Source: an uncultured Pelagibacteraceae bacterium (GTDB lineage Bacteria; Pseudomonadota; Alphaproteobacteria; Pelagibacterales; Pelagibacteraceae). From it: a stretch of 64,000 nucleotides of DNA. The translations under genes and the position numbers were made by a program. The stretch covers positions 62,001 to 126,000 of the forward strand of contig CACNSD010000001.1 of the NCBI GenBank assembly GCA_902623075.1, written 5' to 3'. The first letter of the stretch is position 1, and each line of letters begins with the position of its first letter. Below the pieces are notes generated by a model. It saw only the letters and a program-made list of their open reading frames with translations, ran no database searches and was not told the DNA's origin. Below are positions 1 through 64,000 of this stretch, one piece after another.

Positions 1-150
1 GCTTTAGTAAAAATGCTTATTTATTTTTGTGGTGCATGTGCCGCAGGCGTAGTAATAGGGGGAAAAGTACCTGTTGTAATAACAAGTAGATCAGATGAAG
101 CCCAAGCTAGGTTAGCTTCAATTGCAGCAGCTGTTGTGGCATTAGATTAA
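1..150 (+). CDS. Phosphate acetyltransferase family protein, C-terminal end (partial)
   Basis: An open frame runs from the window edge to TAA and gives the last 49 residues of a protein. The tail, with GVVIGGKVPVVITSRSDEA followed by RLASIAAAVVALD, matches the C-terminal end of the phosphate acetyl/butyryltransferase (PTA_PTB) family, where a G-x-KVPV-x-LTSR-x-D motif lies in the active site. Such enzymes convert acetyl phosphate and CoA to acetyl-CoA. In organosulfonate degraders a Pta follows sulfoacetaldehyde acetyltransferase (Xsc), and the next gene here is also a sulfonate gene, which favours that role. The call rests on the tail only. Confidence 0.6.
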   Translation, partial: ALVKMLIYFCGACAAGVVIGGKVPVVITSRSDEAQARLASIAAAVVALD

Positions 151-209
151 ACTTATGTTGAATTAAATTTAATAATATCTTAAATAGGTTTTACTAATAA
201 AGGGAAATC

Positions 210-1496
210 ATGACAATTACATACATAAAAAAAGCAGAAAAAACAGCATTTACCGGCGAAGATGAAACAAGGAATAAAGTTAATACAATATTAAAAGATT
301 TAGAAAAAACAAGAGAAGACGGAATTAGAGAGGTTCTTAAGAAATTTGACAATTATGAAGGTGATATAATTGTAAGTAAAGACAAAATTGAACAGATTAC
401 AAAAACATTAGATCAAAAGATTAAAGATGATATAAAATTTTCTTACGAGAGAGTTAGAAAATTTGCAGAACATCAATTAGAGAATTTAGGCAAAGACTCT
501 GAAGTTGAACTTTCGCCTGGATTAATTGCTGGACAAAAATTAATTCCAGTAAATACTGCAGGGTGTTATGTGCCAGGTGGTCGTTATAACAACATTGCTT
601 CTGCGATTATGAGTGTAACTACAGCAAAAGTTGCTGGAGTGAAAAATATAATAGTAACTAGTCCTCCAAAAGATGAGAACGGCGCAAATCCAATAATAAT
701 TTATACAGCTAATTTATGTGGAGCGGATGTAATAATGAACATAGGTGGAATTGGTGCAATAGCTGCATTAGCTTATGGGTGTTTTGAAAATCCACCAGTA
801 GATATGATTGTTGGACCTGGAAATAAGTTCGTTGCTGAATCGAAAAGAATACTCTATGGAAAAGTTGGAATAGACTTATTTGCTGGGCCAACAGAAATTG
901 GGATTATAGCCGATAAAACTGCCGATAAAGAGATAATAGCGTATGATTTAGTAGGGCAAGCTGAACATGGTCCTGACTCTCCCGCGTGGCTTTATACAAC
1001 AGACAAAGAGCTTTGTGATTATGTTATGAAAAGAGTTCCAGAAATTATTAATGAATTGCCAGAACATAATAGAAATAACGCGGATTCTGCTTGGAAAGAT
1101 TACGGTGAAGTAATTTTATGCGACACAAAAGAAGAAATGATTAAAATAAGTGATGAGTATGCTCCCGAACATTTGGAAGTTCAAGCTGAAAATTTAGATT
1201 GGTATTTAAATACTTTAAAAAATTATGGATCACTTTTCTTAGGAGAAGAAACAACTGTTGCTTATGGAGATAAATGTTCTGGACCAAATCATATATTACC
1301 AACAAAAGGTGCTGGAAAATATACTGGTGGATTGTATGTTGGAAAATTTATTAAAACGGTTACATACCAGAAGATGAATGAGGAATCTAACAAAGAAGTT
1401 GGTGCTGCAGCAGCTAGAATATCTAGATACGAAGGTATGGAGGCTCATGCTAGAACCGGTGATGTAAGATTAAGAAAATACGGATTTTCTAACTAA
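210..1496 (+). CDS. hpsN: Sulfopropanediol 3-dehydrogenase, HpsN-type member of the HisD family
   Basis: 428 residues of the histidinol dehydrogenase fold. HpsN oxidises 2,3-dihydroxypropane-1-sulfonate (DHPS) to sulfolactate with NAD+. Zinc ligands of the family are present (Gln250, His253, Asp354, His413), as is the Glu320-His321 catalytic pair. Segments such as CYVPGGRYNNIASA near 119, GQAEHGPDSPAWL near 249, YGSLFLGEETTVAYGDK near 339 and EGMEAHART near 408 agree with HpsN proteins as I remember them rather than with biosynthetic HisD, which has a YVPGGTA-type loop. AAAGGGA precedes the ATG. It follows the Pta tail after 59 bases and precedes a rhodanese gene in the same direction, so a sulfonate-use operon is likely. 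An automatic pipeline would probably name it hisD. Confidence 0.8.
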   Translation: MTITYIKKAEKTAFTGEDETRNKVNTILKDLEKTREDGIREVLKKFDNYEGDIIVSKDKIEQITKTLDQKIKDDIKFSYERVRKFAEHQLENLGKDSEVELSPGLIAGQKLIPVNTAGCYVPGGRYNNIASAIMSVTTAKVAGVKNIIVTSPPKDENGANPIIIYTANLCGADVIMNIGGIGAIAALAYGCFENPPVDMIVGPGNKFVAESKRILYGKVGIDLFAGPTEIGIIADKTADKEIIAYDLVGQAEHGPDSPAWLYTTDKELCDYVMKRVPEIINELPEHNRNNADSAWKDYGEVILCDTKEEMIKISDEYAPEHLEVQAENLDWYLNTLKNYGSLFLGEETTVAYGDKCSGPNHILPTKGAGKYTGGLYVGKFIKTVTYQKMNEESNKEVGAAAARISRYEGMEAHARTGDVRLRKYGFSN

Positions 1497-1515
1497 TAAA
1501 ATTATAGGATAAAGG

Positions 1516-1881
1516 ATGAAAAAATTTGATGAATTAATGAGTGTAAGTAACGAAATTGAGAATATTTCTGCAGAACAAGCTAAAAAAAAATTAAACGACC
1601 CTAATGTTCAATTTATTGATGTAAGAGATAAAGAAAGCTTTTCAAAAGGAACTATAGGAAACGCTGTTCATATGGATAGAGGATTGCTTGAGTTTTATTT
1701 GGCTGATGGAAGTCCATTAGAAAATGACATTTTCAAAAAAAACCCTGATAAAGAGTATGTTGTATTCTGTGGTCTAGGTGGCCAAGGAACACTCGCAACA
1801 AAAACAATGAAAGACATGGGGGTGAAAAATGTTAAAAATATTACAGGTGGAATGTCGGAATGGGAAAAAATTAAAGACTAA
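1516..1881 (+). CDS. Rhodanese-like domain protein
   Basis: A single rhodanese domain of 121 residues. FIDVRDKESF near residue 34 and the C-terminal NITGGMSEWEKI are standard rhodanese elements. The active-site loop near residue 85 is CGLGGQG, keeping the catalytic Cys but differing from the usual C-x-x-G-x-R-S. Such proteins carry sulfane sulfur or act as sulfurtransferases. It starts 19 bases after hpsN with AAAGG just before the ATG and is probably co-transcribed. No signal peptide is seen, so it is cytoplasmic. A link to sulfur released from sulfonates is inference. Confidence 0.8.
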   Translation: MKKFDELMSVSNEIENISAEQAKKKLNDPNVQFIDVRDKESFSKGTIGNAVHMDRGLLEFYLADGSPLENDIFKKNPDKEYVVFCGLGGQGTLATKTMKDMGVKNVKNITGGMSEWEKIKD

Positions 1882-1884
1882 TTT

Positions 1885-2568
1885 TTATTGATCTAGAATT
1901 TTTTCACCATCTTCTTTCTGAACTTTATTTTTTTTGCTATTAATAAGTTCTTTTCTTTTTCTTAGATTAATAATATCTGCAAAGGAATGATTAACATCTC
2001 TATGTCCTGCTTCATCATCTCTAATAACTCTCACCACATCTTTAAGTGTAGCATGTAATGGTAAGTTCCAATAATTTATTGCAATTTCTGGAGCAGGTTG
2101 ATCTGAAATGGCTCCACTTTCAAGTTCATTTAAATACTCAGTGTAACTAACAACTGCTTCTTCTTCGAAGTATCCTACTATTCTGTGAGCAGTTCTTTGT
2201 GATACTAAATATATTATTCCATAAGTTATAATAAATATAAATTGTGCGATCATAATTATAAATCTCTCTATCGCAGTAGGCTTTGCAATATGGATAAATG
2301 TCATTAAGTGCATTCTCTCATTTTCAGCTTCATCTAATAAAATTTTAATCCATCCCCTATCATCTTCAATTTTTCGTAATGATTTTAGATGTACGAGCAT
2401 ACCTGCTACCATACCGGGAACTGCTGCTATTGTTTCTAAAACAACAGCTCTATGACCATATCTTTTTTTAAAAAAAGTATCAGCTAATAGCCTTAAAAAT
2501 TTTGTAAATAGCAAAGCAACCTTGTCGCTTAGGTTTTTAGGCTCAAAGTGCTTATTTAGATCGGTCAT
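1885..2568 (-). CDS. aox: Alternative oxidase (di-iron ubiquinol oxidase)
   Basis: 227 residues. The alternative oxidase family is a membrane-associated, non-proton-pumping, cyanide-insensitive quinol oxidase. All four carboxylate/His iron motifs are visible: LETIAAVPG, LLDEAENERMHL, YFEEEAVVSYTEYL and RDDEAGHRDVNH. The hydrophobic membrane-binding stretch lies between the second and third motifs. Length is normal for bacterial members. It converges with the rhodanese gene and has its own 91-base upstream region. It lets quinol from dehydrogenases (for example ETF:quinone oxidoreductase near 57 kb) be oxidised without proton pumping. Confidence 0.93.
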   Translation of the reverse strand: MTDLNKHFEPKNLSDKVALLFTKFLRLLADTFFKKRYGHRAVVLETIAAVPGMVAGMLVHLKSLRKIEDDRGWIKILLDEAENERMHLMTFIHIAKPTAIERFIIMIAQFIFIITYGIIYLVSQRTAHRIVGYFEEEAVVSYTEYLNELESGAISDQPAPEIAINYWNLPLHATLKDVVRVIRDDEAGHRDVNHSFADIINLRKRKELINSKKNKVQKEDGEKILDQ

Positions 2569-2659
2569 ATAAATATAAATAATTACTCTGTAAAAAATTA
2601 CTATGCGTTAAAATTGTTTTAAAAAATACCAATTTTACTAGTTATTTTTAATATCTAAT

Positions 2660-3922
2660 TTAATTTTCATTAATCTTTAAATCTAAGTACAAAGAGGCAG
2701 ACCAAGAAAAATTATTAGCACCCATAGGCTGTCCATTTTTACAACTAAAATATTCGTAAAAATTACTTTTTTCTAACAATTCAATAGTTTTTTTCTTTAC
2801 AGAATTAGAGAATGCAATATCTTTATTTTTTAATCCTTGATAAATAAACCAATTACAGTTAATCCAAACCGGTCCTCTCCAGTATCTTTTTTCCTCAAAA
2901 CTCATATGATTTGGTTTAATTGATGAAAAAAAATATTTTTCTTTTGAATTATATTTTTTTAAGTTTTGTATTAAATTTTTATTAACTTCATAATTATCTA
3001 AATCAGCAAATAAAACAAAATAGTTAGTTATCGATGGAATATAAATCTTTTTTTTATTTTTTATATCCTTTGAATAAAAAGTCCCTTTTTTTTTATCATA
3101 TAATTTTAAGAAATTTTTTTCTGTAAGTTTTATATATTTATTTATTTTAGAATGATCTAAATTAAATTTATCTAATAACCAAACTAAATCTTTATTTGCT
3201 TTTAAAAATATAGAATTAAAGCCAACATCTATAACATTAAAAAGAGAGGATTTATAAGCCTTAGTTGGATTGTATTTAATTTTTCTTAAATGATTTTTAA
3301 TAGTTACGTACCTATCATAATCAATATTTAAAGGTCTAAATTCTGGATTTATTAATTTGTTATCAGCTCTTTTATATTTAAGGTTTTTATGAATTTTTAT
3401 TTTTTCCATTGATCTATCCCATATTGGAGAATTATCATATCCACTTTCCCAAGGGTGCAGGATTGATACTAGCCCTAACTTTTTTGGATCTCTATATTGA
3501 ATAAACCATTCATGAAATTTTTTTATCTTTTTTGTTATTTTTTTTACATTTATAAGTTGAGTGTTATTAAGTTTTTTTTTCTCTAAAATTCTTTTTAAAA
3601 TCGTAGCTAATATAGGTGGTTGGGTTATTCCTGAAGAATGAATTTTATTACCACAATTCCATGCTGTGTGATTTGGATAATAGTTGGTATTTGTGTCATG
3701 AAACAGAATATGAGGCACCATCCCATCATTCCATTGTCCTTTTAATAATGTGTCAATCTCTTTTAGTGCAAAGTTTAAATTAAAACATGAATATCCAAGG
3801 GCTATAAAACCAGAATCCCAATTCCACTGAGCAGGATAAAGTTTATTATTAGTTGGTAAGGTGTACCCTCTTCTTCTATTATTAAGTAGAGTTTTTTTAG
3901 CCTTATTAATCAGATTTTTCAT
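2660..3922 (-). CDS. GH63-type glycoside hydrolase, mannosyl/glucosylglycerate hydrolase-like
   Basis: 420 residues, no signal peptide, so it acts on imported substrate. Bacterial GH63 mannosylglycerate/glucosylglycerate hydrolase signatures are visible: YPAQWNWDSGFIALGY near 28, an ESGYDNSPIWDRSM segment near 161 holding the probable acid Asp, YWRGPVWINCNWFIYQGL near 348, and FYEYF with FSWSASLYLDL near the C-terminus. These enzymes release glycerate or glycerol from glycosylated osmolytes. Its ATG overlaps the stop of the upstream permease (TAATG), so it is the last gene of the importer operon and suggests the imported compound is a small alpha-glycoside. It is strikingly rich in Lys, Asn and Ile. 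The exact substrate cannot be read from sequence. Confidence 0.75.
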   Translation of the reverse strand: MKNLINKAKKTLLNNRRRGYTLPTNNKLYPAQWNWDSGFIALGYSCFNLNFALKEIDTLLKGQWNDGMVPHILFHDTNTNYYPNHTAWNCGNKIHSSGITQPPILATILKRILEKKKLNNTQLINVKKITKKIKKFHEWFIQYRDPKKLGLVSILHPWESGYDNSPIWDRSMEKIKIHKNLKYKRADNKLINPEFRPLNIDYDRYVTIKNHLRKIKYNPTKAYKSSLFNVIDVGFNSIFLKANKDLVWLLDKFNLDHSKINKYIKLTEKNFLKLYDKKKGTFYSKDIKNKKKIYIPSITNYFVLFADLDNYEVNKNLIQNLKKYNSKEKYFFSSIKPNHMSFEEKRYWRGPVWINCNWFIYQGLKNKDIAFSNSVKKKTIELLEKSNFYEYFSCKNGQPMGANNFSWSASLYLDLKINEN

Positions 3923-5115
3923 TAACCCTTTACACTTCCCGCAGTAAGACCGCTAACTAAATATTTTTCAAAATAAACAAAAATAAACAATACAGGTAAG
4001 GTAACAATTACTGATCCTGCCATTAAATATTGTCTAGGAGTTTCAGCATCTCCACTTAAATATTGTATTGCTCTAGATAATGTAAATGAATTGGGGTTAT
4101 CCAAGAACATTAACGAAAATAAAAATTCGTTCCAAGCAATCATAAATACATATAATGCTACAGATGAAATAGCTGGGATACTTAGTGGAATTATAATTTT
4201 TGTAATAATTCCAAACCAACTCAATTTATCTAATATTGCAGCTTCTTCTAATTCTTTAGGTATACTTTTGAAATATCCTTGCAGCATATAAATAGCTACA
4301 GGTAATGTTGTAGCCGTATAAACTATTAATAAGCCCTCTATTGAATTACGTAAACCTAGCTGACTGAAAATTGTATACAACGGAATAACAAGGACGATTG
4401 CAGGAAACATGTATATTATAAGTATCGATGTAGACAAAAATGTTTTTCCAAAAAAATTTAGCCTTGCAACTGCATATGCAGCAGGTATTGCAAAAAGAAG
4501 AGTTATAATAACGGTACCAACAGAAACAATGGTACTTGTCACTATATATTTTCCAAATTTGTAAGATTTAAAAATTACAAAATAAGATTTAAATAAATCT
4601 TTTATATCTTGTCCAAAATTAATACTAAAATCTAAAGGATTCACTAACAAGGCTATTTGTGTTTTAAAACTAGTTACTAACATCATGTAAAATGGAAAAA
4701 TTATCACAAAAGAAAAAAATAAAATTCCAAATAAAGTTAAGAAGTCAAACAAAATCACTTGTGTAGAGTGTTCTTCTTTTAAACCAGTAAAACTATATTT
4801 ACTAATTTTAACAGTAAAAAAATATAAAATTAAAAATGTACCTATATTGTACCATATAGGTAATTTTTGAATTAAGTAACCATCACAAAAAACAAATATG
4901 GAAGAAAAAATTATTGATTTATAAAAAAGTTTAATTTTTTCAGCTACTCCAAGATGAGCTAATGATATTACTAAGCCAAAAATAAAAAGTATTTCAATGT
5001 TAAAGCTATTGATACTTAAGCCTTGCAATGTTGCTAAAATTTTCCAAATCGAAATTAAAAAAATTAGGAAAAAAGAAGATATTAATGAAAATATTATTGT
5101 ATTTTTAGTTCTCAT
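3922..5115 (-). CDS. Sugar ABC transporter permease, MalG-like with extended N-terminus
   Basis: 397 residues. The C-terminal 270 or so form a MalG-type permease ending in SGLTAGSVKG, typical of the family. The N-terminal 120 residues add about four extra hydrophobic segments, so the protein is some 110 residues longer than usual. The cytoplasmic coupling helix that touches the ATPase reads ELEEAAILDKLSWFG; the usual E-A-A-x-x-D-G-A has become D-K-L, losing the conserved glycine. It overlaps the preceding permease by 11 bases and the following glycosidase by one, so translation is coupled. Confidence 0.9.
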   Translation of the reverse strand: MRTKNTIIFSLISSFFLIFLISIWKILATLQGLSINSFNIEILFIFGLVISLAHLGVAEKIKLFYKSIIFSSIFVFCDGYLIQKLPIWYNIGTFLILYFFTVKISKYSFTGLKEEHSTQVILFDFLTLFGILFFSFVIIFPFYMMLVTSFKTQIALLVNPLDFSINFGQDIKDLFKSYFVIFKSYKFGKYIVTSTIVSVGTVIITLLFAIPAAYAVARLNFFGKTFLSTSILIIYMFPAIVLVIPLYTIFSQLGLRNSIEGLLIVYTATTLPVAIYMLQGYFKSIPKELEEAAILDKLSWFGIITKIIIPLSIPAISSVALYVFMIAWNEFLFSLMFLDNPNSFTLSRAIQYLSGDAETPRQYLMAGSVIVTLPVLFIFVYFEKYLVSGLTAGSVKG

Positions 5116-6364
5116 CTACTCTCTTTCCTAAAAGTTTAAAATAGAAAAACATAAACATTAAAAGTAATACAACGATCACTATTGAAACAGCTGAGCCCAT
5201 TCCAATATCTGATATTGCAAAACCTTGTTGATAAACATTTATTGGTAAAGTTCTTGTTCCTGATGCTCCTCCAGTCAATAAAAAAACGTCCTCAAACTTA
5301 TTAAAATTCCATATAAACCTGATCATGAATAAAATTGAAATTACTGCAGTAATTTGCGGAAGTGTAATTTTAAAAAACTTTTGAAAAGGACTTGCACCAT
5401 CTACATCAGCTGCTTCATATAGTTCTTTTGGAATAGCTTGAAGTCTTGCAAGAATAAATAAAAAGGCTAAAGGAAAATACCTCCAAATTTCAAACATTAT
5501 AACTGTTGTAAGTGCTAATCTTAATTTAAAATCAAAACCAAAAATACTAATTTCTGTATATTTTTGTCCAAGTAGGTTTATTGGAGTTTCAATAATTTGA
5601 TAATTTAACAATAAACTATTTAATGTTCCGCTATTTGGATCTAATAGAAGTTCCCAAGTGTACGCTAAAGCAACAACAGGAGCAACATAAGGAAATAGCA
5701 AAACACTTCTCATAAAAGTTCTTCCATAAAACTTTTGATTAACCATTTGAGCTGTTAAAACACCAAAAATTATCGATCCTACAGTTCCAAAAAATGTGTA
5801 ATAAAAAGTTGTAAGAAGTAAATCTACAAATTCGTTCTCAAACAAAACTTTCTTAAAATTTTTTAAGGTAAAGTTGGTGTTAAGTAATATATTATCAGAA
5901 TTCCCCTTTAATTTTGGTTTAATTAATTTAAGACTTTTTGTATTTATTTTTGACCCATCATTTGTTTCAAATATTACTTGAAAATTTTCTCTATATTTGG
6001 CTGGCCAATTTCCGAAGTCACATTTTAATTTATACTTTTTGTAAGAACATCTTGGGTCTAAATTTTTAATGTCAAAATTTTTTGGGAAATTATCTTGAAA
6101 AGAAACATTTCTTATTTCCTGAATTAATGAACTATTTCTTAACTTATATAATATTTTTATTTTGGAAGGTTCATTAGTAATAGATTTTACAATTTTTTTT
6201 GCTCTTGGTTCAGGAATTCTAATATCTTTTAATTCAACTTCTTTAAAACTAATCCAAATGTTTGCAAAAATTGGAAATAAAATTATTGAAAAAACCAGAA
6301 GGACTGCAGGTAAAGTTAGTATATATGCAGTTTTTTTTTCTGTATTTGCTAAAGTATCATTCAT
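5105..6364 (-). CDS. Sugar ABC transporter permease, MalF-like with periplasmic insert
   Basis: 419 residues. A first membrane helix near 12-32 is followed by an insert of about 130 hydrophilic residues containing two cysteines ten residues apart (near 108-118), then the membrane core with the coupling helix ELYEAADVDGASPFQKF near 330. This resembles MalF, whose second periplasmic domain docks the binding protein. The ATG lies directly after the U-tract of the hairpin at 6371-6394 and has no visible ribosome binding site, so its translation probably depends on readthrough from the binding-protein gene. Confidence 0.9.
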   Translation of the reverse strand: MNDTLANTEKKTAYILTLPAVLLVFSIILFPIFANIWISFKEVELKDIRIPEPRAKKIVKSITNEPSKIKILYKLRNSSLIQEIRNVSFQDNFPKNFDIKNLDPRCSYKKYKLKCDFGNWPAKYRENFQVIFETNDGSKINTKSLKLIKPKLKGNSDNILLNTNFTLKNFKKVLFENEFVDLLLTTFYYTFFGTVGSIIFGVLTAQMVNQKFYGRTFMRSVLLFPYVAPVVALAYTWELLLDPNSGTLNSLLLNYQIIETPINLLGQKYTEISIFGFDFKLRLALTTVIMFEIWRYFPLAFLFILARLQAIPKELYEAADVDGASPFQKFFKITLPQITAVISILFMIRFIWNFNKFEDVFLLTGGASGTRTLPINVYQQGFAISDIGMGSAVSIVIVVLLLMFMFFYFKLLGKRVDEN

Positions 6365-6370
6365 AAAAAA

Positions 6371-6394
6371 AGCGGATAATTCATATTATCCGCT
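6371..6394 (-). terminator. Terminator-like hairpin between binding-protein and permease genes
   Basis: A perfect 10-base inverted repeat, AGCGGATAAT and ATTATCCGCT, with a 4-base loop, is flanked by A-tract and T-tract, so it can act as an intrinsic terminator on either strand. On the minus strand it follows the binding-protein stop by 16 bases, and its U-run touches the permease ATG at 6364. It should end most transcripts after the binding-protein gene and let a fraction continue into the permeases. Confidence 0.85.
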
Positions 6395-6410
6395 TTTTTA
6401 AAAATTTAAA

Positions 6411-7742
6411 TTAATTGAATTTAGCTAATGCTTTGTTAATCATATCAACAGCTTCATCAACATCAATTTGGTCGTCAATATAAAGTCTAGTAATTCTATT
6501 TAAAAATTGAGAATTTATGACTTTTGATGCTCTTGATAGTTCACCTTCTTTAACTCCCCATCTATTTGCAGTATCTAAACCAGCTACAATATTATTAATA
6601 ACGTCTGGGTCATATAGATCTGACAATGGTGCTTTTCTATCAACTCCAACAGGTAGTTTACTCCAAGCTTTTGTGAAAGCCTCAGGGTCACTTGAATTTC
6701 CTCTTCTTACAGGAAACTTACCCTCTGGTGCAATAGACAAGGTACTTGTGTAACCTTCGTCCATTGAGTACATGATAAACTTTTTGGCTTCGTCAGTGTC
6801 AGCATCAGCTGTTATACCAAAATATCTGACATCTGCCCAAGCGGCACCTTTTTTATTACTAGGACCACTAAAATTAGTGATGAAACCAGTTTTAGATGCT
6901 AGTTCAGGTGATGTTGGATCACTGTTAATCGTTGGTGGTGCTGAATCTCTTAAACCAGCAAGCTCATCCATAATAAATGGAGACCAAATAATCATTGGAG
7001 TTTTACCAGCAAAGTAAAGTGCTCTAGATTGTTTCCAGTAAAGTTCTCCTGGAGGACTTGCTTTAGCAATTACTTTATAAAACTCTAATGCTTCTTTTAA
7101 TTTCTTACCTTGTTTTTTAATACCACCCTTTTTAACAATATTAACACCGTTTGCTAAAAGAACATGCTCTAGGACCTGACTCATAAAATTTTCGTCAGTT
7201 TTTGTTGCAGCAACAAAACCAAACATACCATTTTGTTTAGATAATTTTTCAACTGCAGCAACTATGTTAGCATAACTTGTAGGTGGTGCTAGTTCTGCAT
7301 TATCAAAAAGGTCTTTTCTATAAACAACCATTTGTGTCCATCCATCAACTGGAACTGCTGCAATCTTTGAGCCTTTTTTTGCCATGTTAAGTGCACCTGG
7401 TGCAAATGTGTCTTTACCTAGGTCTTTAACAACATCATTGTTAGCGTCCACATCTAAAATTCCTGCTTCAGCCCATGGTAGTACATATTGTAAAGTATGA
7501 TAGATTACATCTGGTAAATCACCTGCAGCAGCAGCTGCTGTAGCTCTAGTTCCCAAATCTTTTTCTTCTACTGGAATCACCTCTACTTTTATCCCTGTTT
7601 TAGCTTCAAAAGCTTTTGCCATTTCCTCTTGCTTAGCCATTCGGGCAGGTTGAACTTCTGTAGTCCAAAACTTTATGTCTGCATAAACAACATTTGTTAT
7701 AAAAAATGATATTACGCAGAATATCTTAATTATATTTTTCAT
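6411..7742 (-). CDS. Sugar ABC transporter periplasmic substrate-binding protein
   Basis: 443 residues of the family 1 (MalE-like) extracellular binding proteins. A signal peptide of about 21 residues ends VVYA before DIKFWTTEVQPARM. The mature part has the usual LPDVIYHTLQYVLPWAEAGIL and YRKDLFDNAELAPPTSY elements. A strong ribosome binding site (GGGGGA) precedes the ATG, unlike the permease downstream. It is the ligand-determining component of the operon that ends with the GH63 enzyme. A 149-base gap upstream holds a perfect operator-like palindrome, so this gene probably has its own promoter besides any readthrough from the ATPase gene. Confidence 0.93.
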   Translation of the reverse strand: MKNIIKIFCVISFFITNVVYADIKFWTTEVQPARMAKQEEMAKAFEAKTGIKVEVIPVEEKDLGTRATAAAAAGDLPDVIYHTLQYVLPWAEAGILDVDANNDVVKDLGKDTFAPGALNMAKKGSKIAAVPVDGWTQMVVYRKDLFDNAELAPPTSYANIVAAVEKLSKQNGMFGFVAATKTDENFMSQVLEHVLLANGVNIVKKGGIKKQGKKLKEALEFYKVIAKASPPGELYWKQSRALYFAGKTPMIIWSPFIMDELAGLRDSAPPTINSDPTSPELASKTGFITNFSGPSNKKGAAWADVRYFGITADADTDEAKKFIMYSMDEGYTSTLSIAPEGKFPVRRGNSSDPEAFTKAWSKLPVGVDRKAPLSDLYDPDVINNIVAGLDTANRWGVKEGELSRASKVINSQFLNRITRLYIDDQIDVDEAVDMINKALAKFN

Positions 7743-7780
7743 ATTTCCCCCATTTAAATATATTATTTAAATATATTGAA

Positions 7781-7797
7781 TTGCGAATGTTTCGCAA
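7781..7797. promoter_or_regulatory. Operator-like palindrome upstream of the binding-protein gene
   Basis: TTGCGAA and TTCGCAA form a perfect 7-base inverted repeat around a 3-base centre, 39-55 bases before the binding-protein start. Size and symmetry suit a dimeric LacI- or GntR-type repressor site. No such regulator is encoded in the window, and the name of the regulator is unknown. A weak hairpin role is the alternative. Confidence 0.5.
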
Positions 7798-7891
7798 AGT
7801 GAAAACTCTCACATATCAGCTATGAGCATAAAACATGGAAATTTTTGTTAAATAAATAGAAATAGATTATATTTAACAATTACAAGTTGTA

Positions 7892-8947
7892 CTAGGAATT
7901 AACTCTCTTCCCATTTATATCAAAAACAAAAATATCATTCATGTCGAAACCCATTGAATTACCAATCTCAATGTTACTTGGTATTTTTGCACTTAATTGA
8001 TATTCATCTTTTTTCATATAAGTAATTTTCTCATTACCTAAATTTTCTATTAACTCTATCTCAGGATTGAAAGTAAATTGACTACTTTGGCTTGGTTTTA
8101 AATGCTCTGGTCTGATTCCAACAAAGTGTTTTGATTTTTTAAGTTTAAATTTATCAAATTTGATATCATTTCCTAATAATTTAATTGTATTTTCAGAAAT
8201 TATATTTTTTTCGTCAATTTCCAAAATATTCATTTTTGGTGTACCTATAAATTGAGCTACAAAAATATTAGCTGGATCATTATAAATTTCCTCAGGAGTT
8301 CCAACTTGCTCAATATTTCCCTGATTTAAAATAACTATCCTATCTGCTAATGTCATTGCCTCTACCTGATCGTGAGTAACATAAATCATATTAGTTTTAA
8401 TTTGATTATGTAACTTTGAGATTTCTACTCTCATTTCAGCTCTTAAAGCTGCATCTAAATTAGATAAAGGTTCGTCAAATAAAAATATTTTTGGATTTCT
8501 TGTTATTGCCCGTCCTATTGCCACCCTTTGTCTTTGACCTCCAGATAATTGTTTTGGTTTTCTTTCAAGAAGTTCTTCGATTTTAAGAATTTTTGCTGCT
8601 TGCATTACTTTTGTATTAATTTCTTCTTTTGGTCTTTTTTCAATTTTTAATCCAAAAGACATATTTTCATATACATTCATATGAGGATAAAGCGCGTAAG
8701 ATTGAAAAACCATTGCTGTCTGACGTTTTGAGGGATGTAGTTCATTTATTTTTTGATCATTAATGAATATTTCGCCTTCATCTATTTTTTCTAATCCTGC
8801 AATCATTCTTAGTAAAGTTGATTTTCCACAACCTGATGGTCCTACTAAAACAAGAAACTCGTCTTCTTTTCCTAAAAGATTAAAATCAGTTATAATCTTG
8901 TTAGTTCCAAATGATTTGTGCACTCCAGTAAATTTTATGTTTGCCAT
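7892..8947 (-). CDS. Sugar ABC transporter ATPase (MalK/UgpC type)
   Basis: 351 residues. Walker A GPSGCGKST near 38, signature LSGGQRQRVAIGRA near 135, Walker B FLFDEPLSNLD near 158, the H-loop THD near 192 and a C-terminal regulatory (TOBE/OB) region from about 235. It energises the importer encoded downstream. It is the only MalK-type ATPase here, while the divergent operon at 13.2-16.4 kb has a binding protein and two permeases but no ATPase, so it may serve both. It starts one base after the double SnoaL-like gene, so the two are coupled. Confidence 0.95.
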   Translation of the reverse strand: MANIKFTGVHKSFGTNKIITDFNLLGKEDEFLVLVGPSGCGKSTLLRMIAGLEKIDEGEIFINDQKINELHPSKRQTAMVFQSYALYPHMNVYENMSFGLKIEKRPKEEINTKVMQAAKILKIEELLERKPKQLSGGQRQRVAIGRAITRNPKIFLFDEPLSNLDAALRAEMRVEISKLHNQIKTNMIYVTHDQVEAMTLADRIVILNQGNIEQVGTPEEIYNDPANIFVAQFIGTPKMNILEIDEKNIISENTIKLLGNDIKFDKFKLKKSKHFVGIRPEHLKPSQSSQFTFNPEIELIENLGNEKITYMKKDEYQLSAKIPSNIEIGNSMGFDMNDIFVFDINGKRVNS

Positions 8948-10033
8948 TTAATTTTTTATGTTTTCAAGAACATCTACTCCAATTTGTTTTAGTATATGAA
9001 TTATATCAATTGGTACCCAATTTTCACGAATTTTTCCTTCATCATGATGATAAAAATCCATAACTCTCATTGTTACTTTTTGATTTTCTGATTTATAGCC
9101 AAGCCAGTCATCTGATCCATAAACTGCCTGAATACTATTCCAACCAGCCGTTAATGAAAATTTACCATCACCTAACTCACAGTAGTGACCAAGTTTCCAA
9201 TAATTTCTTTCTTTAAAAGTTTTTCTAAAAGGTAATTGATGATTATCCACAAATCCCTCCAAGGATCTTGCTGTACCAATTCCACTTGGTCCATACCAAA
9301 TCATTTTGTTATGCCAATAATCACTTTGTGGATGATTTAATAATTTTTCCTTAAGATCCATGTCAGAAGAAATTTCTAATTCAGGTTTTATATTTAAGCT
9401 TCTCTGCATAATAAGAGATTGTTCTAAACTAGCTTTTGAAATTTCCATATTTTTTTCAAAAAAATTTACTCCGTCTGTATTAATTGGGTTCAGCCAATTA
9501 CCTTCAGATCCTCTTGAGTTTTTTAATGGATTTGCTCCTGTTTGAATTAATAAATCTATTAAGTCTATTAAAATATAACTTTCAATAATTTTGTTATTTT
9601 TTATTTCGTGAATTTCACAACATTTTAAATTAATCATTTTATTATTAGGCTTAATGCCTAGCCAAGAGTTTTTGAATATTCCAGATAGTGAAGAAATTGA
9701 ACCAATTTGAATTTTATCTCTAAAAGTTCCACCAATGACTAATTGTTCTCTTCTTTCTAGGTCAGGAAATGAATTTAACAATGGTTTCCAAAATATTTCT
9801 TTATATTTTTCAGTACCAGAAAATTCATTTAAAGGATAGAAACAATTCACTTTAACATTTTTGGAGAACGCATTTTCTAAATTTTCATCAAGCTTTGAAA
9901 TACCTTCGTTTACTATCTTGCTTAAATAACCTCTTACTAGTTGTTTATATTTATAATTTTCATTAGGAGTTATTACTAATTTTTCTACTTTCTTTTGACC
10001 CTTTAGGCCTGTATCAAATTGTTCTATTTGCAT
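8948..10033 (-). CDS. Double SnoaL-like (NTF2-fold) domain protein
   Basis: 361 residues with two SnoaL/ester-cyclase-like domains. The first, about 45-170, contains WKPLLNSFPDLERREQLVIGG and IIESYILIDLIDLLIQTG; the second, about 225-355, contains GIGTARSLEGFVDNHQLPF and NWVPIDIIHILKQIG. The helix-rich segment between carries residues 180-225. I chose the ATG at 10033; a GTG ten codons earlier would leave only 18 bases to the divergent cupin gene. SnoaL folds occur in cyclases, isomerases and binding proteins, so no reaction can be assigned. Its place as first gene of a sugar importer operon, and a second copy in the facing operon, suggest a role in processing the imported compound. Confidence 0.8.
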   Translation of the reverse strand: MQIEQFDTGLKGQKKVEKLVITPNENYKYKQLVRGYLSKIVNEGISKLDENLENAFSKNVKVNCFYPLNEFSGTEKYKEIFWKPLLNSFPDLERREQLVIGGTFRDKIQIGSISSLSGIFKNSWLGIKPNNKMINLKCCEIHEIKNNKIIESYILIDLIDLLIQTGANPLKNSRGSEGNWLNPINTDGVNFFEKNMEISKASLEQSLIMQRSLNIKPELEISSDMDLKEKLLNHPQSDYWHNKMIWYGPSGIGTARSLEGFVDNHQLPFRKTFKERNYWKLGHYCELGDGKFSLTAGWNSIQAVYGSDDWLGYKSENQKVTMRVMDFYHHDEGKIRENWVPIDIIHILKQIGVDVLENIKN

Positions 10034-10081
10034 ATATAATTTATTAGTTAAATCTAGTATCACAAAATATACTGTAAAAAA

Positions 10082-11026
10082 ATGAATAATCGATTAGCAA
10101 AATTTAAAGATCTTGTACCAAGTACCTTACCTTTCGTAGAAGGTAAACTTGAAGGTCACAAAGAAAGAAAAAATTATTCAATTGTAGGTCCTGGTGTCGC
10201 AGAAGATACAGGACAGTCTGTCAAAATAGCAATGCCACATAGTTTTAATTTAGGTGCTGTTTCTGCGATGCCAAAAAATGGATCAGGATTGCATAGTCAC
10301 ACTACTGCAGAAGTTTTTTTGATTTATTCAGGTAAGTGGAAATTTTATTGGGGTGCTAATGGAAAAGATCAAACTATATTAAGTGCTGGAGATATAATAT
10401 CGATGCCAACAAATATGTTCAGAGGATTTGAAAATGCAAGTGATAAAGAGGGATTAATGTTTGTTGTGCTTGGTGGTGATGATCCAGGAATAATTACTTG
10501 GGTACCTAGCGTTTTAGAAAAAGCAAAAGAAACAGGAATGGCTTTGCTGGATGATAATTCTTTAATTGATTTATCAAATGAAAAAATACCCGAAGGTAAA
10601 GAACTTTTAAAACCAATAACTTCAGAACAAATTAAGAATTTTGATGATTATAGTTTAGATGAGATTTCAAAATTCATTTGTAAATTTGAAAGTAGAAAAA
10701 ATTTTGAGCAAGAAATCTATCCTGGATTGTTTTTAGTTCAAGTGCTTGGAAATAACTTTAATAATCAAAATTTTAAACCAATAATTAACCAAAATACTGG
10801 TTTCAATTTAAGTTTATTAAAAGCAAAAAATTGTAATGTTGAAAATATAAAATTCAATAAACCTACAATATTATTTTCACAAACTGGAGATTGGAAAGTC
10901 ACAATAAATAATACCGTAATATACTTAAAACCAAAAGATACTTTTTCAGTACCTCTAAATTCAAACTTAAGTATAAAAATTAACGAACAGCAAGATTGTT
11001 TTTTAAATTGTGTGTCCCAAATTTAA
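10082..11026 (+). CDS. Two-domain cupin protein
   Basis: 314 residues. The first cupin domain (about 50-135) has metal-binding residues in GLHSHTTAEVFLIYSGK and GDIISMPTNMFRGFEN. The second, after residue 205, is degenerate: it keeps the shape (GLFLVQVLGNN, then GDWKVTINN) but lacks the histidines. Cupins bind small ligands or catalyse isomerisation or oxygenation at a metal; the reaction here is unknown. It heads the right-hand operon, 48 bases from the divergent SnoaL-like gene, and its stop overlaps the next start (TAATG). Confidence 0.75.
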   Translation: MNNRLAKFKDLVPSTLPFVEGKLEGHKERKNYSIVGPGVAEDTGQSVKIAMPHSFNLGAVSAMPKNGSGLHSHTTAEVFLIYSGKWKFYWGANGKDQTILSAGDIISMPTNMFRGFENASDKEGLMFVVLGGDDPGIITWVPSVLEKAKETGMALLDDNSLIDLSNEKIPEGKELLKPITSEQIKNFDDYSLDEISKFICKFESRKNFEQEIYPGLFLVQVLGNNFNNQNFKPIINQNTGFNLSLLKAKNCNVENIKFNKPTILFSQTGDWKVTINNTVIYLKPKDTFSVPLNSNLSIKINEQQDCFLNCVSQI

Positions 11027-11991
11027 TGAAGGGCTTTGACAATAAATATAAGGACTTTCCAGATTACATTCTAAAAATTACAAAACAAATTTGGGAGGGA
11101 AAAGATGTTAACTCAATATCAGAATTTTACTCTAAAGATATACCAGTGAGATCTCCATTTGGAGTAACTTATGGAAATAAACCTGTAGTAGATGCAACTT
11201 TCGCAACACTAAAAGAATTTCCAAATCGTCAACTTTTAGGAGAAGAGGTTATTTGGAATGGAAATGATGAAGAAGGTTATCATTCGTCTCACAGAATACT
11301 AAGTAAAGGTACTCACTTAGGAGATGGCTTTTACGGAAAGCCAACCAAAAAAGATATTTACTATAGAGTAATTGCAGATTGTGCTTGTAAAAACAATCAA
11401 GTTTATGACGAATGGATTGTAAGAGATCAAGGTGCAATGGTTAGACAACTTGGATACACGCCTAAAGAATTTGCTAAACAGATAATAGAAAAAGAAGGTG
11501 GAGAAAATAAAGCAAAAAAAGTGTTTGATCTAAATTCAGATATGAAATCTGAATATACACCATTTAGTTTTGAAAAAGATAGTATAGGTGAAAAATATTC
11601 TCAAATTTTAAAAAAGATTTTTTTAGAGGATTATAAATTTGATAATTATGCAAGGGCTGCAAGTATTTTCTGGCCAGGTAATAAAATAGGCCATGGAAGA
11701 GAGGAAATCTCAAAATTTTGGAATTCTATAAAAAATGCTCTTAAGAATATTAATTTTTCTATTGAGCATGTTGGTTGGTTAGAGGAAGCGGGTAAAAATA
11801 GCAAAGTATCAATAAGATGGTTTTTAAATGGATTGCATGCAAATAATTCCAACGAATACGGGCAAGCAACTAATAAAAATATTTTTATAATGGGAATTAA
11901 TCATGCTGAAATTGTTGATGGAAATATAATTAGAGAATGGGTGTTATTTGATGAAGTTGCTATTTGGAAGCAATTATTAATGAAATTATAA
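11026..11991 (+). CDS. Double SnoaL-like (NTF2-fold) domain protein
   Basis: 321 residues from the ATG that overlaps the cupin stop (TAATG); a start ten codons earlier would lie inside the cupin gene and is less likely. Two SnoaL-like domains are visible: about 8-140 (KQIWEGKDVNSISEFYSKD, then YRVIADCACKNNQVYDEWIV) and about 180-320 (FDNYARAASIFWPGNKIGHG, then GNIIREWVLFDEVAIWKQL). It is the counterpart of the SnoaL-like gene on the other strand, though the two are well diverged. Function unknown; probably an enzyme or binding protein for the compound carried by the neighbouring importer. Confidence 0.78.
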   Translation: MKGFDNKYKDFPDYILKITKQIWEGKDVNSISEFYSKDIPVRSPFGVTYGNKPVVDATFATLKEFPNRQLLGEEVIWNGNDEEGYHSSHRILSKGTHLGDGFYGKPTKKDIYYRVIADCACKNNQVYDEWIVRDQGAMVRQLGYTPKEFAKQIIEKEGGENKAKKVFDLNSDMKSEYTPFSFEKDSIGEKYSQILKKIFLEDYKFDNYARAASIFWPGNKIGHGREEISKFWNSIKNALKNINFSIEHVGWLEEAGKNSKVSIRWFLNGLHANNSNEYGQATNKNIFIMGINHAEIVDGNIIREWVLFDEVAIWKQLLMKL

Positions 11992-11992
11992 A

Positions 11993-13120
11993 ATGAGTAA
12001 AATTAAAACAACACACGTTGGAAGTTTACCAAGATCTAATGATTTGTCAGAACTATTATTCAAAAAAGATAAAAAAGAAAAAATAGATTCTGCTGCATTT
12101 GATGAAATAGTAAAAAGAGATGTAAATAATATTGTTAAAAAACAAATTAATATTGGTATTGATTTTGTCAGTGATGGAGAAATGTCAAAAATAAGTTATG
12201 CAACTTATGTTAAGGATAGACTTGATGGATTTTCAGGAGAGAGTGAGAGAAAAGCACCAAAAGATTTAGACGATTTTCCTTCTTTTAAAGAAAGAATAGC
12301 AAGAACTGGTGGTACGCCTACTTATACACGACCTTGTTGTACTAGTGAGCTTAAAATTAAAGATAAAACCTCACTAACAAAGGACATTAAAAATTTTAGA
12401 GACGCTTTAAACGCTAACAATCATACAGGTGCATTTATGAACGCAGCATCACCTGGAGTAATATCAGCATTCTTACCAAATAAATTTTATAAAAATGATG
12501 ATGAATATTTAGAAAATTTGTCTAACTTAATGAAAGATGAATACGAAGAAATTACCTCTAACGGTATTCAATTACAATTAGATTGTCCTGATCTCGCTTT
12601 AGCAAGACATATGACCTTTAAAGATCTTTCAGAAATAGAATTTCTTAAAAGAGCTGAGAAACAGATTGAGTGTCTCAATAACGCAATTCAAAATATAGAT
12701 AGTTCTAAAATGAGAATGCACATATGCTGGGGTAATTATGAAGGGCCGCATTTATACGACATTTCCTTAGAAAAAATTATGCCGATTGCTCTTAAGGCAA
12801 ATGTACAAACTTATTTAATTGAGTCATCTAATCCAAGACATTCTCATGAATGGCAAATTTTTGAAAACTTAAAAATTCCATCAGATAAAATAATTGTTCC
12901 AGGAGTAATAGATTCCACAACTAATTTTGTTGAACATCCAGAAGTTGTAAAACAAAGAATTTTAACATATTCAAAAGTAATCAATAAAGATCAATTGATG
13001 GCAGGTACTGATTGTGGATTTAGTACCTTTGCTGGATTTGGAAATGTAGACGAAAAAATTGTTTATAAAAAGCTTGAAGCGCTTGTTGAAGGTGCAGAAA
13101 TTGCGTCAAAAGTGATTTAA
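11993..13120 (+). CDS. MetE C-terminal-like / epoxyalkane:CoM transferase-like zinc enzyme
   Basis: 375 residues forming only the catalytic barrel of cobalamin-independent methionine synthase; the N-terminal MetE barrel is absent. TTHVGSLPR near the start, the zinc ligands in MRMHICWGNYEGPH near 240, Glu in YLIESSNPRHSHEW near 273 and Cys in GTDCGFSTFAGFG near 340 are conserved. Relatives transfer alkyl groups to thiols (epoxyalkane:CoM transferase) or act as stand-alone core methionine synthases. It starts one base after the SnoaL-like gene, inside an importer operon, so a catabolic thiol-transfer or demethylation step on the imported substrate is possible. True methionine synthesis is the alternative. 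Confidence 0.75.
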   Translation: MSKIKTTHVGSLPRSNDLSELLFKKDKKEKIDSAAFDEIVKRDVNNIVKKQINIGIDFVSDGEMSKISYATYVKDRLDGFSGESERKAPKDLDDFPSFKERIARTGGTPTYTRPCCTSELKIKDKTSLTKDIKNFRDALNANNHTGAFMNAASPGVISAFLPNKFYKNDDEYLENLSNLMKDEYEEITSNGIQLQLDCPDLALARHMTFKDLSEIEFLKRAEKQIECLNNAIQNIDSSKMRMHICWGNYEGPHLYDISLEKIMPIALKANVQTYLIESSNPRHSHEWQIFENLKIPSDKIIVPGVIDSTTNFVEHPEVVKQRILTYSKVINKDQLMAGTDCGFSTFAGFGNVDEKIVYKKLEALVEGAEIASKVI

Positions 13121-13130
13121 TTATCACTTT
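13109..13130 (+). terminator. Hairpin at the end of the MetE-like gene
   Basis: AAAGTGAT and ATCACTTT form an 8-base stem with a 6-base loop spanning the stop codon. No clear U-run follows, so it is a weak terminator or an mRNA 3'-end stabiliser separating the enzyme genes from the binding-protein gene. Confidence 0.4.
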
Positions 13131-13204
13131 GAAATCACTTCAGTAGTAGATATAGTTTTCAAACTTAAATTATAATTTAACAAACAAAAATAGAGAGATA
13201 AAAT

Positions 13205-14425
13205 ATGAGAAAAATACTAGTTACTTTATTGTTTCTACTTTTTGGAACTTCTGCATATGCAGATTGTAACATTAAAAGTGGATCAATAAATATTTTGGCT
13301 AATGATTTTCCTGCATTAAGAACTTTCGTTGAAACTTCTAAACAATGTAAAGGAAGTGCTGATTTTAAAGTGACACACTCATCAGAGCACAATAAAATCG
13401 CTGTGCCAGCGCTAACTGCAAACCCTTCTGAGTTCTCAGCTAGAATTGCAGCAAACAGTTCAATTGTTCCTTTAATGAACCAAGATTTAATAAGACCATT
13501 AGATGATCTTGTTAAAAAATATGGAAAAGGAATACAAGATTCTCAATTAATTACAATTGATGGAAAAGTAATGGCTGTAGCATTTATGGCTAATACTCAA
13601 CACTTGTACTATAGAGAAGATGTCTTAAAAGATATGGGTATAGCTGTACCAAAAACATACGAGGAAGTTGTTGCGGCATCTGAAAAAATTAGAGCTTCAG
13701 GAAAAATGAAATATCCTTATGCGGCCGCATACAAAGCTGGTTGGAACTTAGCAGAAGAATTTGTAAACATGTTTATTGGACATGGAGGAGAATTCTTTAA
13801 AGCTGGAAGTGCGCAACCAAATATTAATAATGCAAAAGGTGTTGCCACTTTAAATATGCTTAAAAAGTTATCTGAACTAAGTAATCCAGATTATTTAACT
13901 CATGATAGTGAAGCAATTAAAGTTGAATGGGAATCTGGCAATGTTGCTTTGATGACATTATGGGCTTCAAGATCTGGTACTCTTTTAGATGACGAGGGAG
14001 ATGCTAAAATAACTGCTGCAACAAAATTAACTGGTCCTGCAACTGTTGGAGGTGGAAACATTCCAGCTGCAACTTTATGGTGGGATGGTTTCACACTTGC
14101 AAAAAATAGATCTGATGCTGACGCAGAAGCAACGTTTAGAGCTCTAGCACATGCAGCATCAAATAAGAAAATGGTTGCTGACGCCGCTGATCAAGCTGTT
14201 TGGTTAGTAGAAGGATTTGTACCAGGACCAAAATCTATTGGTGTAATTGAAGCTGTAAAAATGGGAGCAAAACCATATCCTATGTTACCACAAATGGGTC
14301 TTATGCATGGTGCGTTAGGAAGTGAAATTGTTGAGTTTTTACAAGGTAAAGAGTCAGCTGAACAAGCGTTGAAAGATGTTGAGGCTGCTTACATCAGTAA
14401 AGCTAAAGAACAAGGCTTTCTATAA
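13205..14425 (+). CDS. Sugar ABC transporter periplasmic substrate-binding protein
   Basis: 406 residues, family 1 binding protein. The signal peptide ends SAYA before DCNIKSGSINILANDFP. The mature protein shows YYREDVLKDMGIAVPKTYEE near 135 and a tryptophan-rich segment (LWWDGFTLAK near 295). AGAGAG precedes the ATG, and a TATAAT hexamer lies at 13171-13176. Unlike the left-hand binding protein it is not Lys-rich overall. The ligand is unknown; a compound related to that of the facing operon is likely because both operons share SnoaL-like genes. Confidence 0.92.
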   Translation: MRKILVTLLFLLFGTSAYADCNIKSGSINILANDFPALRTFVETSKQCKGSADFKVTHSSEHNKIAVPALTANPSEFSARIAANSSIVPLMNQDLIRPLDDLVKKYGKGIQDSQLITIDGKVMAVAFMANTQHLYYREDVLKDMGIAVPKTYEEVVAASEKIRASGKMKYPYAAAYKAGWNLAEEFVNMFIGHGGEFFKAGSAQPNINNAKGVATLNMLKKLSELSNPDYLTHDSEAIKVEWESGNVALMTLWASRSGTLLDDEGDAKITAATKLTGPATVGGGNIPAATLWWDGFTLAKNRSDADAEATFRALAHAASNKKMVADAADQAVWLVEGFVPGPKSIGVIEAVKMGAKPYPMLPQMGLMHGALGSEIVEFLQGKESAEQALKDVEAAYISKAKEQGFL

Positions 14426-14439
14426 TATCTAAAACTTTT

Positions 14440-14461
14440 AAGTGGGGATTTTTCCCCACTT
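14440..14461 (+). terminator. Hairpin between binding-protein and permease genes
   Basis: AAGTGGGGA and TCCCCACTT form a perfect 9-base stem with a TTTT loop, 14 bases after the binding-protein stop. It is GC-rich against a very AT-rich background. No long U-run follows, so it may stop processing or 3' decay rather than terminate. A GTG inside the stem could be mistaken for the permease start. Confidence 0.8.
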
Positions 14462-14474
14462 AGTTAAATTTCTA

Positions 14475-15503
14475 ATGCCTAATAAAACATTTTTTTGGTT
14501 TTTTTTACCAACTGGTTTAGCCATGATCCTTTTTATTGGGCTACCAATCATATCAACTGGAATTCAATCTTTTTACGCACAACATGATCAAGTTGTGAAA
14601 GAAGTAAAAAAATGTGATCCTTTTGGATGCACTGTTTCAATTGTAGTTGATAATGAGGAAACTACAAAAATCAGAGATGCAAAACCTCTCGGAAAGTTTA
14701 ATGGTTTTGGAACTTACACAGACAGAAATCATCTAGCAGTTGATGAAATAAAAAAATTTTGGAATGAAACTAAAAGTTTTGGTGCTTTTGTAGATCAAGT
14801 AACTAATTTACCATTTTACAAAGCTCTAATATTTACTTTAACTTACTGTTTATTTGTTACTCCAAATGTTCTCTTATTAGGATTTATTATTGCATTAAGT
14901 TTAAATGCAGTTGCTAGAAAAATTAGAGGACCTCTAATCTTTGGTACAATTTTACCAATGATTGTGACACCATTGGTAGGATCGTTAGTATTATTTTGGA
15001 TGATTGATTCTCAGGGTATTATTGGTGCAAACATCCAAAACTTGATGAATGATCCATATCTGTCACTAAAATCCTCTAAAACATTGACTTGGATAACTAT
15101 AATAATTTATGGAATCTGGCATCATTCCCCATTTGCTTTTGTAGTTTTTTATGCAGCTCTTCAAACAGTTCCTCAAGAGCCAATAGAAGCTGCAATTATT
15201 GATGGTGCTTCAAGATTTCAACGAATAAAACATATAGTTTTACCTCACATTTATCCTGTAGTTACATTTGTAGCTTTAATTTCTTTAATGGATAATTTTA
15301 GAGTTTTTGAGCCTATAATTGGGTTTAGTGCTGAGGGGAGTGCACAATCTCTTTCATGGTTAATATATGATAATCTAGTAAATGAGGAAGTAATATTGTT
15401 TGGTTCTGCTGCCGCAACTTCAATGATGACTATTATTGGTATAGCAATTTTATTAGCACCTGTATTAATAAGAACATGGAAAGAATTTAAAACAGCAAGA
15501 TAA
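14475..15503 (+). CDS. Sugar ABC transporter permease, MalF-like
   Basis: 342 residues from the ATG at 14475. A GTG 33 bases earlier lies inside the hairpin stem and is rejected. After the first membrane helix comes a periplasmic loop of about 85 residues with a close cysteine pair (CDPFGC), then a six-helix core. The coupling helix reads EPIEAAIIDGASRFQRI near 245, the standard form. There is no visible ribosome binding site. It pairs with the permease that starts 4 bases downstream. Confidence 0.92.
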   Translation: MPNKTFFWFFLPTGLAMILFIGLPIISTGIQSFYAQHDQVVKEVKKCDPFGCTVSIVVDNEETTKIRDAKPLGKFNGFGTYTDRNHLAVDEIKKFWNETKSFGAFVDQVTNLPFYKALIFTLTYCLFVTPNVLLLGFIIALSLNAVARKIRGPLIFGTILPMIVTPLVGSLVLFWMIDSQGIIGANIQNLMNDPYLSLKSSKTLTWITIIIYGIWHHSPFAFVVFYAALQTVPQEPIEAAIIDGASRFQRIKHIVLPHIYPVVTFVALISLMDNFRVFEPIIGFSAEGSAQSLSWLIYDNLVNEEVILFGSAAATSMMTIIGIAILLAPVLIRTWKEFKTAR

Positions 15504-15507
15504 AATT

Positions 15508-16389
15508 ATGGATTATGGATTAGATACAAAATCAGCCCGTTTAAAAACATTTAATACTATTTTCATAATTGTATGGCTTTTAATTGCATGCTTTCCTTTT
15601 ATTTGGACTTTCTGGGGATCATTTAAAGTTAGAGCTGATTTCTTTTCTAGATCTGACTGGTGGTATGCAATTTCAGCTTTTAATACCTTAATTGAGACAG
15701 GTGGAAAATTTACAGTTAATGCATATACAGAAGCTTGGACTGAAGGTGAATTTTGGAAAGCATCTAAAAATACAATTATAGTTACAGTTTTTGTTGTTAG
15801 TATTTCTTTATTTTTAGGAACTTTAGGTGCCTATGCTCTTTCAAGATCAACTGAAAAATATGCATTTTGGATTTTAATGGCAGCTTTAATTTTTAGAGCT
15901 ATGCCACATATAACTTTAGTATCTGGATACTTATTTCCTTTTTTTGAGTTACAGATCTGGGGAATTCTTCCAACCACTATTGTTGTATTAGTTGCAATTA
16001 ATCAACCTTTTACACTTTGGTTACTTTACTCATTTTTTAAAACGGTTCCAAAAGAGCTTGATGAAAGTGCATTAATTGATGGCTGTTCATATTTTCAAGC
16101 TTTCAGACATATAATTATGCCTGTGATGTGGCCAGGGGTAATTACTGCAGGTTTATTTAGTTTAATGCTAGCTTACAATGACTTTACTGTAACAGCATTA
16201 CTTCTTAATCAAGAAAATCATACAATGGTTCCAAAAATTCAAAGTTATTTAGGAACAAACCAACATGAAGGAAACTTAATGTGGGCAGTTTCTGCAGTAG
16301 TATCTGCTACAGCACCTTTATTTATGCTTGTTATGTTTTTTCAAAGACAAGTTATTAGTGGTTTAACTGCAGGAGCAGTTAAAGGTTGA
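15508..16389 (+). CDS. Sugar ABC transporter permease, MalG-like
   Basis: 293 residues with six membrane segments. The coupling helix is ELDESALIDGCSYFQAF near 190, a slightly altered E-A-A motif keeping Asp-Gly. The C-terminus SGLTAGAVKG is typical of MalG-type permeases. No MalK-type ATPase follows; the next gene is a HAD-like protein. The ATPase near 8 kb is therefore the most likely partner, or one elsewhere in the genome. Confidence 0.93.
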   Translation: MDYGLDTKSARLKTFNTIFIIVWLLIACFPFIWTFWGSFKVRADFFSRSDWWYAISAFNTLIETGGKFTVNAYTEAWTEGEFWKASKNTIIVTVFVVSISLFLGTLGAYALSRSTEKYAFWILMAALIFRAMPHITLVSGYLFPFFELQIWGILPTTIVVLVAINQPFTLWLLYSFFKTVPKELDESALIDGCSYFQAFRHIIMPVMWPGVITAGLFSLMLAYNDFTVTALLLNQENHTMVPKIQSYLGTNQHEGNLMWAVSAVVSATAPLFMLVMFFQRQVISGLTAGAVKG

Positions 16390-17048
16390 AATATTATAAA
16401 GCACTTTTTTTTGGTTCAATTGGATCAATTGTTGAAACATCAGATTTACAAAGAAAATCATTTAACCAGGCTTTTATAAAATCAGGTTTAAATTGGTATT
16501 GGACTAAAAAAGAATACAAGAATCTTTTAAATAAATCTGGAGGTGAAGATCGAATCTCAAGATACGCTAAAGAGAGTAATATTAGAGTTAATGCAAAAAA
16601 AATAAGAAGTCTTAAAACAAAAATATTTAATAATTATTTAAAGAAAAAAGAACTTAAATTAAGGCCAGGTGTGAAAGATTTAATTGATTTTTGTATAAAA
16701 AATAAAATTAAATTAGGTTTTGTATCATCAACATCATTAAATAACATTAATTCAATTTTTTATTGTTTAAGGAGATCAATTAAAAAAAATTATTTTAATT
16801 TTATAGGAAATTCGAATCTAGTTAAAAAAAATAAACCAAATCCGGATATATATTTGTTTGCTCTAAAAAAATTAAAACTAAAACCTAAAGAATGCATAGC
16901 TATAGAAGATTCACAAGAGAGCCTAGATGCTGCATTTAAAGCAAAAATAAAATGTTTAATTTTCCCTGGAAAATTTCATTCAGGTAAAAAGTTTCTAAGA
17001 GCATACAAAAAAGTGTTTAATTTAAATATAAAAATTATGAGGAAATAA
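16386..17048 (+). CDS. HAD-superfamily protein lacking the catalytic aspartate
   Basis: 220 residues, TTG start overlapping the permease stop. The CbbY/beta-phosphoglucomutase-like HAD fold is clear: motif II (Ser/Thr) in GFVSSTS near 112, motif III Lys in KKNKPNPDIY near 147 and motif IV Asp in AIEDSQESLDAA near 174. Motif I, which should read D-x-D-G-T, is FFGSIGSIVET at residues 8-18, so both the nucleophile and the acid-base Asp are missing (Gly10, Ile12). Hydrolysis by the normal mechanism is not expected. My recollection, which I cannot check, is that HAD genes with a similar G-S-I-G motif occur with polyol importers in roseobacters, so it may be a conserved non-canonical group. Confidence 0.75.
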   Translation: MKYYKALFFGSIGSIVETSDLQRKSFNQAFIKSGLNWYWTKKEYKNLLNKSGGEDRISRYAKESNIRVNAKKIRSLKTKIFNNYLKKKELKLRPGVKDLIDFCIKNKIKLGFVSSTSLNNINSIFYCLRRSIKKNYFNFIGNSNLVKKNKPNPDIYLFALKKLKLKPKECIAIEDSQESLDAAFKAKIKCLIFPGKFHSGKKFLRAYKKVFNLNIKIMRK

Positions 17049-17796
17049 AATCTTTTATAATTTGATTAAATTTATCACTTTGCTCCAAATGTACATTATG
17101 GCTACAATCTTTGAATATCTCTAAACGACTATTTTTTATATTTTTGTTCAAAGTATCGACTTGTTCAAAATTATATGAAGTGTCTTTATCTCCCCAAATA
17201 ATAAGTGTAGCATTTTTTATATATTCTAAATTCTCTCTCCCTCTCCAATTTTTCATAGCCAGCAGTGCATTGTCAGCTGTTTCTAGTGATACATTTTTAA
17301 CTGCATTTGAGCAGAGAAAATAATTTTTGTCTTGATCGCCTTTTACGAACCATTTTTTAGGAACTCGTGAAAATGAAATAGCTGTTCCATCTTTTTTTAG
17401 TTTTTCTCTTGTTTCATCTATAGTTTCAAATCTTCCTGGAATTTCTCCAATTGAACCTGTGGCAAAACAGATTAATTTGTTTACTCTGTTACCAACTAGT
17501 TTTGTTATTTCTTGGACAATCATTCCACCCATTGAATGACCAATTAAATTAAATTTTTCAATTTTTTTTTGATCAAGAGTTTCTATTACTTTTTTAGCCA
17601 TACCATTAATTGAACTAAGCGATTTAGATTTGTAGCTTTCTCCAAAACCAGGCAAGGCAGGTACAATTACTCGACAAGTTTTTGAAAAAAATTCTTTTTG
17701 ATAACGCCACATTTCAGAAGATCCAAGGTATCCATGAATGAATACAAAAGGATAGCCTTTCCCTATATCATCAATATAAATATCTTTATTCTTCAT
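17035..17796 (-). CDS. Alpha/beta-hydrolase fold protein
   Basis: 253 residues. Oxyanion-hole region FIHGYLGSSEMW near 18, nucleophile elbow GHSMGGMI near 89, acid Asp near IIWGDKDTSY and catalytic His in CSHNVHLEQ near 235 are all present, so it should be an active esterase, lipase or C-C hydrolase. Substrate unknown. It converges with the HAD gene (14-base overlap) and its start abuts the LysE-family stop, so those two minus-strand genes are probably co-transcribed. Confidence 0.88.
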   Translation of the reverse strand: MKNKDIYIDDIGKGYPFVFIHGYLGSSEMWRYQKEFFSKTCRVIVPALPGFGESYKSKSLSSINGMAKKVIETLDQKKIEKFNLIGHSMGGMIVQEITKLVGNRVNKLICFATGSIGEIPGRFETIDETREKLKKDGTAISFSRVPKKWFVKGDQDKNYFLCSNAVKNVSLETADNALLAMKNWRGRENLEYIKNATLIIWGDKDTSYNFEQVDTLNKNIKNSRLEIFKDCSHNVHLEQSDKFNQIIKDFISS

Positions 17797-18404
17797 TAAC
17801 TAAACATTTCATTAATAATAAATAAAATCAAAACACTCATAAAACAAATGATGAAAATATTTATTATTTTCCAAATATTTTTATTTTTAGCATATTTTGA
17901 TAAATAATTAGACAAATACCCTAAAGTAAAAAAAAATAAAAATGATGCTATAGACGCACCTATGCCAAAAGAAATTTTTTGATCTAGTTGATAATTTTTT
18001 GAAAAATTTCCTAAAAAGAATACTGTGTCAGAATAAACATGTGGATTCAGATATGTAAAAGCTAATGTTTTAAGAATGATTTTAAATTTTGATGTACCTT
18101 CAATATTGCTATTAAAACTTACTTCGATATCGAAAGATTTTATTTTTGTGTAGATAAAATAAATTAAAAAAATAATTAATAAAATATTAAAAATTAATTC
18201 AATTATAGAATTGAAAAATTGATAAAAATAGTGAAATAAAAATATTCCTAAAAATATTAAGATTAAATCTGAAATTGAACAAATTAAACAAACTAAAAAG
18301 ATATATTGTTTTTTTAATCCCTGCTCTATTACAAAAATATTTTGAGCTCCTATTGCTAGGATCAAACTAAGCCCAGTAAAGAAACCTAATACCAGGAATT
18401 CCAT
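17796..18404 (-). CDS. LysE/ArgO-family amino acid exporter
   Basis: 202 residues, about six membrane segments. GAQNIFVIEQGL near 19 and LNPHVYSDTVFFLG near 135 are family hallmarks. These proteins export basic or other amino acids or their analogues. The substrate is not predictable. The gene overlaps the alpha/beta-hydrolase start by one base. Confidence 0.88.
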   Translation of the reverse strand: MEFLVLGFFTGLSLILAIGAQNIFVIEQGLKKQYIFLVCLICSISDLILIFLGIFLFHYFYQFFNSIIELIFNILLIIFLIYFIYTKIKSFDIEVSFNSNIEGTSKFKIILKTLAFTYLNPHVYSDTVFFLGNFSKNYQLDQKISFGIGASIASFLFFFTLGYLSNYLSKYAKNKNIWKIINIFIICFMSVLILFIINEMFS

Positions 18405-18416
18405 TTAATTTTTTAA

Positions 18417-18827
18417 TTAATCTGGATTTGATGTAAGAGTTTTTATTTCAAGAATATTTTCGTTTGGATCTTTTACAAAGAAAGTCTCTTGCTCATATTT
18501 TGTACCTTTAAATCTTAAATACGGCTCATCATAATATTTGGTGCCGCTATCTTTTAATCTTTGTTTTAAAGCATCAAAGTCTTTTCTTGATAAATGCACA
18601 CCAAAATGAGGCACTGAAACATTACCCATATCAACGTCATGCCTTTCACTATCTAATTTATGTTCGCTTTTATGAAGCGTAAGCTCATTGCCCCAAAAAT
18701 CAACATCAGCCCATTCTTGAGCTGAATTATCAAGTCTACATCCTAAAGTTTCGCTATAAAACTTTTTTGCAAGCTCTAGATCACCACATGGAATTGCTAA
18801 ATGAAAACAGTTGGTATTTTTATACAT
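18417..18827 (-). CDS. VOC (glyoxalase/dioxygenase) superfamily protein
   Basis: 136 residues. FHLAIPCGDLELAKKFY at residue 8 and ENILEIKTL at the end carry the metal-ligand positions (His near 9, Glu near 127), with VPHFGVHL between. A single chain with two beta-alpha-beta-beta-beta halves fits the vicinal oxygen chelate fold. The reaction is unknown; lactoylglutathione lyase, dioxygenase or resistance roles are all possible. It is separated from cysE by an 82-base divergent promoter region. Confidence 0.85.
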   Translation of the reverse strand: MYKNTNCFHLAIPCGDLELAKKFYSETLGCRLDNSAQEWADVDFWGNELTLHKSEHKLDSERHDVDMGNVSVPHFGVHLSRKDFDALKQRLKDSGTKYYDEPYLRFKGTKYEQETFFVKDPNENILEIKTLTSNPD

Positions 18828-18909
18828 TTAAACCTCTTTAATTTGAGTAATTACTTACTATATAAAGCATATTATTTTTTAATCAACAGGCACAAAAAAA
18901 ACTAAAAAA

Positions 18910-19488
18910 ATGACTGATTTTTTACAATCAATAATTGATAGAGATCCAGCCGCAAAATCTAAGTTAAGTTTAATCTTAACTTACCCGGGTGTAAAAGCTG
19001 TTTTCTTTCATAGAATAGCAAATTTTTTTAGTACAGCTAAATTCCATCTTATTGCAAGAATCATATCTCAACTTTCAAGATTTTTAACCGGTATTGAAAT
19101 TCATCCAAATGCAAAAATTGGGAAAAATCTATTTATTGATCATGGAATGGGTGTTGTCATTGGAGAAACATCGGATATTGGCGATAATGTTACTATCTAT
19201 CACATGGTTACATTAGGTGGAATTGCGCCTAGTATAAACTCAGATAATCAACGTAACATAAAAAGACATCCCACTATAAGAGAGGATGTCGTCATTGGAT
19301 CTGGTGCACAGGTATTAGGTCCTGTTGTTGTAGGTAGAGGCGCAAGAATTGGAGCAAACGCAGTGATTACAAAAGACGTTGCTGAAAATTCAGTGATGGT
19401 TGGAATACCTGCTAGAAGTGTTGGAATTGCTGACAGTGAATTTAAACCATATGGTATTACGCCTGATAGTGATAAAAAATCAGATTAA
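18910..19488 (+). CDS. cysE: Serine O-acetyltransferase
   Basis: 192 residues, the short (EpsC-like) form. It acetylates serine with acetyl-CoA, the first step of cysteine synthesis. The left-handed beta-helix built from hexapeptide repeats spans about 62-175, with the active-site segment [18 protein letters not shown] near 77 and [18 protein letters not shown] near 121. It ends TAATG, overlapping cysK, so the two are translated together and the pair forms the cysteine biosynthesis unit. Confidence 0.95.
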
Positions 19489-20489
19489 TGAATAACATAC
19501 AAAATGATTTTATATCTGGAATAGGTAATACGCCTTTAATCAAATTAAGAGCGGCTTCAGAAATTACAGGATGCAATATTTATGGAAAAGCAGAATTTTT
19601 AAATCCAGGCGGATCTGTAAAAGATAGAGCGGCACTTGCTTTAATTAAAGATGCTCAAGAAAAGAAATTAATTACTAAGGGAGGAACAGTTGTTGAGGGG
19701 ACTGCAGGAAATACTGGTATAGGGCTTGGTTTATTAGGTAACTCTCTAGGTTACAAAACTATAATTGTAATGAATAACAATCAAACTCAAGAGAAAAAAG
19801 ATCTATTAAGAAATCTTGGGGCTGAACTAAAACTAGTACCACCAAAACCTTATAAAGATGACAATAATTTTGTAAAAGTAGCAGCAAGATTAGCCGATGA
19901 ACTAAGACCAACAAATAACAATGGCGTTATTTGGGCCAATCAATTTGATAATACAGCGAATGCAAAAGGACACTATGAAGGTACAGGTCAAGAAATTTGG
20001 GAGCAAACCGATGGTAAAATAGATGGATTTGTTTGTTCATCTGGAACTGGTGGAACAATATCTGGTGTCAGTAATGCACTTAAAGAAAAAAATAAAAACA
20101 TAAAAATTTATTTATCTGATCCAAAAGGATCTGCACTTTATAATTACATTAAGAACGGTGAACTAAAATCAGATGGAGGTTCTATTACTGAAGGAATTGG
20201 ATCAAGTAGAGTTACTGCAAATTTTGAAGAAGCAAAAATAGATGATGCTTATTCAGTTGATGATCATGAAGCTCTACCAATTTTATATGACTTAATACAA
20301 AATGAAGGATTAAGTCTTGGAACTAGTTGTGGTATTAATATTGCAGGAGCAATAAGAATGGGTAAAGAACTAGGTCCGGGAAAAACAATAGTTACAATTC
20401 TTTGTGATAGAAGTGATAAATACGCAACAAAAATGTTTAATAAAAAATTTCTAGAAGAAAAAGGTTTGCCAATACCTAATTGGTTTTAA
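19488..20489 (+). CDS. cysK: Cysteine synthase (O-acetylserine sulfhydrylase family)
   Basis: 333 residues, fold-type II PLP enzyme. The PLP lysine is in NPGGSVKDRAALA near 42, the Asn loop in EGTAGNTGIGLG near 69, and the phosphate-binding glycines in SSGTGGTISG near 183. The loop reads T-A-G-N-T rather than the T-S-G-N-T of canonical CysK, as in a diverged alphaproteobacterial group. Overlap with cysE gives the substrate link (O-acetylserine plus sulfide to cysteine). Confidence 0.92.
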   Translation: MNNIQNDFISGIGNTPLIKLRAASEITGCNIYGKAEFLNPGGSVKDRAALALIKDAQEKKLITKGGTVVEGTAGNTGIGLGLLGNSLGYKTIIVMNNNQTQEKKDLLRNLGAELKLVPPKPYKDDNNFVKVAARLADELRPTNNNGVIWANQFDNTANAKGHYEGTGQEIWEQTDGKIDGFVCSSGTGGTISGVSNALKEKNKNIKIYLSDPKGSALYNYIKNGELKSDGGSITEGIGSSRVTANFEEAKIDDAYSVDDHEALPILYDLIQNEGLSLGTSCGINIAGAIRMGKELGPGKTIVTILCDRSDKYATKMFNKKFLEEKGLPIPNWF

Positions 20490-20899
20490 TAAATTTTATC
20501 TGCTAAACCGTAACAAAGTATTCCACTAAGTAGTGTTAAAACTCCTGGCGCAATTATTCCTTCATTTGAAGTTTTTTCCGTATGACCTAATTTATTAATT
20601 TTGATTGTATAAATTCCTACTAAGAATGCACATACATTTTGAGCAAATACTAAATTAAAAAAACCCCAAGTTCCCTGTAAACCTTCAGGTCTTATAAAAC
20701 CTATCCATACAGCCATAACAATTGCACCTATGAATAACGATCCAAAAAACCTAGTCATACCTGCACCAGTATCGTCTATCTGAAATTTATCTAAAAATTT
20801 TTTAGTAGCAAATACGCATTGATAGGCGTAAGCAGCAAAAATTAAAAAATGAACAATGAATATTATTAAATAAATAATACTTCCAAATTTTTCAATCAT
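20486..20899 (-). CDS. Small integral membrane protein, unknown function
   Basis: 137 residues with four hydrophobic segments at about 8-30, 48-66, 77-97 and 113-132. No motif I recognise. It converges with cysK with a 4-base overlap. Nothing in the neighbourhood fixes a role. Confidence 0.7.
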   Translation of the reverse strand: MIEKFGSIIYLIIFIVHFLIFAAYAYQCVFATKKFLDKFQIDDTGAGMTRFFGSLFIGAIVMAVWIGFIRPEGLQGTWGFFNLVFAQNVCAFLVGIYTIKINKLGHTEKTSNEGIIAPGVLTLLSGILCYGLADKIY

Positions 20900-21063
20900 A
20901 AGTAGACATTATCAATTTTAAAATACAATTGATACAACTCAAAACACTTGTTTTATTTGATTAATTATAAAGTGCATATCTGTCACGCTAAGATAATAAT
21001 TATAACCTATATAGTTTAATTTTAAATTTGATTTTTATTAAAAAATTTAACTTAAGGGAAAAT

Positions 21064-21438
21064 ATGAAAAAAATAATCATAACATTATTTAGCGCTCTAT
21101 TTGTAACGTCAGCTTACGCAGGTATGAGTGATGAAAATAAAAAAAAAACAATTGAATGTGCTGGTATTTACTATTCTAATAGCATGATCCCTCAAGGAGA
21201 ACTTGAATTAGAAAAGATTGTGCACTCTTTTGCTGCTAAGAAATTTTTAAGCTCATATTTAGTAGACGAAGGTATTAATGAAGACAATCTTAATAAAGAA
21301 CTGATAAAAGTTGTTGATGAACGTTATGGAAAACCATACGAGGAAAATACTACAAAAGAATGTGATAGTTTTATTTATAAATTAATTCCTAATTCAAAAG
21401 ACGAAATTGATAAATTAATTAAATCTGGAATATATTAA
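21064..21438 (+). CDS. Small secreted protein of unknown function
   Basis: 124 residues from the ATG at 21064, which follows TAAGGGA and opens directly with a signal peptide (KKIIITLFSALFVTSAYA); an upstream ATG would add 12 unlikely residues. The mature part is alpha-helical by composition, with two cysteines (in IECAGIYY and TKECDSFIY) that could form a disulfide. No known family recognised. A 164-base gap before it shows no gene. Confidence 0.7.
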   Translation: MKKIIITLFSALFVTSAYAGMSDENKKKTIECAGIYYSNSMIPQGELELEKIVHSFAAKKFLSSYLVDEGINEDNLNKELIKVVDERYGKPYEENTTKECDSFIYKLIPNSKDEIDKLIKSGIY

Positions 21439-21451
21439 AAAGAGGTAAAAA

Positions 21452-21766
21452 ATGCAGGCAATATACACAAGAACATTTAGAGTTAAAGATGACATGCTTG
21501 GGAAGGCAATGGAAATAGGTCAAGGATTAGCAAAAGTTAGAAAAAAATATTATCCAAAGCATCAAGTTTATTTTTCATTTCAAATAGGTGGTGATCCAAG
21601 AACAATTAGAGAAACTCTTATTGGTTCAATGTTTGAGAATGATAGTTTTGAAGCAGATCAAAAGATGTCAGCGGATAAAAAATATCAAAATCTTCAAAAA
21701 CAACTAAAGAAGGTTGCGGTTGAGGGCACAATTCAAGATGAAATAAGATACATCTTTAGTGAATAA
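21452..21766 (+). CDS. Small conserved-looking protein, possibly dimeric alpha-beta barrel
   Basis: 104 residues, good ribosome binding site (AAGAGGT). Begins AIYTRTFRVKDDMLGKAMEIGQG and contains YYPKHQVYFSFQIGGDPRTIR. The beta-alpha-beta pattern suggests a ferredoxin-like dimeric barrel as in small monooxygenases or stress-responsive proteins, but no family is certain. First of a run of small genes leading to fucD, all plus strand. Confidence 0.6.
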   Translation: MQAIYTRTFRVKDDMLGKAMEIGQGLAKVRKKYYPKHQVYFSFQIGGDPRTIRETLIGSMFENDSFEADQKMSADKKYQNLQKQLKKVAVEGTIQDEIRYIFSE

Positions 21767-21783
21767 ATAAAAAAGGAGATAAA

Positions 21784-22065
21784 ATGAAAGATATATTAGT
21801 AGTAGGAAAGCTAAAAGAAGGAGCCTTTGAAAAGTTCATGGGTTTCATGCAGTCAGATGAAGGTATGGCTGAAAGAAAAAAAGTTGCAGATGTTACAAAG
21901 ACAATTGCAAGTGTTTCACCGGATAAATCAACAGTAATGTTTAAAATTGTAGTCCATGACATGGCAGCACTTCATTCATTTATGGATGGATCAAATCCAG
22001 TTTCAAAACCTGTATTTGATGAAGTAATGGCTAGTTATGAAATTTACGAGTTAGCTAAAGTATAG
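21784..22065 (+). CDS. Small protein, possibly dimeric alpha-beta barrel
   Basis: 93 residues after AAAAAGGAGA. Sequence pattern ILVVGKLKEGAFEKFMGFM, then VMFKIVVHDMAALHSFMDG, fits a ferredoxin-like fold with two beta-alpha-beta units. No catalytic residue can be named. It lies 17 bases after the preceding small gene. A 76-base gap then separates it from the cupin gene, which has its own strong AGGAGG. Confidence 0.6.
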   Translation: MKDILVVGKLKEGAFEKFMGFMQSDEGMAERKKVADVTKTIASVSPDKSTVMFKIVVHDMAALHSFMDGSNPVSKPVFDEVMASYEIYELAKV

Positions 22066-22141
22066 AAAATAACAGAGACTCCACATACTGAATTATTTCT
22101 GCTAAACTTTATAATTAAATTATAAATAACTAGGAGGAATA

Positions 22142-22492
22142 ATGGCTGGAATAGAAGTTAAAAGTTTTGATAAAGCAGATGAGGTAAATGATAATTTTAA
22201 TAATGCTAAAATTGAAGCTGTCAAAGTTGGAAACCAAAGATTGATGAAGCTTACTTTGCAACCTGGTTGGCAATGGTCAAAAGATATAAAGCCAACAGTT
22301 GGTGGTGATAGCTGCCAAGCAACACATCTAGGTATTATAATTTCTGGAGCTGTTTGTGCAAAACATAATGATGGAACTGAATTAACTTATAAAGCTGGAG
22401 ATGCATATTCAATCCAACCTGGACATGACGGATGGGTTGTAGGAGATAAGCCAGCAGTAGTATATGAGTTTCATGGAATGTGGGGTGAATAA
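22142..22492 (+). CDS. Single-domain cupin
   Basis: 116 residues, preceded by TAGGAGGAATA. LQPGWQWSKDIKP, then THLGIIISGAVCAKHNDG, then KAGDAYSIQPGHDGWVVGDKP gives a compact cupin. The first His-x-His is not obvious; His near 61 and His near 100 could bind metal. It overlaps the next gene (TAATG), so the two proteins are made together. Function unknown; sugar-acid or stress-related roles are possible given fucD downstream. Confidence 0.75.
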   Translation: MAGIEVKSFDKADEVNDNFNNAKIEAVKVGNQRLMKLTLQPGWQWSKDIKPTVGGDSCQATHLGIIISGAVCAKHNDGTELTYKAGDAYSIQPGHDGWVVGDKPAVVYEFHGMWGE

Positions 22493-22815
22493 TGTCTAAA
22501 TTTTATATTATAGGTAAAATCAGTCGTGATCTTGCCAAAAGAATGCAGAGTGATCCTAATGCAGACAGAGGAGCAGCTATCAAAGCTATTTGCGATACTG
22601 TTGGAGTAAAGTTTCATAGTTATGAATGGGTTCGGGGAAGATTTGATGTTGTTAACGTAATTGAGGGAGATTACGAAAGTGTTCTAGGAATGAAAGTAGC
22701 TATTATGAATGCAGGTTTAATGGAGGATATTATGATACATGAGGTGTTTGATTATAATAAAACTTTCAATAAAGCCGCAAGCGCAGGAAAAAATTTTAAA
22801 AAGCCTGGTGAATAA
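22492..22815 (+). CDS. GYD-domain-like protein
   Basis: 107 residues. KFYIIGKISRDLAKRM, then KFHSYEWVRGRFDVVNVIEG resembles GYD domains, with G-R-F-D replacing Gly-Arg-Tyr-Asp. These are ferredoxin-like oligomeric proteins of unknown function. Start overlaps the cupin stop by one base; fucD starts 8 bases after its stop. Confidence 0.7.
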   Translation: MSKFYIIGKISRDLAKRMQSDPNADRGAAIKAICDTVGVKFHSYEWVRGRFDVVNVIEGDYESVLGMKVAIMNAGLMEDIMIHEVFDYNKTFNKAASAGKNFKKPGE

Positions 22816-22823
22816 TATCAGTT

Positions 22824-24110
22824 GTGAAAGTAACAGATATTATAGCTCAAGACATTCGCTTTCCAACATCTAAAGAGAACCTTGGTACAGACGCTGTTCA
22901 TGTTGACTGTGATTATTCTGCTACCTATGTGACTATAACAACTGATAATAAAAATCTCACAGGTATAGGACTAACTTTTACAATCGGCAAAGGTAATGAT
23001 TTGTGTTGTAAAGCTGTAGAGTATTTCAAAGAATTTATAATTAATAAAGACATAATCGATATCGAAGAAAATATATTAGAAATTTGGCAAAAAGTTACAA
23101 ACCATAGCCAACTACGTTGGGTAGGTCCTAACAAAGGTGTGACCCACCTTGCGGCAGCTGCTTTTTTTAATGCAATATGGGATTTAATTTCAAAAATGCA
23201 TAAAAAACCATTATGGCAGTATATTGTAGATTTAAATACAGACGCTTTAATTAATAAGTTATCTTTTAATTATTTAGATGACGTTATCACAAAAAAAGAA
23301 GCAAAGAAGATTATTGATAGTAATAAAGAAAAACTTCCAAAAGATACTTCAGAATTAAATTCAACAATATTTCCAGCCTACACAACGGCAGTGGGATGGC
23401 TTGGATATTCTGATGATAAAATGTCAAAATTAGCAAAAGAAAATCTTGATAAAGGTTGGACACATTTTAAAATGAAAGTTGGTCAAGATATAGAAAGAGA
23501 TATACACAGATGTAAATTAATTCGAAGTATTATTGGTGATGATAAAAGATTAATGGTCGATTCAAATCAAATCTGGAGTGTTAATGAAACGATTCAATAT
23601 ATCGATAGATTAAAAGAATTCGATATTATGTTTTATGAGGAACCCACAAATCCAGATGATGTTTTAGGATTCAAAAAAATTAAAGATGCACATCCGGATG
23701 TAAAATTAGCAACAGGAGAGATGATACAAAATGCAGTAATGTTTAAGCAGTTTATTGAAAATAAATCTTTAGACTATTGTCAAATAGACAGCTGCAGAAT
23801 AGCAAGTATAAATGAAATTTTACCAGTTTTATTAATTGCAAGTAAATTTGATATACCTGTTATTCCACATGCTGGAGGTGTTGGACTATGCGAATACGTT
23901 CAACATTTAAATTTAATTAATAAGTTTATTATTACAAAAAATAGTTTAAGTTTAAGTGAATATGCCGAAAGTTGCTCTGAACATTTTGAAAATCCTGCAA
24001 TTATAAATAATGGCGGATATGTAACACCTATATCTCCAGGCTATTCTGTTAAGATAAAAGATAGTTCTATTAAAGAATTTGATTACAACAATGGAACATA
24101 TTGGAAATAA
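22824..24110 (+). CDS. fucD: L-fuconate dehydratase (enolase superfamily)
   Basis: 428 residues, GTG start. L-Fuconate to 2-keto-3-deoxy-L-fuconate. Family landmarks run the full length: RFPTSKENLGTDAVH near 11, LTFTIGKGNDLCC near 49, QLRWVGPNKGVTHLAAAA near 95, GWLGYSDDKM near 190, catalytic Lys pair in THFKMKVGQD near 213, metal ligands Asp in MVDSNQIW, Glu in YEEPTNPDD and Glu in TGEM, and catalytic His in IPHAGGVGLCEYVQHL near 348. It follows the small cupin/GYD genes. The matching dehydrogenase and hydrolase lie about 11 kb away at 34.3-35.9 kb. Confidence 0.88.
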   Translation: MKVTDIIAQDIRFPTSKENLGTDAVHVDCDYSATYVTITTDNKNLTGIGLTFTIGKGNDLCCKAVEYFKEFIINKDIIDIEENILEIWQKVTNHSQLRWVGPNKGVTHLAAAAFFNAIWDLISKMHKKPLWQYIVDLNTDALINKLSFNYLDDVITKKEAKKIIDSNKEKLPKDTSELNSTIFPAYTTAVGWLGYSDDKMSKLAKENLDKGWTHFKMKVGQDIERDIHRCKLIRSIIGDDKRLMVDSNQIWSVNETIQYIDRLKEFDIMFYEEPTNPDDVLGFKKIKDAHPDVKLATGEMIQNAVMFKQFIENKSLDYCQIDSCRIASINEILPVLLIASKFDIPVIPHAGGVGLCEYVQHLNLINKFIITKNSLSLSEYAESCSEHFENPAIINNGGYVTPISPGYSVKIKDSSIKEFDYNNGTYWK

Positions 24111-24147
24111 TATAAAAAAAAATAAACAGACAAAAGAAAGGAATAAA

Positions 24148-24468
24148 ATGTCTATACTTGAAAAATATAGTGCTGCATTAAAAAATAAAGATGAGGCAGT
24201 AATGAATGATCTTTTACATGATGATTTTAAATTCACAATGCATAAGTCAGGTAATGTTTTAACTAAAAGTGATGTTATAAAATGGGCAATGAGTGGTGAT
24301 ATTAATCAAGATAAAGTTAGAATTGTCTATGAAAATGATGAGGTTGGTGTTCATCATTCGCTTGTAACATTTGATGATGGAAATGTTGAAGCAGTAATGG
24401 CAGTTTATAAATATGATAACGGAAAAATCATTAGTTTAGAAACTGGCGCTACTCCGATGCCAAAATAA
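24148..24468 (+). CDS. Small SnoaL-like (NTF2-fold) protein
   Basis: 106 residues from the ATG at 24148, which has AAAGGAAT in front; a longer start would overlap fucD. ILEKYSAALKNKDEAVMNDLLHDDFKF at the N-terminus and VMAVYKYDNGKIISLETG at the C-terminus are the usual shape of the SnoaL/NTF2 fold. Function unknown. Last gene of the fucD run. Confidence 0.72.
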   Translation: MSILEKYSAALKNKDEAVMNDLLHDDFKFTMHKSGNVLTKSDVIKWAMSGDINQDKVRIVYENDEVGVHHSLVTFDDGNVEAVMAVYKYDNGKIISLETGATPMPK

Positions 24469-24506
24469 TTATATATATTTGGCGAGATTTCATTTAAGAT
24501 TATTGA

Positions 24507-24839
24507 ATGAGTCTTGTCACTTCATATTTATTCCTAGGTATAGCTGTTTTATTAGGAGTTACTTCAAATAGTTTTGCAAAAAGTGCTGAGGGATTTACTC
24601 TTCTTTTTCCAAGTATAATTACTGCAATCACGATTGTGTTATGCATGTATGCACTCTCATTGGTAATGAAAAATATTCCAATGGGTATCACCTATGCTTC
24701 ATTTGCAGGTTTAACAATTATAGCAACAGTAGTTGTGGGAATATTCAAGTTTAATCAAATTCCAAACTTATATTCAATAATTGGTTTGGCATTAATTATA
24801 ATTGGTGTACTAATGGTAAACTTGTTAGGAAATAATTAA
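24507..24839 (+). CDS. SMR-family transporter subunit
   Basis: 110 residues with four transmembrane helices. The SMR pattern is visible in YLFLGIAVLLGVTSNSFAKSAEGFT and PMGITYASFAGLTIIATVVVG, but the membrane glutamate of EmrE (Glu14 type) is not evident in helix 1. SMR proteins are drug, guanidinium or polyamine exporters; members that lack the glutamate often pair with a partner. A second SMR gene follows after one small gene. Confidence 0.85.
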   Translation: MSLVTSYLFLGIAVLLGVTSNSFAKSAEGFTLLFPSIITAITIVLCMYALSLVMKNIPMGITYASFAGLTIIATVVVGIFKFNQIPNLYSIIGLALIIIGVLMVNLLGNN

Positions 24840-24841
24840 TA

Positions 24842-25075
24842 ATGATCAAAAAAAAATATGCACAACCTTTATTTATGATTTTTATGTCTTTTGGTATGAG
24901 TGTTATCATGAGTGGAGTTGTAGTTGCTGTTAATACAGGATTAGAAAATGGATTTTTTGGTAGATGGTTTTACTCATTCATGTTTGCTTTTCCTGTTGCT
25001 TTAGTAGCTGCTTTTACAATGGCACCAATTGTACGGCCTTTAGTAAATAAAATTGCGTCAAAAGAGGAGCAATGA
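24842..25075 (+). CDS. DUF2798-type small membrane protein
   Basis: 77 residues, two membrane helices, with MIFMSFGMSVIMSGVVVAVNTG and FGRWFYSFMFAFPVALVAAF, and ending in a short charged tail. This is the pattern of DUF2798 proteins. It sits between two SMR genes, 2 bases after the first and overlapping the second by four, so it may be an accessory subunit of the exporter. Confidence 0.75.
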   Translation: MIKKKYAQPLFMIFMSFGMSVIMSGVVVAVNTGLENGFFGRWFYSFMFAFPVALVAAFTMAPIVRPLVNKIASKEEQ

Positions 25076-25407
25076 AACCTTTATTTGGATATTTATTTTT
25101 AGCCATTGGAATTTCATTTGGAATTATTTCAAACAGTTTAGCTAAAATTTCAGAGGGTTTTACAAAATTTACACCCTCTGTTTTATGTATTTTATTTATG
25201 TGTATTACAATGTTTTCAATAGCTAAAGCTATGGCAGCACTTCCAGTTGGATTTGCTTATGCTACTTATAGTGGTTTAACAGTAACAGGAGTTGTGCTTT
25301 TTGCTGTTTTTAAATTAAATCAAGTACCAAATATTTATGGAATTATAGGAATTATATTAATTATTATTGGTGTAACGATGGTTAATTATTTAGGAAGATT
25401 AAACTAA
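25072..25407 (+). CDS. SMR-family transporter subunit (second of the pair)
   Basis: 111 residues, four helices, similar in layout to the SMR protein at 24.5 kb (GISFGIISNSLAKISEGFT, then PVGFAYATYSGLTVTGVVLF). It also lacks an obvious helix-1 glutamate. Two unequal SMR proteins suggest a heterodimer. Its ATG overlaps the DUF2798 stop (ATGA). Confidence 0.87.
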   Translation: MKPLFGYLFLAIGISFGIISNSLAKISEGFTKFTPSVLCILFMCITMFSIAKAMAALPVGFAYATYSGLTVTGVVLFAVFKLNQVPNIYGIIGIILIIIGVTMVNYLGRLN

Positions 25408-25757
25408 TATTCTTTTAAAATTTCAGGAAGTTCATGACTTCCATCTTCATTTAAAGGTAAATCAAATTCATTTTCAACATTTTTGGTATCTAAAGATGAA
25501 TATAAATGAGGATACATATCCCCATTAGAGGCTTGCTCCCAAAGTAAATGTTCTAATTTGAATGCATTTACTTTTAATAAAACTAAATTTTTTGTATTTG
25601 AATAATATTTTTTAATTGTTTCTGAAACTTGATCTTGCTCTGAAAAGTGAATATATCCGTCTCTTATATCTTTTGCTGAACCACCATAGGTTCCTTTTTG
25701 TTTAGCTTTTTGCCATTCGTCTTTGTCAATTATTTTAAAAATAAATTCTAAATTCAT
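25404..25757 (-). CDS. DUF952 family protein
   Basis: 117 residues. FIFKIIDKDEWQKAKQKGTYGG at the start, DGYIHFSEQDQVSETIKKYY near 33 and a C-terminal region with LPLNEDGSHELPEI fit DUF952, a fold related to ADP-ribosyl-transferring proteins but without known function. It overlaps the SMR gene end by 4 bases on the other strand. Confidence 0.85.
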   Translation of the reverse strand: MNLEFIFKIIDKDEWQKAKQKGTYGGSAKDIRDGYIHFSEQDQVSETIKKYYSNTKNLVLLKVNAFKLEHLLWEQASNGDMYPHLYSSLDTKNVENEFDLPLNEDGSHELPEILKEY

Positions 25758-25760
25758 TTT

Positions 25761-26324
25761 TTACCATTTAGAATCAGGTGTTTTTAAAAATTGTATTTCT
25801 TCTTCAGTAGATTCTCTCCCTAAAATTTCATTCCTGTGTGGATACCTATGAAATAATCTTATTACCTTAGTGTGATCTTGCCAAAATTTCTTTATTTTGT
25901 GATAACCCTCATGTTCTCTCAAATATTTGCTTAATAAGTAATATGCCATATCATGATCACTTATCTCCTCACTATGAATTAATGGTAATAACATAAAAAA
26001 TCTTTGGTTAACATTCATTGTTTCCAAATATCCAGAGTAAACAGCATCGTTAACTATTAACCTTGTTTTTTGGTCTTGAGCAAAAGCCTTTTTATTATTT
26101 CTAAAAATATTTCTAGAAAACTGATCAAATAAAATTACTAATGCCAAACAACTCATTGGATTATCTTGCCAATCATCATATTCATTTATACATGCTTTTT
26201 CGTAATCTATTAAAAATTTACTTTTAATAATCTGATCAAAATTTTCATCTTTTTTAAAATGTTTTTCTAAGGGTGTTTCTTTGAACCAAAAATCTAAAAT
26301 TTCTTGTGCCTTTTCATTGATCAT
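25761..26324 (-). CDS. DUF924 family protein
   Basis: 187 residues. AQEILDFWFKETPLEKHFKKDE at residue 6 and LALVILFDQFSRNIFRN near 60 are the DUF924 landmarks; helical throughout (TPR-like). Function unknown. Its ATG overlaps the stop of the HisN-like gene (ATGA-type overlap), and DUF952 follows 3 bases later, so the three form one operon. Confidence 0.85.
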   Translation of the reverse strand: MINEKAQEILDFWFKETPLEKHFKKDENFDQIIKSKFLIDYEKACINEYDDWQDNPMSCLALVILFDQFSRNIFRNNKKAFAQDQKTRLIVNDAVYSGYLETMNVNQRFFMLLPLIHSEEISDHDMAYYLLSKYLREHEGYHKIKKFWQDHTKVIRLFHRYPHRNEILGRESTEEEIQFLKTPDSKW

Positions 26325-27139
26325 TTTAAAACAGGTTTTAATAATTTTAAAAATTTATTATGAACGATTTTATTAGTTGTAATTAATATATTGCCTGCAT
26401 TTACTCCATCTTTGTTATCCCATGTACTAATAATTCCTCCTGCAGCTTTAACAATTGGTATTATTGGATGTATATCCCAAATTTTATTCGAGCATTGAAT
26501 TACAACATCGACTCTACCCTCTGCTAGATGAGAATAACTCAGTGCATCACTGCAAGGAAATTGCATTAATTTTAAAACTTTTGGAATTTTTTTTTGTTTA
26601 TCTAATGAGAGCCAACCATGGAAAGCAGCTGAAACTTTAACATTTTTAAATAAAACTTTTTTATTTACATTAAGTCTCTTACGCTTCCCATTCTCAAAAA
26701 CATATGCAATTTTTTGAGAAGAATTTAAATAATATTTTTTAAGGACTGGAAAGTTAGCCAAACCTAAAACTGGATATCCTTTATAGTTAATGGAAATTAA
26801 ATTACTCCAAGTTGGGTTACCTATTACAAATGATCTTGTACCGTCTATGGGATCTATAACCCATGTAAAATCGCTATTCGTTTTTTTATATCCAAATTCT
26901 TCTCCTATGACTTGATGATTAGGAAATGTTTTTTTAATTTTTTTTCTAATAAATTTCTCGAAAGCTTTATCTGCGCTAGTTACAGGATCATACCCTTTGC
27001 CAATAAGCTTATTACTAACTTTAAATGTTTTGTTTAATTTGGTGTGATAAAATGTATTAAGGTCCTTAGCAAGCTGATTTAAAAAATTAGCAAATAATCG
27101 ATATTTTTTTGAGCTTAAATTGTTCACAATCGAACACAT
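26321..27139 (-). CDS. Inositol-monophosphatase-family phosphatase, HisN-like
   Basis: 272 residues from the ATG at 27139; a TTG 17 codons upstream is possible but would leave only 5 bases to the divergent gene. Metal-binding motifs are present: GEEFG near 85, WVIDPIDGTRSFVIG near 103 and WDIHPIIPIVKAAGG near 217. The family includes HisN histidinol-phosphatase, inositol and sugar phosphatases. HisN is plausible because alphaproteobacteria use this type. Without the rest of a his operon the substrate stays open. Confidence 0.8.
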   Translation of the reverse strand: MCSIVNNLSSKKYRLFANFLNQLAKDLNTFYHTKLNKTFKVSNKLIGKGYDPVTSADKAFEKFIRKKIKKTFPNHQVIGEEFGYKKTNSDFTWVIDPIDGTRSFVIGNPTWSNLISINYKGYPVLGLANFPVLKKYYLNSSQKIAYVFENGKRKRLNVNKKVLFKNVKVSAAFHGWLSLDKQKKIPKVLKLMQFPCSDALSYSHLAEGRVDVVIQCSNKIWDIHPIIPIVKAAGGIISTWDNKDGVNAGNILITTNKIVHNKFLKLLKPVLK

Positions 27140-27195
27140 ACTATTTAATTTATGTTGATTAAAGCTAAATTTTAAATAATTCTTATGCAAGTAAT

Positions 27196-28299
27196 ATGAA
27201 AATTGAACTAAATCAAAATAAAGTCTATTTCAATAGCGGCAAAGAGAAAAGGGAGATACACCCATTTTGGCTAAGAGAAAGAGTAAATGGAGAGAAATTT
27301 TTGGATAAAGGAACACAGCAAAGATTATTTGACCCAACATTTTTGAATAATGACATTTCTATTGATAAAGCAAATATAAATGAAAAATACCTGGAAATAG
27401 ATTTTAATGATGGAGTTAATTCAAAATTAGATATTGATAAAATCGCAGTTGAATTTGCAAGTGAAGACACTGTTATAAAATCTATTCCAAAACTAAAATG
27501 GGACTCATCATTAGAAAATATTAAGAACTTTGAATATAAAGAAAATTTTTTTGAGACCAAAGAAATGTATGATTTACTATTATCATTTTATAAATACGGA
27601 TTTATTATTATTAAAAATATTCCAACCTCAGAAAATTTTATTGTCAAGTTTGCTAATTCGATAGGAAGTGTTAGACGAACAAACTTTGGAGAATATTTTA
27701 ATGTAATATCTAAACCTGATCCTAATGATCTTGCATATACTTCGTTAAGTTTAGCGCCTCATACCGACAATCCTTATAGGAATCCTGTTCCATGTATACA
27801 ATTATTACATTGTATTGAAAGCAATGTTTCTGGTGGTCTTTCAACACTAGTAGATGGTTTTACTGTTACAGAAGAATTGAAAAAAAACTATTTTGATCTT
27901 TATAAAATTTTAACAGAAGTTAAAGTTAAGTTTAAGTTTATTGATAAAGATGTTGTTTTAGAAAGTTGGGCCCCATTAATTGAACTTAACGAAGATAAAA
28001 GTTTCAAACAAGTAAGATTTAGTCCAAGATTAGACTATGTTCCAATATTAGAAAAAGATAAACTTGATTTATATTATAAGGCAAGAAAAAAATTATCAGA
28101 GATGTATAATTCTGATAAATATCGAATAGAGTTCAAGCTTTTTAATAAAGATTTGATGATGATGGATAATCACAGGTTACTTCATGGACGAACGTCATAT
28201 GAAACTAAAGAAGGTAACAGATTTTTACAAGGTTGTTACATAGATTATGATAGTACTGAAGGTAAACTAAGACATCTTAAAAGAAAATTTAATCTTTAA
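27196..28299 (+). CDS. Gamma-butyrobetaine hydroxylase-like 2-oxoglutarate dioxygenase
   Basis: 367 residues. An N-terminal DUF971-like domain (about 1-85, with IHPFWLRERVNG) precedes a TauD-type dioxygenase domain. Iron ligands are His and Asp in APHTDNPYRNPVPCIQLLH near 190 and His in DNHRLLHGRTSY near 325. This two-domain build is that of gamma-butyrobetaine and trimethyllysine hydroxylases. Hydroxylation of gamma-butyrobetaine to carnitine or of a related betaine is expected. It converges with the flavin reductase gene (11-base overlap). Confidence 0.82.
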   Translation: MKIELNQNKVYFNSGKEKREIHPFWLRERVNGEKFLDKGTQQRLFDPTFLNNDISIDKANINEKYLEIDFNDGVNSKLDIDKIAVEFASEDTVIKSIPKLKWDSSLENIKNFEYKENFFETKEMYDLLLSFYKYGFIIIKNIPTSENFIVKFANSIGSVRRTNFGEYFNVISKPDPNDLAYTSLSLAPHTDNPYRNPVPCIQLLHCIESNVSGGLSTLVDGFTVTEELKKNYFDLYKILTEVKVKFKFIDKDVVLESWAPLIELNEDKSFKQVRFSPRLDYVPILEKDKLDLYYKARKKLSEMYNSDKYRIEFKLFNKDLMMMDNHRLLHGRTSYETKEGNRFLQGCYIDYDSTEGKLRHLKRKFNL

Positions 28300-28876
28300 A
28301 CAAATTATCAATTTGATTTTCTGCGTCCTTAATAGATTTATCATAATCTAAAGCCATTTGATCAGCGCTTATAACATCTACTTTTTCAATACCAAAAAAA
28401 TTGAGAATAAATTTTAACCAGGGTGTTAAAAAGTCCTCTGAACTATTTAATTTTGTACCGCCGGATGTAATTACTAAGTACGCATGTTTATTTTTTAACA
28501 AGCCTTCTCTTCTACCATTTGGTTTAAATCTAAATGTCTCACCTATTCTTGCAACTAAATCAGACCAAGCTTTTAAAGTTGCTGGTGGACCATAATTGTA
28601 TATTGGTGCTGAAATTATTATCACATCACACTCTTTTAGTTCTTTTACTAATTTATTAGATAACTCAAACATTTTTTTATGCTCTACTGTTTGTTCTTTT
28701 TCATCAATTTTCATTCCAGACTCTGTCAGTCCGCTTATAAACAACATTTCATCATCTAAATCTCTATAAATATATTCATCACCTGGTTTTCGTAATTTCT
28801 CTAATAATTTTTTTGCTAAGGCTCTAGAAGTTGAGCCTTTTTTTCTAGCGCTAGAATCTATTTGATAAATTTTCAT
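28289..28876 (-). CDS. FMN-dependent NADH:quinone/azo reductase (AzoR-like)
   Basis: 195 residues, flavodoxin-like fold. FMN-phosphate loop SSARKKGSTSRAL near 8 and PIYNYGPPATLKAWSD near 93 are hallmarks; ITSGGTK near 140 contacts the isoalloxazine. Reduces quinones or azo compounds with NAD(P)H. It is the last gene of the long minus-strand run that begins with the TRAP transporter, 9 bases after ccdA. Confidence 0.88.
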   Translation of the reverse strand: MKIYQIDSSARKKGSTSRALAKKLLEKLRKPGDEYIYRDLDDEMLFISGLTESGMKIDEKEQTVEHKKMFELSNKLVKELKECDVIIISAPIYNYGPPATLKAWSDLVARIGETFRFKPNGRREGLLKNKHAYLVITSGGTKLNSSEDFLTPWLKFILNFFGIEKVDVISADQMALDYDKSIKDAENQIDNLFKD

Positions 28877-28885
28877 TAAATACTT

Positions 28886-29593
28886 TTAACCGAAATTTTG
28901 CATAAAAGGAAAAATTTTAATAATATAGAAGCCTATAGCTTGAAGCTGATTAGTTAAAATTAATATTCCAGTAATTAATAAAATAATTCCACCAATTTTT
29001 GATATTAAATTAATATTTTTTTTAAAGTTCTTAGAAAATATTAAAAATTTCTGAATTAAATAGCCTGATAATATAAACGGAATAGCAAGTCCCAATGAAT
29101 AAAAAACTAAAAGCACTATTGCCCTCGATAAAGTCTCTTCAATTGACGCCAATGCTAATATAGACCCAAGAATTGGTCCAATACATGGTGTCCAACCAAA
29201 GCCAAATGCTAATCCGATCACATAAGAAAAAAATATATTATTTGATGTTTTTGTCTCAAATCTCTTATCAAAATTTAGATAACTAATATTAATAACTCCT
29301 ATTAATTGTAAAGAAAAAATTATTATAACTATACCTGCTACTATTCTTAAAATTTCTGAGTTTTGCAAAAGTTTCTGACCTAGTAATGAAGCAGATGCCC
29401 CTAAAATAACAAATACGGTAGAAAAACCTAAACAAAATAAAATTAATGGTAAAAAATTTATTTTTTTTGAATTTAAAATATCTTGAAATGATTGACCTGA
29501 AATATACGAAATATAGCCTGGTATTAATGGTAAAACACAAGGTGATAAAAAACTTATTAATCCAGCACCAAAAGCGATAAATAATTCAAACAT
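28886..29593 (-). CDS. ccdA: Cytochrome c biogenesis / thiol transport protein CcdA
   Basis: 235 residues, six membrane segments. The two redox cysteines are in LSPCVLPLIPGYISY near 18 and GWTPCIGPILGS near 135. CcdA passes electrons from cytoplasmic thioredoxin to periplasmic thiol proteins, as needed for heme attachment. The ATG directly abuts the ppc stop with no spacer. Its presence at the end of a sugar-acid operon is probably positional. Confidence 0.92.
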   Translation of the reverse strand: MFELFIAFGAGLISFLSPCVLPLIPGYISYISGQSFQDILNSKKINFLPLILFCLGFSTVFVILGASASLLGQKLLQNSEILRIVAGIVIIIFSLQLIGVINISYLNFDKRFETKTSNNIFFSYVIGLAFGFGWTPCIGPILGSILALASIEETLSRAIVLLVFYSLGLAIPFILSGYLIQKFLIFSKNFKKNINLISKIGGIILLITGILILTNQLQAIGFYIIKIFPFMQNFG

Positions 29594-32284
29594 CTAACCT
29601 GTATTTTTCATAGCTGCAGATATACCTGCTATTGAAGTCATCAAAGCATCATCTAAATATTTTTTATCCTGCATTTTTAAGTTACTTTTATTTATTTTAT
29701 TCATAATATTTGCCTGAAGAATATTTAAAGTTTCGGTGTAATTATTTCTAATAAACAATGCTTTTCTAAATTGTTTTCGTTCCATAATAACTTCTCTAGG
29801 AGTGATTTTATTATGTAAATTCACAAGTGCTTTGAATTGGAATCTTAATTTTTTTCCTATTCTTTTAAGTGAACTGTCTGCTAAATTATTTTCATAAATT
29901 ATTGAAATTTCTGGATCTACCTTTGATATAACCATATCTAAAATATCCATTGTTGAAATAAAAAAAGGCCAATTTCGTTCCATGTCTGTCATAGTATTAG
30001 AAAATTTCTTAATTGAACCATATCTAAGTGCCTCGGTAGTTCCTAACCAAGCCGGTAACATCAATCTAATTTGCGTCCATGCGAAAACCCAAGGTATGGC
30101 TCTTAAACTTTGAATATTATCTACATTTTTTCTTTTTGAAGGTCTTGATCCAATAGCAAGTTTTCCTAAAGATTTATGTGGTGTCACAGTTTTAAAATAT
30201 CTAATAAATTCCTCACTTTGGTTTAAATATTTTCTATAAGCTGAAGTTGATATTTCTGACATACTATCTATCAAATCCCTCCACTTTTTTTTTGATTTTG
30301 GTGGGGGGTTTAAAGAGGCCTCCATTACAGAACCAATATAGCTACACAGGTTATATTCAGCTAACGGTTTGTAACCATATTTTTGCTGAATTACTTCACC
30401 CTGATCAGTTATCCTTATTTTTCCATTAACAGTCCCTGCTGGTTGTGATTTTAATGTTGCTTGAATTGGTCCTCCACCTCTACCAGGAGAACCACCTCGC
30501 CCATGAAAGAAAATTATTTTTACTTTATATATTTTAGATAGATTTCTAATATCTTCTTGTAGTTTATATTGATGCCAACTTGATGATAGTTTGCCAGCAT
30601 CTTTACTGGAGTCAGAATATCCAATCATTATTTCTTGGTTAAATTTTATTAATTTTCTATAGGAACTAAATTTAAATAGATTATTCATTACATCTTTTGC
30701 ATTTTTTAAATCATCTAAAGTTTCAAAAAGTGGCACAACTCTTAATAAATTTTTTATATTTGCTTGATTTTGTAAAAAATATACCGACAGAATATCTGAC
30801 GCTTTTGAGGTCATTGAAATTACATATGCTCCTAAACATTGGGTGGGTTCTTTAGATAATTGTTTAAATGTATTCCAAACCTCCAAATTTTCTTTATCTT
30901 TGATTTTTAATTTATCTATAAAACTAATTTTTTTACTTATAAATTTATTAAGTAAATCTACTTTCTGCTTCTCATTTAAAGCTGAATAATTAATATTATA
31001 TTTTTTTTTAAAAACTTCGTTTAGTAATTTCTCATGTCGAGAAGACTCTTGTCTTATATCTAGCCTTGCAAGATTAATACCAAAACATTTCACCCTTCTA
31101 ATCAAATCTAAAAGATCTGAATTTGCAATTAATTGACCACGATTTGAGTTCAAGGACTTTCTAACTTCTCTAAGTGGAACTAATATCTCATTTTTATCTC
31201 TTAATAATTTGTCATTATCAAGAATTTTATCATGGTTAAGATGTTCTTCAATTAGCTTGTGAGTATTTCTAACTTTATCCCTTATTGGTCTTAGGAAAAC
31301 TCTATAAGGTTCATAACTTTTTCCTGTAATTTTTTTTATTTTATAAGAACATTCCTCCATTGATAAATCTTGAATTAATTTAGTTAATTCTTTTTCATAC
31401 AATTTAGCAGCCTGCCATCTAGAAAAGAGAATAACTTTTTTTGTAGTTTCAAAAGTTACATTAGGATTTCCATCTCTATCTCCTCCCATCCAAGAACCAA
31501 ATTGGATAGGATTGAAATCACGAGGTAAATTTTTTTTAATATTTTTTCTGAAAATATCATTTAATCTCTTGTAAACTTTAGGGATAGTATCCCATAAACT
31601 ATCTTCAATTACTGCTAGACCCCATTTTGCTTCATCTAGTGGTGAAGGTTTTGTTCTTTTAAGTTCATCAGTTTTCCATATTATTGATATTTCTGTATGC
31701 AGTTTCCGATCTAATTCTAGAATTTTACTTGGATATTTTTTATAGAGGTGTCTTTGTTCTAATATATCTATTAAATTTGCATATTTTTGTATCAAAGTTC
31801 TTCGTTTAACTTCAGTTGGGTGCGCAGTTAAAACAATACCAATATTGAGGTTTGATGCTTGATCATAAATTTTTTTATCTGAGATTTTTCTATTTTTAAA
31901 AAGATTAGTGATTATATCCTCAATATAAAGATTTTGATTTTTGTTCTTGAAATAAGGATTTTCATATTCATTTAATTTTCTTGATGCATCTAATGACTCT
32001 GCAAGGTTCATTAAATTAAGTATGTGTGAAAAAGCTCTAGTTAAATTATAAATTTTTTTTGGTGAAAGTTTTTTAATCTCTTTAGAAATTTTTAAAAAAA
32101 CTTTACTTTTATTTTTATCCAACAAAGTATTTTTTGATAAAAGCCTTATTTTCTCAACAGTTTTAAAAAAACTACTTCCCTCTTGCTCTTTAATAACTCT
32201 TCCTAGAAATGTACCTAATAAACGGATATCTTCTCTTAAAAGTTTAGTGGGTATTCTTTCATAGTAAAGATCTCTTTTCTTCAT
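29594..32284 (-). CDS. ppc: Phosphoenolpyruvate carboxylase
   Basis: 896 residues, the full length of bacterial PEP carboxylase. Catalytic His is in LTAHPTEVKRRTL near 152, with GSWMGGDRDGNPNVT near 265 and the glycine loop FFHGRGGSPGRGGGP near 590; the C-terminal PEPC Asn-Thr-Gly tail is present. Converts PEP and bicarbonate to oxaloacetate, an anaplerotic step. Its start lies inside the end of the SMP-30 gene (26-base overlap), so it is translated with the sugar-acid enzymes rather than from an independent promoter. Confidence 0.96.
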   Translation of the reverse strand: MKKRDLYYERIPTKLLREDIRLLGTFLGRVIKEQEGSSFFKTVEKIRLLSKNTLLDKNKSKVFLKISKEIKKLSPKKIYNLTRAFSHILNLMNLAESLDASRKLNEYENPYFKNKNQNLYIEDIITNLFKNRKISDKKIYDQASNLNIGIVLTAHPTEVKRRTLIQKYANLIDILEQRHLYKKYPSKILELDRKLHTEISIIWKTDELKRTKPSPLDEAKWGLAVIEDSLWDTIPKVYKRLNDIFRKNIKKNLPRDFNPIQFGSWMGGDRDGNPNVTFETTKKVILFSRWQAAKLYEKELTKLIQDLSMEECSYKIKKITGKSYEPYRVFLRPIRDKVRNTHKLIEEHLNHDKILDNDKLLRDKNEILVPLREVRKSLNSNRGQLIANSDLLDLIRRVKCFGINLARLDIRQESSRHEKLLNEVFKKKYNINYSALNEKQKVDLLNKFISKKISFIDKLKIKDKENLEVWNTFKQLSKEPTQCLGAYVISMTSKASDILSVYFLQNQANIKNLLRVVPLFETLDDLKNAKDVMNNLFKFSSYRKLIKFNQEIMIGYSDSSKDAGKLSSSWHQYKLQEDIRNLSKIYKVKIIFFHGRGGSPGRGGGPIQATLKSQPAGTVNGKIRITDQGEVIQQKYGYKPLAEYNLCSYIGSVMEASLNPPPKSKKKWRDLIDSMSEISTSAYRKYLNQSEEFIRYFKTVTPHKSLGKLAIGSRPSKRKNVDNIQSLRAIPWVFAWTQIRLMLPAWLGTTEALRYGSIKKFSNTMTDMERNWPFFISTMDILDMVISKVDPEISIIYENNLADSSLKRIGKKLRFQFKALVNLHNKITPREVIMERKQFRKALFIRNNYTETLNILQANIMNKINKSNLKMQDKKYLDDALMTSIAGISAAMKNTG

Positions 32285-33170
32285 TATTTAAAATAAATTT
32301 TTTTTGTAAAATTCCTTTTACATTTGTTTTTACACTAAAAAAGAAACCTGAATATCTAAATTTTTTTAGATCGGCTCTGTTCATTCCTTTTGTTGCAGTA
32401 GAAACATAAAGTTCTTTAGTATTTTTACCACCAAAAGCACAATTTGTTATGTTTTTAGCAGGAAATCTAATCCTGTGAATTAATTTAGATTTTCTATTAA
32501 AAACTGAAACACATCCTCCGTGAAAATGTGCTACCCATAAATTTTTGTTTTTATCTAAAGTCATACCATCTGGTGATCCTTCTTCTTTAGAAAATTTTTT
32601 AAAAATTTTTTTACTAATTATTTTATTATTTTTATTTATCTTAATTTTATAAATTATTTTTTTTGGACTATCTGTATGATAAAAATTAAACTGATTAATA
32701 AACGCAGGTCCGTTAGTTATTCTATAATTTTTATCAACTTTTATTAATTTGAGATTTTTATCTAATTTATACAAAGATCCCCTATTTAGCTTTCTCTCCA
32801 AATTGTCCATGGTTCCAAACCACAAATTTCCAGCTGGATCAGTTTTCCCATCATTAATTCTATTAAGTTTTAAATTTTTTTCAATTGGTATTGATTTCAA
32901 AGTTTTTTTTGATTTTAGATTCTGTATCCTTAATTCTCCCTGAAGTCCTAATATAAAAATGTGATCTTTAATATGAGCAATAAATCCTATTTCCTTATTT
33001 ACTTTAAATATTTTTTTTTTATTATTTTTAATATTAATTGAAAATATTTTTTTTTTTTTGATATCAACAAAATAAATTGAATTATGTTCACTTACCCAAA
33101 GTGTTCCTTCACCTAAAGTACATTTTAATTTCCAGATAGGTTTTGGATTAGATGTTTTTATATTATTCAC
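32259..33170 (-). CDS. SMP-30/gluconolactonase-family protein
   Basis: 303 residues, GTG start, beta-propeller. Metal-ligand regions are visible: Glu in LGEGTLWVSEHNSIYF near 19, Asn in RINDGKTDPAGNLWFG near 107 and Asp in EGSPDGMTLDKNKNLWV near 198. Such lactonases open sugar lactones to sugar acids. Lys-rich, with no signal peptide. Overlaps the dehydratase gene before it by 8 bases and ppc after it by 26. Expected role: hydrolysis of the lactone of the sugar acid degraded by the neighbours. Confidence 0.88.
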   Translation of the reverse strand: MNNIKTSNPKPIWKLKCTLGEGTLWVSEHNSIYFVDIKKKKIFSINIKNNKKKIFKVNKEIGFIAHIKDHIFILGLQGELRIQNLKSKKTLKSIPIEKNLKLNRINDGKTDPAGNLWFGTMDNLERKLNRGSLYKLDKNLKLIKVDKNYRITNGPAFINQFNFYHTDSPKKIIYKIKINKNNKIISKKIFKKFSKEEGSPDGMTLDKNKNLWVAHFHGGCVSVFNRKSKLIHRIRFPAKNITNCAFGGKNTKELYVSTATKGMNRADLKKFRYSGFFFSVKTNVKGILQKKFILNNEEKRSLL

Positions 33171-34335
33171 TTACTTCAAACTCGCTTATAAAATCTTTAT
33201 TAGGATTAATACCAATACCTATATTATCTGTGATAGATGCATACCCGTTATTATTTTTTACCTGATCTAAAATTGAAAAATTTTCACTAGGTAAATCTGT
33301 GATAAAAATATTTTTCTCTGTAGTATCAAACTCAAGCATAGATTTTGAGGGAAATAAACCGCCAGGCATATCAGGTTGTGCTGTTAATAAATGAAGGTTT
33401 ACTGCTATACTTATTGCCGAACCCCAAACATGATTAACTATTGGAATAAAATTTGCTTGAGCTAAAGCAGATACTTTTAAATACTCTGTAATTCCTCCAA
33501 GTCCGCAAACTTCTGGTTGAGCAATGTCTACGCATTTGTTTGATATAAGTCTATTCCAGCCATATTTTGTAAACTCTGCCTCTCCACCTGCAATACTTGT
33601 TGAAATTTTTTGCTTTAACTCTCTATATCCTTCATAATCTTCAGGTGCAACTGGCTCTTCGAACCAAAATACATCAAGCTCATCTAATCCTTTTCCAACA
33701 TAAAGAGCGTCTTTTAAATTATAAGCATGATTAGCATCAACCATTAATTTAAAATCATTTCCTATCGAGTCCCTGACTGCTTGAACTAATTTTAAATCTT
33801 CTTTTGGACCTAATCCAATTTTCATTTTCATGGCTTTAAAGTTTTTCGATTTTATTTGTTCTGCCTCTTGTTTGAACAAAATTATTAATTCATCAACTGA
33901 TTTTTTTTGTAACATCATTCCATAACCATATACAGGAACTCTGCTATTACACTTCCCACCAACAAGTTGATAAAGAGGAGTGTTTGTTTTTTTACCAAGG
34001 ATGTCCCACAAAGCAATATCCACACCAGATAGTGCTTGTATTGGCATACCTTTCTGGCCACTATCTCTTAAGAGATTATATACCTTTTGCCAGATATGCT
34101 CTTTCTTTAATGGATCTTCACCAATTACTAAAGGCTGTATAACTTTTTCAACAATATATTTATTTGCTAAAGCTATATTTCCTGGACCAAAACATTCGCC
34201 CCAACCAGTAATTCCTTCATCTGTCTGTACTTCTACAAGATGTGCCGTACGATGTTTATAATATTGTTGTGAGTAACCAAGTTCTTTTTCTAACTCATAT
34301 CGAAGTACATGACTTTTAATTGAGGTTATTTTCAC
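33163..34335 (-). CDS. Enolase-superfamily sugar-acid dehydratase (mandelate racemase type)
   Basis: 390 residues, GTG start. Capping domain 1-125 (EGITGWGECFGPGNIA), then the barrel with the Lys-x-Lys pair in FKAMKMKIGLGP near 172, metal ligands Asp in MVDANHAY, Glu in FEEPVAPEDY and Glu in GGEAEFT, and the catalytic His in IVNHVWGSA near 305. This is the mandelate racemase-like acid-sugar dehydratase pattern, but the specific sugar acid is unknown. It differs clearly from the fuconate dehydratase at 22.8 kb. In the operon it should feed the dehydrogenase and hydrolase encoded next to it. Confidence 0.88.
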   Translation of the reverse strand: MKITSIKSHVLRYELEKELGYSQQYYKHRTAHLVEVQTDEGITGWGECFGPGNIALANKYIVEKVIQPLVIGEDPLKKEHIWQKVYNLLRDSGQKGMPIQALSGVDIALWDILGKKTNTPLYQLVGGKCNSRVPVYGYGMMLQKKSVDELIILFKQEAEQIKSKNFKAMKMKIGLGPKEDLKLVQAVRDSIGNDFKLMVDANHAYNLKDALYVGKGLDELDVFWFEEPVAPEDYEGYRELKQKISTSIAGGEAEFTKYGWNRLISNKCVDIAQPEVCGLGGITEYLKVSALAQANFIPIVNHVWGSAISIAVNLHLLTAQPDMPGGLFPSKSMLEFDTTEKNIFITDLPSENFSILDQVKNNNGYASITDNIGIGINPNKDFISEFEVSE

Positions 34336-34341
34336 TGAAAA

Positions 34342-35184
34342 TTATAAAGCAACTACTTTTGAGTTTTGCTCTCCTAAGTTTTCAATTGTTAATTTCATCG
34401 TATCACCAGCTTTTAGAAACTGTTGAGGTTTCATTCCCATTCCAACTCCAGGAGGTGTACCAGTTGTAATTATATCACCTGCTTGAAGGGACATATATTT
34501 GCTCAAATAAGATACTATCACATCAACATTAAATATCATTGTGCTTGTATTACCAGTTTGCATTCTCTTACCATTTACATCCAAACTCATCTTTAAGTTG
34601 TTAATATCTGCAATCTCATCTTTTGTAACAAAGTAAGGGCCAATAGGTCCATAAGTATCATGAGATTTTCCTTTAACCCATTGACCCATTTTTTCAATTT
34701 GCCATTCCCTTTCACTTACATCATTAACTAAACAATAGCCTAAAATATGATCTTGAGCTTGATTTTCAGAAATATGTTTTGTTTCTTTTCCTATAATAAT
34801 CCCAAGCTCAACTTCCCAGTCTAATTTTTTAGACCCAGAAACAATTTCAACGTCATCATTAGGTCCTACTATACAACTAGTAGCTTTCATAAAAACTATT
34901 GGTTCAGAAGGAACATCAGCTCCAGTTTCAGCAGCATGATCAGAATAATTTAATCCAATTGCAACAAATTTACCTGGTTTAGTAATACAAGATCCTATTC
35001 GGTCACTTGCAGATAATTCTGGTAAAGAAGATAAATCAGCACTTTGTAATTTAGAAATAGTCTTAAAATTTAAATGATCTGGATTTAAATCTTTAACATG
35101 AGAACTAATATCTCTAATTTTACCATCTTTATCTAAAACAGCAGGCTTTTCTCTTCCTTTTTGTCCTATTCTTAATAATTTCAT
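34342..35184 (-). CDS. FAH-family 2,4-diketo-3-deoxy sugar-acid hydrolase
   Basis: 280 residues. FAH fold with metal-binding Glu residues in LDWEVELGIIIGKE near 121 and Asp in VNDVSEREWQ near 154, plus the GLNYSDHAAETG loop near 76 and TGTPPGVGMG near 240. Close relatives hydrolyse 2,4-diketo-3-deoxy-L-rhamnonate or -fuconate to pyruvate and L-lactate. With the dehydrogenase directly upstream this completes the diketo-hydrolase route. Six bases separate it from the dehydratase gene. Confidence 0.87.
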   Translation of the reverse strand: MKLLRIGQKGREKPAVLDKDGKIRDISSHVKDLNPDHLNFKTISKLQSADLSSLPELSASDRIGSCITKPGKFVAIGLNYSDHAAETGADVPSEPIVFMKATSCIVGPNDDVEIVSGSKKLDWEVELGIIIGKETKHISENQAQDHILGYCLVNDVSEREWQIEKMGQWVKGKSHDTYGPIGPYFVTKDEIADINNLKMSLDVNGKRMQTGNTSTMIFNVDVIVSYLSKYMSLQAGDIITTGTPPGVGMGMKPQQFLKAGDTMKLTIENLGEQNSKVVAL

Positions 35185-35205
35185 AATTATCCTTTTGTTG
35201 TTTAT

Positions 35206-35949
35206 TTATATTGAAATTCCCCCATCAACAGCAATAGCAGAACCTGTTGTAAAAGCTGACTCATCTCCAGCTAAATATATTGCTATTGCTGCTATTTCTT
35301 CTGCAGTACCCAATCTTCCCATAGGTTGTCTTGCTATAAAATCTTTTTTTGCTTGAACCGGATCTGGACTTTGATTAACTCTATCTTGCCAAGAGGGTGA
35401 ATATACTGTTCCAGGTAAAATTGAATTGCATCTAATATTTTGTTTAACATAATCCGCTGCAATTGATTTAGTTAGACCAATAATAGCAGCTTTTGATGCT
35501 CCATACACAAATCTGTTAGGAAATCCTTTCATGCTTGAAGCAACTGAAGCGATATTGATTATACTTCCGCTATTTTGTTTAATCATTATTGGTAATATAG
35601 CTTTACACATAAAATACATTGATTTTATATTTGTATTAAATGAAAAATCCCAGTCATCCTCTTCACAGTCTAGTATAGTCCCATGATGAACAAATCCAAC
35701 TGCATTAAATAAAACATCTACAGTTTCTATATCTTTTGTAAATTTTGATATTTCATCTTTTTTAGTTACGTCTAGTTTTTGAACTTTTATATTAGGAAAT
35801 TCTTTATTTAAATCGTTTAAAGTTTTTTCATTTATATCAGTAGCTATTATGCTTGCACCTTCTTTGTAGAATGCTACTGCTGTGGCTCTTCCAATTCCTT
35901 GGCCTGCTGCTGTTACGATAATTTTTTTTCCTTTTAATCTTCCGCTCAT
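35206..35949 (-). CDS. 2-keto-3-deoxy-L-fuconate-type dehydrogenase (SDR)
   Basis: 247 residues, classical short-chain dehydrogenase. NAD site TAAGQGIGRA near 13, FNAVGFVHHGTILDCEEDDW near 85, catalytic Ser in NIASVASSMKG and Tyr-x-x-x-Lys in FVYGASKAA near 146, and the C-terminal FTTGSAIAVDGGIS. The VHHGTILDC segment and GRLGTAEEIAAIA region agree well with 2-keto-3-deoxy-L-fuconate dehydrogenases as I remember them. Oxidises the C4 hydroxyl to give the 2,4-diketo acid. Overlaps the next upstream gene by 4 bases. Confidence 0.87.
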   Translation of the reverse strand: MSGRLKGKKIIVTAAGQGIGRATAVAFYKEGASIIATDINEKTLNDLNKEFPNIKVQKLDVTKKDEISKFTKDIETVDVLFNAVGFVHHGTILDCEEDDWDFSFNTNIKSMYFMCKAILPIMIKQNSGSIINIASVASSMKGFPNRFVYGASKAAIIGLTKSIAADYVKQNIRCNSILPGTVYSPSWQDRVNQSPDPVQAKKDFIARQPMGRLGTAEEIAAIAIYLAGDESAFTTGSAIAVDGGISI

Positions 35950-36815
35950 TTTTTATTTAACCTTTCGATTTCTTTATAAAGTGAACTATGATCTGTATTT
36001 CCGTGACCATTATCAACTAAAGTCTTATACATTTCTTTCACCAAATTTGAAATAGGTAAATGTGTATTGTATGAGTTTGCACACTCTAGAATATTATTCA
36101 TATCTTTCAAATGAGTTGAAGTTTTTCCTTTTGGACTAAAATCTTTTTCTATCATTCTTTTACCATGAGTTTGTAAAATTTTACTATCTGCCCAACCTCC
36201 TGTAAGAGCTTTAATTAATTTAAATGGATCAGCTCCAGCCTTTTCACATAAAGTAATAGCTTCAGCAACAGCCCCTATTGTAACTCCTACTATTATTTGA
36301 TTTGCTAGCTTTGAAACCTGTCCACTACCAATAGGTCCTACTAAAGTTGGATTTCCCATAGCCTTCAAAATATTTTCAGAGTTTTCAAAAACACTTTGTT
36401 CTCCACCAACCATTATAGCTAAAGAAGCTTCCTCAGCTCCAATTGTTCCTCCTGATACTGGTGCATCTAAGTAATTTATATTTTTTGATTTTAGACTATT
36501 TCCATATTTTGTTGCTGTTGTTGGTTTAATAGAGCTCATATCAATAACAGTTGATCCAGATTTTAAATTCTCTAACAAATCTGAATTATTCATTATTGCA
36601 TCAACAGCAGTATCATCTGTTAACATTGTAATAATAAATTCATTATCTTTAACTGCTTCACCTAAAGTTTTTGATATTTCAGCACCAAATTCTTTCAAAG
36701 GCTCAGCTTTACTAATTGAACGATTAAATACTTTTAATTTAAAACCCGATTTTAATAAATTTTTAGCCATTGGCAGACCCATAAGGCCTGTTCCAATAAA
36801 GCCTATTTTCATCAT
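35946..36815 (-). CDS. Beta-hydroxyacid dehydrogenase (3-hydroxyisobutyrate / tartronate semialdehyde reductase family)
   Basis: 289 residues. NAD(P) site IGFIGTGLMGLPMAKNL at residue 4, substrate loop DAPVSGGTIGAEEASL near 117, and catalytic Lys in GQVSKLANQIIVG near 170. Candidates include tartronate semialdehyde reductase (GarR) or 3-hydroxyisobutyrate dehydrogenase. Its ATG overlaps the DctM stop (ATGA), so it belongs to the TRAP operon. A second member lies at 45 kb. Confidence 0.85.
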   Translation of the reverse strand: MMKIGFIGTGLMGLPMAKNLLKSGFKLKVFNRSISKAEPLKEFGAEISKTLGEAVKDNEFIITMLTDDTAVDAIMNNSDLLENLKSGSTVIDMSSIKPTTATKYGNSLKSKNINYLDAPVSGGTIGAEEASLAIMVGGEQSVFENSENILKAMGNPTLVGPIGSGQVSKLANQIIVGVTIGAVAEAITLCEKAGADPFKLIKALTGGWADSKILQTHGKRMIEKDFSPKGKTSTHLKDMNNILECANSYNTHLPISNLVKEMYKTLVDNGHGNTDHSSLYKEIERLNKK

Positions 36816-38128
36816 GGTTTCGGTTTAAACTCGTGAAAATTTTGTGTCATCGCTTCTGGGAAAAACATAACACATGCTAATACGATTAATTGTATTACTA
36901 TAAACGGTGCAAAACCTCTAAAAATATCTGTTAATGAAATATGTGCGGGAGCAACCGATTTCAAATAAAAGGCGGCGGGTCCAAATGGTGGACTTAAAAA
37001 TGAAACTTGCATGTTTACACAAAATAAAATTCCAAACCAAATTGGATCAAATCCAAGAGCTATAACAATTGGTAAAAATACAGGCATTGCCAACAATACA
37101 ATTCCAACCCAATCCATAAATGCTCCCATTATTAAAAACATTATCTGCATCATAAAAATTAAGTACATTGGTTTTAAATCATAAGCCAAAATAGTTTCTG
37201 CTACATATTTTGGACCACCAGCAAGAGAATAAGCGCCCGCTAAAACTGTTGCACCAAAAGTAATTGTTAAAATAGTTCCTGAAGCTTTAAATGTTCTGGT
37301 TAATGCATCTTTAAACAAGAACCATGTTAATTCTTTTCTAGCGAAAATTATAATTAATGTAGCAACAACACCCATACCTGCAGCTTCTGTAATACCTGTT
37401 ATTCCTGAATAGATTGAACCCAAAACAATTATCACTATTCCAATTGGTGGCAAAAGACCTGGTAGATAAGAAATTTTTTCTCTAAAAGTTAGTGGCGGCT
37501 CATCACTTAATGGTGCAAGATGTGGTTGCAATCTTGTTCTAATTAAAATGTAAGTAATTATCAAACCTGAAATCATCAAACCTGGAACTATTGCTTCTTG
37601 AAATAACATTGTAATTGAAGTTTCTGTTGTCAATCCATAAATAATTAATACAATTGAAGGTGGTATCATTGTTCCCAAAGATCCTGATGCACAGATAATA
37701 CCAATCGACATATCTTGATCATATTTTAATCTCAGCATTTGAGGCAGTGCAATCAATCCTAATAAAACTATTTCTCCTCCAATAATTCCACTCATAGCAG
37801 CCATAATTGTTGCCATGATGGCAGTTACAACACCTACTCCTCCTCTAGTTTTTCTTAACCATGCATTTAAAGCATCATAAAGGTCTCTGGCTATATTCGA
37901 GCGTTCGAGTAAGGACGCCATAAATATAAATAAAGGCACCGACAGAAAAGAATAAGTTACAACAAGAGAATAGTATCTTGAAAGTAATATGCCTAACGCG
38001 TGTTCGCCTATGTATAAAAATACTAGTACAGCACCCATAAAACCAGATGCAAAACCCATTGGAACACCAATAGATATAAGAAGTAATAATCCTACTATAA
38101 GTATTAGTGAAAGTGATCCTATTTCCAT
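36812..38128 (-). CDS. dctM: TRAP transporter large permease (DctM)
   Basis: 438 residues, about 12 membrane segments. FLSVPLFIFMASLLERSN near 55 and ASGSLGTMIPPSIVLIIYG near 150 are standard DctM motifs, and PAFYLKSVAP near the end matches the family. Uses a sodium gradient to import the ligand delivered by DctP. Starts 1 base after dctQ. Confidence 0.95.
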   Translation of the reverse strand: MEIGSLSLILIVGLLLLISIGVPMGFASGFMGAVLVFLYIGEHALGILLSRYYSLVVTYSFLSVPLFIFMASLLERSNIARDLYDALNAWLRKTRGGVGVVTAIMATIMAAMSGIIGGEIVLLGLIALPQMLRLKYDQDMSIGIICASGSLGTMIPPSIVLIIYGLTTETSITMLFQEAIVPGLMISGLIITYILIRTRLQPHLAPLSDEPPLTFREKISYLPGLLPPIGIVIIVLGSIYSGITGITEAAGMGVVATLIIIFARKELTWFLFKDALTRTFKASGTILTITFGATVLAGAYSLAGGPKYVAETILAYDLKPMYLIFMMQIMFLIMGAFMDWVGIVLLAMPVFLPIVIALGFDPIWFGILFCVNMQVSFLSPPFGPAAFYLKSVAPAHISLTDIFRGFAPFIVIQLIVLACVMFFPEAMTQNFHEFKPKP

Positions 38129-38129
38129 T

Positions 38130-38699
38130 TTATTTCAATTCTTTAGAAGGGTCGTATTGTTTTTCTTTAGGATTTCTCCAATCAATAATCAGATTATTTA
38201 CAGATTGAACGGCTATAAGAAATACACATATAAGTGTGAGAGGCTTCATAGTTGCAGGAATTGGTGGATCCCAATAAGTAGCAAATCTTTCCCAATTTAT
38301 GAATGATCTGTATGCATCTTCCATACCTCCATAGATTACAGCTGCTGCAAAAAGAACAATAATAATAGTACTTATTAAATCAAATATTCTCTGTGTCGGT
38401 CTACTGACCCAATCATACAATAACACTATTCTAATATGGCTTCTTAATCTAGTAGCGTATATTCCGCCTACTAAATAACAAACACCTGCCAACCATAAAC
38501 ATAATTCATTAGCCCACAAGGTTGGTTTAAATAATATATATCTCATAAAAATTTCGTACATCATTACAAGTACAATTACAGGAATTAAATATTTGATTGT
38601 ATGGCTTAAAAATAAGGAAATTCTATCAATCCAATTTATTGGAAAATCATCTTTACTCGCAACTTTTTCATTTTGTTCTTGTAATTCTTTATCGATCAT
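38130..38699 (-). CDS. dctQ: TRAP transporter small permease (DctQ)
   Basis: 189 residues with four membrane segments, including TLWANELCLWLAGVCYLVGG near 55 and RLRSHIRIVLLYDWV after it, the usual DctQ layout. Long soluble N-terminus. No ribosome binding site is visible before its ATG, which follows the hairpin at 38722-38743. Confidence 0.92.
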   Translation of the reverse strand: MIDKELQEQNEKVASKDDFPINWIDRISLFLSHTIKYLIPVIVLVMMYEIFMRYILFKPTLWANELCLWLAGVCYLVGGIYATRLRSHIRIVLLYDWVSRPTQRIFDLISTIIIVLFAAAVIYGGMEDAYRSFINWERFATYWDPPIPATMKPLTLICVFLIAVQSVNNLIIDWRNPKEKQYDPSKELK

Positions 38700-38721
38700 T
38701 GAGTAAAAATTTAACTAATTC

Positions 38722-38743
38722 GAAGGGCCTTTTCAGGCCCTTC
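38722..38743 (-). terminator. Hairpin between dctP and dctQ
   Basis: GAAGGGCC and GGCCCTTC form a perfect GC-rich 8-base stem with a 6-base loop, 12 bases after the dctP stop. No U-tract follows on the minus strand, so it looks like a 3'-end stabiliser of the dctP message with partial readthrough, not a full terminator. Confidence 0.78.
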
Positions 38744-38755
38744 AAAATTCTTTTA

Positions 38756-39772
38756 TTACATGATACCGTTAGCTTTCATATAAGCTTTGTGTATCTCAAT
38801 AAGTGCTGCAGCTTCTGGAGATTTAGTCTTCCATTCTTCCCAAGCAGCAAGTGCTGCTTGTCTGAACTTAAGTCTATCTTCTCTAGACCAGTCGTGAAGA
38901 GTTACGCCCATTTCTTTTAAAGCTTTAACCGCTTCAGCGTTTTTTCTCTCTACTAAGCTAGTGATGGTTCTTCCAGCAATCTCAATGCCTGCTTTCATTG
39001 CTCCTCTTTCATGAGGTTTTAGCTTTTTCCATACTTTAGTATTACAAGCTAAGTGGTCAGCTGGCATAGAGTGGAAACCTGGGTATGTAGCATATTTATT
39101 TTGCTCATAGTGTCCACCTGCATAGTTAGTTGCTAGAGATGAATAGTCAGCACCATCAATTAGACCTGTTTGTAAAGCAGTTGGAACTTCACCAAAGTCC
39201 ATTACGATTGGCTTAGCACCTAGTGCAGTAAAGATCATACTTTCCATTCCTGGAGGTGATCTAAATTTAAAGTCTTTGATAGATGCAACATCTGGAATTG
39301 GTTTGCTAGAAATTAGAGACTCATGTCCTGGTATCCACCAACCAATTAAAGTCATACCATATTTGTTGTACAGTGCATCAACAGCCTCTTGAGCTCCTGG
39401 GTAATTCAAGAATTCATATTGTTGATATGGGTTATCATATCCACCCATTACATCACCTGCGAATTGGAACGCTGCATTTTTACCAGTTTGGTAACCAGCA
39501 CCAGTCATATCGCAATCGATAATTCCAGTTTGTGCAGAGTTAAACACCTCAGCAGATTTTCCTGTTACTGATGATGAGTAGAACATTTCTACTTTTAAGC
39601 TTCCACCAGAAAACATTTCTACGTTTTTAGCGAATTGAGCAGCAACTTCACCATTTGGTGAACTAGCTGTAAAGTGAGTTTCAATTTTTAAAGTCTTTGC
39701 ATTTGCAGAGCCAAATAAAGCAACTGAAACAATAGCTACAGCTGCTATAGTTTTAGATATAAGTTTAAACAT
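38756..39772 (-). CDS. dctP: TRAP transporter periplasmic binding protein (DctP)
   Basis: 338 residues from the ATG at 39772, which has GAGGAAG in front; an upstream ATG would add 13 residues before the signal peptide. The signal peptide ends SANAK. The conserved ligand-carboxylate Arg is in FKFRSPPGMES near 165, and the FGEVPTALQTGLIDGADYSS segment is typical of DctP proteins. It delivers an organic or sugar acid. Highly expressed design: strong ribosome binding site and a hairpin right after the gene. Confidence 0.95.
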   Translation of the reverse strand: MFKLISKTIAAVAIVSVALFGSANAKTLKIETHFTASSPNGEVAAQFAKNVEMFSGGSLKVEMFYSSSVTGKSAEVFNSAQTGIIDCDMTGAGYQTGKNAAFQFAGDVMGGYDNPYQQYEFLNYPGAQEAVDALYNKYGMTLIGWWIPGHESLISSKPIPDVASIKDFKFRSPPGMESMIFTALGAKPIVMDFGEVPTALQTGLIDGADYSSLATNYAGGHYEQNKYATYPGFHSMPADHLACNTKVWKKLKPHERGAMKAGIEIAGRTITSLVERKNAEAVKALKEMGVTLHDWSREDRLKFRQAALAAWEEWKTKSPEAAALIEIHKAYMKANGIM

Positions 39773-39874
39773 TATCTTCCTCTCGTTTATGTTTTTTTGA
39801 AATTTAATCATAAATGAATTTTGAGATCAACATTATCGTTTAATTTTATATTTAGAAATTATACATATTATACA

Positions 39875-39891
39875 AACAACTTGAAGTTGTT
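39875..39891. promoter_or_regulatory. Operator-like palindrome upstream of dctP
   Basis: AACAACTT and AAGTTGTT form a perfect 8-base inverted repeat around one central base, 103-119 bases before the dctP start and directly after the stop of the D-2-hydroxyacid dehydrogenase gene. A single-base loop cannot fold as a hairpin well, so a dimeric repressor site is more likely. Adjacent TGTATA direct repeats (39860-39875) may also belong to it. Confidence 0.45.
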
Positions 39892-40860
39892 CTAAACTAC
39901 TTCTGAGATGAGAGGTTTCCCGTTAAAGAAACAGTATATGTTATCAACTGCCATCATACTCATAGCTAATCTAGTCTCATGTGTTGCACTGCCTACGTGG
40001 GGTAAAACAAAACAGTTATCTAAATTTAAATATCTTTTATCTAAATTTGGTTCATTGTTAAAAACGTCTAAACCAGCTGCATAAATTTTTTTATTTTCAA
40101 GTGCGTCTATCAAAGCATCATCATCAATAGTTGATCCTCTTGAGGTATTTATAACTACAGCATGTCTTGGTAAAAGACTTATTGTTGAAAAATTAAGAAT
40201 ATGTTTTGTTTCAGCAGTTGCTGGGGTATGTATACTAACAAAGTCACACTTGGGCAGCATGTCCTTAATGTCAGAATAATAACTTGCTCCATCCTCTAAA
40301 TCATTAGAAAGTTTATTTCTATTATAATAAATTATTTTCATTCCAAAAGCTCTAGCATATTTTGCTGCTATCCTTCCAATACGACCCATGCCAATAATAC
40401 CTAAAGTTTTGCCTGTAACAGAATTTCCAATCATGAATTTAGTTAAATCTGGTTTTTGATTTTTCCAATTATCTGTTCTTACCAAATTATATGCTTCACC
40501 AATTCTTCTGGATGCAGCTAAAATCAAAAGAATTGTAGTTTCTGCAACTGCTTCATTTAAAACATTTGGTGTATTAGTTATTTTGATTTTTTTACTTTCT
40601 GCAAACTTGATTGCAATATTATCGTAACCAACACCAACTTGCGCTATTATTTTTAATTTTCCGTTTAAATTTTTAAAGAAACTTTCACTAATTTTATCAA
40701 AACCAGTTGAGATCATTCCATCATAATCTTTAACAATATTTATTAATTCACTTTCTGGAATAGGCTCATCCTTAAGATTTAAAGTTGTATCAAATTCTTT
40801 TTCAAGTTTTTTCTCTGCTAAGTCTGAAATTTTTCTAGTAACTAATATTTTTGGCCTCAT
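39892..40860 (-). CDS. D-2-hydroxyacid dehydrogenase (glyoxylate/hydroxypyruvate reductase type)
   Basis: 322 residues. NAD(P) site GIIGMGRIGRIAAKYARAFG near 154, catalytic Arg in NTSRGSTIDDDAL near 230, Glu near 262 and His in LPHVGSATHETR near 285. Reduces glyoxylate, hydroxypyruvate or another 2-keto acid. One base after the IlvD-like gene, so it is in that operon and would handle a small keto acid from sugar-acid breakdown. Gluconate-type 2-ketoreductase is an alternative. Confidence 0.88.
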   Translation of the reverse strand: MRPKILVTRKISDLAEKKLEKEFDTTLNLKDEPIPESELINIVKDYDGMISTGFDKISESFFKNLNGKLKIIAQVGVGYDNIAIKFAESKKIKITNTPNVLNEAVAETTILLILAASRRIGEAYNLVRTDNWKNQKPDLTKFMIGNSVTGKTLGIIGMGRIGRIAAKYARAFGMKIIYYNRNKLSNDLEDGASYYSDIKDMLPKCDFVSIHTPATAETKHILNFSTISLLPRHAVVINTSRGSTIDDDALIDALENKKIYAAGLDVFNNEPNLDKRYLNLDNCFVLPHVGSATHETRLAMSMMAVDNIYCFFNGKPLISEVV

Positions 40861-40861
40861 A

Positions 40862-42646
40862 TTAATGAGAATCTCGTGGCAAACCTTTAGTGTGTGATAC
40901 GTCTAAATATTGTCCTCTAGAATTTATACAAGCTCCATCCTCTAATTGACCAACTGTATTTCTAAATATTTCTTGCCAAGGAGTTTGGTTAATAAATTTA
41001 AAAACTTTTCTATTTTTTCTTCTTTTTGCAAATTCTGCTTTTGAGATCAATAAATCAACTCTCCTTTTATTCAAATCAATTTTCATTTTATCTCCCGTTT
41101 TAACTAAACCTAAATCTCCTCCTACAGCTGACTCCGGTGAAACATGAAGAATTGATGGACTTTCCGAGGTACCGCTCTGTCGTCCATCTCCAAGTGTTGG
41201 TAAATGCCTTATTCCTTTTTTTAACAGTCTATCTGGTGGCTGCATATTTACAACCTCAGCAGCACCCGGGTATCCAACAGGTCCACACCCTCTTACAATT
41301 AAGATTGAATTTTCATCAATTTTAAGTTTTTTGTCGTTTAGTCTTTTGTGATAATCTTCAGGTCCCTCAAAAACAACTGCTTTACCATTAAATACATTTA
41401 AATGTTTAGGATCAGATAAGTATCTTTCTCTAAATTCTTTACTAATTACTGAGGTTTTCATTATTGCAGAAGAGAAAAAATTGCTTTTCATAACTAAAAA
41501 ACCTGCATTTTTTGCTAAAGAGTTTTTAAATGATTTAATAACTTTGTTATCGACATCTATTTTTTTTCTTAAATTTTCTCCTACCGTTTTTCCAGTTACA
41601 GTTTTAATATTTGTATGAATTTTTTTATTTTTTATAAGTTCTTTCATGACAGCTGGGATTGCTCCAGCTCTATGAAAACTTTCCATTAAATATTCACCTG
41701 CAGGCTGACAATTGACAAGTAACGGAATTTTATGGCCAAGCTTTTGCCAATCAGATAAATCAAATTTTATACCCATGTGCTTTGCTATTGCACTAAGATG
41801 AGTCGTGCAGTTACTTGAACCACCTATAGCGCTTGTAACTATCACAGCATTTTCAAAAGCTTTACGTGTCATAATTTTTGAAGGAGTTAGATCTTCATGC
41901 ACCATCTCAACAATTCTTTTTCCAGTTTCATAAGATATTTGTTCTCTTTCTCTATAAGGCGCTGGTATTACTGCTCCTCCGGGTAATGACATTCCTAATG
42001 CTTCAGCTACTGAGTTCATTGAGGAAGCAGTTCCCATTGTATTGCAATGTCCTGCACTTGGTGCCGAAGATGCAACCATTTCCATAAATTCTTCGTAATT
42101 AATTTCACCTTTAGCTAAGAGCTTTCTTGCTTCCCAAACAACCATTCCAGATCCAGCTAATTTCCCTTTGTACATTCCATCTAACATTGGTCCACCTGAT
42201 AAAATTATTGATGGAATATTTACTGTAGCAGCTGCCATTAGAGCTGCAGGTGTAGTTTTATCACAGCCAGTTGTTAATATTACTCCATCTAATGGATATC
42301 CATACATAACTTCAACTAATGATAAATAAGATAAATTCCTATCTAACATTGCAGTTGGTCTTTTCCCAGTTTCTTGAATAGGATGTGTAGGAAACTCCAT
42401 CGGGATACCGCCTGCTCTCCTAATTCCATCTTTAATTCTTTTGCTTAAAGACAAAAAATGTCTATTGCATGGGGAAAGATCACTACCGGATTGGGCTATA
42501 CCTATAATTGGATTTCCAGATTGGAGTTCTTTTCTAGTAAGACCATAGTTTAAATATCTTTCTAGATATAAAGCTGTCATTTCTGGATTTTTTGGATTAT
42601 TAAACCAAAGTTGACTTCGAAAACTCTTTTTTCTTTTTTTTAGCAT
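40862..42646 (-). CDS. IlvD/Edd-family sugar-acid dehydratase (arabonate/xylonate type)
   Basis: 594 residues. FRSQLWFNNPKNPEMTALY near 9 and the cysteines in GSDLSPCNRHF near 59, TTGCDKTTPA near 127 and AGHCNTMGTA near 200 match the iron-sulfur L-arabonate/D-xylonate dehydratase group rather than IlvD of branched-chain synthesis. It dehydrates a sugar acid to its 2-keto-3-deoxy form, a third dehydratase type in this region. It is divergent from uxaA with a 46-base intergenic region. Confidence 0.87.
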   Translation of the reverse strand: MLKKRKKSFRSQLWFNNPKNPEMTALYLERYLNYGLTRKELQSGNPIIGIAQSGSDLSPCNRHFLSLSKRIKDGIRRAGGIPMEFPTHPIQETGKRPTAMLDRNLSYLSLVEVMYGYPLDGVILTTGCDKTTPAALMAAATVNIPSIILSGGPMLDGMYKGKLAGSGMVVWEARKLLAKGEINYEEFMEMVASSAPSAGHCNTMGTASSMNSVAEALGMSLPGGAVIPAPYREREQISYETGKRIVEMVHEDLTPSKIMTRKAFENAVIVTSAIGGSSNCTTHLSAIAKHMGIKFDLSDWQKLGHKIPLLVNCQPAGEYLMESFHRAGAIPAVMKELIKNKKIHTNIKTVTGKTVGENLRKKIDVDNKVIKSFKNSLAKNAGFLVMKSNFFSSAIMKTSVISKEFRERYLSDPKHLNVFNGKAVVFEGPEDYHKRLNDKKLKIDENSILIVRGCGPVGYPGAAEVVNMQPPDRLLKKGIRHLPTLGDGRQSGTSESPSILHVSPESAVGGDLGLVKTGDKMKIDLNKRRVDLLISKAEFAKRRKNRKVFKFINQTPWQEIFRNTVGQLEDGACINSRGQYLDVSHTKGLPRDSH

Positions 42647-42692
42647 AATTAATATAATGGTCTGTTTAGATTATTAGTTATATAATAATTTT

Positions 42693-44198
42693 ATGAATAA
42701 TCTAATTGTTTTAAACAAGAATGACAATGTGGGTGTTAGCCAATTCATAATTCCAGAAAAAACAAAAATTAAAGGTCACGAGATTAGTACTGTTGATCCG
42801 ATACCTTTCGGACATAAAGTTTGTTTAAAAACCATAAAAAAAGGTGATCCAGTCATCAAATATGATCAAATTATTGGTTTTGCACTTGATGAAATTAAAC
42901 CTGGTGAGCACGTTCATTCCCACAATCTAGAATTTAGAGATTTCAAAAGAGACTTTAAGGTCACAAATAAAAAATATGTAATAAATGAAAAAATAGACAC
43001 TTTTTTTAATGGAATATTAAGAGACAACGGACAAGTAGCAACTCGAAATTATATAGGGATAGTAAGTACAGTAAATTGTTCTGCAACAGTTACTAAAATG
43101 ATTGTTGAAAATATAAAATATTCAAACATTCTTAAGGATTATCCAAATATTAACGGTGTAGTTCCAATTACTCACTCAACAGGTTGTGGAATGAATACTG
43201 ATAGTGAAGGAATGCAAATATTTCAAAGAACTATAGATGGATTTAAAAATCATCCTAACTTTTCTCATGTTTTTGTAATTGGATTGGGATGTGAATGTGC
43301 CCAAGTAAGTTTATTTGATGAGTCTATAAAAAAACACGATCGAATTCATTTTTTAACTATCCAGGACGAAGGTGGGACAAAAAAAATAGTAGATAAAGTA
43401 TTGTCACAAATTAAAAATTTGCTACCAGAATCTAATAATATTCAAAGAACTTCTCAACCTGTTAGTCATTTAACTTTAGCTCTTCAATGTGGTGGTTCAG
43501 ATGGATATTCGGGGATAACAGCAAATCCAGCATTGGGTGTTGCAGCAGATCTCTTGGTTAAAAAGGGAGGTAGTTCAATTCTATCTGAAACTCCAGAAAT
43601 TTATGGAGCTGAACATTTATTAATTAATAGAGCTTGCTCACAAGAAACTGCAGACAAACTCATTAAAAGAATTGAATGGTGGAGGCATTACACATCAATT
43701 AATAACAGTACAATGGATAACAACCCTGCGCCAGGAAATAAAAAAGGTGGTCTTACAACTATCTTGGAAAAATCTTTAGGAGCTGTTGCAAAAGGAGGAA
43801 ATTCTGTACTTCAAGATGTGTTGCAGTATGCAGAGCCTATAAAAAATAAAGGATTTAATTTTATGGACTCGCCTGGTTATGATCCTGTATCTGTTACAGG
43901 TCAAGTTGCATCGGGTGCTAATGTAATTTGTTTTACAACAGGACGTGGATCCTGCTTTGGTTGCAAACCAGTTCCAAGTTTAAAACTATCAACAAACTCA
44001 GATATGTTTCAAAGAATGTCTGAAGATATGGATATTAATTGTGGTACAATTGCTGAAGGAAAAGAAAAAGTTGAAGAGGTTGGTAAAAAAATATTTGAAT
44101 TAGTTGTTAATACTGCGTCAGGAAATAAATCAAAAAGTGAAATCAATGGTTACGGTGACGAGGAGTTTAATCCTTGGCAAGTTGGCGTTGTGATGTAA
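42693..44198 (+). CDS. UxaA-family altronate/galactarate-type dehydratase
   Basis: 501 residues. An N-terminal SAF domain (about 1-95, with VHSHNLEFRDF near 75) is followed by the GD_AH C-terminal domain, with cysteines in ITHSTGCGMNTDSEG, VIGLGCECAQVS, LALQCGGSDGYSG and GRGSCFGCKPVPS. Altronate dehydratase is the best-known member; others act on galactarate or related acids. No uxaB/uxaC-like gene is nearby, so the substrate is open. Confidence 0.87.
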   Translation: MNNLIVLNKNDNVGVSQFIIPEKTKIKGHEISTVDPIPFGHKVCLKTIKKGDPVIKYDQIIGFALDEIKPGEHVHSHNLEFRDFKRDFKVTNKKYVINEKIDTFFNGILRDNGQVATRNYIGIVSTVNCSATVTKMIVENIKYSNILKDYPNINGVVPITHSTGCGMNTDSEGMQIFQRTIDGFKNHPNFSHVFVIGLGCECAQVSLFDESIKKHDRIHFLTIQDEGGTKKIVDKVLSQIKNLLPESNNIQRTSQPVSHLTLALQCGGSDGYSGITANPALGVAADLLVKKGGSSILSETPEIYGAEHLLINRACSQETADKLIKRIEWWRHYTSINNSTMDNNPAPGNKKGGLTTILEKSLGAVAKGGNSVLQDVLQYAEPIKNKGFNFMDSPGYDPVSVTGQVASGANVICFTTGRGSCFGCKPVPSLKLSTNSDMFQRMSEDMDINCGTIAEGKEKVEEVGKKIFELVVNTASGNKSKSEINGYGDEEFNPWQVGVVM

Positions 44199-44210
44199 TT
44201 AATATTTCCT

Positions 44211-45077
44211 GTGAATAAAGAAACATCATTAATAAAAGTAATTTTACTTGCTGCAGGTGGCTTTTTCATGTTTGTTTGTATGGATTCTACTGCAAAATAC
44301 CTTGGAACAGTTATGCCAGTTACACAAGCAATTTGGGGCAGATTTTTTTTTCACTTAGTTTCTTTAATAATTTTTTTTTTAGTTTTTAAACCAAAAGTGA
44401 ATTTAAAAAAAAATTTTAAAGTCCAAATAATAAGATCAACATTAATGGTTACTGCTACTTCATTTATGTTTTATTCTTTACAAAAATTTGACTTGGTAGA
44501 TATATATGTTGTTTTCTTCACAGCTCCTTTAATAGTTTCATTACTTTCAGCATATTTTTTAAGAGATATTTTAACATATAAGGGAATAATTTTAATGTTA
44601 CTTAGCTTTGGTTCAATTGTCTACTCGTTGGGGCCAAGTATGAAAATATTTAGTATAGATCTAATATTTCCTATAGTCCCACCAATTTGCTGGGCTTTAT
44701 ATCAATTTTTCACTAAACTTGTGTCAGGAGATAATGACCCTTTTGCTGCAATTTTTTATACATCAATTTTAGGTGTAATTATTTTTAGTGTATTTATATC
44801 TTTTAACTGGGTTCCATTAGAAAAAAATATATTTTGGCTTTATCTAGTAATATTGGGTGTCGCAGGATTTGTCAGTCATTCTCTGATTATTTATGCAATT
44901 CAGCTCTCTAATTTATCCTTTGTAACAAACTTTCAATATTCTCAATTAATTTGGTCAACAATTATCAATTTCCTAATTTTTGGCGTGCCTTTTGATTATA
45001 ATAAGATTGTAGGTGTGGTAGGAATTATTGTTTTTGGTATAATGTTTATAAGGACAGAGGGAACAAAAAAAACTTAA
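44211..45077 (+). CDS. EamA/DMT-family transporter
   Basis: 288 residues, ten membrane helices in two EamA repeats, GTG start 12 bases after uxaA. FDLVDIYVVFFTAPLIVSL near 87 is characteristic. Substrate unknown, possibly a metabolite or sugar acid, since it lies in the same run as the dehydratase and the dehydrogenase below. Confidence 0.88.
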   Translation: MNKETSLIKVILLAAGGFFMFVCMDSTAKYLGTVMPVTQAIWGRFFFHLVSLIIFFLVFKPKVNLKKNFKVQIIRSTLMVTATSFMFYSLQKFDLVDIYVVFFTAPLIVSLLSAYFLRDILTYKGIILMLLSFGSIVYSLGPSMKIFSIDLIFPIVPPICWALYQFFTKLVSGDNDPFAAIFYTSILGVIIFSVFISFNWVPLEKNIFWLYLVILGVAGFVSHSLIIYAIQLSNLSFVTNFQYSQLIWSTIINFLIFGVPFDYNKIVGVVGIIVFGIMFIRTEGTKKT

Positions 45078-45088
45078 TTATCAAAAAA

Positions 45089-45946
45089 ATGAAAAATATT
45101 GGATTTATTGGTGTTGGCTATATGGGCTACGGAATAGCCAAGAACATTTTAAAACATAAAAATAAACTTTTTGTTATTGCGAACAAAAATAGAAAGCCAA
45201 TTGAGAAAATTGTTAGTGATGGTGCAGAAGAAGTAAAATCATTTGAGGATTTTGCCAATAAAAGCCTTGATGCTTTATTTTTGTGTGTAACAAATACCCC
45301 AATAGCAAAATCAATTTCTGAAAAAATTTCAAAGATTTTAAATAGTAAAACTATAATTATTGACATTACTACACACAACAAAACTGGTTCAATTGAAACT
45401 GAGACTATATTTAAAAAAAATAAAATTAAATATATTGAATGTCCTGTAATGGGTGGTCCTGTACAAGCTGAAGAAGGGGTTTTAGGCGGAATAGTTGGGG
45501 CATCAGATGAAAATTTTAAAAGTGCTGAAATTTATTTAAATTTTTTTTGTAAAGAATATTTTCATTTTGGCCCTGTTGGAATGGGAGCAAAATCGAAACT
45601 CTTAAATAACTTTCTGTCACTTGGAAATGCAGCATTAGTTAATCATTTAGCTAAAAGTGCCAGATCAATGGGTTTAGACTTGAAAAAAGTATACGATGTT
45701 GCGAAACTTGGATCTGGCAATTCAGCAGCTCTTAATAGAGTTTTTGATAATTTATTAAAAGGAGATTTTACGGGATTTAAATTTACTGCAAGCAATTCTG
45801 TAAAAGATTTAACATATATACAAGATTTACTAAAAGATTTTCCTGAAGCAGAAAAAGTTGCTGAAGTTAATAAAAATTATTTTCAAAAAGCTGTAGACAA
45901 CGGTTTCGGTGAAAATTTTATAAGCGAATTAATTAATAAAAAATAA
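45089..45946 (+). CDS. Beta-hydroxyacid dehydrogenase (second copy)
   Basis: 285 residues. NAD(P) site IGFIGVGYMGYGIAKNI at residue 4, ECPVMGGPVQAEEGVLGG near 119, and catalytic Lys in GMGAKSKLLNNFLSLGN near 167. Clearly diverged from the member at 36 kb. Probably reduces a semialdehyde from sugar-acid breakdown or oxidises a 3-hydroxyacid. Same operon as uxaA and the EamA gene. Confidence 0.82.
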   Translation: MKNIGFIGVGYMGYGIAKNILKHKNKLFVIANKNRKPIEKIVSDGAEEVKSFEDFANKSLDALFLCVTNTPIAKSISEKISKILNSKTIIIDITTHNKTGSIETETIFKKNKIKYIECPVMGGPVQAEEGVLGGIVGASDENFKSAEIYLNFFCKEYFHFGPVGMGAKSKLLNNFLSLGNAALVNHLAKSARSMGLDLKKVYDVAKLGSGNSAALNRVFDNLLKGDFTGFKFTASNSVKDLTYIQDLLKDFPEAEKVAEVNKNYFQKAVDNGFGENFISELINKK

Positions 45947-46070
45947 TATAGAATTACAGTTAAGATACCGGGAATCTACTAAAGCAATAGGTTGTATTCA
46001 AGAATTATATTTGCTCAAAATTAAAATAAATTTATTGAATTTGTATAAATTTTTATTACCTTTTTTATAT

Positions 46071-46110
46071 AAGGAGGTTTATGTTAATACTTTCACCACC
46101 TGATACTTAG
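46071..46110 (+). other. Nine-codon reading frame with strong, partly sequestered ribosome binding site
   Basis: AAGGAGGT sits just ahead of an ATG opening a frame of nine codons ending in TAG (MLILSPPDT). ACCACCT at 46095-46101, inside the frame, can pair with AGGAGGT at 46072-46078 apart from one A-A mismatch and so hide the ribosome site. It may be a leader peptide or chance. Nothing coding follows on this strand; the next gene is on the other strand. Confidence 0.3.
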
Positions 46111-46146
46111 CTGAAGTTTTCATACATACAAAACATAATAAAAATA

Positions 46147-46229
46147 AAATCCATTAGGATTTGATGCCAGAAAGGCAATTTATAGAGGAGCTCTTTTGGT
46201 ATAAATTTAAACTAAAAGAGCGAACCTCT
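46147..46229. ncRNA. Candidate structured RNA in a 300-base gene-free gap
   Basis: The stretch 45947-46246 holds no gene. Three inverted repeats follow each other: AAATCC/GGATTT (46147-46162), TGCC/GGCA (46165-46177) and a long arm AGAGG + GCTCTTTT pairing with AAAAGAGC + CCTCT (46184-46229), about 13 pairs with a bulge. No U-run follows. It could be a small RNA or a shared end structure for the convergent genes on either side. Strand is not determined. Confidence 0.4.
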
Positions 46230-46246
46230 AATTTAATAATAGTTTA

Positions 46247-46756
46247 TTATTTAATATTTATTTTACCAACCATACCAGTTTCGTAATGACCTGGCATATT
46301 GCAAGCCATTTCTAAAGAAATATCTTTAGAAAATTTCCAAACTATTTCTCCGGTTTCATTAGGCTCTAATAATACGCTGTTAGAATGAGAGTGTCCTAAA
46401 GAATGATCTTTTTTTGCCATTTTTTTCATTTTTTCATGATCTATTTTGTCAGCTAGAAGAATCTCATGTTCAACTAATTTTGCCATTTCAGGCTGATGTT
46501 TAATATGCATTTCTTTAGTTCCAATATTATATTCATGTACAAGTTCGCCTAAATTTTTTACTATAAATTTAATTGTTTCTCCTTTTTTTACTTCTATTTG
46601 AGTTGGATAATAATAATTGTCGTACATTTCTATCTCTATAGTTCTATCAATTTTGGAAGGATCACCTTTTTCACCAATCATATTCATGGATGCAGAATAT
46701 GACGATGTGGAGACAAAAAATATTATTATTATTAAAAACAATTTTTTTATAATCAT
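46247..46756 (-). CDS. Secreted cupredoxin (plastocyanin/azurin-like copper protein)
   Basis: 169 residues. Signal peptide to about 21, then a beta-sandwich with copper ligands His in GELVHEYNIG near 75 and Cys, His and Met in CNMPGHYETGM near the end. A His-rich insert (KKDHSLGHSHSN near 115) may bind metal too. Likely a periplasmic copper electron carrier or copper-handling protein. It starts 2 bases after the DoxX gene stop, so the two are co-transcribed. Confidence 0.88.
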   Translation of the reverse strand: MIIKKLFLIIIIFFVSTSSYSASMNMIGEKGDPSKIDRTIEIEMYDNYYYPTQIEVKKGETIKFIVKNLGELVHEYNIGTKEMHIKHQPEMAKLVEHEILLADKIDHEKMKKMAKKDHSLGHSHSNSVLLEPNETGEIVWKFSKDISLEMACNMPGHYETGMVGKINIK

Positions 46757-46758
46757 AA

Positions 46759-47169
46759 TTATATTTTATTACCTTTTATTAAAAAATAAAACCCGCCTAC
46801 TAAAAGAAAAATTTGAACACCCATAAATAACTGTTTAGTTACAAACCAATCTTTATGTGCGACTAAAAGTATACTAAACATTAGTATAACAATGTTAAGT
46901 CCTGCCAATCTTGTCAGTGTATGTCCTATTGAATTTTTTAAGAAATTTGCAATTATTAAAACTATCCCAGAAGAAATTTCAGAAATAGCAACTAAACTCG
47001 CAATAAATGGTGATAACCCAAAGTTCGTTATTAATCCTTCCGGTGGTAAAGGAAGTTTACCAGTTCCATATAAAATAAAAGCTATGCCAACTGTTAATCT
47101 AAGAAAAAGTGATGCGATTGCCTCAAAGTTTAAAAAAAAGTTATTAAATCTATTAAAAAAATTTTTCAT
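46759..47169 (-). CDS. DoxX-family membrane protein
   Basis: 136 residues with four membrane segments. LTVGIAFILYGTGKLPLPPEG near 25 and FLKNSIGHTLTRLAGLNIV after it fit DoxX-like proteins, which appear with thiosulfate oxidation and thiol stress functions. Role not certain. 21 bases downstream of the DUF4396 gene. Confidence 0.8.
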   Translation of the reverse strand: MKNFFNRFNNFFLNFEAIASLFLRLTVGIAFILYGTGKLPLPPEGLITNFGLSPFIASLVAISEISSGIVLIIANFLKNSIGHTLTRLAGLNIVILMFSILLVAHKDWFVTKQLFMGVQIFLLVGGFYFLIKGNKI

Positions 47170-47190
47170 TTATCTATTAATTATATAGTT

Positions 47191-47634
47191 TTAATGACAC
47201 GCGATCCCAAATTTTTTTAATCTCCAGTAATTATATGGCCACGGAGTTAAAAAACCTACAAGTAACATTATTGGAACTACCCACCAAGTTAATATAGCTC
47301 CACCAGTTAATAAATAGTCAGTTAAATTCATCATAATTTCCATACTAATCATTGAAATTAGACTCATTCCACAAGCTGTTTTTAATGCATTACTAAAATT
47401 AAAATTTTGTGTCATTAAAATTATTGTTTCTAAAATAATGCTTGTTATTAAACCATTAATTATTGCTAAAATCATGATTCCCAAAACTGGAAAAGGAATT
47501 TCAGTTAGTTGAAAAAATAATATTGTGCCAAAGTCACCTATAGCACAACCTAAAACACACCAAACAGTATTTTTTGCACTTTTTTTCCAAGTATGTTGGC
47601 AAGACCAATGAAATGTAGGTGTAGAGATATTCAC
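47191..47634 (-). CDS. DUF4396 membrane protein
   Basis: 147 residues, four membrane segments. WCVLGCAIGDFGTILFFQL near 25, SLISMISMEIMMNLTDYLLTG near 90 and a C-terminal PYNYWRLKKFGIACH match DUF4396, a family of copper/sulfur-related membrane proteins of unknown mechanism. GTG start. It heads the three-gene minus-strand run with DoxX and the cupredoxin, facing the MBL hydrolase across 22 bases. Confidence 0.85.
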   Translation of the reverse strand: MNISTPTFHWSCQHTWKKSAKNTVWCVLGCAIGDFGTILFFQLTEIPFPVLGIMILAIINGLITSIILETIILMTQNFNFSNALKTACGMSLISMISMEIMMNLTDYLLTGGAILTWWVVPIMLLVGFLTPWPYNYWRLKKFGIACH

Positions 47635-47656
47635 TATAATTTGATATTAATGAAAA

Positions 47657-48340
47657 ATGATTTTTAAACAAGTATTTGATCAAAAATCTTCGACATATAC
47701 TTATTTAATTGCATCGGCAAAAGGTCGCGAAGCAGTTATTATTGATCCTGTGATTGAGAATGTTGAAAAATATATAAGTTTACTTCAAGAACTAGATCTA
47801 AAACTTGTTAAAGTAATTGATACTCACATCCATGCAGATCATATAACTGGTGCATCAAAATTAAAAAAAGCAACTAATTGTTCAACAATTATGGGAGAAC
47901 ATACACCTGCTGATGCAGTTGAAGTTAAAGTAAAAGACGGTGAAAAAGTAAAAATTGATCAAATAGAAATTAAAGCAATATATACACCAGGACATACATC
48001 TGACAGTTATAGTTTCCTGATGAACAAATATTTATTTTCTGGAGATACTCTTTTGATTAATGGAACAGGTAGAACTGATTTTCAAAATGGTAGTTCTAAA
48101 GATGCTTATAATTCTTTATTTAATAAATTGCTTAAACTTCCAGATGATACGTTGCTTTATCCCGGTCATGATTATAATGGTAAATTGGTCAGCACAATTG
48201 GAAATGAAAAAAAATTAAATCCAAGGCTTCAAGTAAGTAGTGCTGATGAATATGCTGAAATAATGTCAAAACTTAATTTATCAAAACCAGAATTAATGGA
48301 TAGCAATATTCAAAGTAATATTAGATTAGGTTCTAACTAA
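47657..48340 (+). CDS. Persulfide-dioxygenase-like MBL-fold hydrolase (ETHE1 type)
   Basis: 227 residues. Metal residues in THIHADHITGA near 55, YTPGHTSDSYSF near 112 and LLYPGHDYNG near 170 are arranged as in ETHE1/Blh. GRTDFQNGSS near 137 is typical. ETHE1 enzymes oxidise glutathione persulfide to sulfite. With DoxX and DUF4396 divergently transcribed, sulfane-sulfur detoxification is likely. Glyoxalase II activity is the alternative. Confidence 0.85.
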   Translation: MIFKQVFDQKSSTYTYLIASAKGREAVIIDPVIENVEKYISLLQELDLKLVKVIDTHIHADHITGASKLKKATNCSTIMGEHTPADAVEVKVKDGEKVKIDQIEIKAIYTPGHTSDSYSFLMNKYLFSGDTLLINGTGRTDFQNGSSKDAYNSLFNKLLKLPDDTLLYPGHDYNGKLVSTIGNEKKLNPRLQVSSADEYAEIMSKLNLSKPELMDSNIQSNIRLGSN

Positions 48341-48650
48341 AAATCACAAATATTAAAAACCAATAAGAAACTAATCCAGCTAAAATAGTTGCAATTATAT
48401 TTTTTGATAAAAAACCTACTAAAACAGCAATAAGTGCTCCAAAAATTTTTGGATCATTAAATTCTATAAAAGCTCCAAAATCATTTATAAAAACTCCTGG
48501 AAATATTATTGCTGGAAAAACTGCGGACGGAACATATTCTAGCACTGCCTTAATTTTATCACCCAACATATCTCTACTTATTAAAGCTATCATGGTCATT
48601 CTGGTAAAATATGTTAAAACTCCAGCAAAAATAATCGAAGCCAACGTCAT
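48333..48650 (-). CDS. azlD: AzlD-family branched-chain amino acid transporter subunit
   Basis: 105 residues, four hydrophobic segments. TYFTRMTMIALISRDM near 13 is the AzlD signature and VPSAVFPAIIFPGVF follows. It pairs with AzlC (ATG overlapping the AzlC stop). AzlCD export branched-chain amino acids and their analogues. Confidence 0.9.
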   Translation of the reverse strand: MTLASIIFAGVLTYFTRMTMIALISRDMLGDKIKAVLEYVPSAVFPAIIFPGVFINDFGAFIEFNDPKIFGALIAVLVGFLSKNIIATILAGLVSYWFLIFVIFS

Positions 48651-49333
48651 TTTTTTAACTTCAATAGTAGTGCGGCTACAAATAAAGCAATTAGTGGAGC
48701 AATAATTATGTAAGATTTAAATGGGGCATCAAAAAATAACAAAGAGCTTAAACCGCAAGTGATCATTACAATTACATGATCTAATTTTTTTAAATCCTGA
48801 ACAACTATTGCTATAAAAGTTAGAGGTATCGCAAATTTTAATCCAAGCTCTTCTGGAACAAATGATCCCAAAATAATCCCTGACAAAGTTGCGATCTGCC
48901 AACAAACCCACATTGTGCAGCCTGTTCCTATCAAATGATAGTGTAAATATTTTTCACTTCTATTTTTTTTAAAAAATTTGTTAGACTCGGCAAAACCTTG
49001 ATCAACAACTATGTAAGAAATTAATAACTTTTTAATTAAAGATAATTTCTCTAAATATTCAGATAAAACTGCCCCATACAATAAATGTCGAGAATTTATA
49101 ATTCCTACAGATGTAACAGCGACTAGGCTAGTTGCACCTCCTGATAATAATTGTAAAAAAACAATTTGGGAAGCTCCACCAAAAATTATAAATGACATTG
49201 CGTAAACTAAATATGGATTAAATCCAAGTTCAACCCCAATTGCCCCACAAATTATTCCAAACGGAATTACTGAAAGCATATGTGGAGCAATATCCAACAT
49301 TCCTCTGTTAAATAATTGTTTTTTGGAAAACAT
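48647..49333 (-). CDS. azlC: AzlC-family branched-chain amino acid transporter
   Basis: 228 residues, five to seven helices. MSFIIFGGASQIVFLQLLSGG near 45 and INSRHLLYGAVLSEYL near 80 are AzlC hallmarks. Main subunit of the AzlCD exporter. It starts 13 bases after the fbpC-type ATPase stop, so it may be at the end of the iron operon's transcript. Confidence 0.9.
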   Translation of the reverse strand: MFSKKQLFNRGMLDIAPHMLSVIPFGIICGAIGVELGFNPYLVYAMSFIIFGGASQIVFLQLLSGGATSLVAVTSVGIINSRHLLYGAVLSEYLEKLSLIKKLLISYIVVDQGFAESNKFFKKNRSEKYLHYHLIGTGCTMWVCWQIATLSGIILGSFVPEELGLKFAIPLTFIAIVVQDLKKLDHVIVMITCGLSSLLFFDAPFKSYIIIAPLIALFVAALLLKLKK

Positions 49334-49346
49334 TTTTTTTCTTTTA

Positions 49347-50411
49347 CTAAAAGCAAACTATATGCTCAAGTCGTATTGGTCTCTTTATGCCAAATTTATC
49401 ATTTATCTCATGGATTTCGTGGTGATGCGTATTAACAAGAACAGGAATAAACCTTTTACTTAATGTTTTTAAAGTATAAATAAAATTTGTACCTCTAAAT
49501 TTTCTGTCAACAACTTCTAATTTTAGATTACTATTGTCATCATGCTCTAAATCTTCTGGCTGTAATAGCAATTGAACTTTTGAACCTTTAGGATAATGCT
49601 TAATAAATTTTCCCTCTATCAATCCCAAATCATCATTTTCAAGTGAATTTTCTCCAGTTACTTTTGCTGGTATCAAAATACCTCGATTTAAGAAGTTAAC
49701 TACCTCAATTGAATTTGGAAAATGATAAACATTGTAAGGATCATCAAATTGTTTTATTTGACCGTCTAATATAATTGCACATCTGGTGCCTAGATAAAAA
49801 GCTTCATATGAGTCATGGGTCACAATTATAGTAGTTATTTTCAATTTGCTTAATATTTTTTTTAATCTTTCTTGAATTTCTTCTTTAAAACTTTGATCAA
49901 CATTCGATAATGGCTCATCTAACAATAAAAGATCAGGTTGTGTTAACAAAGATCTTGCAAGTGAAGCTCTTTGTGCCTCACCTGCACTAATTTCATGAGG
50001 ATACTTTTTGAGTATTTTTGAAATATCAAGTAAATTTATAATTTCATTATAACTAAGTTTTTTTGTTTTTATATTTTTATTTCTCTCGGCACCTAATAAT
50101 ATATTTCTTTCAACAGTAAAGTGTGGAAATAAACTATTGTCTTGAAATGCTAAGGATATATTTCGTTGCTCAGGTTCTATGTGTGTATCTTTAGAAGACA
50201 ACAAAGTGCCATTTAAATTGATCGAACCTTTGTCTACTTTTTCTAAACCAGCTATTGTTCTTAATATTGTTGTTTTTCCTATTCCTGAAGGACCCAATAT
50301 ACATAAAGTATCTCCTTGGTTTTCAATACAAAATGTAGCATTCTTAACCTTTGTTTTTCCACCAATTTTAAAATTAACACTATTTATTTCTAAAAAATTT
50401 TTCTTTTTCAT
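49347..50411 (-). CDS. fbpC: Iron(III) ABC transporter ATPase (FbpC type)
   Basis: 354 residues. Walker A GPSGIGKTT near 38, signature EISAGEAQRASLARSLL near 138 (S-A-G-E where L-S-G-G-Q is usual, seen in FbpC/PotA-like members), Walker B LLLLDEPLSNVD near 162 and the H-loop THDSYEAF near 198. The C-terminal part forms a regulatory OB-like domain. Its ATG overlaps the permease stop (ATGA). Energises iron import with the proteins encoded upstream. Confidence 0.92.
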   Translation of the reverse strand: MKKKNFLEINSVNFKIGGKTKVKNATFCIENQGDTLCILGPSGIGKTTILRTIAGLEKVDKGSINLNGTLLSSKDTHIEPEQRNISLAFQDNSLFPHFTVERNILLGAERNKNIKTKKLSYNEIINLLDISKILKKYPHEISAGEAQRASLARSLLTQPDLLLLDEPLSNVDQSFKEEIQERLKKILSKLKITTIIVTHDSYEAFYLGTRCAIILDGQIKQFDDPYNVYHFPNSIEVVNFLNRGILIPAKVTGENSLENDDLGLIEGKFIKHYPKGSKVQLLLQPEDLEHDDNSNLKLEVVDRKFRGTNFIYTLKTLSKRFIPVLVNTHHHEIHEINDKFGIKRPIRLEHIVCF

Positions 50412-52027
50412 TTTTCTCTTAAAATATACTTAGATGTAAACATAATGAAAATTGCTGCAATTAAAATCAAAAAAAGTGATGGAACAGCTGCAGCTTCTAA
50501 CAAGTCCTCAGAAGCAGATATATAAGCAGTTGTAGCGAATGTTTCGAAATTAAAAGGCCTTAAAATAAGAGTTATTGGAAGTTCTCTAATAATTTCAATG
50601 GAGACTAATATAGCTACAAATAAAAGTGAATTTCTTAAAAGAGGTACATGAATATTTAAAAAAGTTTTTTTCTTTGAGTAACCAAGAAGATAGGAACTTT
50701 CATCAACAGATACATTAATTTTTTCATATCCTGACTTGATACCATTAAAAGCTAAAGAGTAAAATCTTACAAAATAAACTAGAACTAAACCAAGAACTGA
50801 CCCAATAAAAAATTTTTTAATAGATAAAAAACCTAGTTGCTTAACAATATTATTATCAAACCAAGCGACAAAAGTTATAAACGCTACAGCTAAAATTACA
50901 CCAGGAATAGCATAGCCTGATATAGATATTGTTGATAAAAAATTTAAAAAACTATTTTTAGAAACTCTATTTCCATAATTTGAAATTAGAGAAAAAATTA
51001 TTAGTGCTGAACTGGATAAAACTACCAAGTAAAGAGTGTTCAAAGTTAATGAAATTATATCTATATCATAAAGGTTTTCTGGAAATTTAATTGTCCAATA
51101 CAACATTTGACTTAAAGGAAACAAAAAACTTAAAAAGAAAATAACAAAACAAAATATGAATGCGAAAAAAGATTTTTTTCCAGTTAATTTAATTTTTTCT
51201 TTTTGTTTAAATCCACCCTTTGAGTTGAAGTGATATCTGGCTTTTTTTCTAGAAAAGTTTTCTATTATAAAACATCCAAAAATAAATATTAATAGGAAAA
51301 ATGATAATCGATTTGAAAAAGCTAAGTCATCAAAAGTAATCCAAGAATTATAAATTCCAGTGGTTAATGTATTTATTGAAAAAAAATCAACCGCTCCAAA
51401 TTCAGCTAAGGTCTCCATTGCAACAAGTGAGAGACCTGCAACAATAGCTGGTCTAGCAGCTGGGATTATTAATGAATATAAAGATTTAAATTTTGATAAA
51501 CCTAAGCTTCTACCTAAATCTATTAAATTCTGAGATTGGTATAAAAAAGAGGCTCTAGTAAGAATATATACGTAAGCGTATAAAGAAAATGAGAGTGATA
51601 AAGTTGCGCCCAATCGACCATCAAACTTTGGAATGTATTGATTGTATTCTCCTTCACCAAATAAATTGCTCAAAATTGTAAAAGCTGTTCCATAATTTTC
51701 AAAAAAAGCAGTTAAAGAATATGCGTAGATATATGGAGGAACAGCAAAAGAAAGTATAAGTGCCCATTTAAAAAAATCACATAAAGGGAATTTATAAAAA
51801 GAGACTAGATATGCGCATGTCACTCCTATTAAAAAGGTAAGAATTAAAACACTTATTAGTAATGTTGAAGAATTAAAAATGTACTCTAAAAGAAAAGTAT
51901 CTTTTAAAATTTGATAATAGTTAGATGTATCCTCAAAAAAGCTAAAAAATACTGTTATAATAGGGATTAATACACCAATAGATATAATTAATGATGATAA
52001 CAGCCAAATATTAAACTTGTTTAACAT
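50408..52027 (-). CDS. fbpB: Iron(III) ABC transporter permease (FbpB type, two fused halves)
   Basis: 539 residues with about 12 helices, i.e. two permease halves on one chain as in FbpB/SfuB. Coupling helices are LIDLGRSLGLSKFKSLYSL near 165 and VDESSYLLGYSKKKTF near 445, one per half. No ribosome binding site is visible before its ATG, which follows the RNA element at 52089-52156. The binding-protein gene lies upstream. Confidence 0.92.
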   Translation of the reverse strand: MLNKFNIWLLSSLIISIGVLIPIITVFFSFFEDTSNYYQILKDTFLLEYIFNSSTLLISVLILTFLIGVTCAYLVSFYKFPLCDFFKWALILSFAVPPYIYAYSLTAFFENYGTAFTILSNLFGEGEYNQYIPKFDGRLGATLSLSFSLYAYVYILTRASFLYQSQNLIDLGRSLGLSKFKSLYSLIIPAARPAIVAGLSLVAMETLAEFGAVDFFSINTLTTGIYNSWITFDDLAFSNRLSFFLLIFIFGCFIIENFSRKKARYHFNSKGGFKQKEKIKLTGKKSFFAFIFCFVIFFLSFLFPLSQMLYWTIKFPENLYDIDIISLTLNTLYLVVLSSSALIIFSLISNYGNRVSKNSFLNFLSTISISGYAIPGVILAVAFITFVAWFDNNIVKQLGFLSIKKFFIGSVLGLVLVYFVRFYSLAFNGIKSGYEKINVSVDESSYLLGYSKKKTFLNIHVPLLRNSLLFVAILVSIEIIRELPITLILRPFNFETFATTAYISASEDLLEAAAVPSLFLILIAAIFIMFTSKYILREK

Positions 52028-52088
52028 TATATGAGTTATTATATAAAATAATAATTATTTCTAAAGTTAAAGTGAAGACTGATTTATA

Positions 52089-52156
52089 GGGATTTTTTAA
52101 TACCCACGTCAGTTTCTAGGAAAGGGTAAAAATCCCAGAGGAGAGTGACGTGGGTA
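52089..52156 (-). ncRNA. Candidate RNA pseudoknot in the iron-transporter operon
   Basis: On the minus strand an 11-base helix, TACCCACGTCA (52156-52146) with TGACGTGGGTA (52111-52101), closes a 34-base loop. GGGATTTTT in that loop (52136-52128) is the perfect complement of AAAAATCCC just 3' of the helix (52097-52089), which is an H-type pseudoknot. A small TTTC/GAAA hairpin lies beside it. No U-tract follows, so it is not a plain terminator. It lies between the binding-protein/small-ORF unit and fbpB and may control readthrough or fbpB translation. Pairings were found by eye. Confidence 0.6.
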
Positions 52157-52177
52157 CTGTCTAAAAGAAATATATCA

Positions 52178-52363
52178 TTATTTAAAAGGAGTGAGGATGT
52201 CTAGAGCCTCGTCTTTTTCAATCTCTGATAATTTTCTATTATTTATTTTACTCTGCATTTTTTCAACCTCTGACGAGCAAGGCTCACATGTTATCTGACC
52301 CTCAAGTGAGCCCCTCGTTTCAGAAGAATTATTTAAATTAGAGTTAAATAAATTCTTTTTCAC
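52178..52363 (-). CDS. Small cysteine-pair protein in the iron operon (hypothetical)
   Basis: 61 residues, GTG start 6 bases after the binding-protein stop. Contains GQITCEPCSSEVEKM, a C-x-x-C pair, then a charged helical tail ending LDILTPFK. It keeps reading frame across a region between two iron-transport genes, but no ribosome binding site is strong and no family is recognised. A real small iron- or thiol-related protein is possible; a chance frame is the alternative. Confidence 0.4.
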   Translation of the reverse strand: MKKNLFNSNLNNSSETRGSLEGQITCEPCSSEVEKMQSKINNRKLSEIEKDEALDILTPFK

Positions 52364-52369
52364 TTTATG

Positions 52370-53398
52370 TTACTTCCAACCAGCAGCTGTCATTACTTCT
52401 AGTGCAGCAGCTTGATTTTTTCCATAAGTAGATACTTTAGTTGCTAAATCTTGTTTAAAATCTAACCCTAAATTATTTACTACTAATGGATTTGGAGAAA
52501 CACCACCTATCATTGGAAACTCAAATGTGTTATTTGTAAAGTGTTCTTGAGATTCTGGTGATAATAAGAAGTCAACAAGTGCAATAGCATTTGCTTTGTT
52601 AGGCGCACCTTTCACAAGAGCAGCACAGCTAATATTCATGTGTGTACCTCTACCTTGTTGATTAGGGAAAAACGCTTTAACTTTTTTTGCAGCTGCTTGT
52701 TGTTCTGCTCCTTTATTTCCAGATAACATCAAAGCTAGATAATAAGTATTTGCTACAGCAATATCAGCTTCACCAGCTGCCACTGCCATAATTTGCGCTC
52801 TATCATTACCTTTTGGTGTTCTTGCCATATTAGATACAACACCTTTAGCCCAGTCTGCAGTAGCTTTTTTTCCATTATTTGCGATTAATGAAGCTACTAG
52901 AGATTTGTTATAGATATTGCTTGATTTTCTTATTACTAATCTACCTTTCCATTTTGGATCAGCTAAACCTTCGTAAGTTAAACCTGATAACTCAGCACCA
53001 CTAACTCTTTCAGGTGAGTAGTAAATAATTCTTGCTCTTTTTGCTACTCCAACCCACTTATTAGTTCTAAAGTTTTTTGGAACAGATGCTTTGATTGTTG
53101 CAGATGATAAACCACCTTGGAGCAAACCTTTTGCATCCATAGCGCCACATCTTCCAGCATCCGCAGTTATATAAAGATCGGCTGAAGAATCCGCTCCTTC
53201 TTCGGCTATTCTTTTTTCTAAGGCTCCTGATTTACCATTAATTAAATTTACTTTAATTCCTGTAGCTGCTGTAAATTTATCATACATTTCAGCATCAGCC
53301 TTATAATGTCTTGCATTGAATACATTCACTTCATTTGCAATAGCAAAAGCTGAAACAAATAAAGATATTATCAATGCTAAAATTGATATTTTTTTCAT
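52370..53398 (-). CDS. fbpA: Iron(III) ABC transporter binding protein (FbpA type)
   Basis: 342 residues from the ATG at 53398 with AAGGAA in front; an earlier ATG would add 16 residues before the signal peptide. Signal peptide ends AFAIA before NEVNVFNARHY. The tyrosine pair for iron in NTYYLALML near 225, and SADLYITADAGRCGAMDAKG near 75, fit FbpA. Preceded by tandem Fur-like boxes, so iron-regulated. Main gene of the operon fbpA-small ORF-RNA element-fbpB-fbpC. Confidence 0.93.
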   Translation of the reverse strand: MKKISILALIISLFVSAFAIANEVNVFNARHYKADAEMYDKFTAATGIKVNLINGKSGALEKRIAEEGADSSADLYITADAGRCGAMDAKGLLQGGLSSATIKASVPKNFRTNKWVGVAKRARIIYYSPERVSGAELSGLTYEGLADPKWKGRLVIRKSSNIYNKSLVASLIANNGKKATADWAKGVVSNMARTPKGNDRAQIMAVAAGEADIAVANTYYLALMLSGNKGAEQQAAAKKVKAFFPNQQGRGTHMNISCAALVKGAPNKANAIALVDFLLSPESQEHFTNNTFEFPMIGGVSPNPLVVNNLGLDFKQDLATKVSTYGKNQAAALEVMTAAGWK

Positions 53399-53430
53399 AT
53401 TATTCCTTAAAATTAACGTTATTTTGAGAA

Positions 53431-53461
53431 TGAGAATTATTCGCAATGCGAATGATTATCA
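53431..53461. promoter_or_regulatory. Tandem Fur-like boxes upstream of fbpA
   Basis: Two 7-1-7 inverted repeats follow each other: TGAGAAT-T-ATTCGCA (53431-53445) and TGCGAAT-G-ATTATCA (53447-53461), 33 to 63 bases ahead of the fbpA start. Their joint inner arms also make a perfect ATTCGCA-A-TGCGAAT palindrome, and GCGAnTGATnATCAnTCGC (53448-53466) extends the second. This is the geometry of Fur or Irr sites and predicts repression by iron. The regulator is not in this window. Confidence 0.75.
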
Positions 53462-53522
53462 ATCGCAATAATGTCGCATATATATATAGTTTATGTCAAT
53501 ATTTCCAATGGTTTTAACGGTA

Positions 53523-54410
53523 CTATTTCCAATCACCAATTTTGCTAAAAAGGAAATTTCTGAAAGCTTGAATTCTAGCTGTATTCTTTAATGACTGAGG
53601 GTATACAAAGTGGGCTTCTGTTATTGGTCCTTCAACCTTAGGTAATACTTTAATGACATTGTTGGAATTTAAAACTAAATATTCTGGGAGTGCTGCTAAA
53701 CCAACTCCAGATTCGACTGCTAAAAGTAATCCCATTACACTATTTACCTTCATAATCGACTTTCTTTTCTTTCCATCATGCATTCCTATTTTTAGTGCCC
53801 AATCAGGATTATAAACCGGTGAAGGTGCGCCTTTCCCAAAAGAAATAAAATTATGTTTATTGAGATCATTAATTGTTTTTGGCATCCCATTTTTTTCCAA
53901 ATATTTATTCGATCCATATATAAAATACTTAATATCAACCAATTTTTTCTGAATATAATTAAGTTGTTTTGGTCTTCGCATAAAAATACCAATATCTGCT
54001 TGTCTTGTACTTAAATCTAGTTCCTTATCGTCAAAAACTAATTCGATTTCAATTTCTGGGTTTAATCTCATAAACTCTTGAATTCTTGGAGTTAACCAAT
54101 GAGTACCAAAACTTCTTACAGTTGTAATTGTTAATTTTCCAGTTGGTTTATTTTTTTGATCTCCTAAAGATGTTTCAACCTCTTTTAGTTTGCTAATTAC
54201 TTCATGAGCTGTTTTAAATACATATTCACCATTTTCTGTAAGAGTTAAGCCCCTGGCATGTCTCTCAAACAATTGTACTTTTAAATCCTGTTCTAACGAT
54301 TGTATTTGCCTGCTAATAGCTGATTGGCTAAGGTTTAAATTGACTGTAGCATTTGTAAAGCTACCAGCCTCTGCAACAGCATGAAAAATTTTTAATTTAT
54401 CCCAATCCAT
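53523..54410 (-). CDS. LysR-family transcriptional regulator
   Basis: 295 residues. N-terminal winged helix FHAVAEAGSFTNATVNLNLSQ and ISRQIQSLEQDLKVQLF, then the effector domain from about 95. It is the only recognisable transcription factor of the window. Its ATG overlaps the acuI stop by one base, so the two are co-transcribed and it may regulate acuI in response to acrylate or a related compound (inference). Confidence 0.93.
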   Translation of the reverse strand: MDWDKLKIFHAVAEAGSFTNATVNLNLSQSAISRQIQSLEQDLKVQLFERHARGLTLTENGEYVFKTAHEVISKLKEVETSLGDQKNKPTGKLTITTVRSFGTHWLTPRIQEFMRLNPEIEIELVFDDKELDLSTRQADIGIFMRRPKQLNYIQKKLVDIKYFIYGSNKYLEKNGMPKTINDLNKHNFISFGKGAPSPVYNPDWALKIGMHDGKKRKSIMKVNSVMGLLLAVESGVGLAALPEYLVLNSNNVIKVLPKVEGPITEAHFVYPQSLKNTARIQAFRNFLFSKIGDWK

Positions 54411-55414
54411 TATTTGCCAAGATTTATTATATATCTTCCAGATGTTTCTCCTTTTAGCATTTTTGAATAAACATCATTTACTTCTTCCAAACTAATTTCT
54501 TTAATTGATTTTTCTAATAAATCAAAATCAACTAATTTTGATGCCTCACTCCACAAAAATTTTCTTCTAACATTTGAAACTGTAACAGAGTTAATCCCCC
54601 AAAGTTTAACACCTCTGATAATAAAAGGCATCACAGTAGTATTTAATTTTATATTAGCTGCATTGCCACAAGAAGCGACAATACCAGCATCTTTAGTTTG
54701 AGAAAGTATATTTTCTAAGACTTTGCCTCCAACAGTATCAACAGCTCCATCCCAAAATCCTTTATCTAATGGTCTAGCATCTTTGGTTAAATCATCAGTA
54801 TTTATAACATTTTTTGCGCCAATTAATTTTAAATATTCAACATTATTATTTTTTCCTGTAACTGCAGTGACGTTGCATCCTAATTTATTTAAAATCATAA
54901 CTGCAATACTCCCAACACCTCCAGAGGCTCCACTCACAATTACATCATTAACTTTTTCCCCTAATAGCAGTTCTTCTCTTGTTAACTTTGTAACGAACGC
55001 ACTTTGTAATGCTGTAAAACCTGCTGTTCCCATTATCATGGATTGTCTTAATGTTAACTCCTTTGGTTTTTTTACTAAAAATTTACTATCCACTTTTGCA
55101 TACTGAGAATAACCACCATAATAAATTTCACCAACTCGCCATCCTGTTAAAATAACTTCATCGCCAGATTTGAAATGATCGCTATCACTTTCCTCAACTG
55201 TACCAGAAAAGTCTATACCTGGTATATGTGGGAATTCTTTTACTAGTCTTGCACCATTTTTTAAAATTAAAGCATCTTTATAATTAAGACCAGAGTAATC
55301 AACTTTTACAGTTACATCTCCATGCTTTAAAAAACTTTTATTAATAAATTTGATATCACGTGAAAAATTTTCACCCTCTTGATTGAGAATCAGTGCTTTA
55401 AATTGGTCAGACAC
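54410..55414 (-). CDS. acuI: Acrylyl-CoA reductase (AcuI/YhdH family)
   Basis: 334 residues, GTG start, medium-chain dehydrogenase fold without zinc. YSGLNYKDALIL near 40, GGYSQYAKVDSKFLV near 99, and NADPH loop SGASGGVGSIAVMIL near 159 match YhdH/AcuI. AcuI reduces acrylyl-CoA to propionyl-CoA, the detoxification step after DMSP cleavage; the same family also includes generic quinone reductases. It begins 1 base after folE's stop. Confidence 0.85.
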   Translation of the reverse strand: MSDQFKALILNQEGENFSRDIKFINKSFLKHGDVTVKVDYSGLNYKDALILKNGARLVKEFPHIPGIDFSGTVEESDSDHFKSGDEVILTGWRVGEIYYGGYSQYAKVDSKFLVKKPKELTLRQSMIMGTAGFTALQSAFVTKLTREELLLGEKVNDVIVSGASGGVGSIAVMILNKLGCNVTAVTGKNNNVEYLKLIGAKNVINTDDLTKDARPLDKGFWDGAVDTVGGKVLENILSQTKDAGIVASCGNAANIKLNTTVMPFIIRGVKLWGINSVTVSNVRRKFLWSEASKLVDFDLLEKSIKEISLEEVNDVYSKMLKGETSGRYIINLGK

Positions 55415-55415
55415 A

Positions 55416-56036
55416 CTAGTCTTTTAACGTAGTGCTGATAAATCGTAAATATCTATTTTGATAACTTAAATCTTCTTTAAATTGACCTAAGTAAAAATTT
55501 GTTACTGTTGTTGCTTGTTCTTTTTTTATCCCTCTCATTGTCATACACTGGTGAGTTGAATCAATAGTTACCGCAACCCCTTTTGCATCCAATGATTCCA
55601 TCAATGTATTAGCGATTTGAACAGTTAATCTCTCTTGTGTTTGTAATCTTTTTGAGAATATTTCAACTACTCTTGCAATTTTACTTAATCCCACAACTCT
55701 TTCATTTGGAATATAAGCAACATGAGCTTTACCTATAATTGGGGCCATATGATGTTCACAGTGGCTTTGCACAGAAATATTTTTTTGGACAACCATATCA
55801 CTGTAACCCTCTACATCACCGAAAGTTTTATCTAAAACTTTTTTTGCATCCTCACCATAACCTTGGAAATATTCTTTGAATGCTTTTATCACTCTTTTGG
55901 GAGTTTCTAATAGCCCCTCTCTTTTAGGATCTTCTCCCATCCAAGTTAAAATTGTTCTGATAGCTTCTTCAGCCTCTTTATCTGAGACTTTTTTTAACTC
56001 TATATTTTTGTCATCTGTATCTTTAACTAGTTTCAT
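55416..56036 (-). CDS. folE: GTP cyclohydrolase I
   Basis: 206 residues. Zinc ligands Cys and His in SHCEHHMAPIIGKAHVAY near 109 and Cys in STHQCMTMRG near 180, with LSKIARVVEIFSKRLQTQER near 132. First step of tetrahydrofolate synthesis from GTP. Folate is also the methyl acceptor for the dimethylglycine dehydrogenase-type enzyme at 60.3 kb, but this is not evidence of shared regulation. Divergent from hisI across a 76-base promoter region. Confidence 0.97.
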   Translation of the reverse strand: MKLVKDTDDKNIELKKVSDKEAEEAIRTILTWMGEDPKREGLLETPKRVIKAFKEYFQGYGEDAKKVLDKTFGDVEGYSDMVVQKNISVQSHCEHHMAPIIGKAHVAYIPNERVVGLSKIARVVEIFSKRLQTQERLTVQIANTLMESLDAKGVAVTIDSTHQCMTMRGIKKEQATTVTNFYLGQFKEDLSYQNRYLRFISTTLKD

Positions 56037-56112
56037 AGCGCCTTTTTATACAATAATTAACTTAATTTAAAATATTTAATATATCTCTATATATGCTACA
56101 TAATCACCCCGT

Positions 56113-56580
56113 ATGTTCAAAAAAAGAGAAAATATCTATGATATTGAAGAAGGGAGTCTTCTATCACCTAAATTTGACAATGATGGATTGATTCCAGTCA
56201 TCACTATGTGCTCAAAAACTAGAGATATTTTGATGCATGGATATATGAACGTGGAAGCTCTTAAAAAGACAATTGAAACTAAAGAAGCACACTATTTTAG
56301 TAGATCGAGAAAAGCTATCTGGCACAAAGGTAAAACAAGTGGTTTTACACAAAGGGTTACTGAAATAAGAATTGATGATGATCAAGATTCAATATGGTTA
56401 ACAGTTGATATTGGCGATGGAGCTAGTTGTCATGTTGGTTATAGATCATGTTTTTATAGATCAATTCCTATGGGACCAATAGAAAACGGAAGAAAAGTTG
56501 AAATGGAATTTCTTGAAAAAGAAAAAAAATTTGATCCTGAAGAAGTATATAAAGGTCAACCAAATCCAACAAAAATTTAA
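56113..56580 (+). CDS. hisI: Phosphoribosyl-AMP cyclohydrolase
   Basis: 155 residues. MHGYMNVEALKKTIETKEAHY near 40, SRSRKAIWHKGKTSGFTQ near 63 and the zinc cysteines in GASCHVGYRSCFYR near 114 are the HisI signature. Third step of histidine synthesis. It stands alone here, the other his genes being elsewhere, as is usual in streamlined genomes. A DUF2237 gene starts on the base after its stop. Confidence 0.95.
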   Translation: MFKKRENIYDIEEGSLLSPKFDNDGLIPVITMCSKTRDILMHGYMNVEALKKTIETKEAHYFSRSRKAIWHKGKTSGFTQRVTEIRIDDDQDSIWLTVDIGDGASCHVGYRSCFYRSIPMGPIENGRKVEMEFLEKEKKFDPEEVYKGQPNPTKI

Positions 56581-56955
56581 ATGAGTGAAAAACAAAAAAA
56601 TGTCTTGGGTGAAGACTTGGAGGAATGTTCAAATGATCCTTTAACAGGATGGTTTCGTGATGGCTGTTGCAATACTGATGAGAATGATCATGGACTTCAT
56701 ACGGTTTGTGCCAAAGTTACTACTGAATGTTTAGAGTGGATGAAAGAAGCTGGTAACGATTTAATTACTCCACATCCTGAATTTGGATTTCCAGGTTTAA
56801 AGGATGGAGATGGATGGTGTTTGTGTGCAACTTGGTATGCTAGAGCAGTTGAAGCAGGTAAAGGATGTCCAATATTTTTGAAAAGAACTCATGAAAACAC
56901 TCTTAAATATGTACCTATTGAAACTTTAAAAAAATTTGCAATAGATTTATCTTAA
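56581..56955 (+). CDS. DUF2237 family protein
   Basis: 124 residues. NVLGEDLEECSNDPLTGWFRDG near 7, HTVCAKVTTECLEWM near 40 and GDGWCLCATWYARAVEAG near 79 fit DUF2237. Eight cysteines suggest metal or redox binding, but the function is unknown. Coupled to hisI with no spacer; it converges on the ETF:QO gene. Confidence 0.85.
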   Translation: MSEKQKNVLGEDLEECSNDPLTGWFRDGCCNTDENDHGLHTVCAKVTTECLEWMKEAGNDLITPHPEFGFPGLKDGDGWCLCATWYARAVEAGKGCPIFLKRTHENTLKYVPIETLKKFAIDLS

Positions 56956-58575
56956 TTACATATTTCCATATCTTGGACCACCACTACCTTCTGGTGTCAC
57001 CCAAGTTATGTTTTGAGAAGGCTCTTTAATATCACAAGTTTTACAATGGATACAATTTTGAGAATTAATTACAAATTTATTTATATTATTTTCTTTTTGA
57101 ACTTCATACACACCTGCAGGACAATACAATTGAGCGGGTTCATTAAATTTTTCTAAAGTATAATTAATTGGTAAATCTGGATCCTTTAGTTTTAAATGAA
57201 CTGGTTGATTTTCAGCATGATTGGTACCTGTTAAATACACAGAACTTGTTTTATCAAAAGTAATTACATTATCATATTTCGGATAATCTATTTTAGGCAT
57301 TTTATTTGCTGGCTTTAATGTTTCATGGTCAGCATGTTTGTGTTTTAGAGTAAAAGGAAGTTTGCCTCTAAATAAAATTTGATCAATACCTGTAAAGATA
57401 ATTCCTAATATTAATCCCCAGCTAAAACTCGGTTTTACGTTTCGAGCCTCGTAAAGCTCTTTATGTAACCAACTATTTTTAAATTTTTCCTCAAAAATTG
57501 ATAAATCTTTTTTTTCTTGAAAATGTTCATTGATAGTCTCGGCCGCAATCATTCCACTTTTCATTGCAGTATGTGAGCCTTTGATTTTTGGCATATTCAA
57601 AGTTCCAGCGTCACATCCAACTAGTAATGCTCCAGGCATAAACATTTTTGGTAAACTTTGAAATCCACCTTCAATTAAAGCTCTAGCGCCATAAGAAATT
57701 CTTTTTCCACCCTCTATTATTTTTTTTATTGCTGGGTGTGTTTTAAATCTCTGAAATTCATCATAAGGGGATAAATGGGGATTTTTGTAGTCTAAACCAA
57801 TTACATAGCCTAAGAAAACTTGCTTATTTTCAGCGTGATACATAAAACTACCACCGTATGTACTGTTATCTAGCGGCCATCCAGCTGTATGCATAACTAA
57901 ACCTTCCTCATGATTTTTATCTTCAATTTCCCAAATTTCTTTAAAACCAATTCCATATTGTTGAGGATCTTTACTTTTGTTTAATTCAAATTTTTCAATA
58001 AGTTGTTTTCCTAAATGGCCTCTACAACCTTCTGCAAAAACAGTTACTTTACCTAAAAGCTCGATGCCGGGTTCGAAACTATCTTTTTTATTTCCCTCTT
58101 TATCTATCCCCATATCTTGAGTGGCCACACCTTTAACAGATCCATCTTCATTATATAAAATTTCACTTGCTGGGAATCCTGGAAAGATTTCCACACCCAA
58201 AGCTTCAGCTTGTTCAGCAAGCCATCTACATAAATTTGCTAGACTAATAATATAATTTTTATGATTTTGTTGAACGGCTGGAAGTAGCCAAGTTGGCCAA
58301 CTTAATGATTTTGTTTTTCCTAAAAATAAAAATTTTTCTTTAGTTACTTTTGTTTTAATTGGAGAATTTAATTCCTTCCAATTAGGTAATAATTCATCTA
58401 GTGCACGTGTTTCAAATACATTTCCACTTAAAATATGAGCTCCAATTTCTGAAGCTTTCTCTAATAAACAAACATTTAAATTTGGATCTAATTGTTTTAA
58501 CTTAATTGCAGTTGATAAACCTGATGGACCTCCACCAATGATTACAACATCATATTCCATTGATTCTCTAGACAT
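56956..58575 (-). CDS. etfD: Electron transfer flavoprotein:ubiquinone oxidoreductase
   Basis: 539 residues. FAD-binding VIIGGGPSGLSTAIKLKQ near 11, membrane-contact region in the middle, and the 4Fe-4S cluster in CPAGVYEV and NCIHCKTCDIKEP near 495-515; ends GGPRYGNM. Carries electrons from ETF into the quinone pool. Downstream of etfA with 23 bases between, so the operon DMGDH-etfB-etfA-etfD is complete. Confidence 0.96.
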   Translation of the reverse strand: MSRESMEYDVVIIGGGPSGLSTAIKLKQLDPNLNVCLLEKASEIGAHILSGNVFETRALDELLPNWKELNSPIKTKVTKEKFLFLGKTKSLSWPTWLLPAVQQNHKNYIISLANLCRWLAEQAEALGVEIFPGFPASEILYNEDGSVKGVATQDMGIDKEGNKKDSFEPGIELLGKVTVFAEGCRGHLGKQLIEKFELNKSKDPQQYGIGFKEIWEIEDKNHEEGLVMHTAGWPLDNSTYGGSFMYHAENKQVFLGYVIGLDYKNPHLSPYDEFQRFKTHPAIKKIIEGGKRISYGARALIEGGFQSLPKMFMPGALLVGCDAGTLNMPKIKGSHTAMKSGMIAAETINEHFQEKKDLSIFEEKFKNSWLHKELYEARNVKPSFSWGLILGIIFTGIDQILFRGKLPFTLKHKHADHETLKPANKMPKIDYPKYDNVITFDKTSSVYLTGTNHAENQPVHLKLKDPDLPINYTLEKFNEPAQLYCPAGVYEVQKENNINKFVINSQNCIHCKTCDIKEPSQNITWVTPEGSGGPRYGNM

Positions 58576-58598
58576 TACTTAGTTTTTAACTGTAAGGA

Positions 58599-59552
58599 TT
58601 ATTTTTGTATAGTGTTTAATTTGTTCAGCTCTTCCATGAACTGGGGTATTGCCTCAAATAAATCAGCTTCAAGACCATAATCTGCAACACTAAAAATTGG
58701 TGCCTCACCATCTTTATTAATAGCAACTATAATTTTGCTCTCTTTCATGCCTGCTAAATGTTGTATTGCACCAGAAATTCCTATTGCAATGTATAAATCT
58801 GGAACAACAACTTTTCCAGTTTGCCCAACTTGATGATCATTACTTATATAACCTGCGTCTACTGCTGCTCTCGATGCTCCAATAGCTGCTCCAAGCTTAT
58901 CAGCAACTTCAGTAATTAATCTGAAATTATCTCCACTTTGCATTCCTCTTCCGCCTGATACGACAATTCTTGCTGTTCCTAGTTCAGGTCGATCAGATTT
59001 AATTTCTTCTCTTTTTATAAATTTTGTATTTGAAAATTCTTCACCTGCCTCTAATTTTTCAATAGAGGCTGATCCTCCAGAACTATCACATGGATCAAAA
59101 GAAGTAGGTCTAATAGTTACACATTTTTTCGCATCATTACTTTTAATTGTTGCAAATGCGTTTCCAGCATAAATTGGTCTTAAAAAAGTATCTGGTGATA
59201 TTACTTTGATAATATCACTAACCTGTGAAGTATCAAGATGAGCAGCAATTCTTGGCATCAAATTTTTTCCAAATGTATTAGCTGAGCAAACAACATGTGA
59301 ATAATTTTCTGCAAGCTTAACGATTACTGGGGCAAAATTTTCTGCAGTAAAGTTTTCATAATGAGCTGCTTCTACGCTTAGAACTTTTTTAACTACTGGA
59401 AGTTCAGATAATTGTTTTGCTGCTTCTGCACTATTCTGACCAATGATGACAGCGTGAACATCTTCATCTATTTGAGATGCTGCAGTAGCAGCATTTAAAG
59501 TGAATGGTCTTAATTCTTTATTATTATGTTCTGCTATAAGTAAAACTGCCAT
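58599..59552 (-). CDS. etfA: Electron transfer flavoprotein alpha subunit
   Basis: 317 residues. The FAD domain motif [20 protein letters not shown] near 250 and [19 protein letters not shown] near 279 are ETF-alpha landmarks, with [12 protein letters not shown] near 200. Start overlaps the etfB stop. Forms the ETF heterodimer taking electrons from the dehydrogenase upstream. Confidence 0.96.
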
Positions 59553-60301
59553 TATATTACCTTTGCTTCATTTTTTAATTTTTGAACTAATTCTGCAACA
59601 TTTGCTACTTTTATGCCTGCTTTTCTTTTTGGAGGCTCTTCAACTTTTAATTGTTCTAATCTTGGGGATACATCTACACCTAAATCAGAGGCTGCAATTT
59701 CTTCAATAGGTTTTTTCTTAGCCTTCATAATATTTGGTAATGACGCATATCTCGGTTCATTCAATCTAAGGTCACAAGTCACAATAGCTGGAATATTTAT
59801 CTCAATTGTTTCAAGGCCTTCATCTATTTCTCTGGTAACTTCTAATTTATTTTCTTTTACATCAATCTTTGATGCAAATGTTGCTTGCGGCCAATTTAAT
59901 AAAGCACTTAACATTTGTCCTGTTTGATTACAATCGTCATCAATTGCTTGTTTCCCCATAAATACTAAATCTGGTTTTTCTTTATCAACAACTTTCTGTA
60001 AAATTTTCGAAACAGCTAAAGGCTCAAGTATTCCATCAACTTTTACATGAATACCCCTATCAGCACCAACGGCTAAAGCTTTACGTACAGTCTCTTGAGC
60101 TTTTTCTTCCCCTACTGTTATAGCAACTACTTCTGTTGCTTTACCTAGTTCTTTAATTTTTACGGCTTCTTCAATCGCATTATCATCAGGAGGGTTAGTT
60201 GACATTTTTACATTATCAGTAACTACACCACTTCCATCTTCTTTAACTCTAATTTGAACGTTATAATCAATTACTCTTTTTACAGCGACTAAAATTTTCA
60301 T
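59552..60301 (-). CDS. etfB: Electron transfer flavoprotein beta subunit
   Basis: 249 residues. [20 protein letters not shown] at the start, [16 protein letters not shown] near 37 and [18 protein letters not shown] near 119 are standard ETF-beta motifs. Overlaps the DMGDH-like gene by one base and etfA by one, so the three are translationally coupled. Confidence 0.96.
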
Positions 60302-62733
60302 TAGGCTCTCAATAAATTATTTTCTGAATCATAAGGACTCTCATCTAAAACTGTAGCGTCGTACATTTCTCCCAATATATCAACTTGTAATTTGTCGCCC
60401 ACATTTGAACAGTCAGGTTTGACCATGGCTAATGCTATTGATTTATCCAATCTAAACCCAAATTCTCCTCCAGTTGCTCTTCCAACTACCTTTCCATCTT
60501 TAAAAATTGGGTTATTTCCTAATACATCAGCGTCTTTTGTATTGTGGACCTCTAATGTAACTAATTTGTTATCAAAACCTTTCTCTCTCCATTTATTAAG
60601 TGCATCTAAACCTATAAAATTTCCTTTATTTGGATGAACAAATCTGTCTAGACCAGACTCGTAAGGTGAGTATTCTATTGATAATTCTGTTCCTACTAAT
60701 TTGTATGATTTTTCAACTCTTAAACTGTTCATTGCCCTAATTCCAAAAGGTTTTATTCCTAAATCCTTGCCTGCCTCCATTAGTTTATCAAAAATATGGT
60801 TTTGATATTCAATTGGATGATGTAATTCCCAACCAAGCTCACCAACAAAGTTTACTCTCATTGCATTTACTGGAGCGTATCCAACATTTACATTTTTAGC
60901 AGTTAACCATTTAAAGTTTTCATTTGAAAAGTCATCTGTTGAAACCTTTTGCATTAATTGTCTAGCCTTTGGACCTGCTACTACTAGAACTCCTGTGCTA
61001 TTTGTTAGATCTTCAAAAATTACAGATCCATCATCTGGCATCCATTTTTGTATCCAATCATGATCTAATCTTAAATTCGCACCTGCAGAGACTAAGTAAT
61101 AACTATTCTCAGCTTCTTTCATTATTGTAAACTCAGAATGTACTCCACCCTTAGTATTTAAAGCATGACACAAATTTATTCTTCCGATTTTTTTTGGAAG
61201 TTTGTTTGCAACTAGATAATCTAAAAATTCCTCAGCTTTAGGCCCTTTAATTCTACATTTGGCAAATGCAGTCATATCTAAAAGGCCTACATTTTCTTTT
61301 ACATTTTGGCATTCTTTTTTAATTGCATCAAACCATTTAGATCTTCTAAATGACCAATCATCTTTTTGTTCCATCCCTTCTGTTGCAAAAAAATTAGGTC
61401 TTTCCCATCCAAATTTCTGACCGAAAACTGCACCTAAATTTTTCATTCGTTCGTAACAAGGAGCAGTTCTTAATGGTCTTGCTGCTGGTCTTTCTTCGTC
61501 TGGATAGTGAACTATAAATACATGACTGTATGCTTCTTCATTTTTTGCTTTTAAATAAGATTTAGTTGCATAATTTCCGTAGCGTCTAGGTTCTACTCCT
61601 AACATGTCTATTGTAGGCTCACCATCAACAATCCACTCAGCTAATTGCCAACCTGCACCACCTGCTGCTGTTATTCCAAAACTATGTCCTTCATTAATCC
61701 AAAAATTTTTAAGTCCCCAAGCAGGTCCTACAATTGGATTACCATCAGGAGTGTAGCAGATTGCTCCGTTATAAACTTTTTTAACTCCAACCTCTCCAAA
61801 CGCAGGAACTCTATGAATTGCTCCCTCTATGTGCGGAGCTAATCTATCTAAGTCTTCTTGAAATAATTCATATTCAGAATTTTTTGATGGTCCTTCTACA
61901 TAACAAGCTGGTGCACCATCTTCATAAGGTCCTAAAATTAATCCTCCAGCTTCTTCTCTCATGTACCACCTGCTATCACTATCTCTTAAGACACCCATTT
62001 CTGGTAAGCCATCTTTTTTTCTTTTTTGAATTTCAGGATGAGGTTCTGTAACAATATATTGATGTTCAACAGGTATTACTGGAATATCTAATCCCACCAT
62101 CTCACCTGTCTGTCTCGCAAAATTTCCTGAACATGAAATAACATGTTCACACTCTATTGATCCTTTATCTGTTTCTACAATCCATCCATCTTTTGTTTGC
62201 CTCATGGATATAACAGTTGTATTTCTATAAATTTCAGCTCCTCTATTCCTCGCACCTGTTGCTAAGGCTTGTGTTAAATCTGCTGGTTGAATATATCCAT
62301 CCTCTGGATGTTGTATTGCACCAACTAAATCATCTGTTTGACATAATGGCCAAATTTCTTTTACTTGTTCTGGTTTTAAAAATTTAACATCTACTCCAAT
62401 AGTTCGAGCAACACCTGCATACTGATGGTATTCATCCATTCTATCTTTTGTGCTTGCTAGACGAATATTTGAAACTACACTAAAGCCAACATTTTTTCCG
62501 GTTTCTTCCTCTAGTGTTTTGTAAAGATTAACTGCGTACTTATGAAGTTGTCCAACTGAATAACTCATATTAAATAAAGGCAACAAACCTGCAGCATGCC
62601 AAGTTGATCCTGAAGTTAATTCTTTTCTTTCAACCAGAACAACATCAGACCATCCTTTTTTTGCTAAATGATAGAGAGCACTAACTCCTACAACTCCTCC
62701 ACCAACTACTACAACTTTTGTTTTTGTTTTCAT
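60301..62733 (-). CDS. Dimethylglycine/sarcosine dehydrogenase-type demethylase
   Basis: 810 residues: DAO-type FAD domain (about 1-370), linker, then a folate-binding GcvT-like domain (about 430-705) and GcvT C-terminal domain (about 715-805). [20 protein letters not shown] at residue 8 binds FAD, and the His of [10 protein letters not shown] near 49 is the usual covalent FAD site. Such enzymes demethylate N-methylated glycines, passing the methyl group to folate and electrons to ETF. Adjacent overlapping etfB, etfA and etfD fit this. It could act on dimethylglycine, sarcosine or another N-methyl compound; SAR11 has several paralogues. Confidence 0.88.
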
Positions 62734-62790
62734 TCTGGGATTTCTACTAAATTTTTAATTGTAACGAAACAAAAATGTATCTGTGGACAA

Positions 62791-63264
62791 TTAAATTGAG
62801 CTTCCAAGAGGGATAGGGCTAGATACCATTGTGGTTAACCAGCAGTCCTTTAAGCTTCCATCCAAAGTATATTTTTCAACCTGCCAATTGAACTTATGGT
62901 AAATTTTATCTTTATCAAGGATGATAACTTCAAATTGAGCCCATTTGTCACTACTTCCAAGTTCAGTTATTGTGTGACTTAAATGGTTAATCATCATTTC
63001 ATAGGAGTCACTTTTTATCATCATTTTAAATTTGCTTAGTGGTCCTGTCACCCTTTTATTATTGGGGTGTGCAAAATTCCAAGTTTGCTCGATACCACCA
63101 TCTTTAAAGTCTGAGTCATTATTCTGCAGACCTGTAAGTTGAATTTTAACAACCTCTGAAGGTAAAATATCTTTATTAGGCTTTAGTAAATCGGCTTTTG
63201 AAATTGATGTAAAAATTAATAAAATTAATATAATTTCAAATTTTATTTGCAGTGCTTTCAACAT
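62791..63264 (-). CDS. DUF4864 secreted protein
   Basis: 157 residues. Signal peptide to about 24 (ILILLIFTSISKA) then EVVKIQLTGLQNNDSDFKDGG near 37 and FAHPNNKRVTGPLSKF near 68, the DUF4864 pattern, a NTF2-like fold of unknown function. Its start overlaps the previous gene's stop by 29 bases, so they are co-transcribed. Confidence 0.8.
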   Translation of the reverse strand: MLKALQIKFEIILILLIFTSISKADLLKPNKDILPSEVVKIQLTGLQNNDSDFKDGGIEQTWNFAHPNNKRVTGPLSKFKMMIKSDSYEMMINHLSHTITELGSSDKWAQFEVIILDKDKIYHKFNWQVEKYTLDGSLKDCWLTTMVSSPIPLGSSI

Positions 63265-63805
63265 CTTTTAAAAATTTTGTTCTTTTTTTATCCTCGACAA
63301 ATGGTACAGCAAAGTATCGCCTATATATAACATCCGTGATGCCGCATATATTAAATACTCCTCTTCTTAATCTTTTTGTTGGCATGTTAAGAAAAAAGGT
63401 TCTCACCGCAAATTGAGGTGATCCATATGTGCAAAATACAACTGCTTTTTTTCCCTTTAAGTTTCCTATTGGATAACCATAATTCCCAAAAAGTTTTTTA
63501 AATTTAAATGCCCAAGGAGGTGCTAAAACTTTATCAATCCAACCTTCTACTATTGCAGGCATTCTAAAATTCCAAATTGGAGCAATAACAACTATTACAT
63601 CTGAGTCATCTATTCTTTTTCTATGGTTTAATACTTGTTCATCTGGTTTTTCACCTGAGAATACTGGGTCAAATTTATCTTTATATAAATCAATTAAATC
63701 TACAGAATGACCATTTTTCTCAACACATTTTATAAAAGTATCTCGAATTGCAGCATTAAAAGAATTTTCATCATAATGTCCGTAAACAATAAATATTTTT
63801 TTCAT
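63236..63805 (-). CDS. Flavodoxin-fold NAD(P)H oxidoreductase
   Basis: 189 residues. FIVYGHYDENSFNAAIRDTF at residue 5, VVIAPIWNFRMPAIVEGWIDKVL near 72 and KKAVVFCTYGSPQ near 118 match MdaB/KefF-like quinone reductases. The substrate is unknown. 32 bases separate it from the partial gene at the window's edge. Confidence 0.87.
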   Translation of the reverse strand: MKKIFIVYGHYDENSFNAAIRDTFIKCVEKNGHSVDLIDLYKDKFDPVFSGEKPDEQVLNHRKRIDDSDVIVVIAPIWNFRMPAIVEGWIDKVLAPPWAFKFKKLFGNYGYPIGNLKGKKAVVFCTYGSPQFAVRTFFLNMPTKRLRRGVFNICGITDVIYRRYFAVPFVEDKKRTKFLKDVESTANKI

Positions 63806-63837
63806 AAATTTTTTTAGTTATTTAATATATATAAGTA

Positions 63838-64000
63838 TTATTCTGAAGTTTTGTACTTACTATTATTAATAATAAATACAAAAAGAATTGGTAATACTAA
63901 GGTTAAAATCGTTACAACAATTAATAAAATTCCAAGTTCAGAATAATCTGCTGTGGTTTGAATTTCGCCAGAAACTTTATCCTTAACCTCTCTAGTCACA
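63838..64000 (-). CDS. Partial membrane protein, C-terminal end (unknown)
   Basis: The C-terminal 53 codons of a minus-strand gene that enters from beyond the window: a short hydrophilic part (TREVKDKVSGEIQTTADYSE), one membrane helix (LGILLIVVTILTLVLPILFV) and a short tail ending KYKTSE. No family can be assigned. Confidence 0.6.
   Translation of the reverse strand, partial: VTREVKDKVSGEIQTTADYSELGILLIVVTILTLVLPILFVFIINNSKYKTSE

Follow-up and report, generated by a model that had tools for sequence, protein, structure and literature searches.

The potC RNA motif is said to occur upstream of membrane-transport or peroxiredoxin genes. Table 1 of the paper that described it gives potC as probably an RNA, probably cis-regulatory, ambiguous as a switch and restricted to marine bacteria (Weinberg et al. 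2010, PMC2864571, Table 1), and no later work on it was found in the literature searched, beyond this 2010 description and a data-set paper. In ABC importers the binding protein tends to be made in excess, and in Clostridia the ratio is set by stem-loops that follow the binding-protein gene, as reported in PMC9045158. Under iron limitation, the sfuC, sfuB and sfuA mRNAs of P. ubique HTCC1062 rise 16, 10.4 and 5.0 fold and the SfuC protein rises 27 fold; within the cited sections of that study, SfuC is the only protein clearly raised along with its mRNA, and SfuB peptides were never detected, which the authors partly blame on membrane-protein chemistry (PMC2864753). The HTCC1062 sfu operon is equated here with the fbp operon by gene content alone, and HTCC1062 is not among the best 80 of 335 Pelagibacteraceae loci.

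The window, that is, the whole stretch of 64,000 nucleotides from an uncultured Pelagibacteraceae bacterium that was analysed, contains a single RNA at Rfam gathering scores. This is potC (RF01751), at 52163-52094 on the minus strand, the same strand as the surrounding genes, scoring 80.3 bits where the gathering score is 44 (cmscan, E 1.3e-15 over the window). The window's genome holds one copy of the element stretch and one potC match. The element stands 14 nt past the stop of a 61-aa CxxC ORF, with the permease ATG 66 nt downstream, and lies in the gap preceding the iron permease gene, where the original prediction had placed it. That prediction expected such a cis-regulatory RNA to be new; it is in fact an orphan motif published in 2010 and already catalogued. 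The covariance search against Rfam returned this known family and no class of pseudoknot riboswitch, in that no riboswitch of the SAM-II, SAM-V or preQ1 kind matched in 51900-52400 at E up to 1. The parts of the element are as follows.

52094-52163, minus strand: potC RNA (RF01751), full model 1-70, by cmscan
52146-52158, minus strand: P1 5' arm AGUACCCACGUCA, pairing with 52099-52111, from fold and covariation
52133-52139, minus strand: P2 5' arm UCUGGGA, pairing with 52115-52121, from fold and covariation
52124-52130, minus strand: conserved apical loop core UUUACCC, from the alignment of potC sequences
52115-52121, minus strand: P2 3' arm UCCUAGA, from fold and covariation
52099-52111, minus strand: P1 3' arm UGACGUGGGUAUU, from fold and covariation
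52089-52097, minus strand: AAAAAUCCC, 3' strand of the originally proposed crossing helix (5' strand at 52128-52136), unconserved and probably a chance match

In the fold, a 13-bp stem (P1) surrounds a 7-bp hairpin (P2), the loop of which has 11 nt; the predicted energy is -28.1 kcal/mol (z -5.5), with none of 200 shuffles equally stable. P1 includes one G-U pair and contains the 11-base perfect helix of the original prediction. The stem is followed by AAAAAA and not by a U tract, and the terminator scan of the region found no terminator-like site at potC; an intrinsic terminator after the binding-protein gene was rejected on both grounds.

Compensatory changes in both helices of the original drawing were sought in an alignment of 34 distinct potC sequences, comprising the window, 11 SAR11 genomes and 22 Pelagibacteraceae records, and were found at many pairs of the P1 stem and at one pair of the crossing helix. 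Across P1 and P2, 91.8% of cells are paired compared with 82.8% after shuffling, and two-sided changes occur at 12 of 20 pairs, with 7 of 12 in helix 1 of P1, the single pair counted as helix 2 of P1 and 4 of 7 in P2. The covariation score is 0.291 versus 0.149 in shuffles, which ignore relatedness and none of which (0/500) scored as high. Slid controls, in which relatedness is kept, showed two-sided changes at 2-6 pairs and pairing in 31-51% of cells, the latter figure being biased low because the structure was derived from the window's own sequence. The P1 pair at columns 17/67 is non-standard in 21 of 31 sequences. The loop letters UUACCC are invariant in all 34 sequences.

The crossing helix would join GGGAUUUUU at 52136-52128 to AAAAAUCCC at 52097-52089 on the minus strand. 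Its nine-base match is perfect in the window's sequence (P 0.005 in tail shuffles), and an H-type pseudoknot riboswitch built on it was the form originally drawn. None of the other 33 potC sequences has an equivalent match longer than 7 bp, a two-sided change occurs at one pair only, and 67.2% of cells are paired versus 68.6% after shuffling, a percentage reached by 497 of 500 column shuffles. The crossing helix moreover uses GGGA of the P2 5' arm, and the two helices are mutually exclusive. The crossing helix was rejected on its absent covariation, its shortness in relatives and its competition with the covarying P2, and is taken as a chance match of the letters. With no Rfam pseudoknot riboswitch family matching the element either, an H-type pseudoknot riboswitch is very improbable here. 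The original prediction noticed a real RNA, structured and probably cis-acting, between fbpA and the permease gene, and its pseudoknot drawing is wrong.

The genes around potC form an operon that reads, in the sense direction, fbpA, CxxC ORF, potC, fbpB and fbpC, with a peroxiredoxin gene between potC and fbpB in some relatives.

52370-53398, minus strand: fbpA/sfuC/futA-type ferric-iron-binding protein, by phmmer to solved iron-binding proteins and Pfam SBP families
52178-52363, minus strand: 61-aa CxxC ORF directly upstream of the hairpin, kept in most SAR11 loci examined
52038-52065, minus strand: predicted fbpB promoter TTTAGA-16-TATAAT, by consensus scan
50408-52027, minus strand: fbpB/sfuB iron permease, 539 aa, no SD, Pfam BPD_transp_1, iron role taken from the neighbouring binding protein
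49347-50411, minus strand: fbpC/sfuA ATP-binding subunit, Pfam ABC_tran, 105 bits

FbpA matches solved iron-binding proteins (e.g. 2pt1, phmmer E 1.8e-88). For the permease and the ATPase, no NCBIfam model reached its cut-off (PotB, 29 bits of 348), and PotA models (about 200 bits) outscore the ferric model (175) on the ATPase, so that the choice between polyamine and iron is made by the binding protein alone. Since that protein matches ferric-iron-binding structures, a polyamine transporter leader, the role carried by the name potC, was rejected. The CxxC ORF, which has a C-x-x-C motif and a second motif, N-x-R-K-L-S-E-I, is about 54-64 aa long in most SAR11 loci inspected. It matched no Pfam or NCBIfam family, and four such ORFs had no Pfam match even at E 10; its conservation in the loci compared marks it as a putative conserved microprotein of the iron operon. 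Upstream of fbpA, at 53426-53466, lies GAGAATGAGAATTATTCGCAATGCGAATGATTATCAATCGC, which we take to resemble a Fur/Irr-type iron box, and the palindrome ATTCGCATTGCGAAT is also listed by the site scan.

potC scored above the cut-off in 11 of 297 genomes of the family and in 12 of 197 genomes of the order (largely the same genomes), counts from which the search filters lose weak matches, and among 385 genomes of the class in the window's own genome only. All 12 different above-cut-off matches lie in the same operon for SAR11 ferric-iron uptake and, as predicted for relatives of the window, between fbpA and fbpB. The gene order at these loci is fbpA, a 61-64 aa CxxC ORF, potC, a peroxiredoxin gene in 6 of 12, and the permease gene; the peroxiredoxin belongs to the Redoxin family (Pfam; one tested). 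Thus, in the loci inspected, potC is upstream of transporter or peroxiredoxin genes. In genome G290, the open frame of the permease at the potC locus (L009, 658-1398, minus strand) is no more than 246 aa long, and the FbpB match of this genome is weaker (E 3e-129); this permease is either a broken gene or an assembly fault. A 33-bit match below the cut-off (L014), which lies opposite two long frames resembling membrane proteins by eye, was taken as chance and not counted as potC. Among viruses, 31 contigs match GGATNTTTACCCTTTCCT, and none carries potC at the gathering score in the stretches examined.

A search of the 297 family genomes detected fbpB in 227, and 216 fbpB-upstream gaps, 198 of them distinct, were compared. 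They consist of 6 potC loci (L008-L013), 30 from the family fbpB search, 100 fetched by place and 80 from Pelagibacteraceae, the last being the best 80 of 335, nearest to the window. By sequence pattern, 39 distinct loci hold potC. ORF inspection placed a peroxiredoxin gene between potC and fbpB in 25 of these (L002, L003, L006, L007, L011, L012 and 19 further distinct loci) and none in 14; a scripted test finds 22 of 39, missing L011, L012 and L162. Many non-potC loci have a different hairpin in the same gap and some, e.g. L029, L031 and L187, have none. When 20 chosen non-potC loci were searched against Rfam at E up to 1, potC was returned only for L098, at 36.4 bits and below the cut-off, so that these sister hairpins are not potC members as the model stands.

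The gap also varies by apparent natural deletion. L029 and L031 with their twins L184 and L185, and L187 (three distinct sequences in all), lack the CxxC ORF and the hairpin, and pass directly from fbpA to a short leader with AAAAAGGG(C/T)AAA and then fbpB. Most of the CxxC ORF and the hairpin are missing from both L171 and L049, together with the peroxiredoxin gene in L171 and a part of that gene in L049. On a tree built from 93 FbpB rows, potC is spread over several deep branches, and the type in which a UUUACCC loop faces GGGUAAA falls mainly in one nested clade; the bootstrap leaves 36 of the 90 inner branches open, and the tree leaves the order of events undecided. Its branching suggests that the peroxiredoxin gene was gained or lost several times.

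The start of fbpB differs between potC loci and the others. No SD was found for fbpB in the window, in keeping with the original remark that the permease gene has no visible ribosome site. Among distinct loci with a clear start, an SD-like word precedes fbpB in 2 of 37 potC loci versus 117 of 157 others, and 30 of the 37 versus 5 of the 157 have TATWAT 8-12 nt upstream of the ATG, kinship being ignored in both comparisons. Counted by distinct leaders, the SD-like word occurs in 2/27 potC leaders and 51/90 others, and TATWAT in 20/27 and 5/90. Because an SD-like word precedes only 9 of the 54 ORFs of 150 aa or more in the window, the missing SD alone says little, being usual in this genome. The -10-like box before the ATG, unlike the missing SD, is unusual here, with TATWAT at that place in 1 of the 54. 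The predicted fbpB promoter of the window agrees with the consensus at 10 of 12 positions, and 10 nt separate the end of its second hexamer from the ATG at 52027; as the scan gave 10 sites in the region against a mean of 6.3 in shuffles, it is a consensus match only. The pattern of leaders suggests a promoter of its own for fbpB in potC loci and, with it, a nearly leaderless mRNA.

These features bear on whether potC might be a riboswitch that binds a ligand, most likely an iron- or redox-related signal, and governs through the opening and closing of P1 how the gene that follows, for peroxiredoxin or permease, is translated. Its loop letters are highly conserved, it lies in one metal-uptake operon, and P1 comes close to a start codon in three loci, its 3' arm reaching to 7-8 nt from that of the peroxiredoxin gene in L002 and L003 and to 5 nt from that of the permease gene in L010; its discoverers, too, left the question "switch?" undecided (PMC2864571). 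A riboswitch is nevertheless unlikely, since the structure is a stem plus a hairpin with no supported tertiary pair, and 35 of 37 loci have no SD before fbpB for it to hide. In addition, potC is kept in the 14 of 39 distinct loci where ORF inspection found no peroxiredoxin gene. In these loci fbpB begins anywhere between 5 nt (L010) and about 150 nt (L202, L204) further on, in most cases beyond a promoter-like box.

Several sister hairpins have loops complementary to the SD of fbpB. A UUUACCC loop faces a GGGUAAA SD in many loci (e.g. L203), AUUACCC faces GGGUAAU in L032, L052 and L059, and CUUACCC faces GGGUAAG in L096. Other sequences form comparable pairs, namely UUAUUACCCA with UGGAUAAUAA in L103 (one mismatch, over the start codon), UUCCUCUAA with UUAGAGGAG in L100 (one G-U), CCUCCUCC with GGAGGAGG in L107 and CCUCCUCU with AGAGGAGG in L115, where the fold places the last two loop letters in the stem. 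Tandem pairs of hairpins occur in L042, L055 and L064; in L055 both loops carry the anti-SD-like GUCUCCUU, with GAAGGAG between the two hairpins, and GUCUCC occurs in one hairpin of the pair in L042 and in L064.

Loop shuffles gave P below 0.05 in 11 of 21 loop-SD rows, the other 10 including all four AAGGCGG rows (P 0.12-0.60), and in none of the comparison rows (0/5 hairpins without apparent pairing, 0/3 potC rows). In 15 distinct ACCC-type rows, which are not independent of each other, the third pair (x3) is U-A, A-U, C-G or U-G in 12 (shuffled 6.7, P 0.004); 110 of 120 cells are paired over eight columns (shuffled 104.0, P 0.006) and 27 of 45 over the three variable columns (shuffled 21.5, P 0.037). 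For six groups, the assignment of each loop to its own SD was the best of 720; once six control hairpins had joined the set, 19 in 20,000 assignments were as good, and for the controls alone 665 of 720 were as good or better. As the six groups were picked after the pairing had been seen, these tests show specificity between groups and not frequency. The complementarities and their compensatory changes make a loop-SD pseudoknot likely in sister lineages, though not in all of them. It is different from the pair drawn in the original prediction.

The conserved loop of potC proper has no such partner in cis. Among 26 chosen potC loci, a GGGTAA-type complement is not conserved elsewhere in the operon, and GGGTA alone occurs downstream in 7. 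GGAAAGG is found upstream in 26 of 26 and is read as the fbpA codons for Trp-Lys-Gly, probably uninformative as a loop partner. An upstream match in the CxxC ORF, GGGUCAGAU, was dropped as partner since L010 and L011 are without the encoded residues. The strict conservation of a loop without a cis partner implies that something else, a protein or another RNA, may also recognise it. This is the main unexplained point, and a ligand, a protein and a trans RNA are all candidates.

A trans role would make potC the seed part of a 3'-UTR-derived or processed sRNA, whose UUUACCC loop pairs with the SD of other mRNAs in the manner of CcsR anti-SD hairpins. Besides the loop conserved without a cis partner, the anti-SD-like sequences in sister loops (in L055 in two tandem hairpins) and the small ORF upstream, which recalls the CcaF1-CcsR arrangement in the cited part of PMC10253847, agree with this. 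We consider it improbable, because AAAGGGTAAA is rarer in the genome than its reversed control (6 versus 16 sites, one of the 6 being potC itself), and four CxxC ORFs have no match in Pfam up to E 10. Four of the five non-potC sites lie inside long open frames and the fifth (L240) at a frame edge, and no persuasive target was found among the AAAGGGTAAA sites genome-wide. Similarly doubtful is the binding of a protein, such as an iron-responsive cold-shock CspE or CspL, to the U-rich loop with an effect on decay or translation of the operon mRNA. The levels of CspE and CspL track iron in P. ubique and the two are proposed to act on mRNA structure, within the cited sections of PMC2864753, and the loop is both conserved and U/C-rich, but nothing directly connects CspE or CspL to this gap.

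The explanation we favour, tentatively and with slightly less than even confidence in the whole, is that potC, as an intercistronic element, uncouples permease expression from expression of the abundant iron-binding protein. From the mRNA and protein pattern of HTCC1062 and the Clostridia stem-loops, the SAR11 hairpins are taken to hold the permease at a lower level of expression than the binding protein. In the sisters with a fitting fbpB SD, loop-SD pairing would lower permease translation. potC proper may be derived from, or related to, this loop-SD arrangement. At potC loci, where fbpB mostly has no SD, it would have its own promoter and a nearly leaderless mRNA, and potC would end or protect the fbpA message, marking and probably stabilising the 3' end of the fbpA-CxxC transcript and abutting the peroxiredoxin start where that gene is present. 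A role in iron-transporter stoichiometry is a good candidate.

A bolder and rather improbable version regards the SAR11 fbpA-fbpB gap as a site of fast-evolving iron-responsive RNA switches, in which an iron-linked signal would release the loop-SD pairing and loop and SD would have co-evolved through several unrelated sequence solutions. potC would then be the branch in which the sensing part outlasted the permease's gain of a leaderless promoter of its own.

Compared with known systems, the SAR11 gap shares features with several. CcsR loops are anti-SD sequences, and some sister SAR11 loops likewise hold anti-SD-like sequences, in L055 in tandem. The CcaF1-CcsR/cuckoo RNA loci of alphaproteobacteria also have a small ORF followed by RNA elements, but in the cited part of PMC10253847 the CcsR are processed sRNAs beside a DUF1127 protein, whereas the SAR11 SD is in cis, in the next gene. 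A CcsR/cuckoo locus, which goes by the DUF1127 protein, was rejected for the window, four CxxC ORFs having no Pfam match at E up to 10. The Clostridia stem-loops likewise lie between binding-protein and translocator genes, with the binding protein in excess, but are described in the cited part of PMC9045158 as putative intrinsic terminators with a U-rich tract, whereas potC has no terminator-like site and some sister loops match the SD. A candidate structured region of P. ubique belongs to the same operon as potC, but at 1181972-1182071 it lies between sfuC and SAR11_1239, before sfuC and not in the sfuC-sfuB gap, according to the cited part of Meyer et al. (2009, PMC2704228).

The closest system is potC RF01751, with which the element itself is the same, in its full-length match, its two nested helices, its conserved loop and its transporter neighbours. 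What is added here is the SAR11 host, a ferric-iron and not a polyamine operon, and the joining of the transporter and peroxiredoxin contexts into one operon; as far as the literature searched goes, the novelty seems to lie in the host group, in the placement in one iron operon, in the recognition of the misnomer and in the sister hairpins whose loops match the SD. An orphan since 2010 under a misleading polyamine name, potC is now placed in an iron-uptake operon of the abundant SAR11, and this single operon, together with sister loops that co-vary with the permease SD, makes its function directly testable. That function would bear on the mRNA-protein mismatch reported under iron limitation in SAR11.
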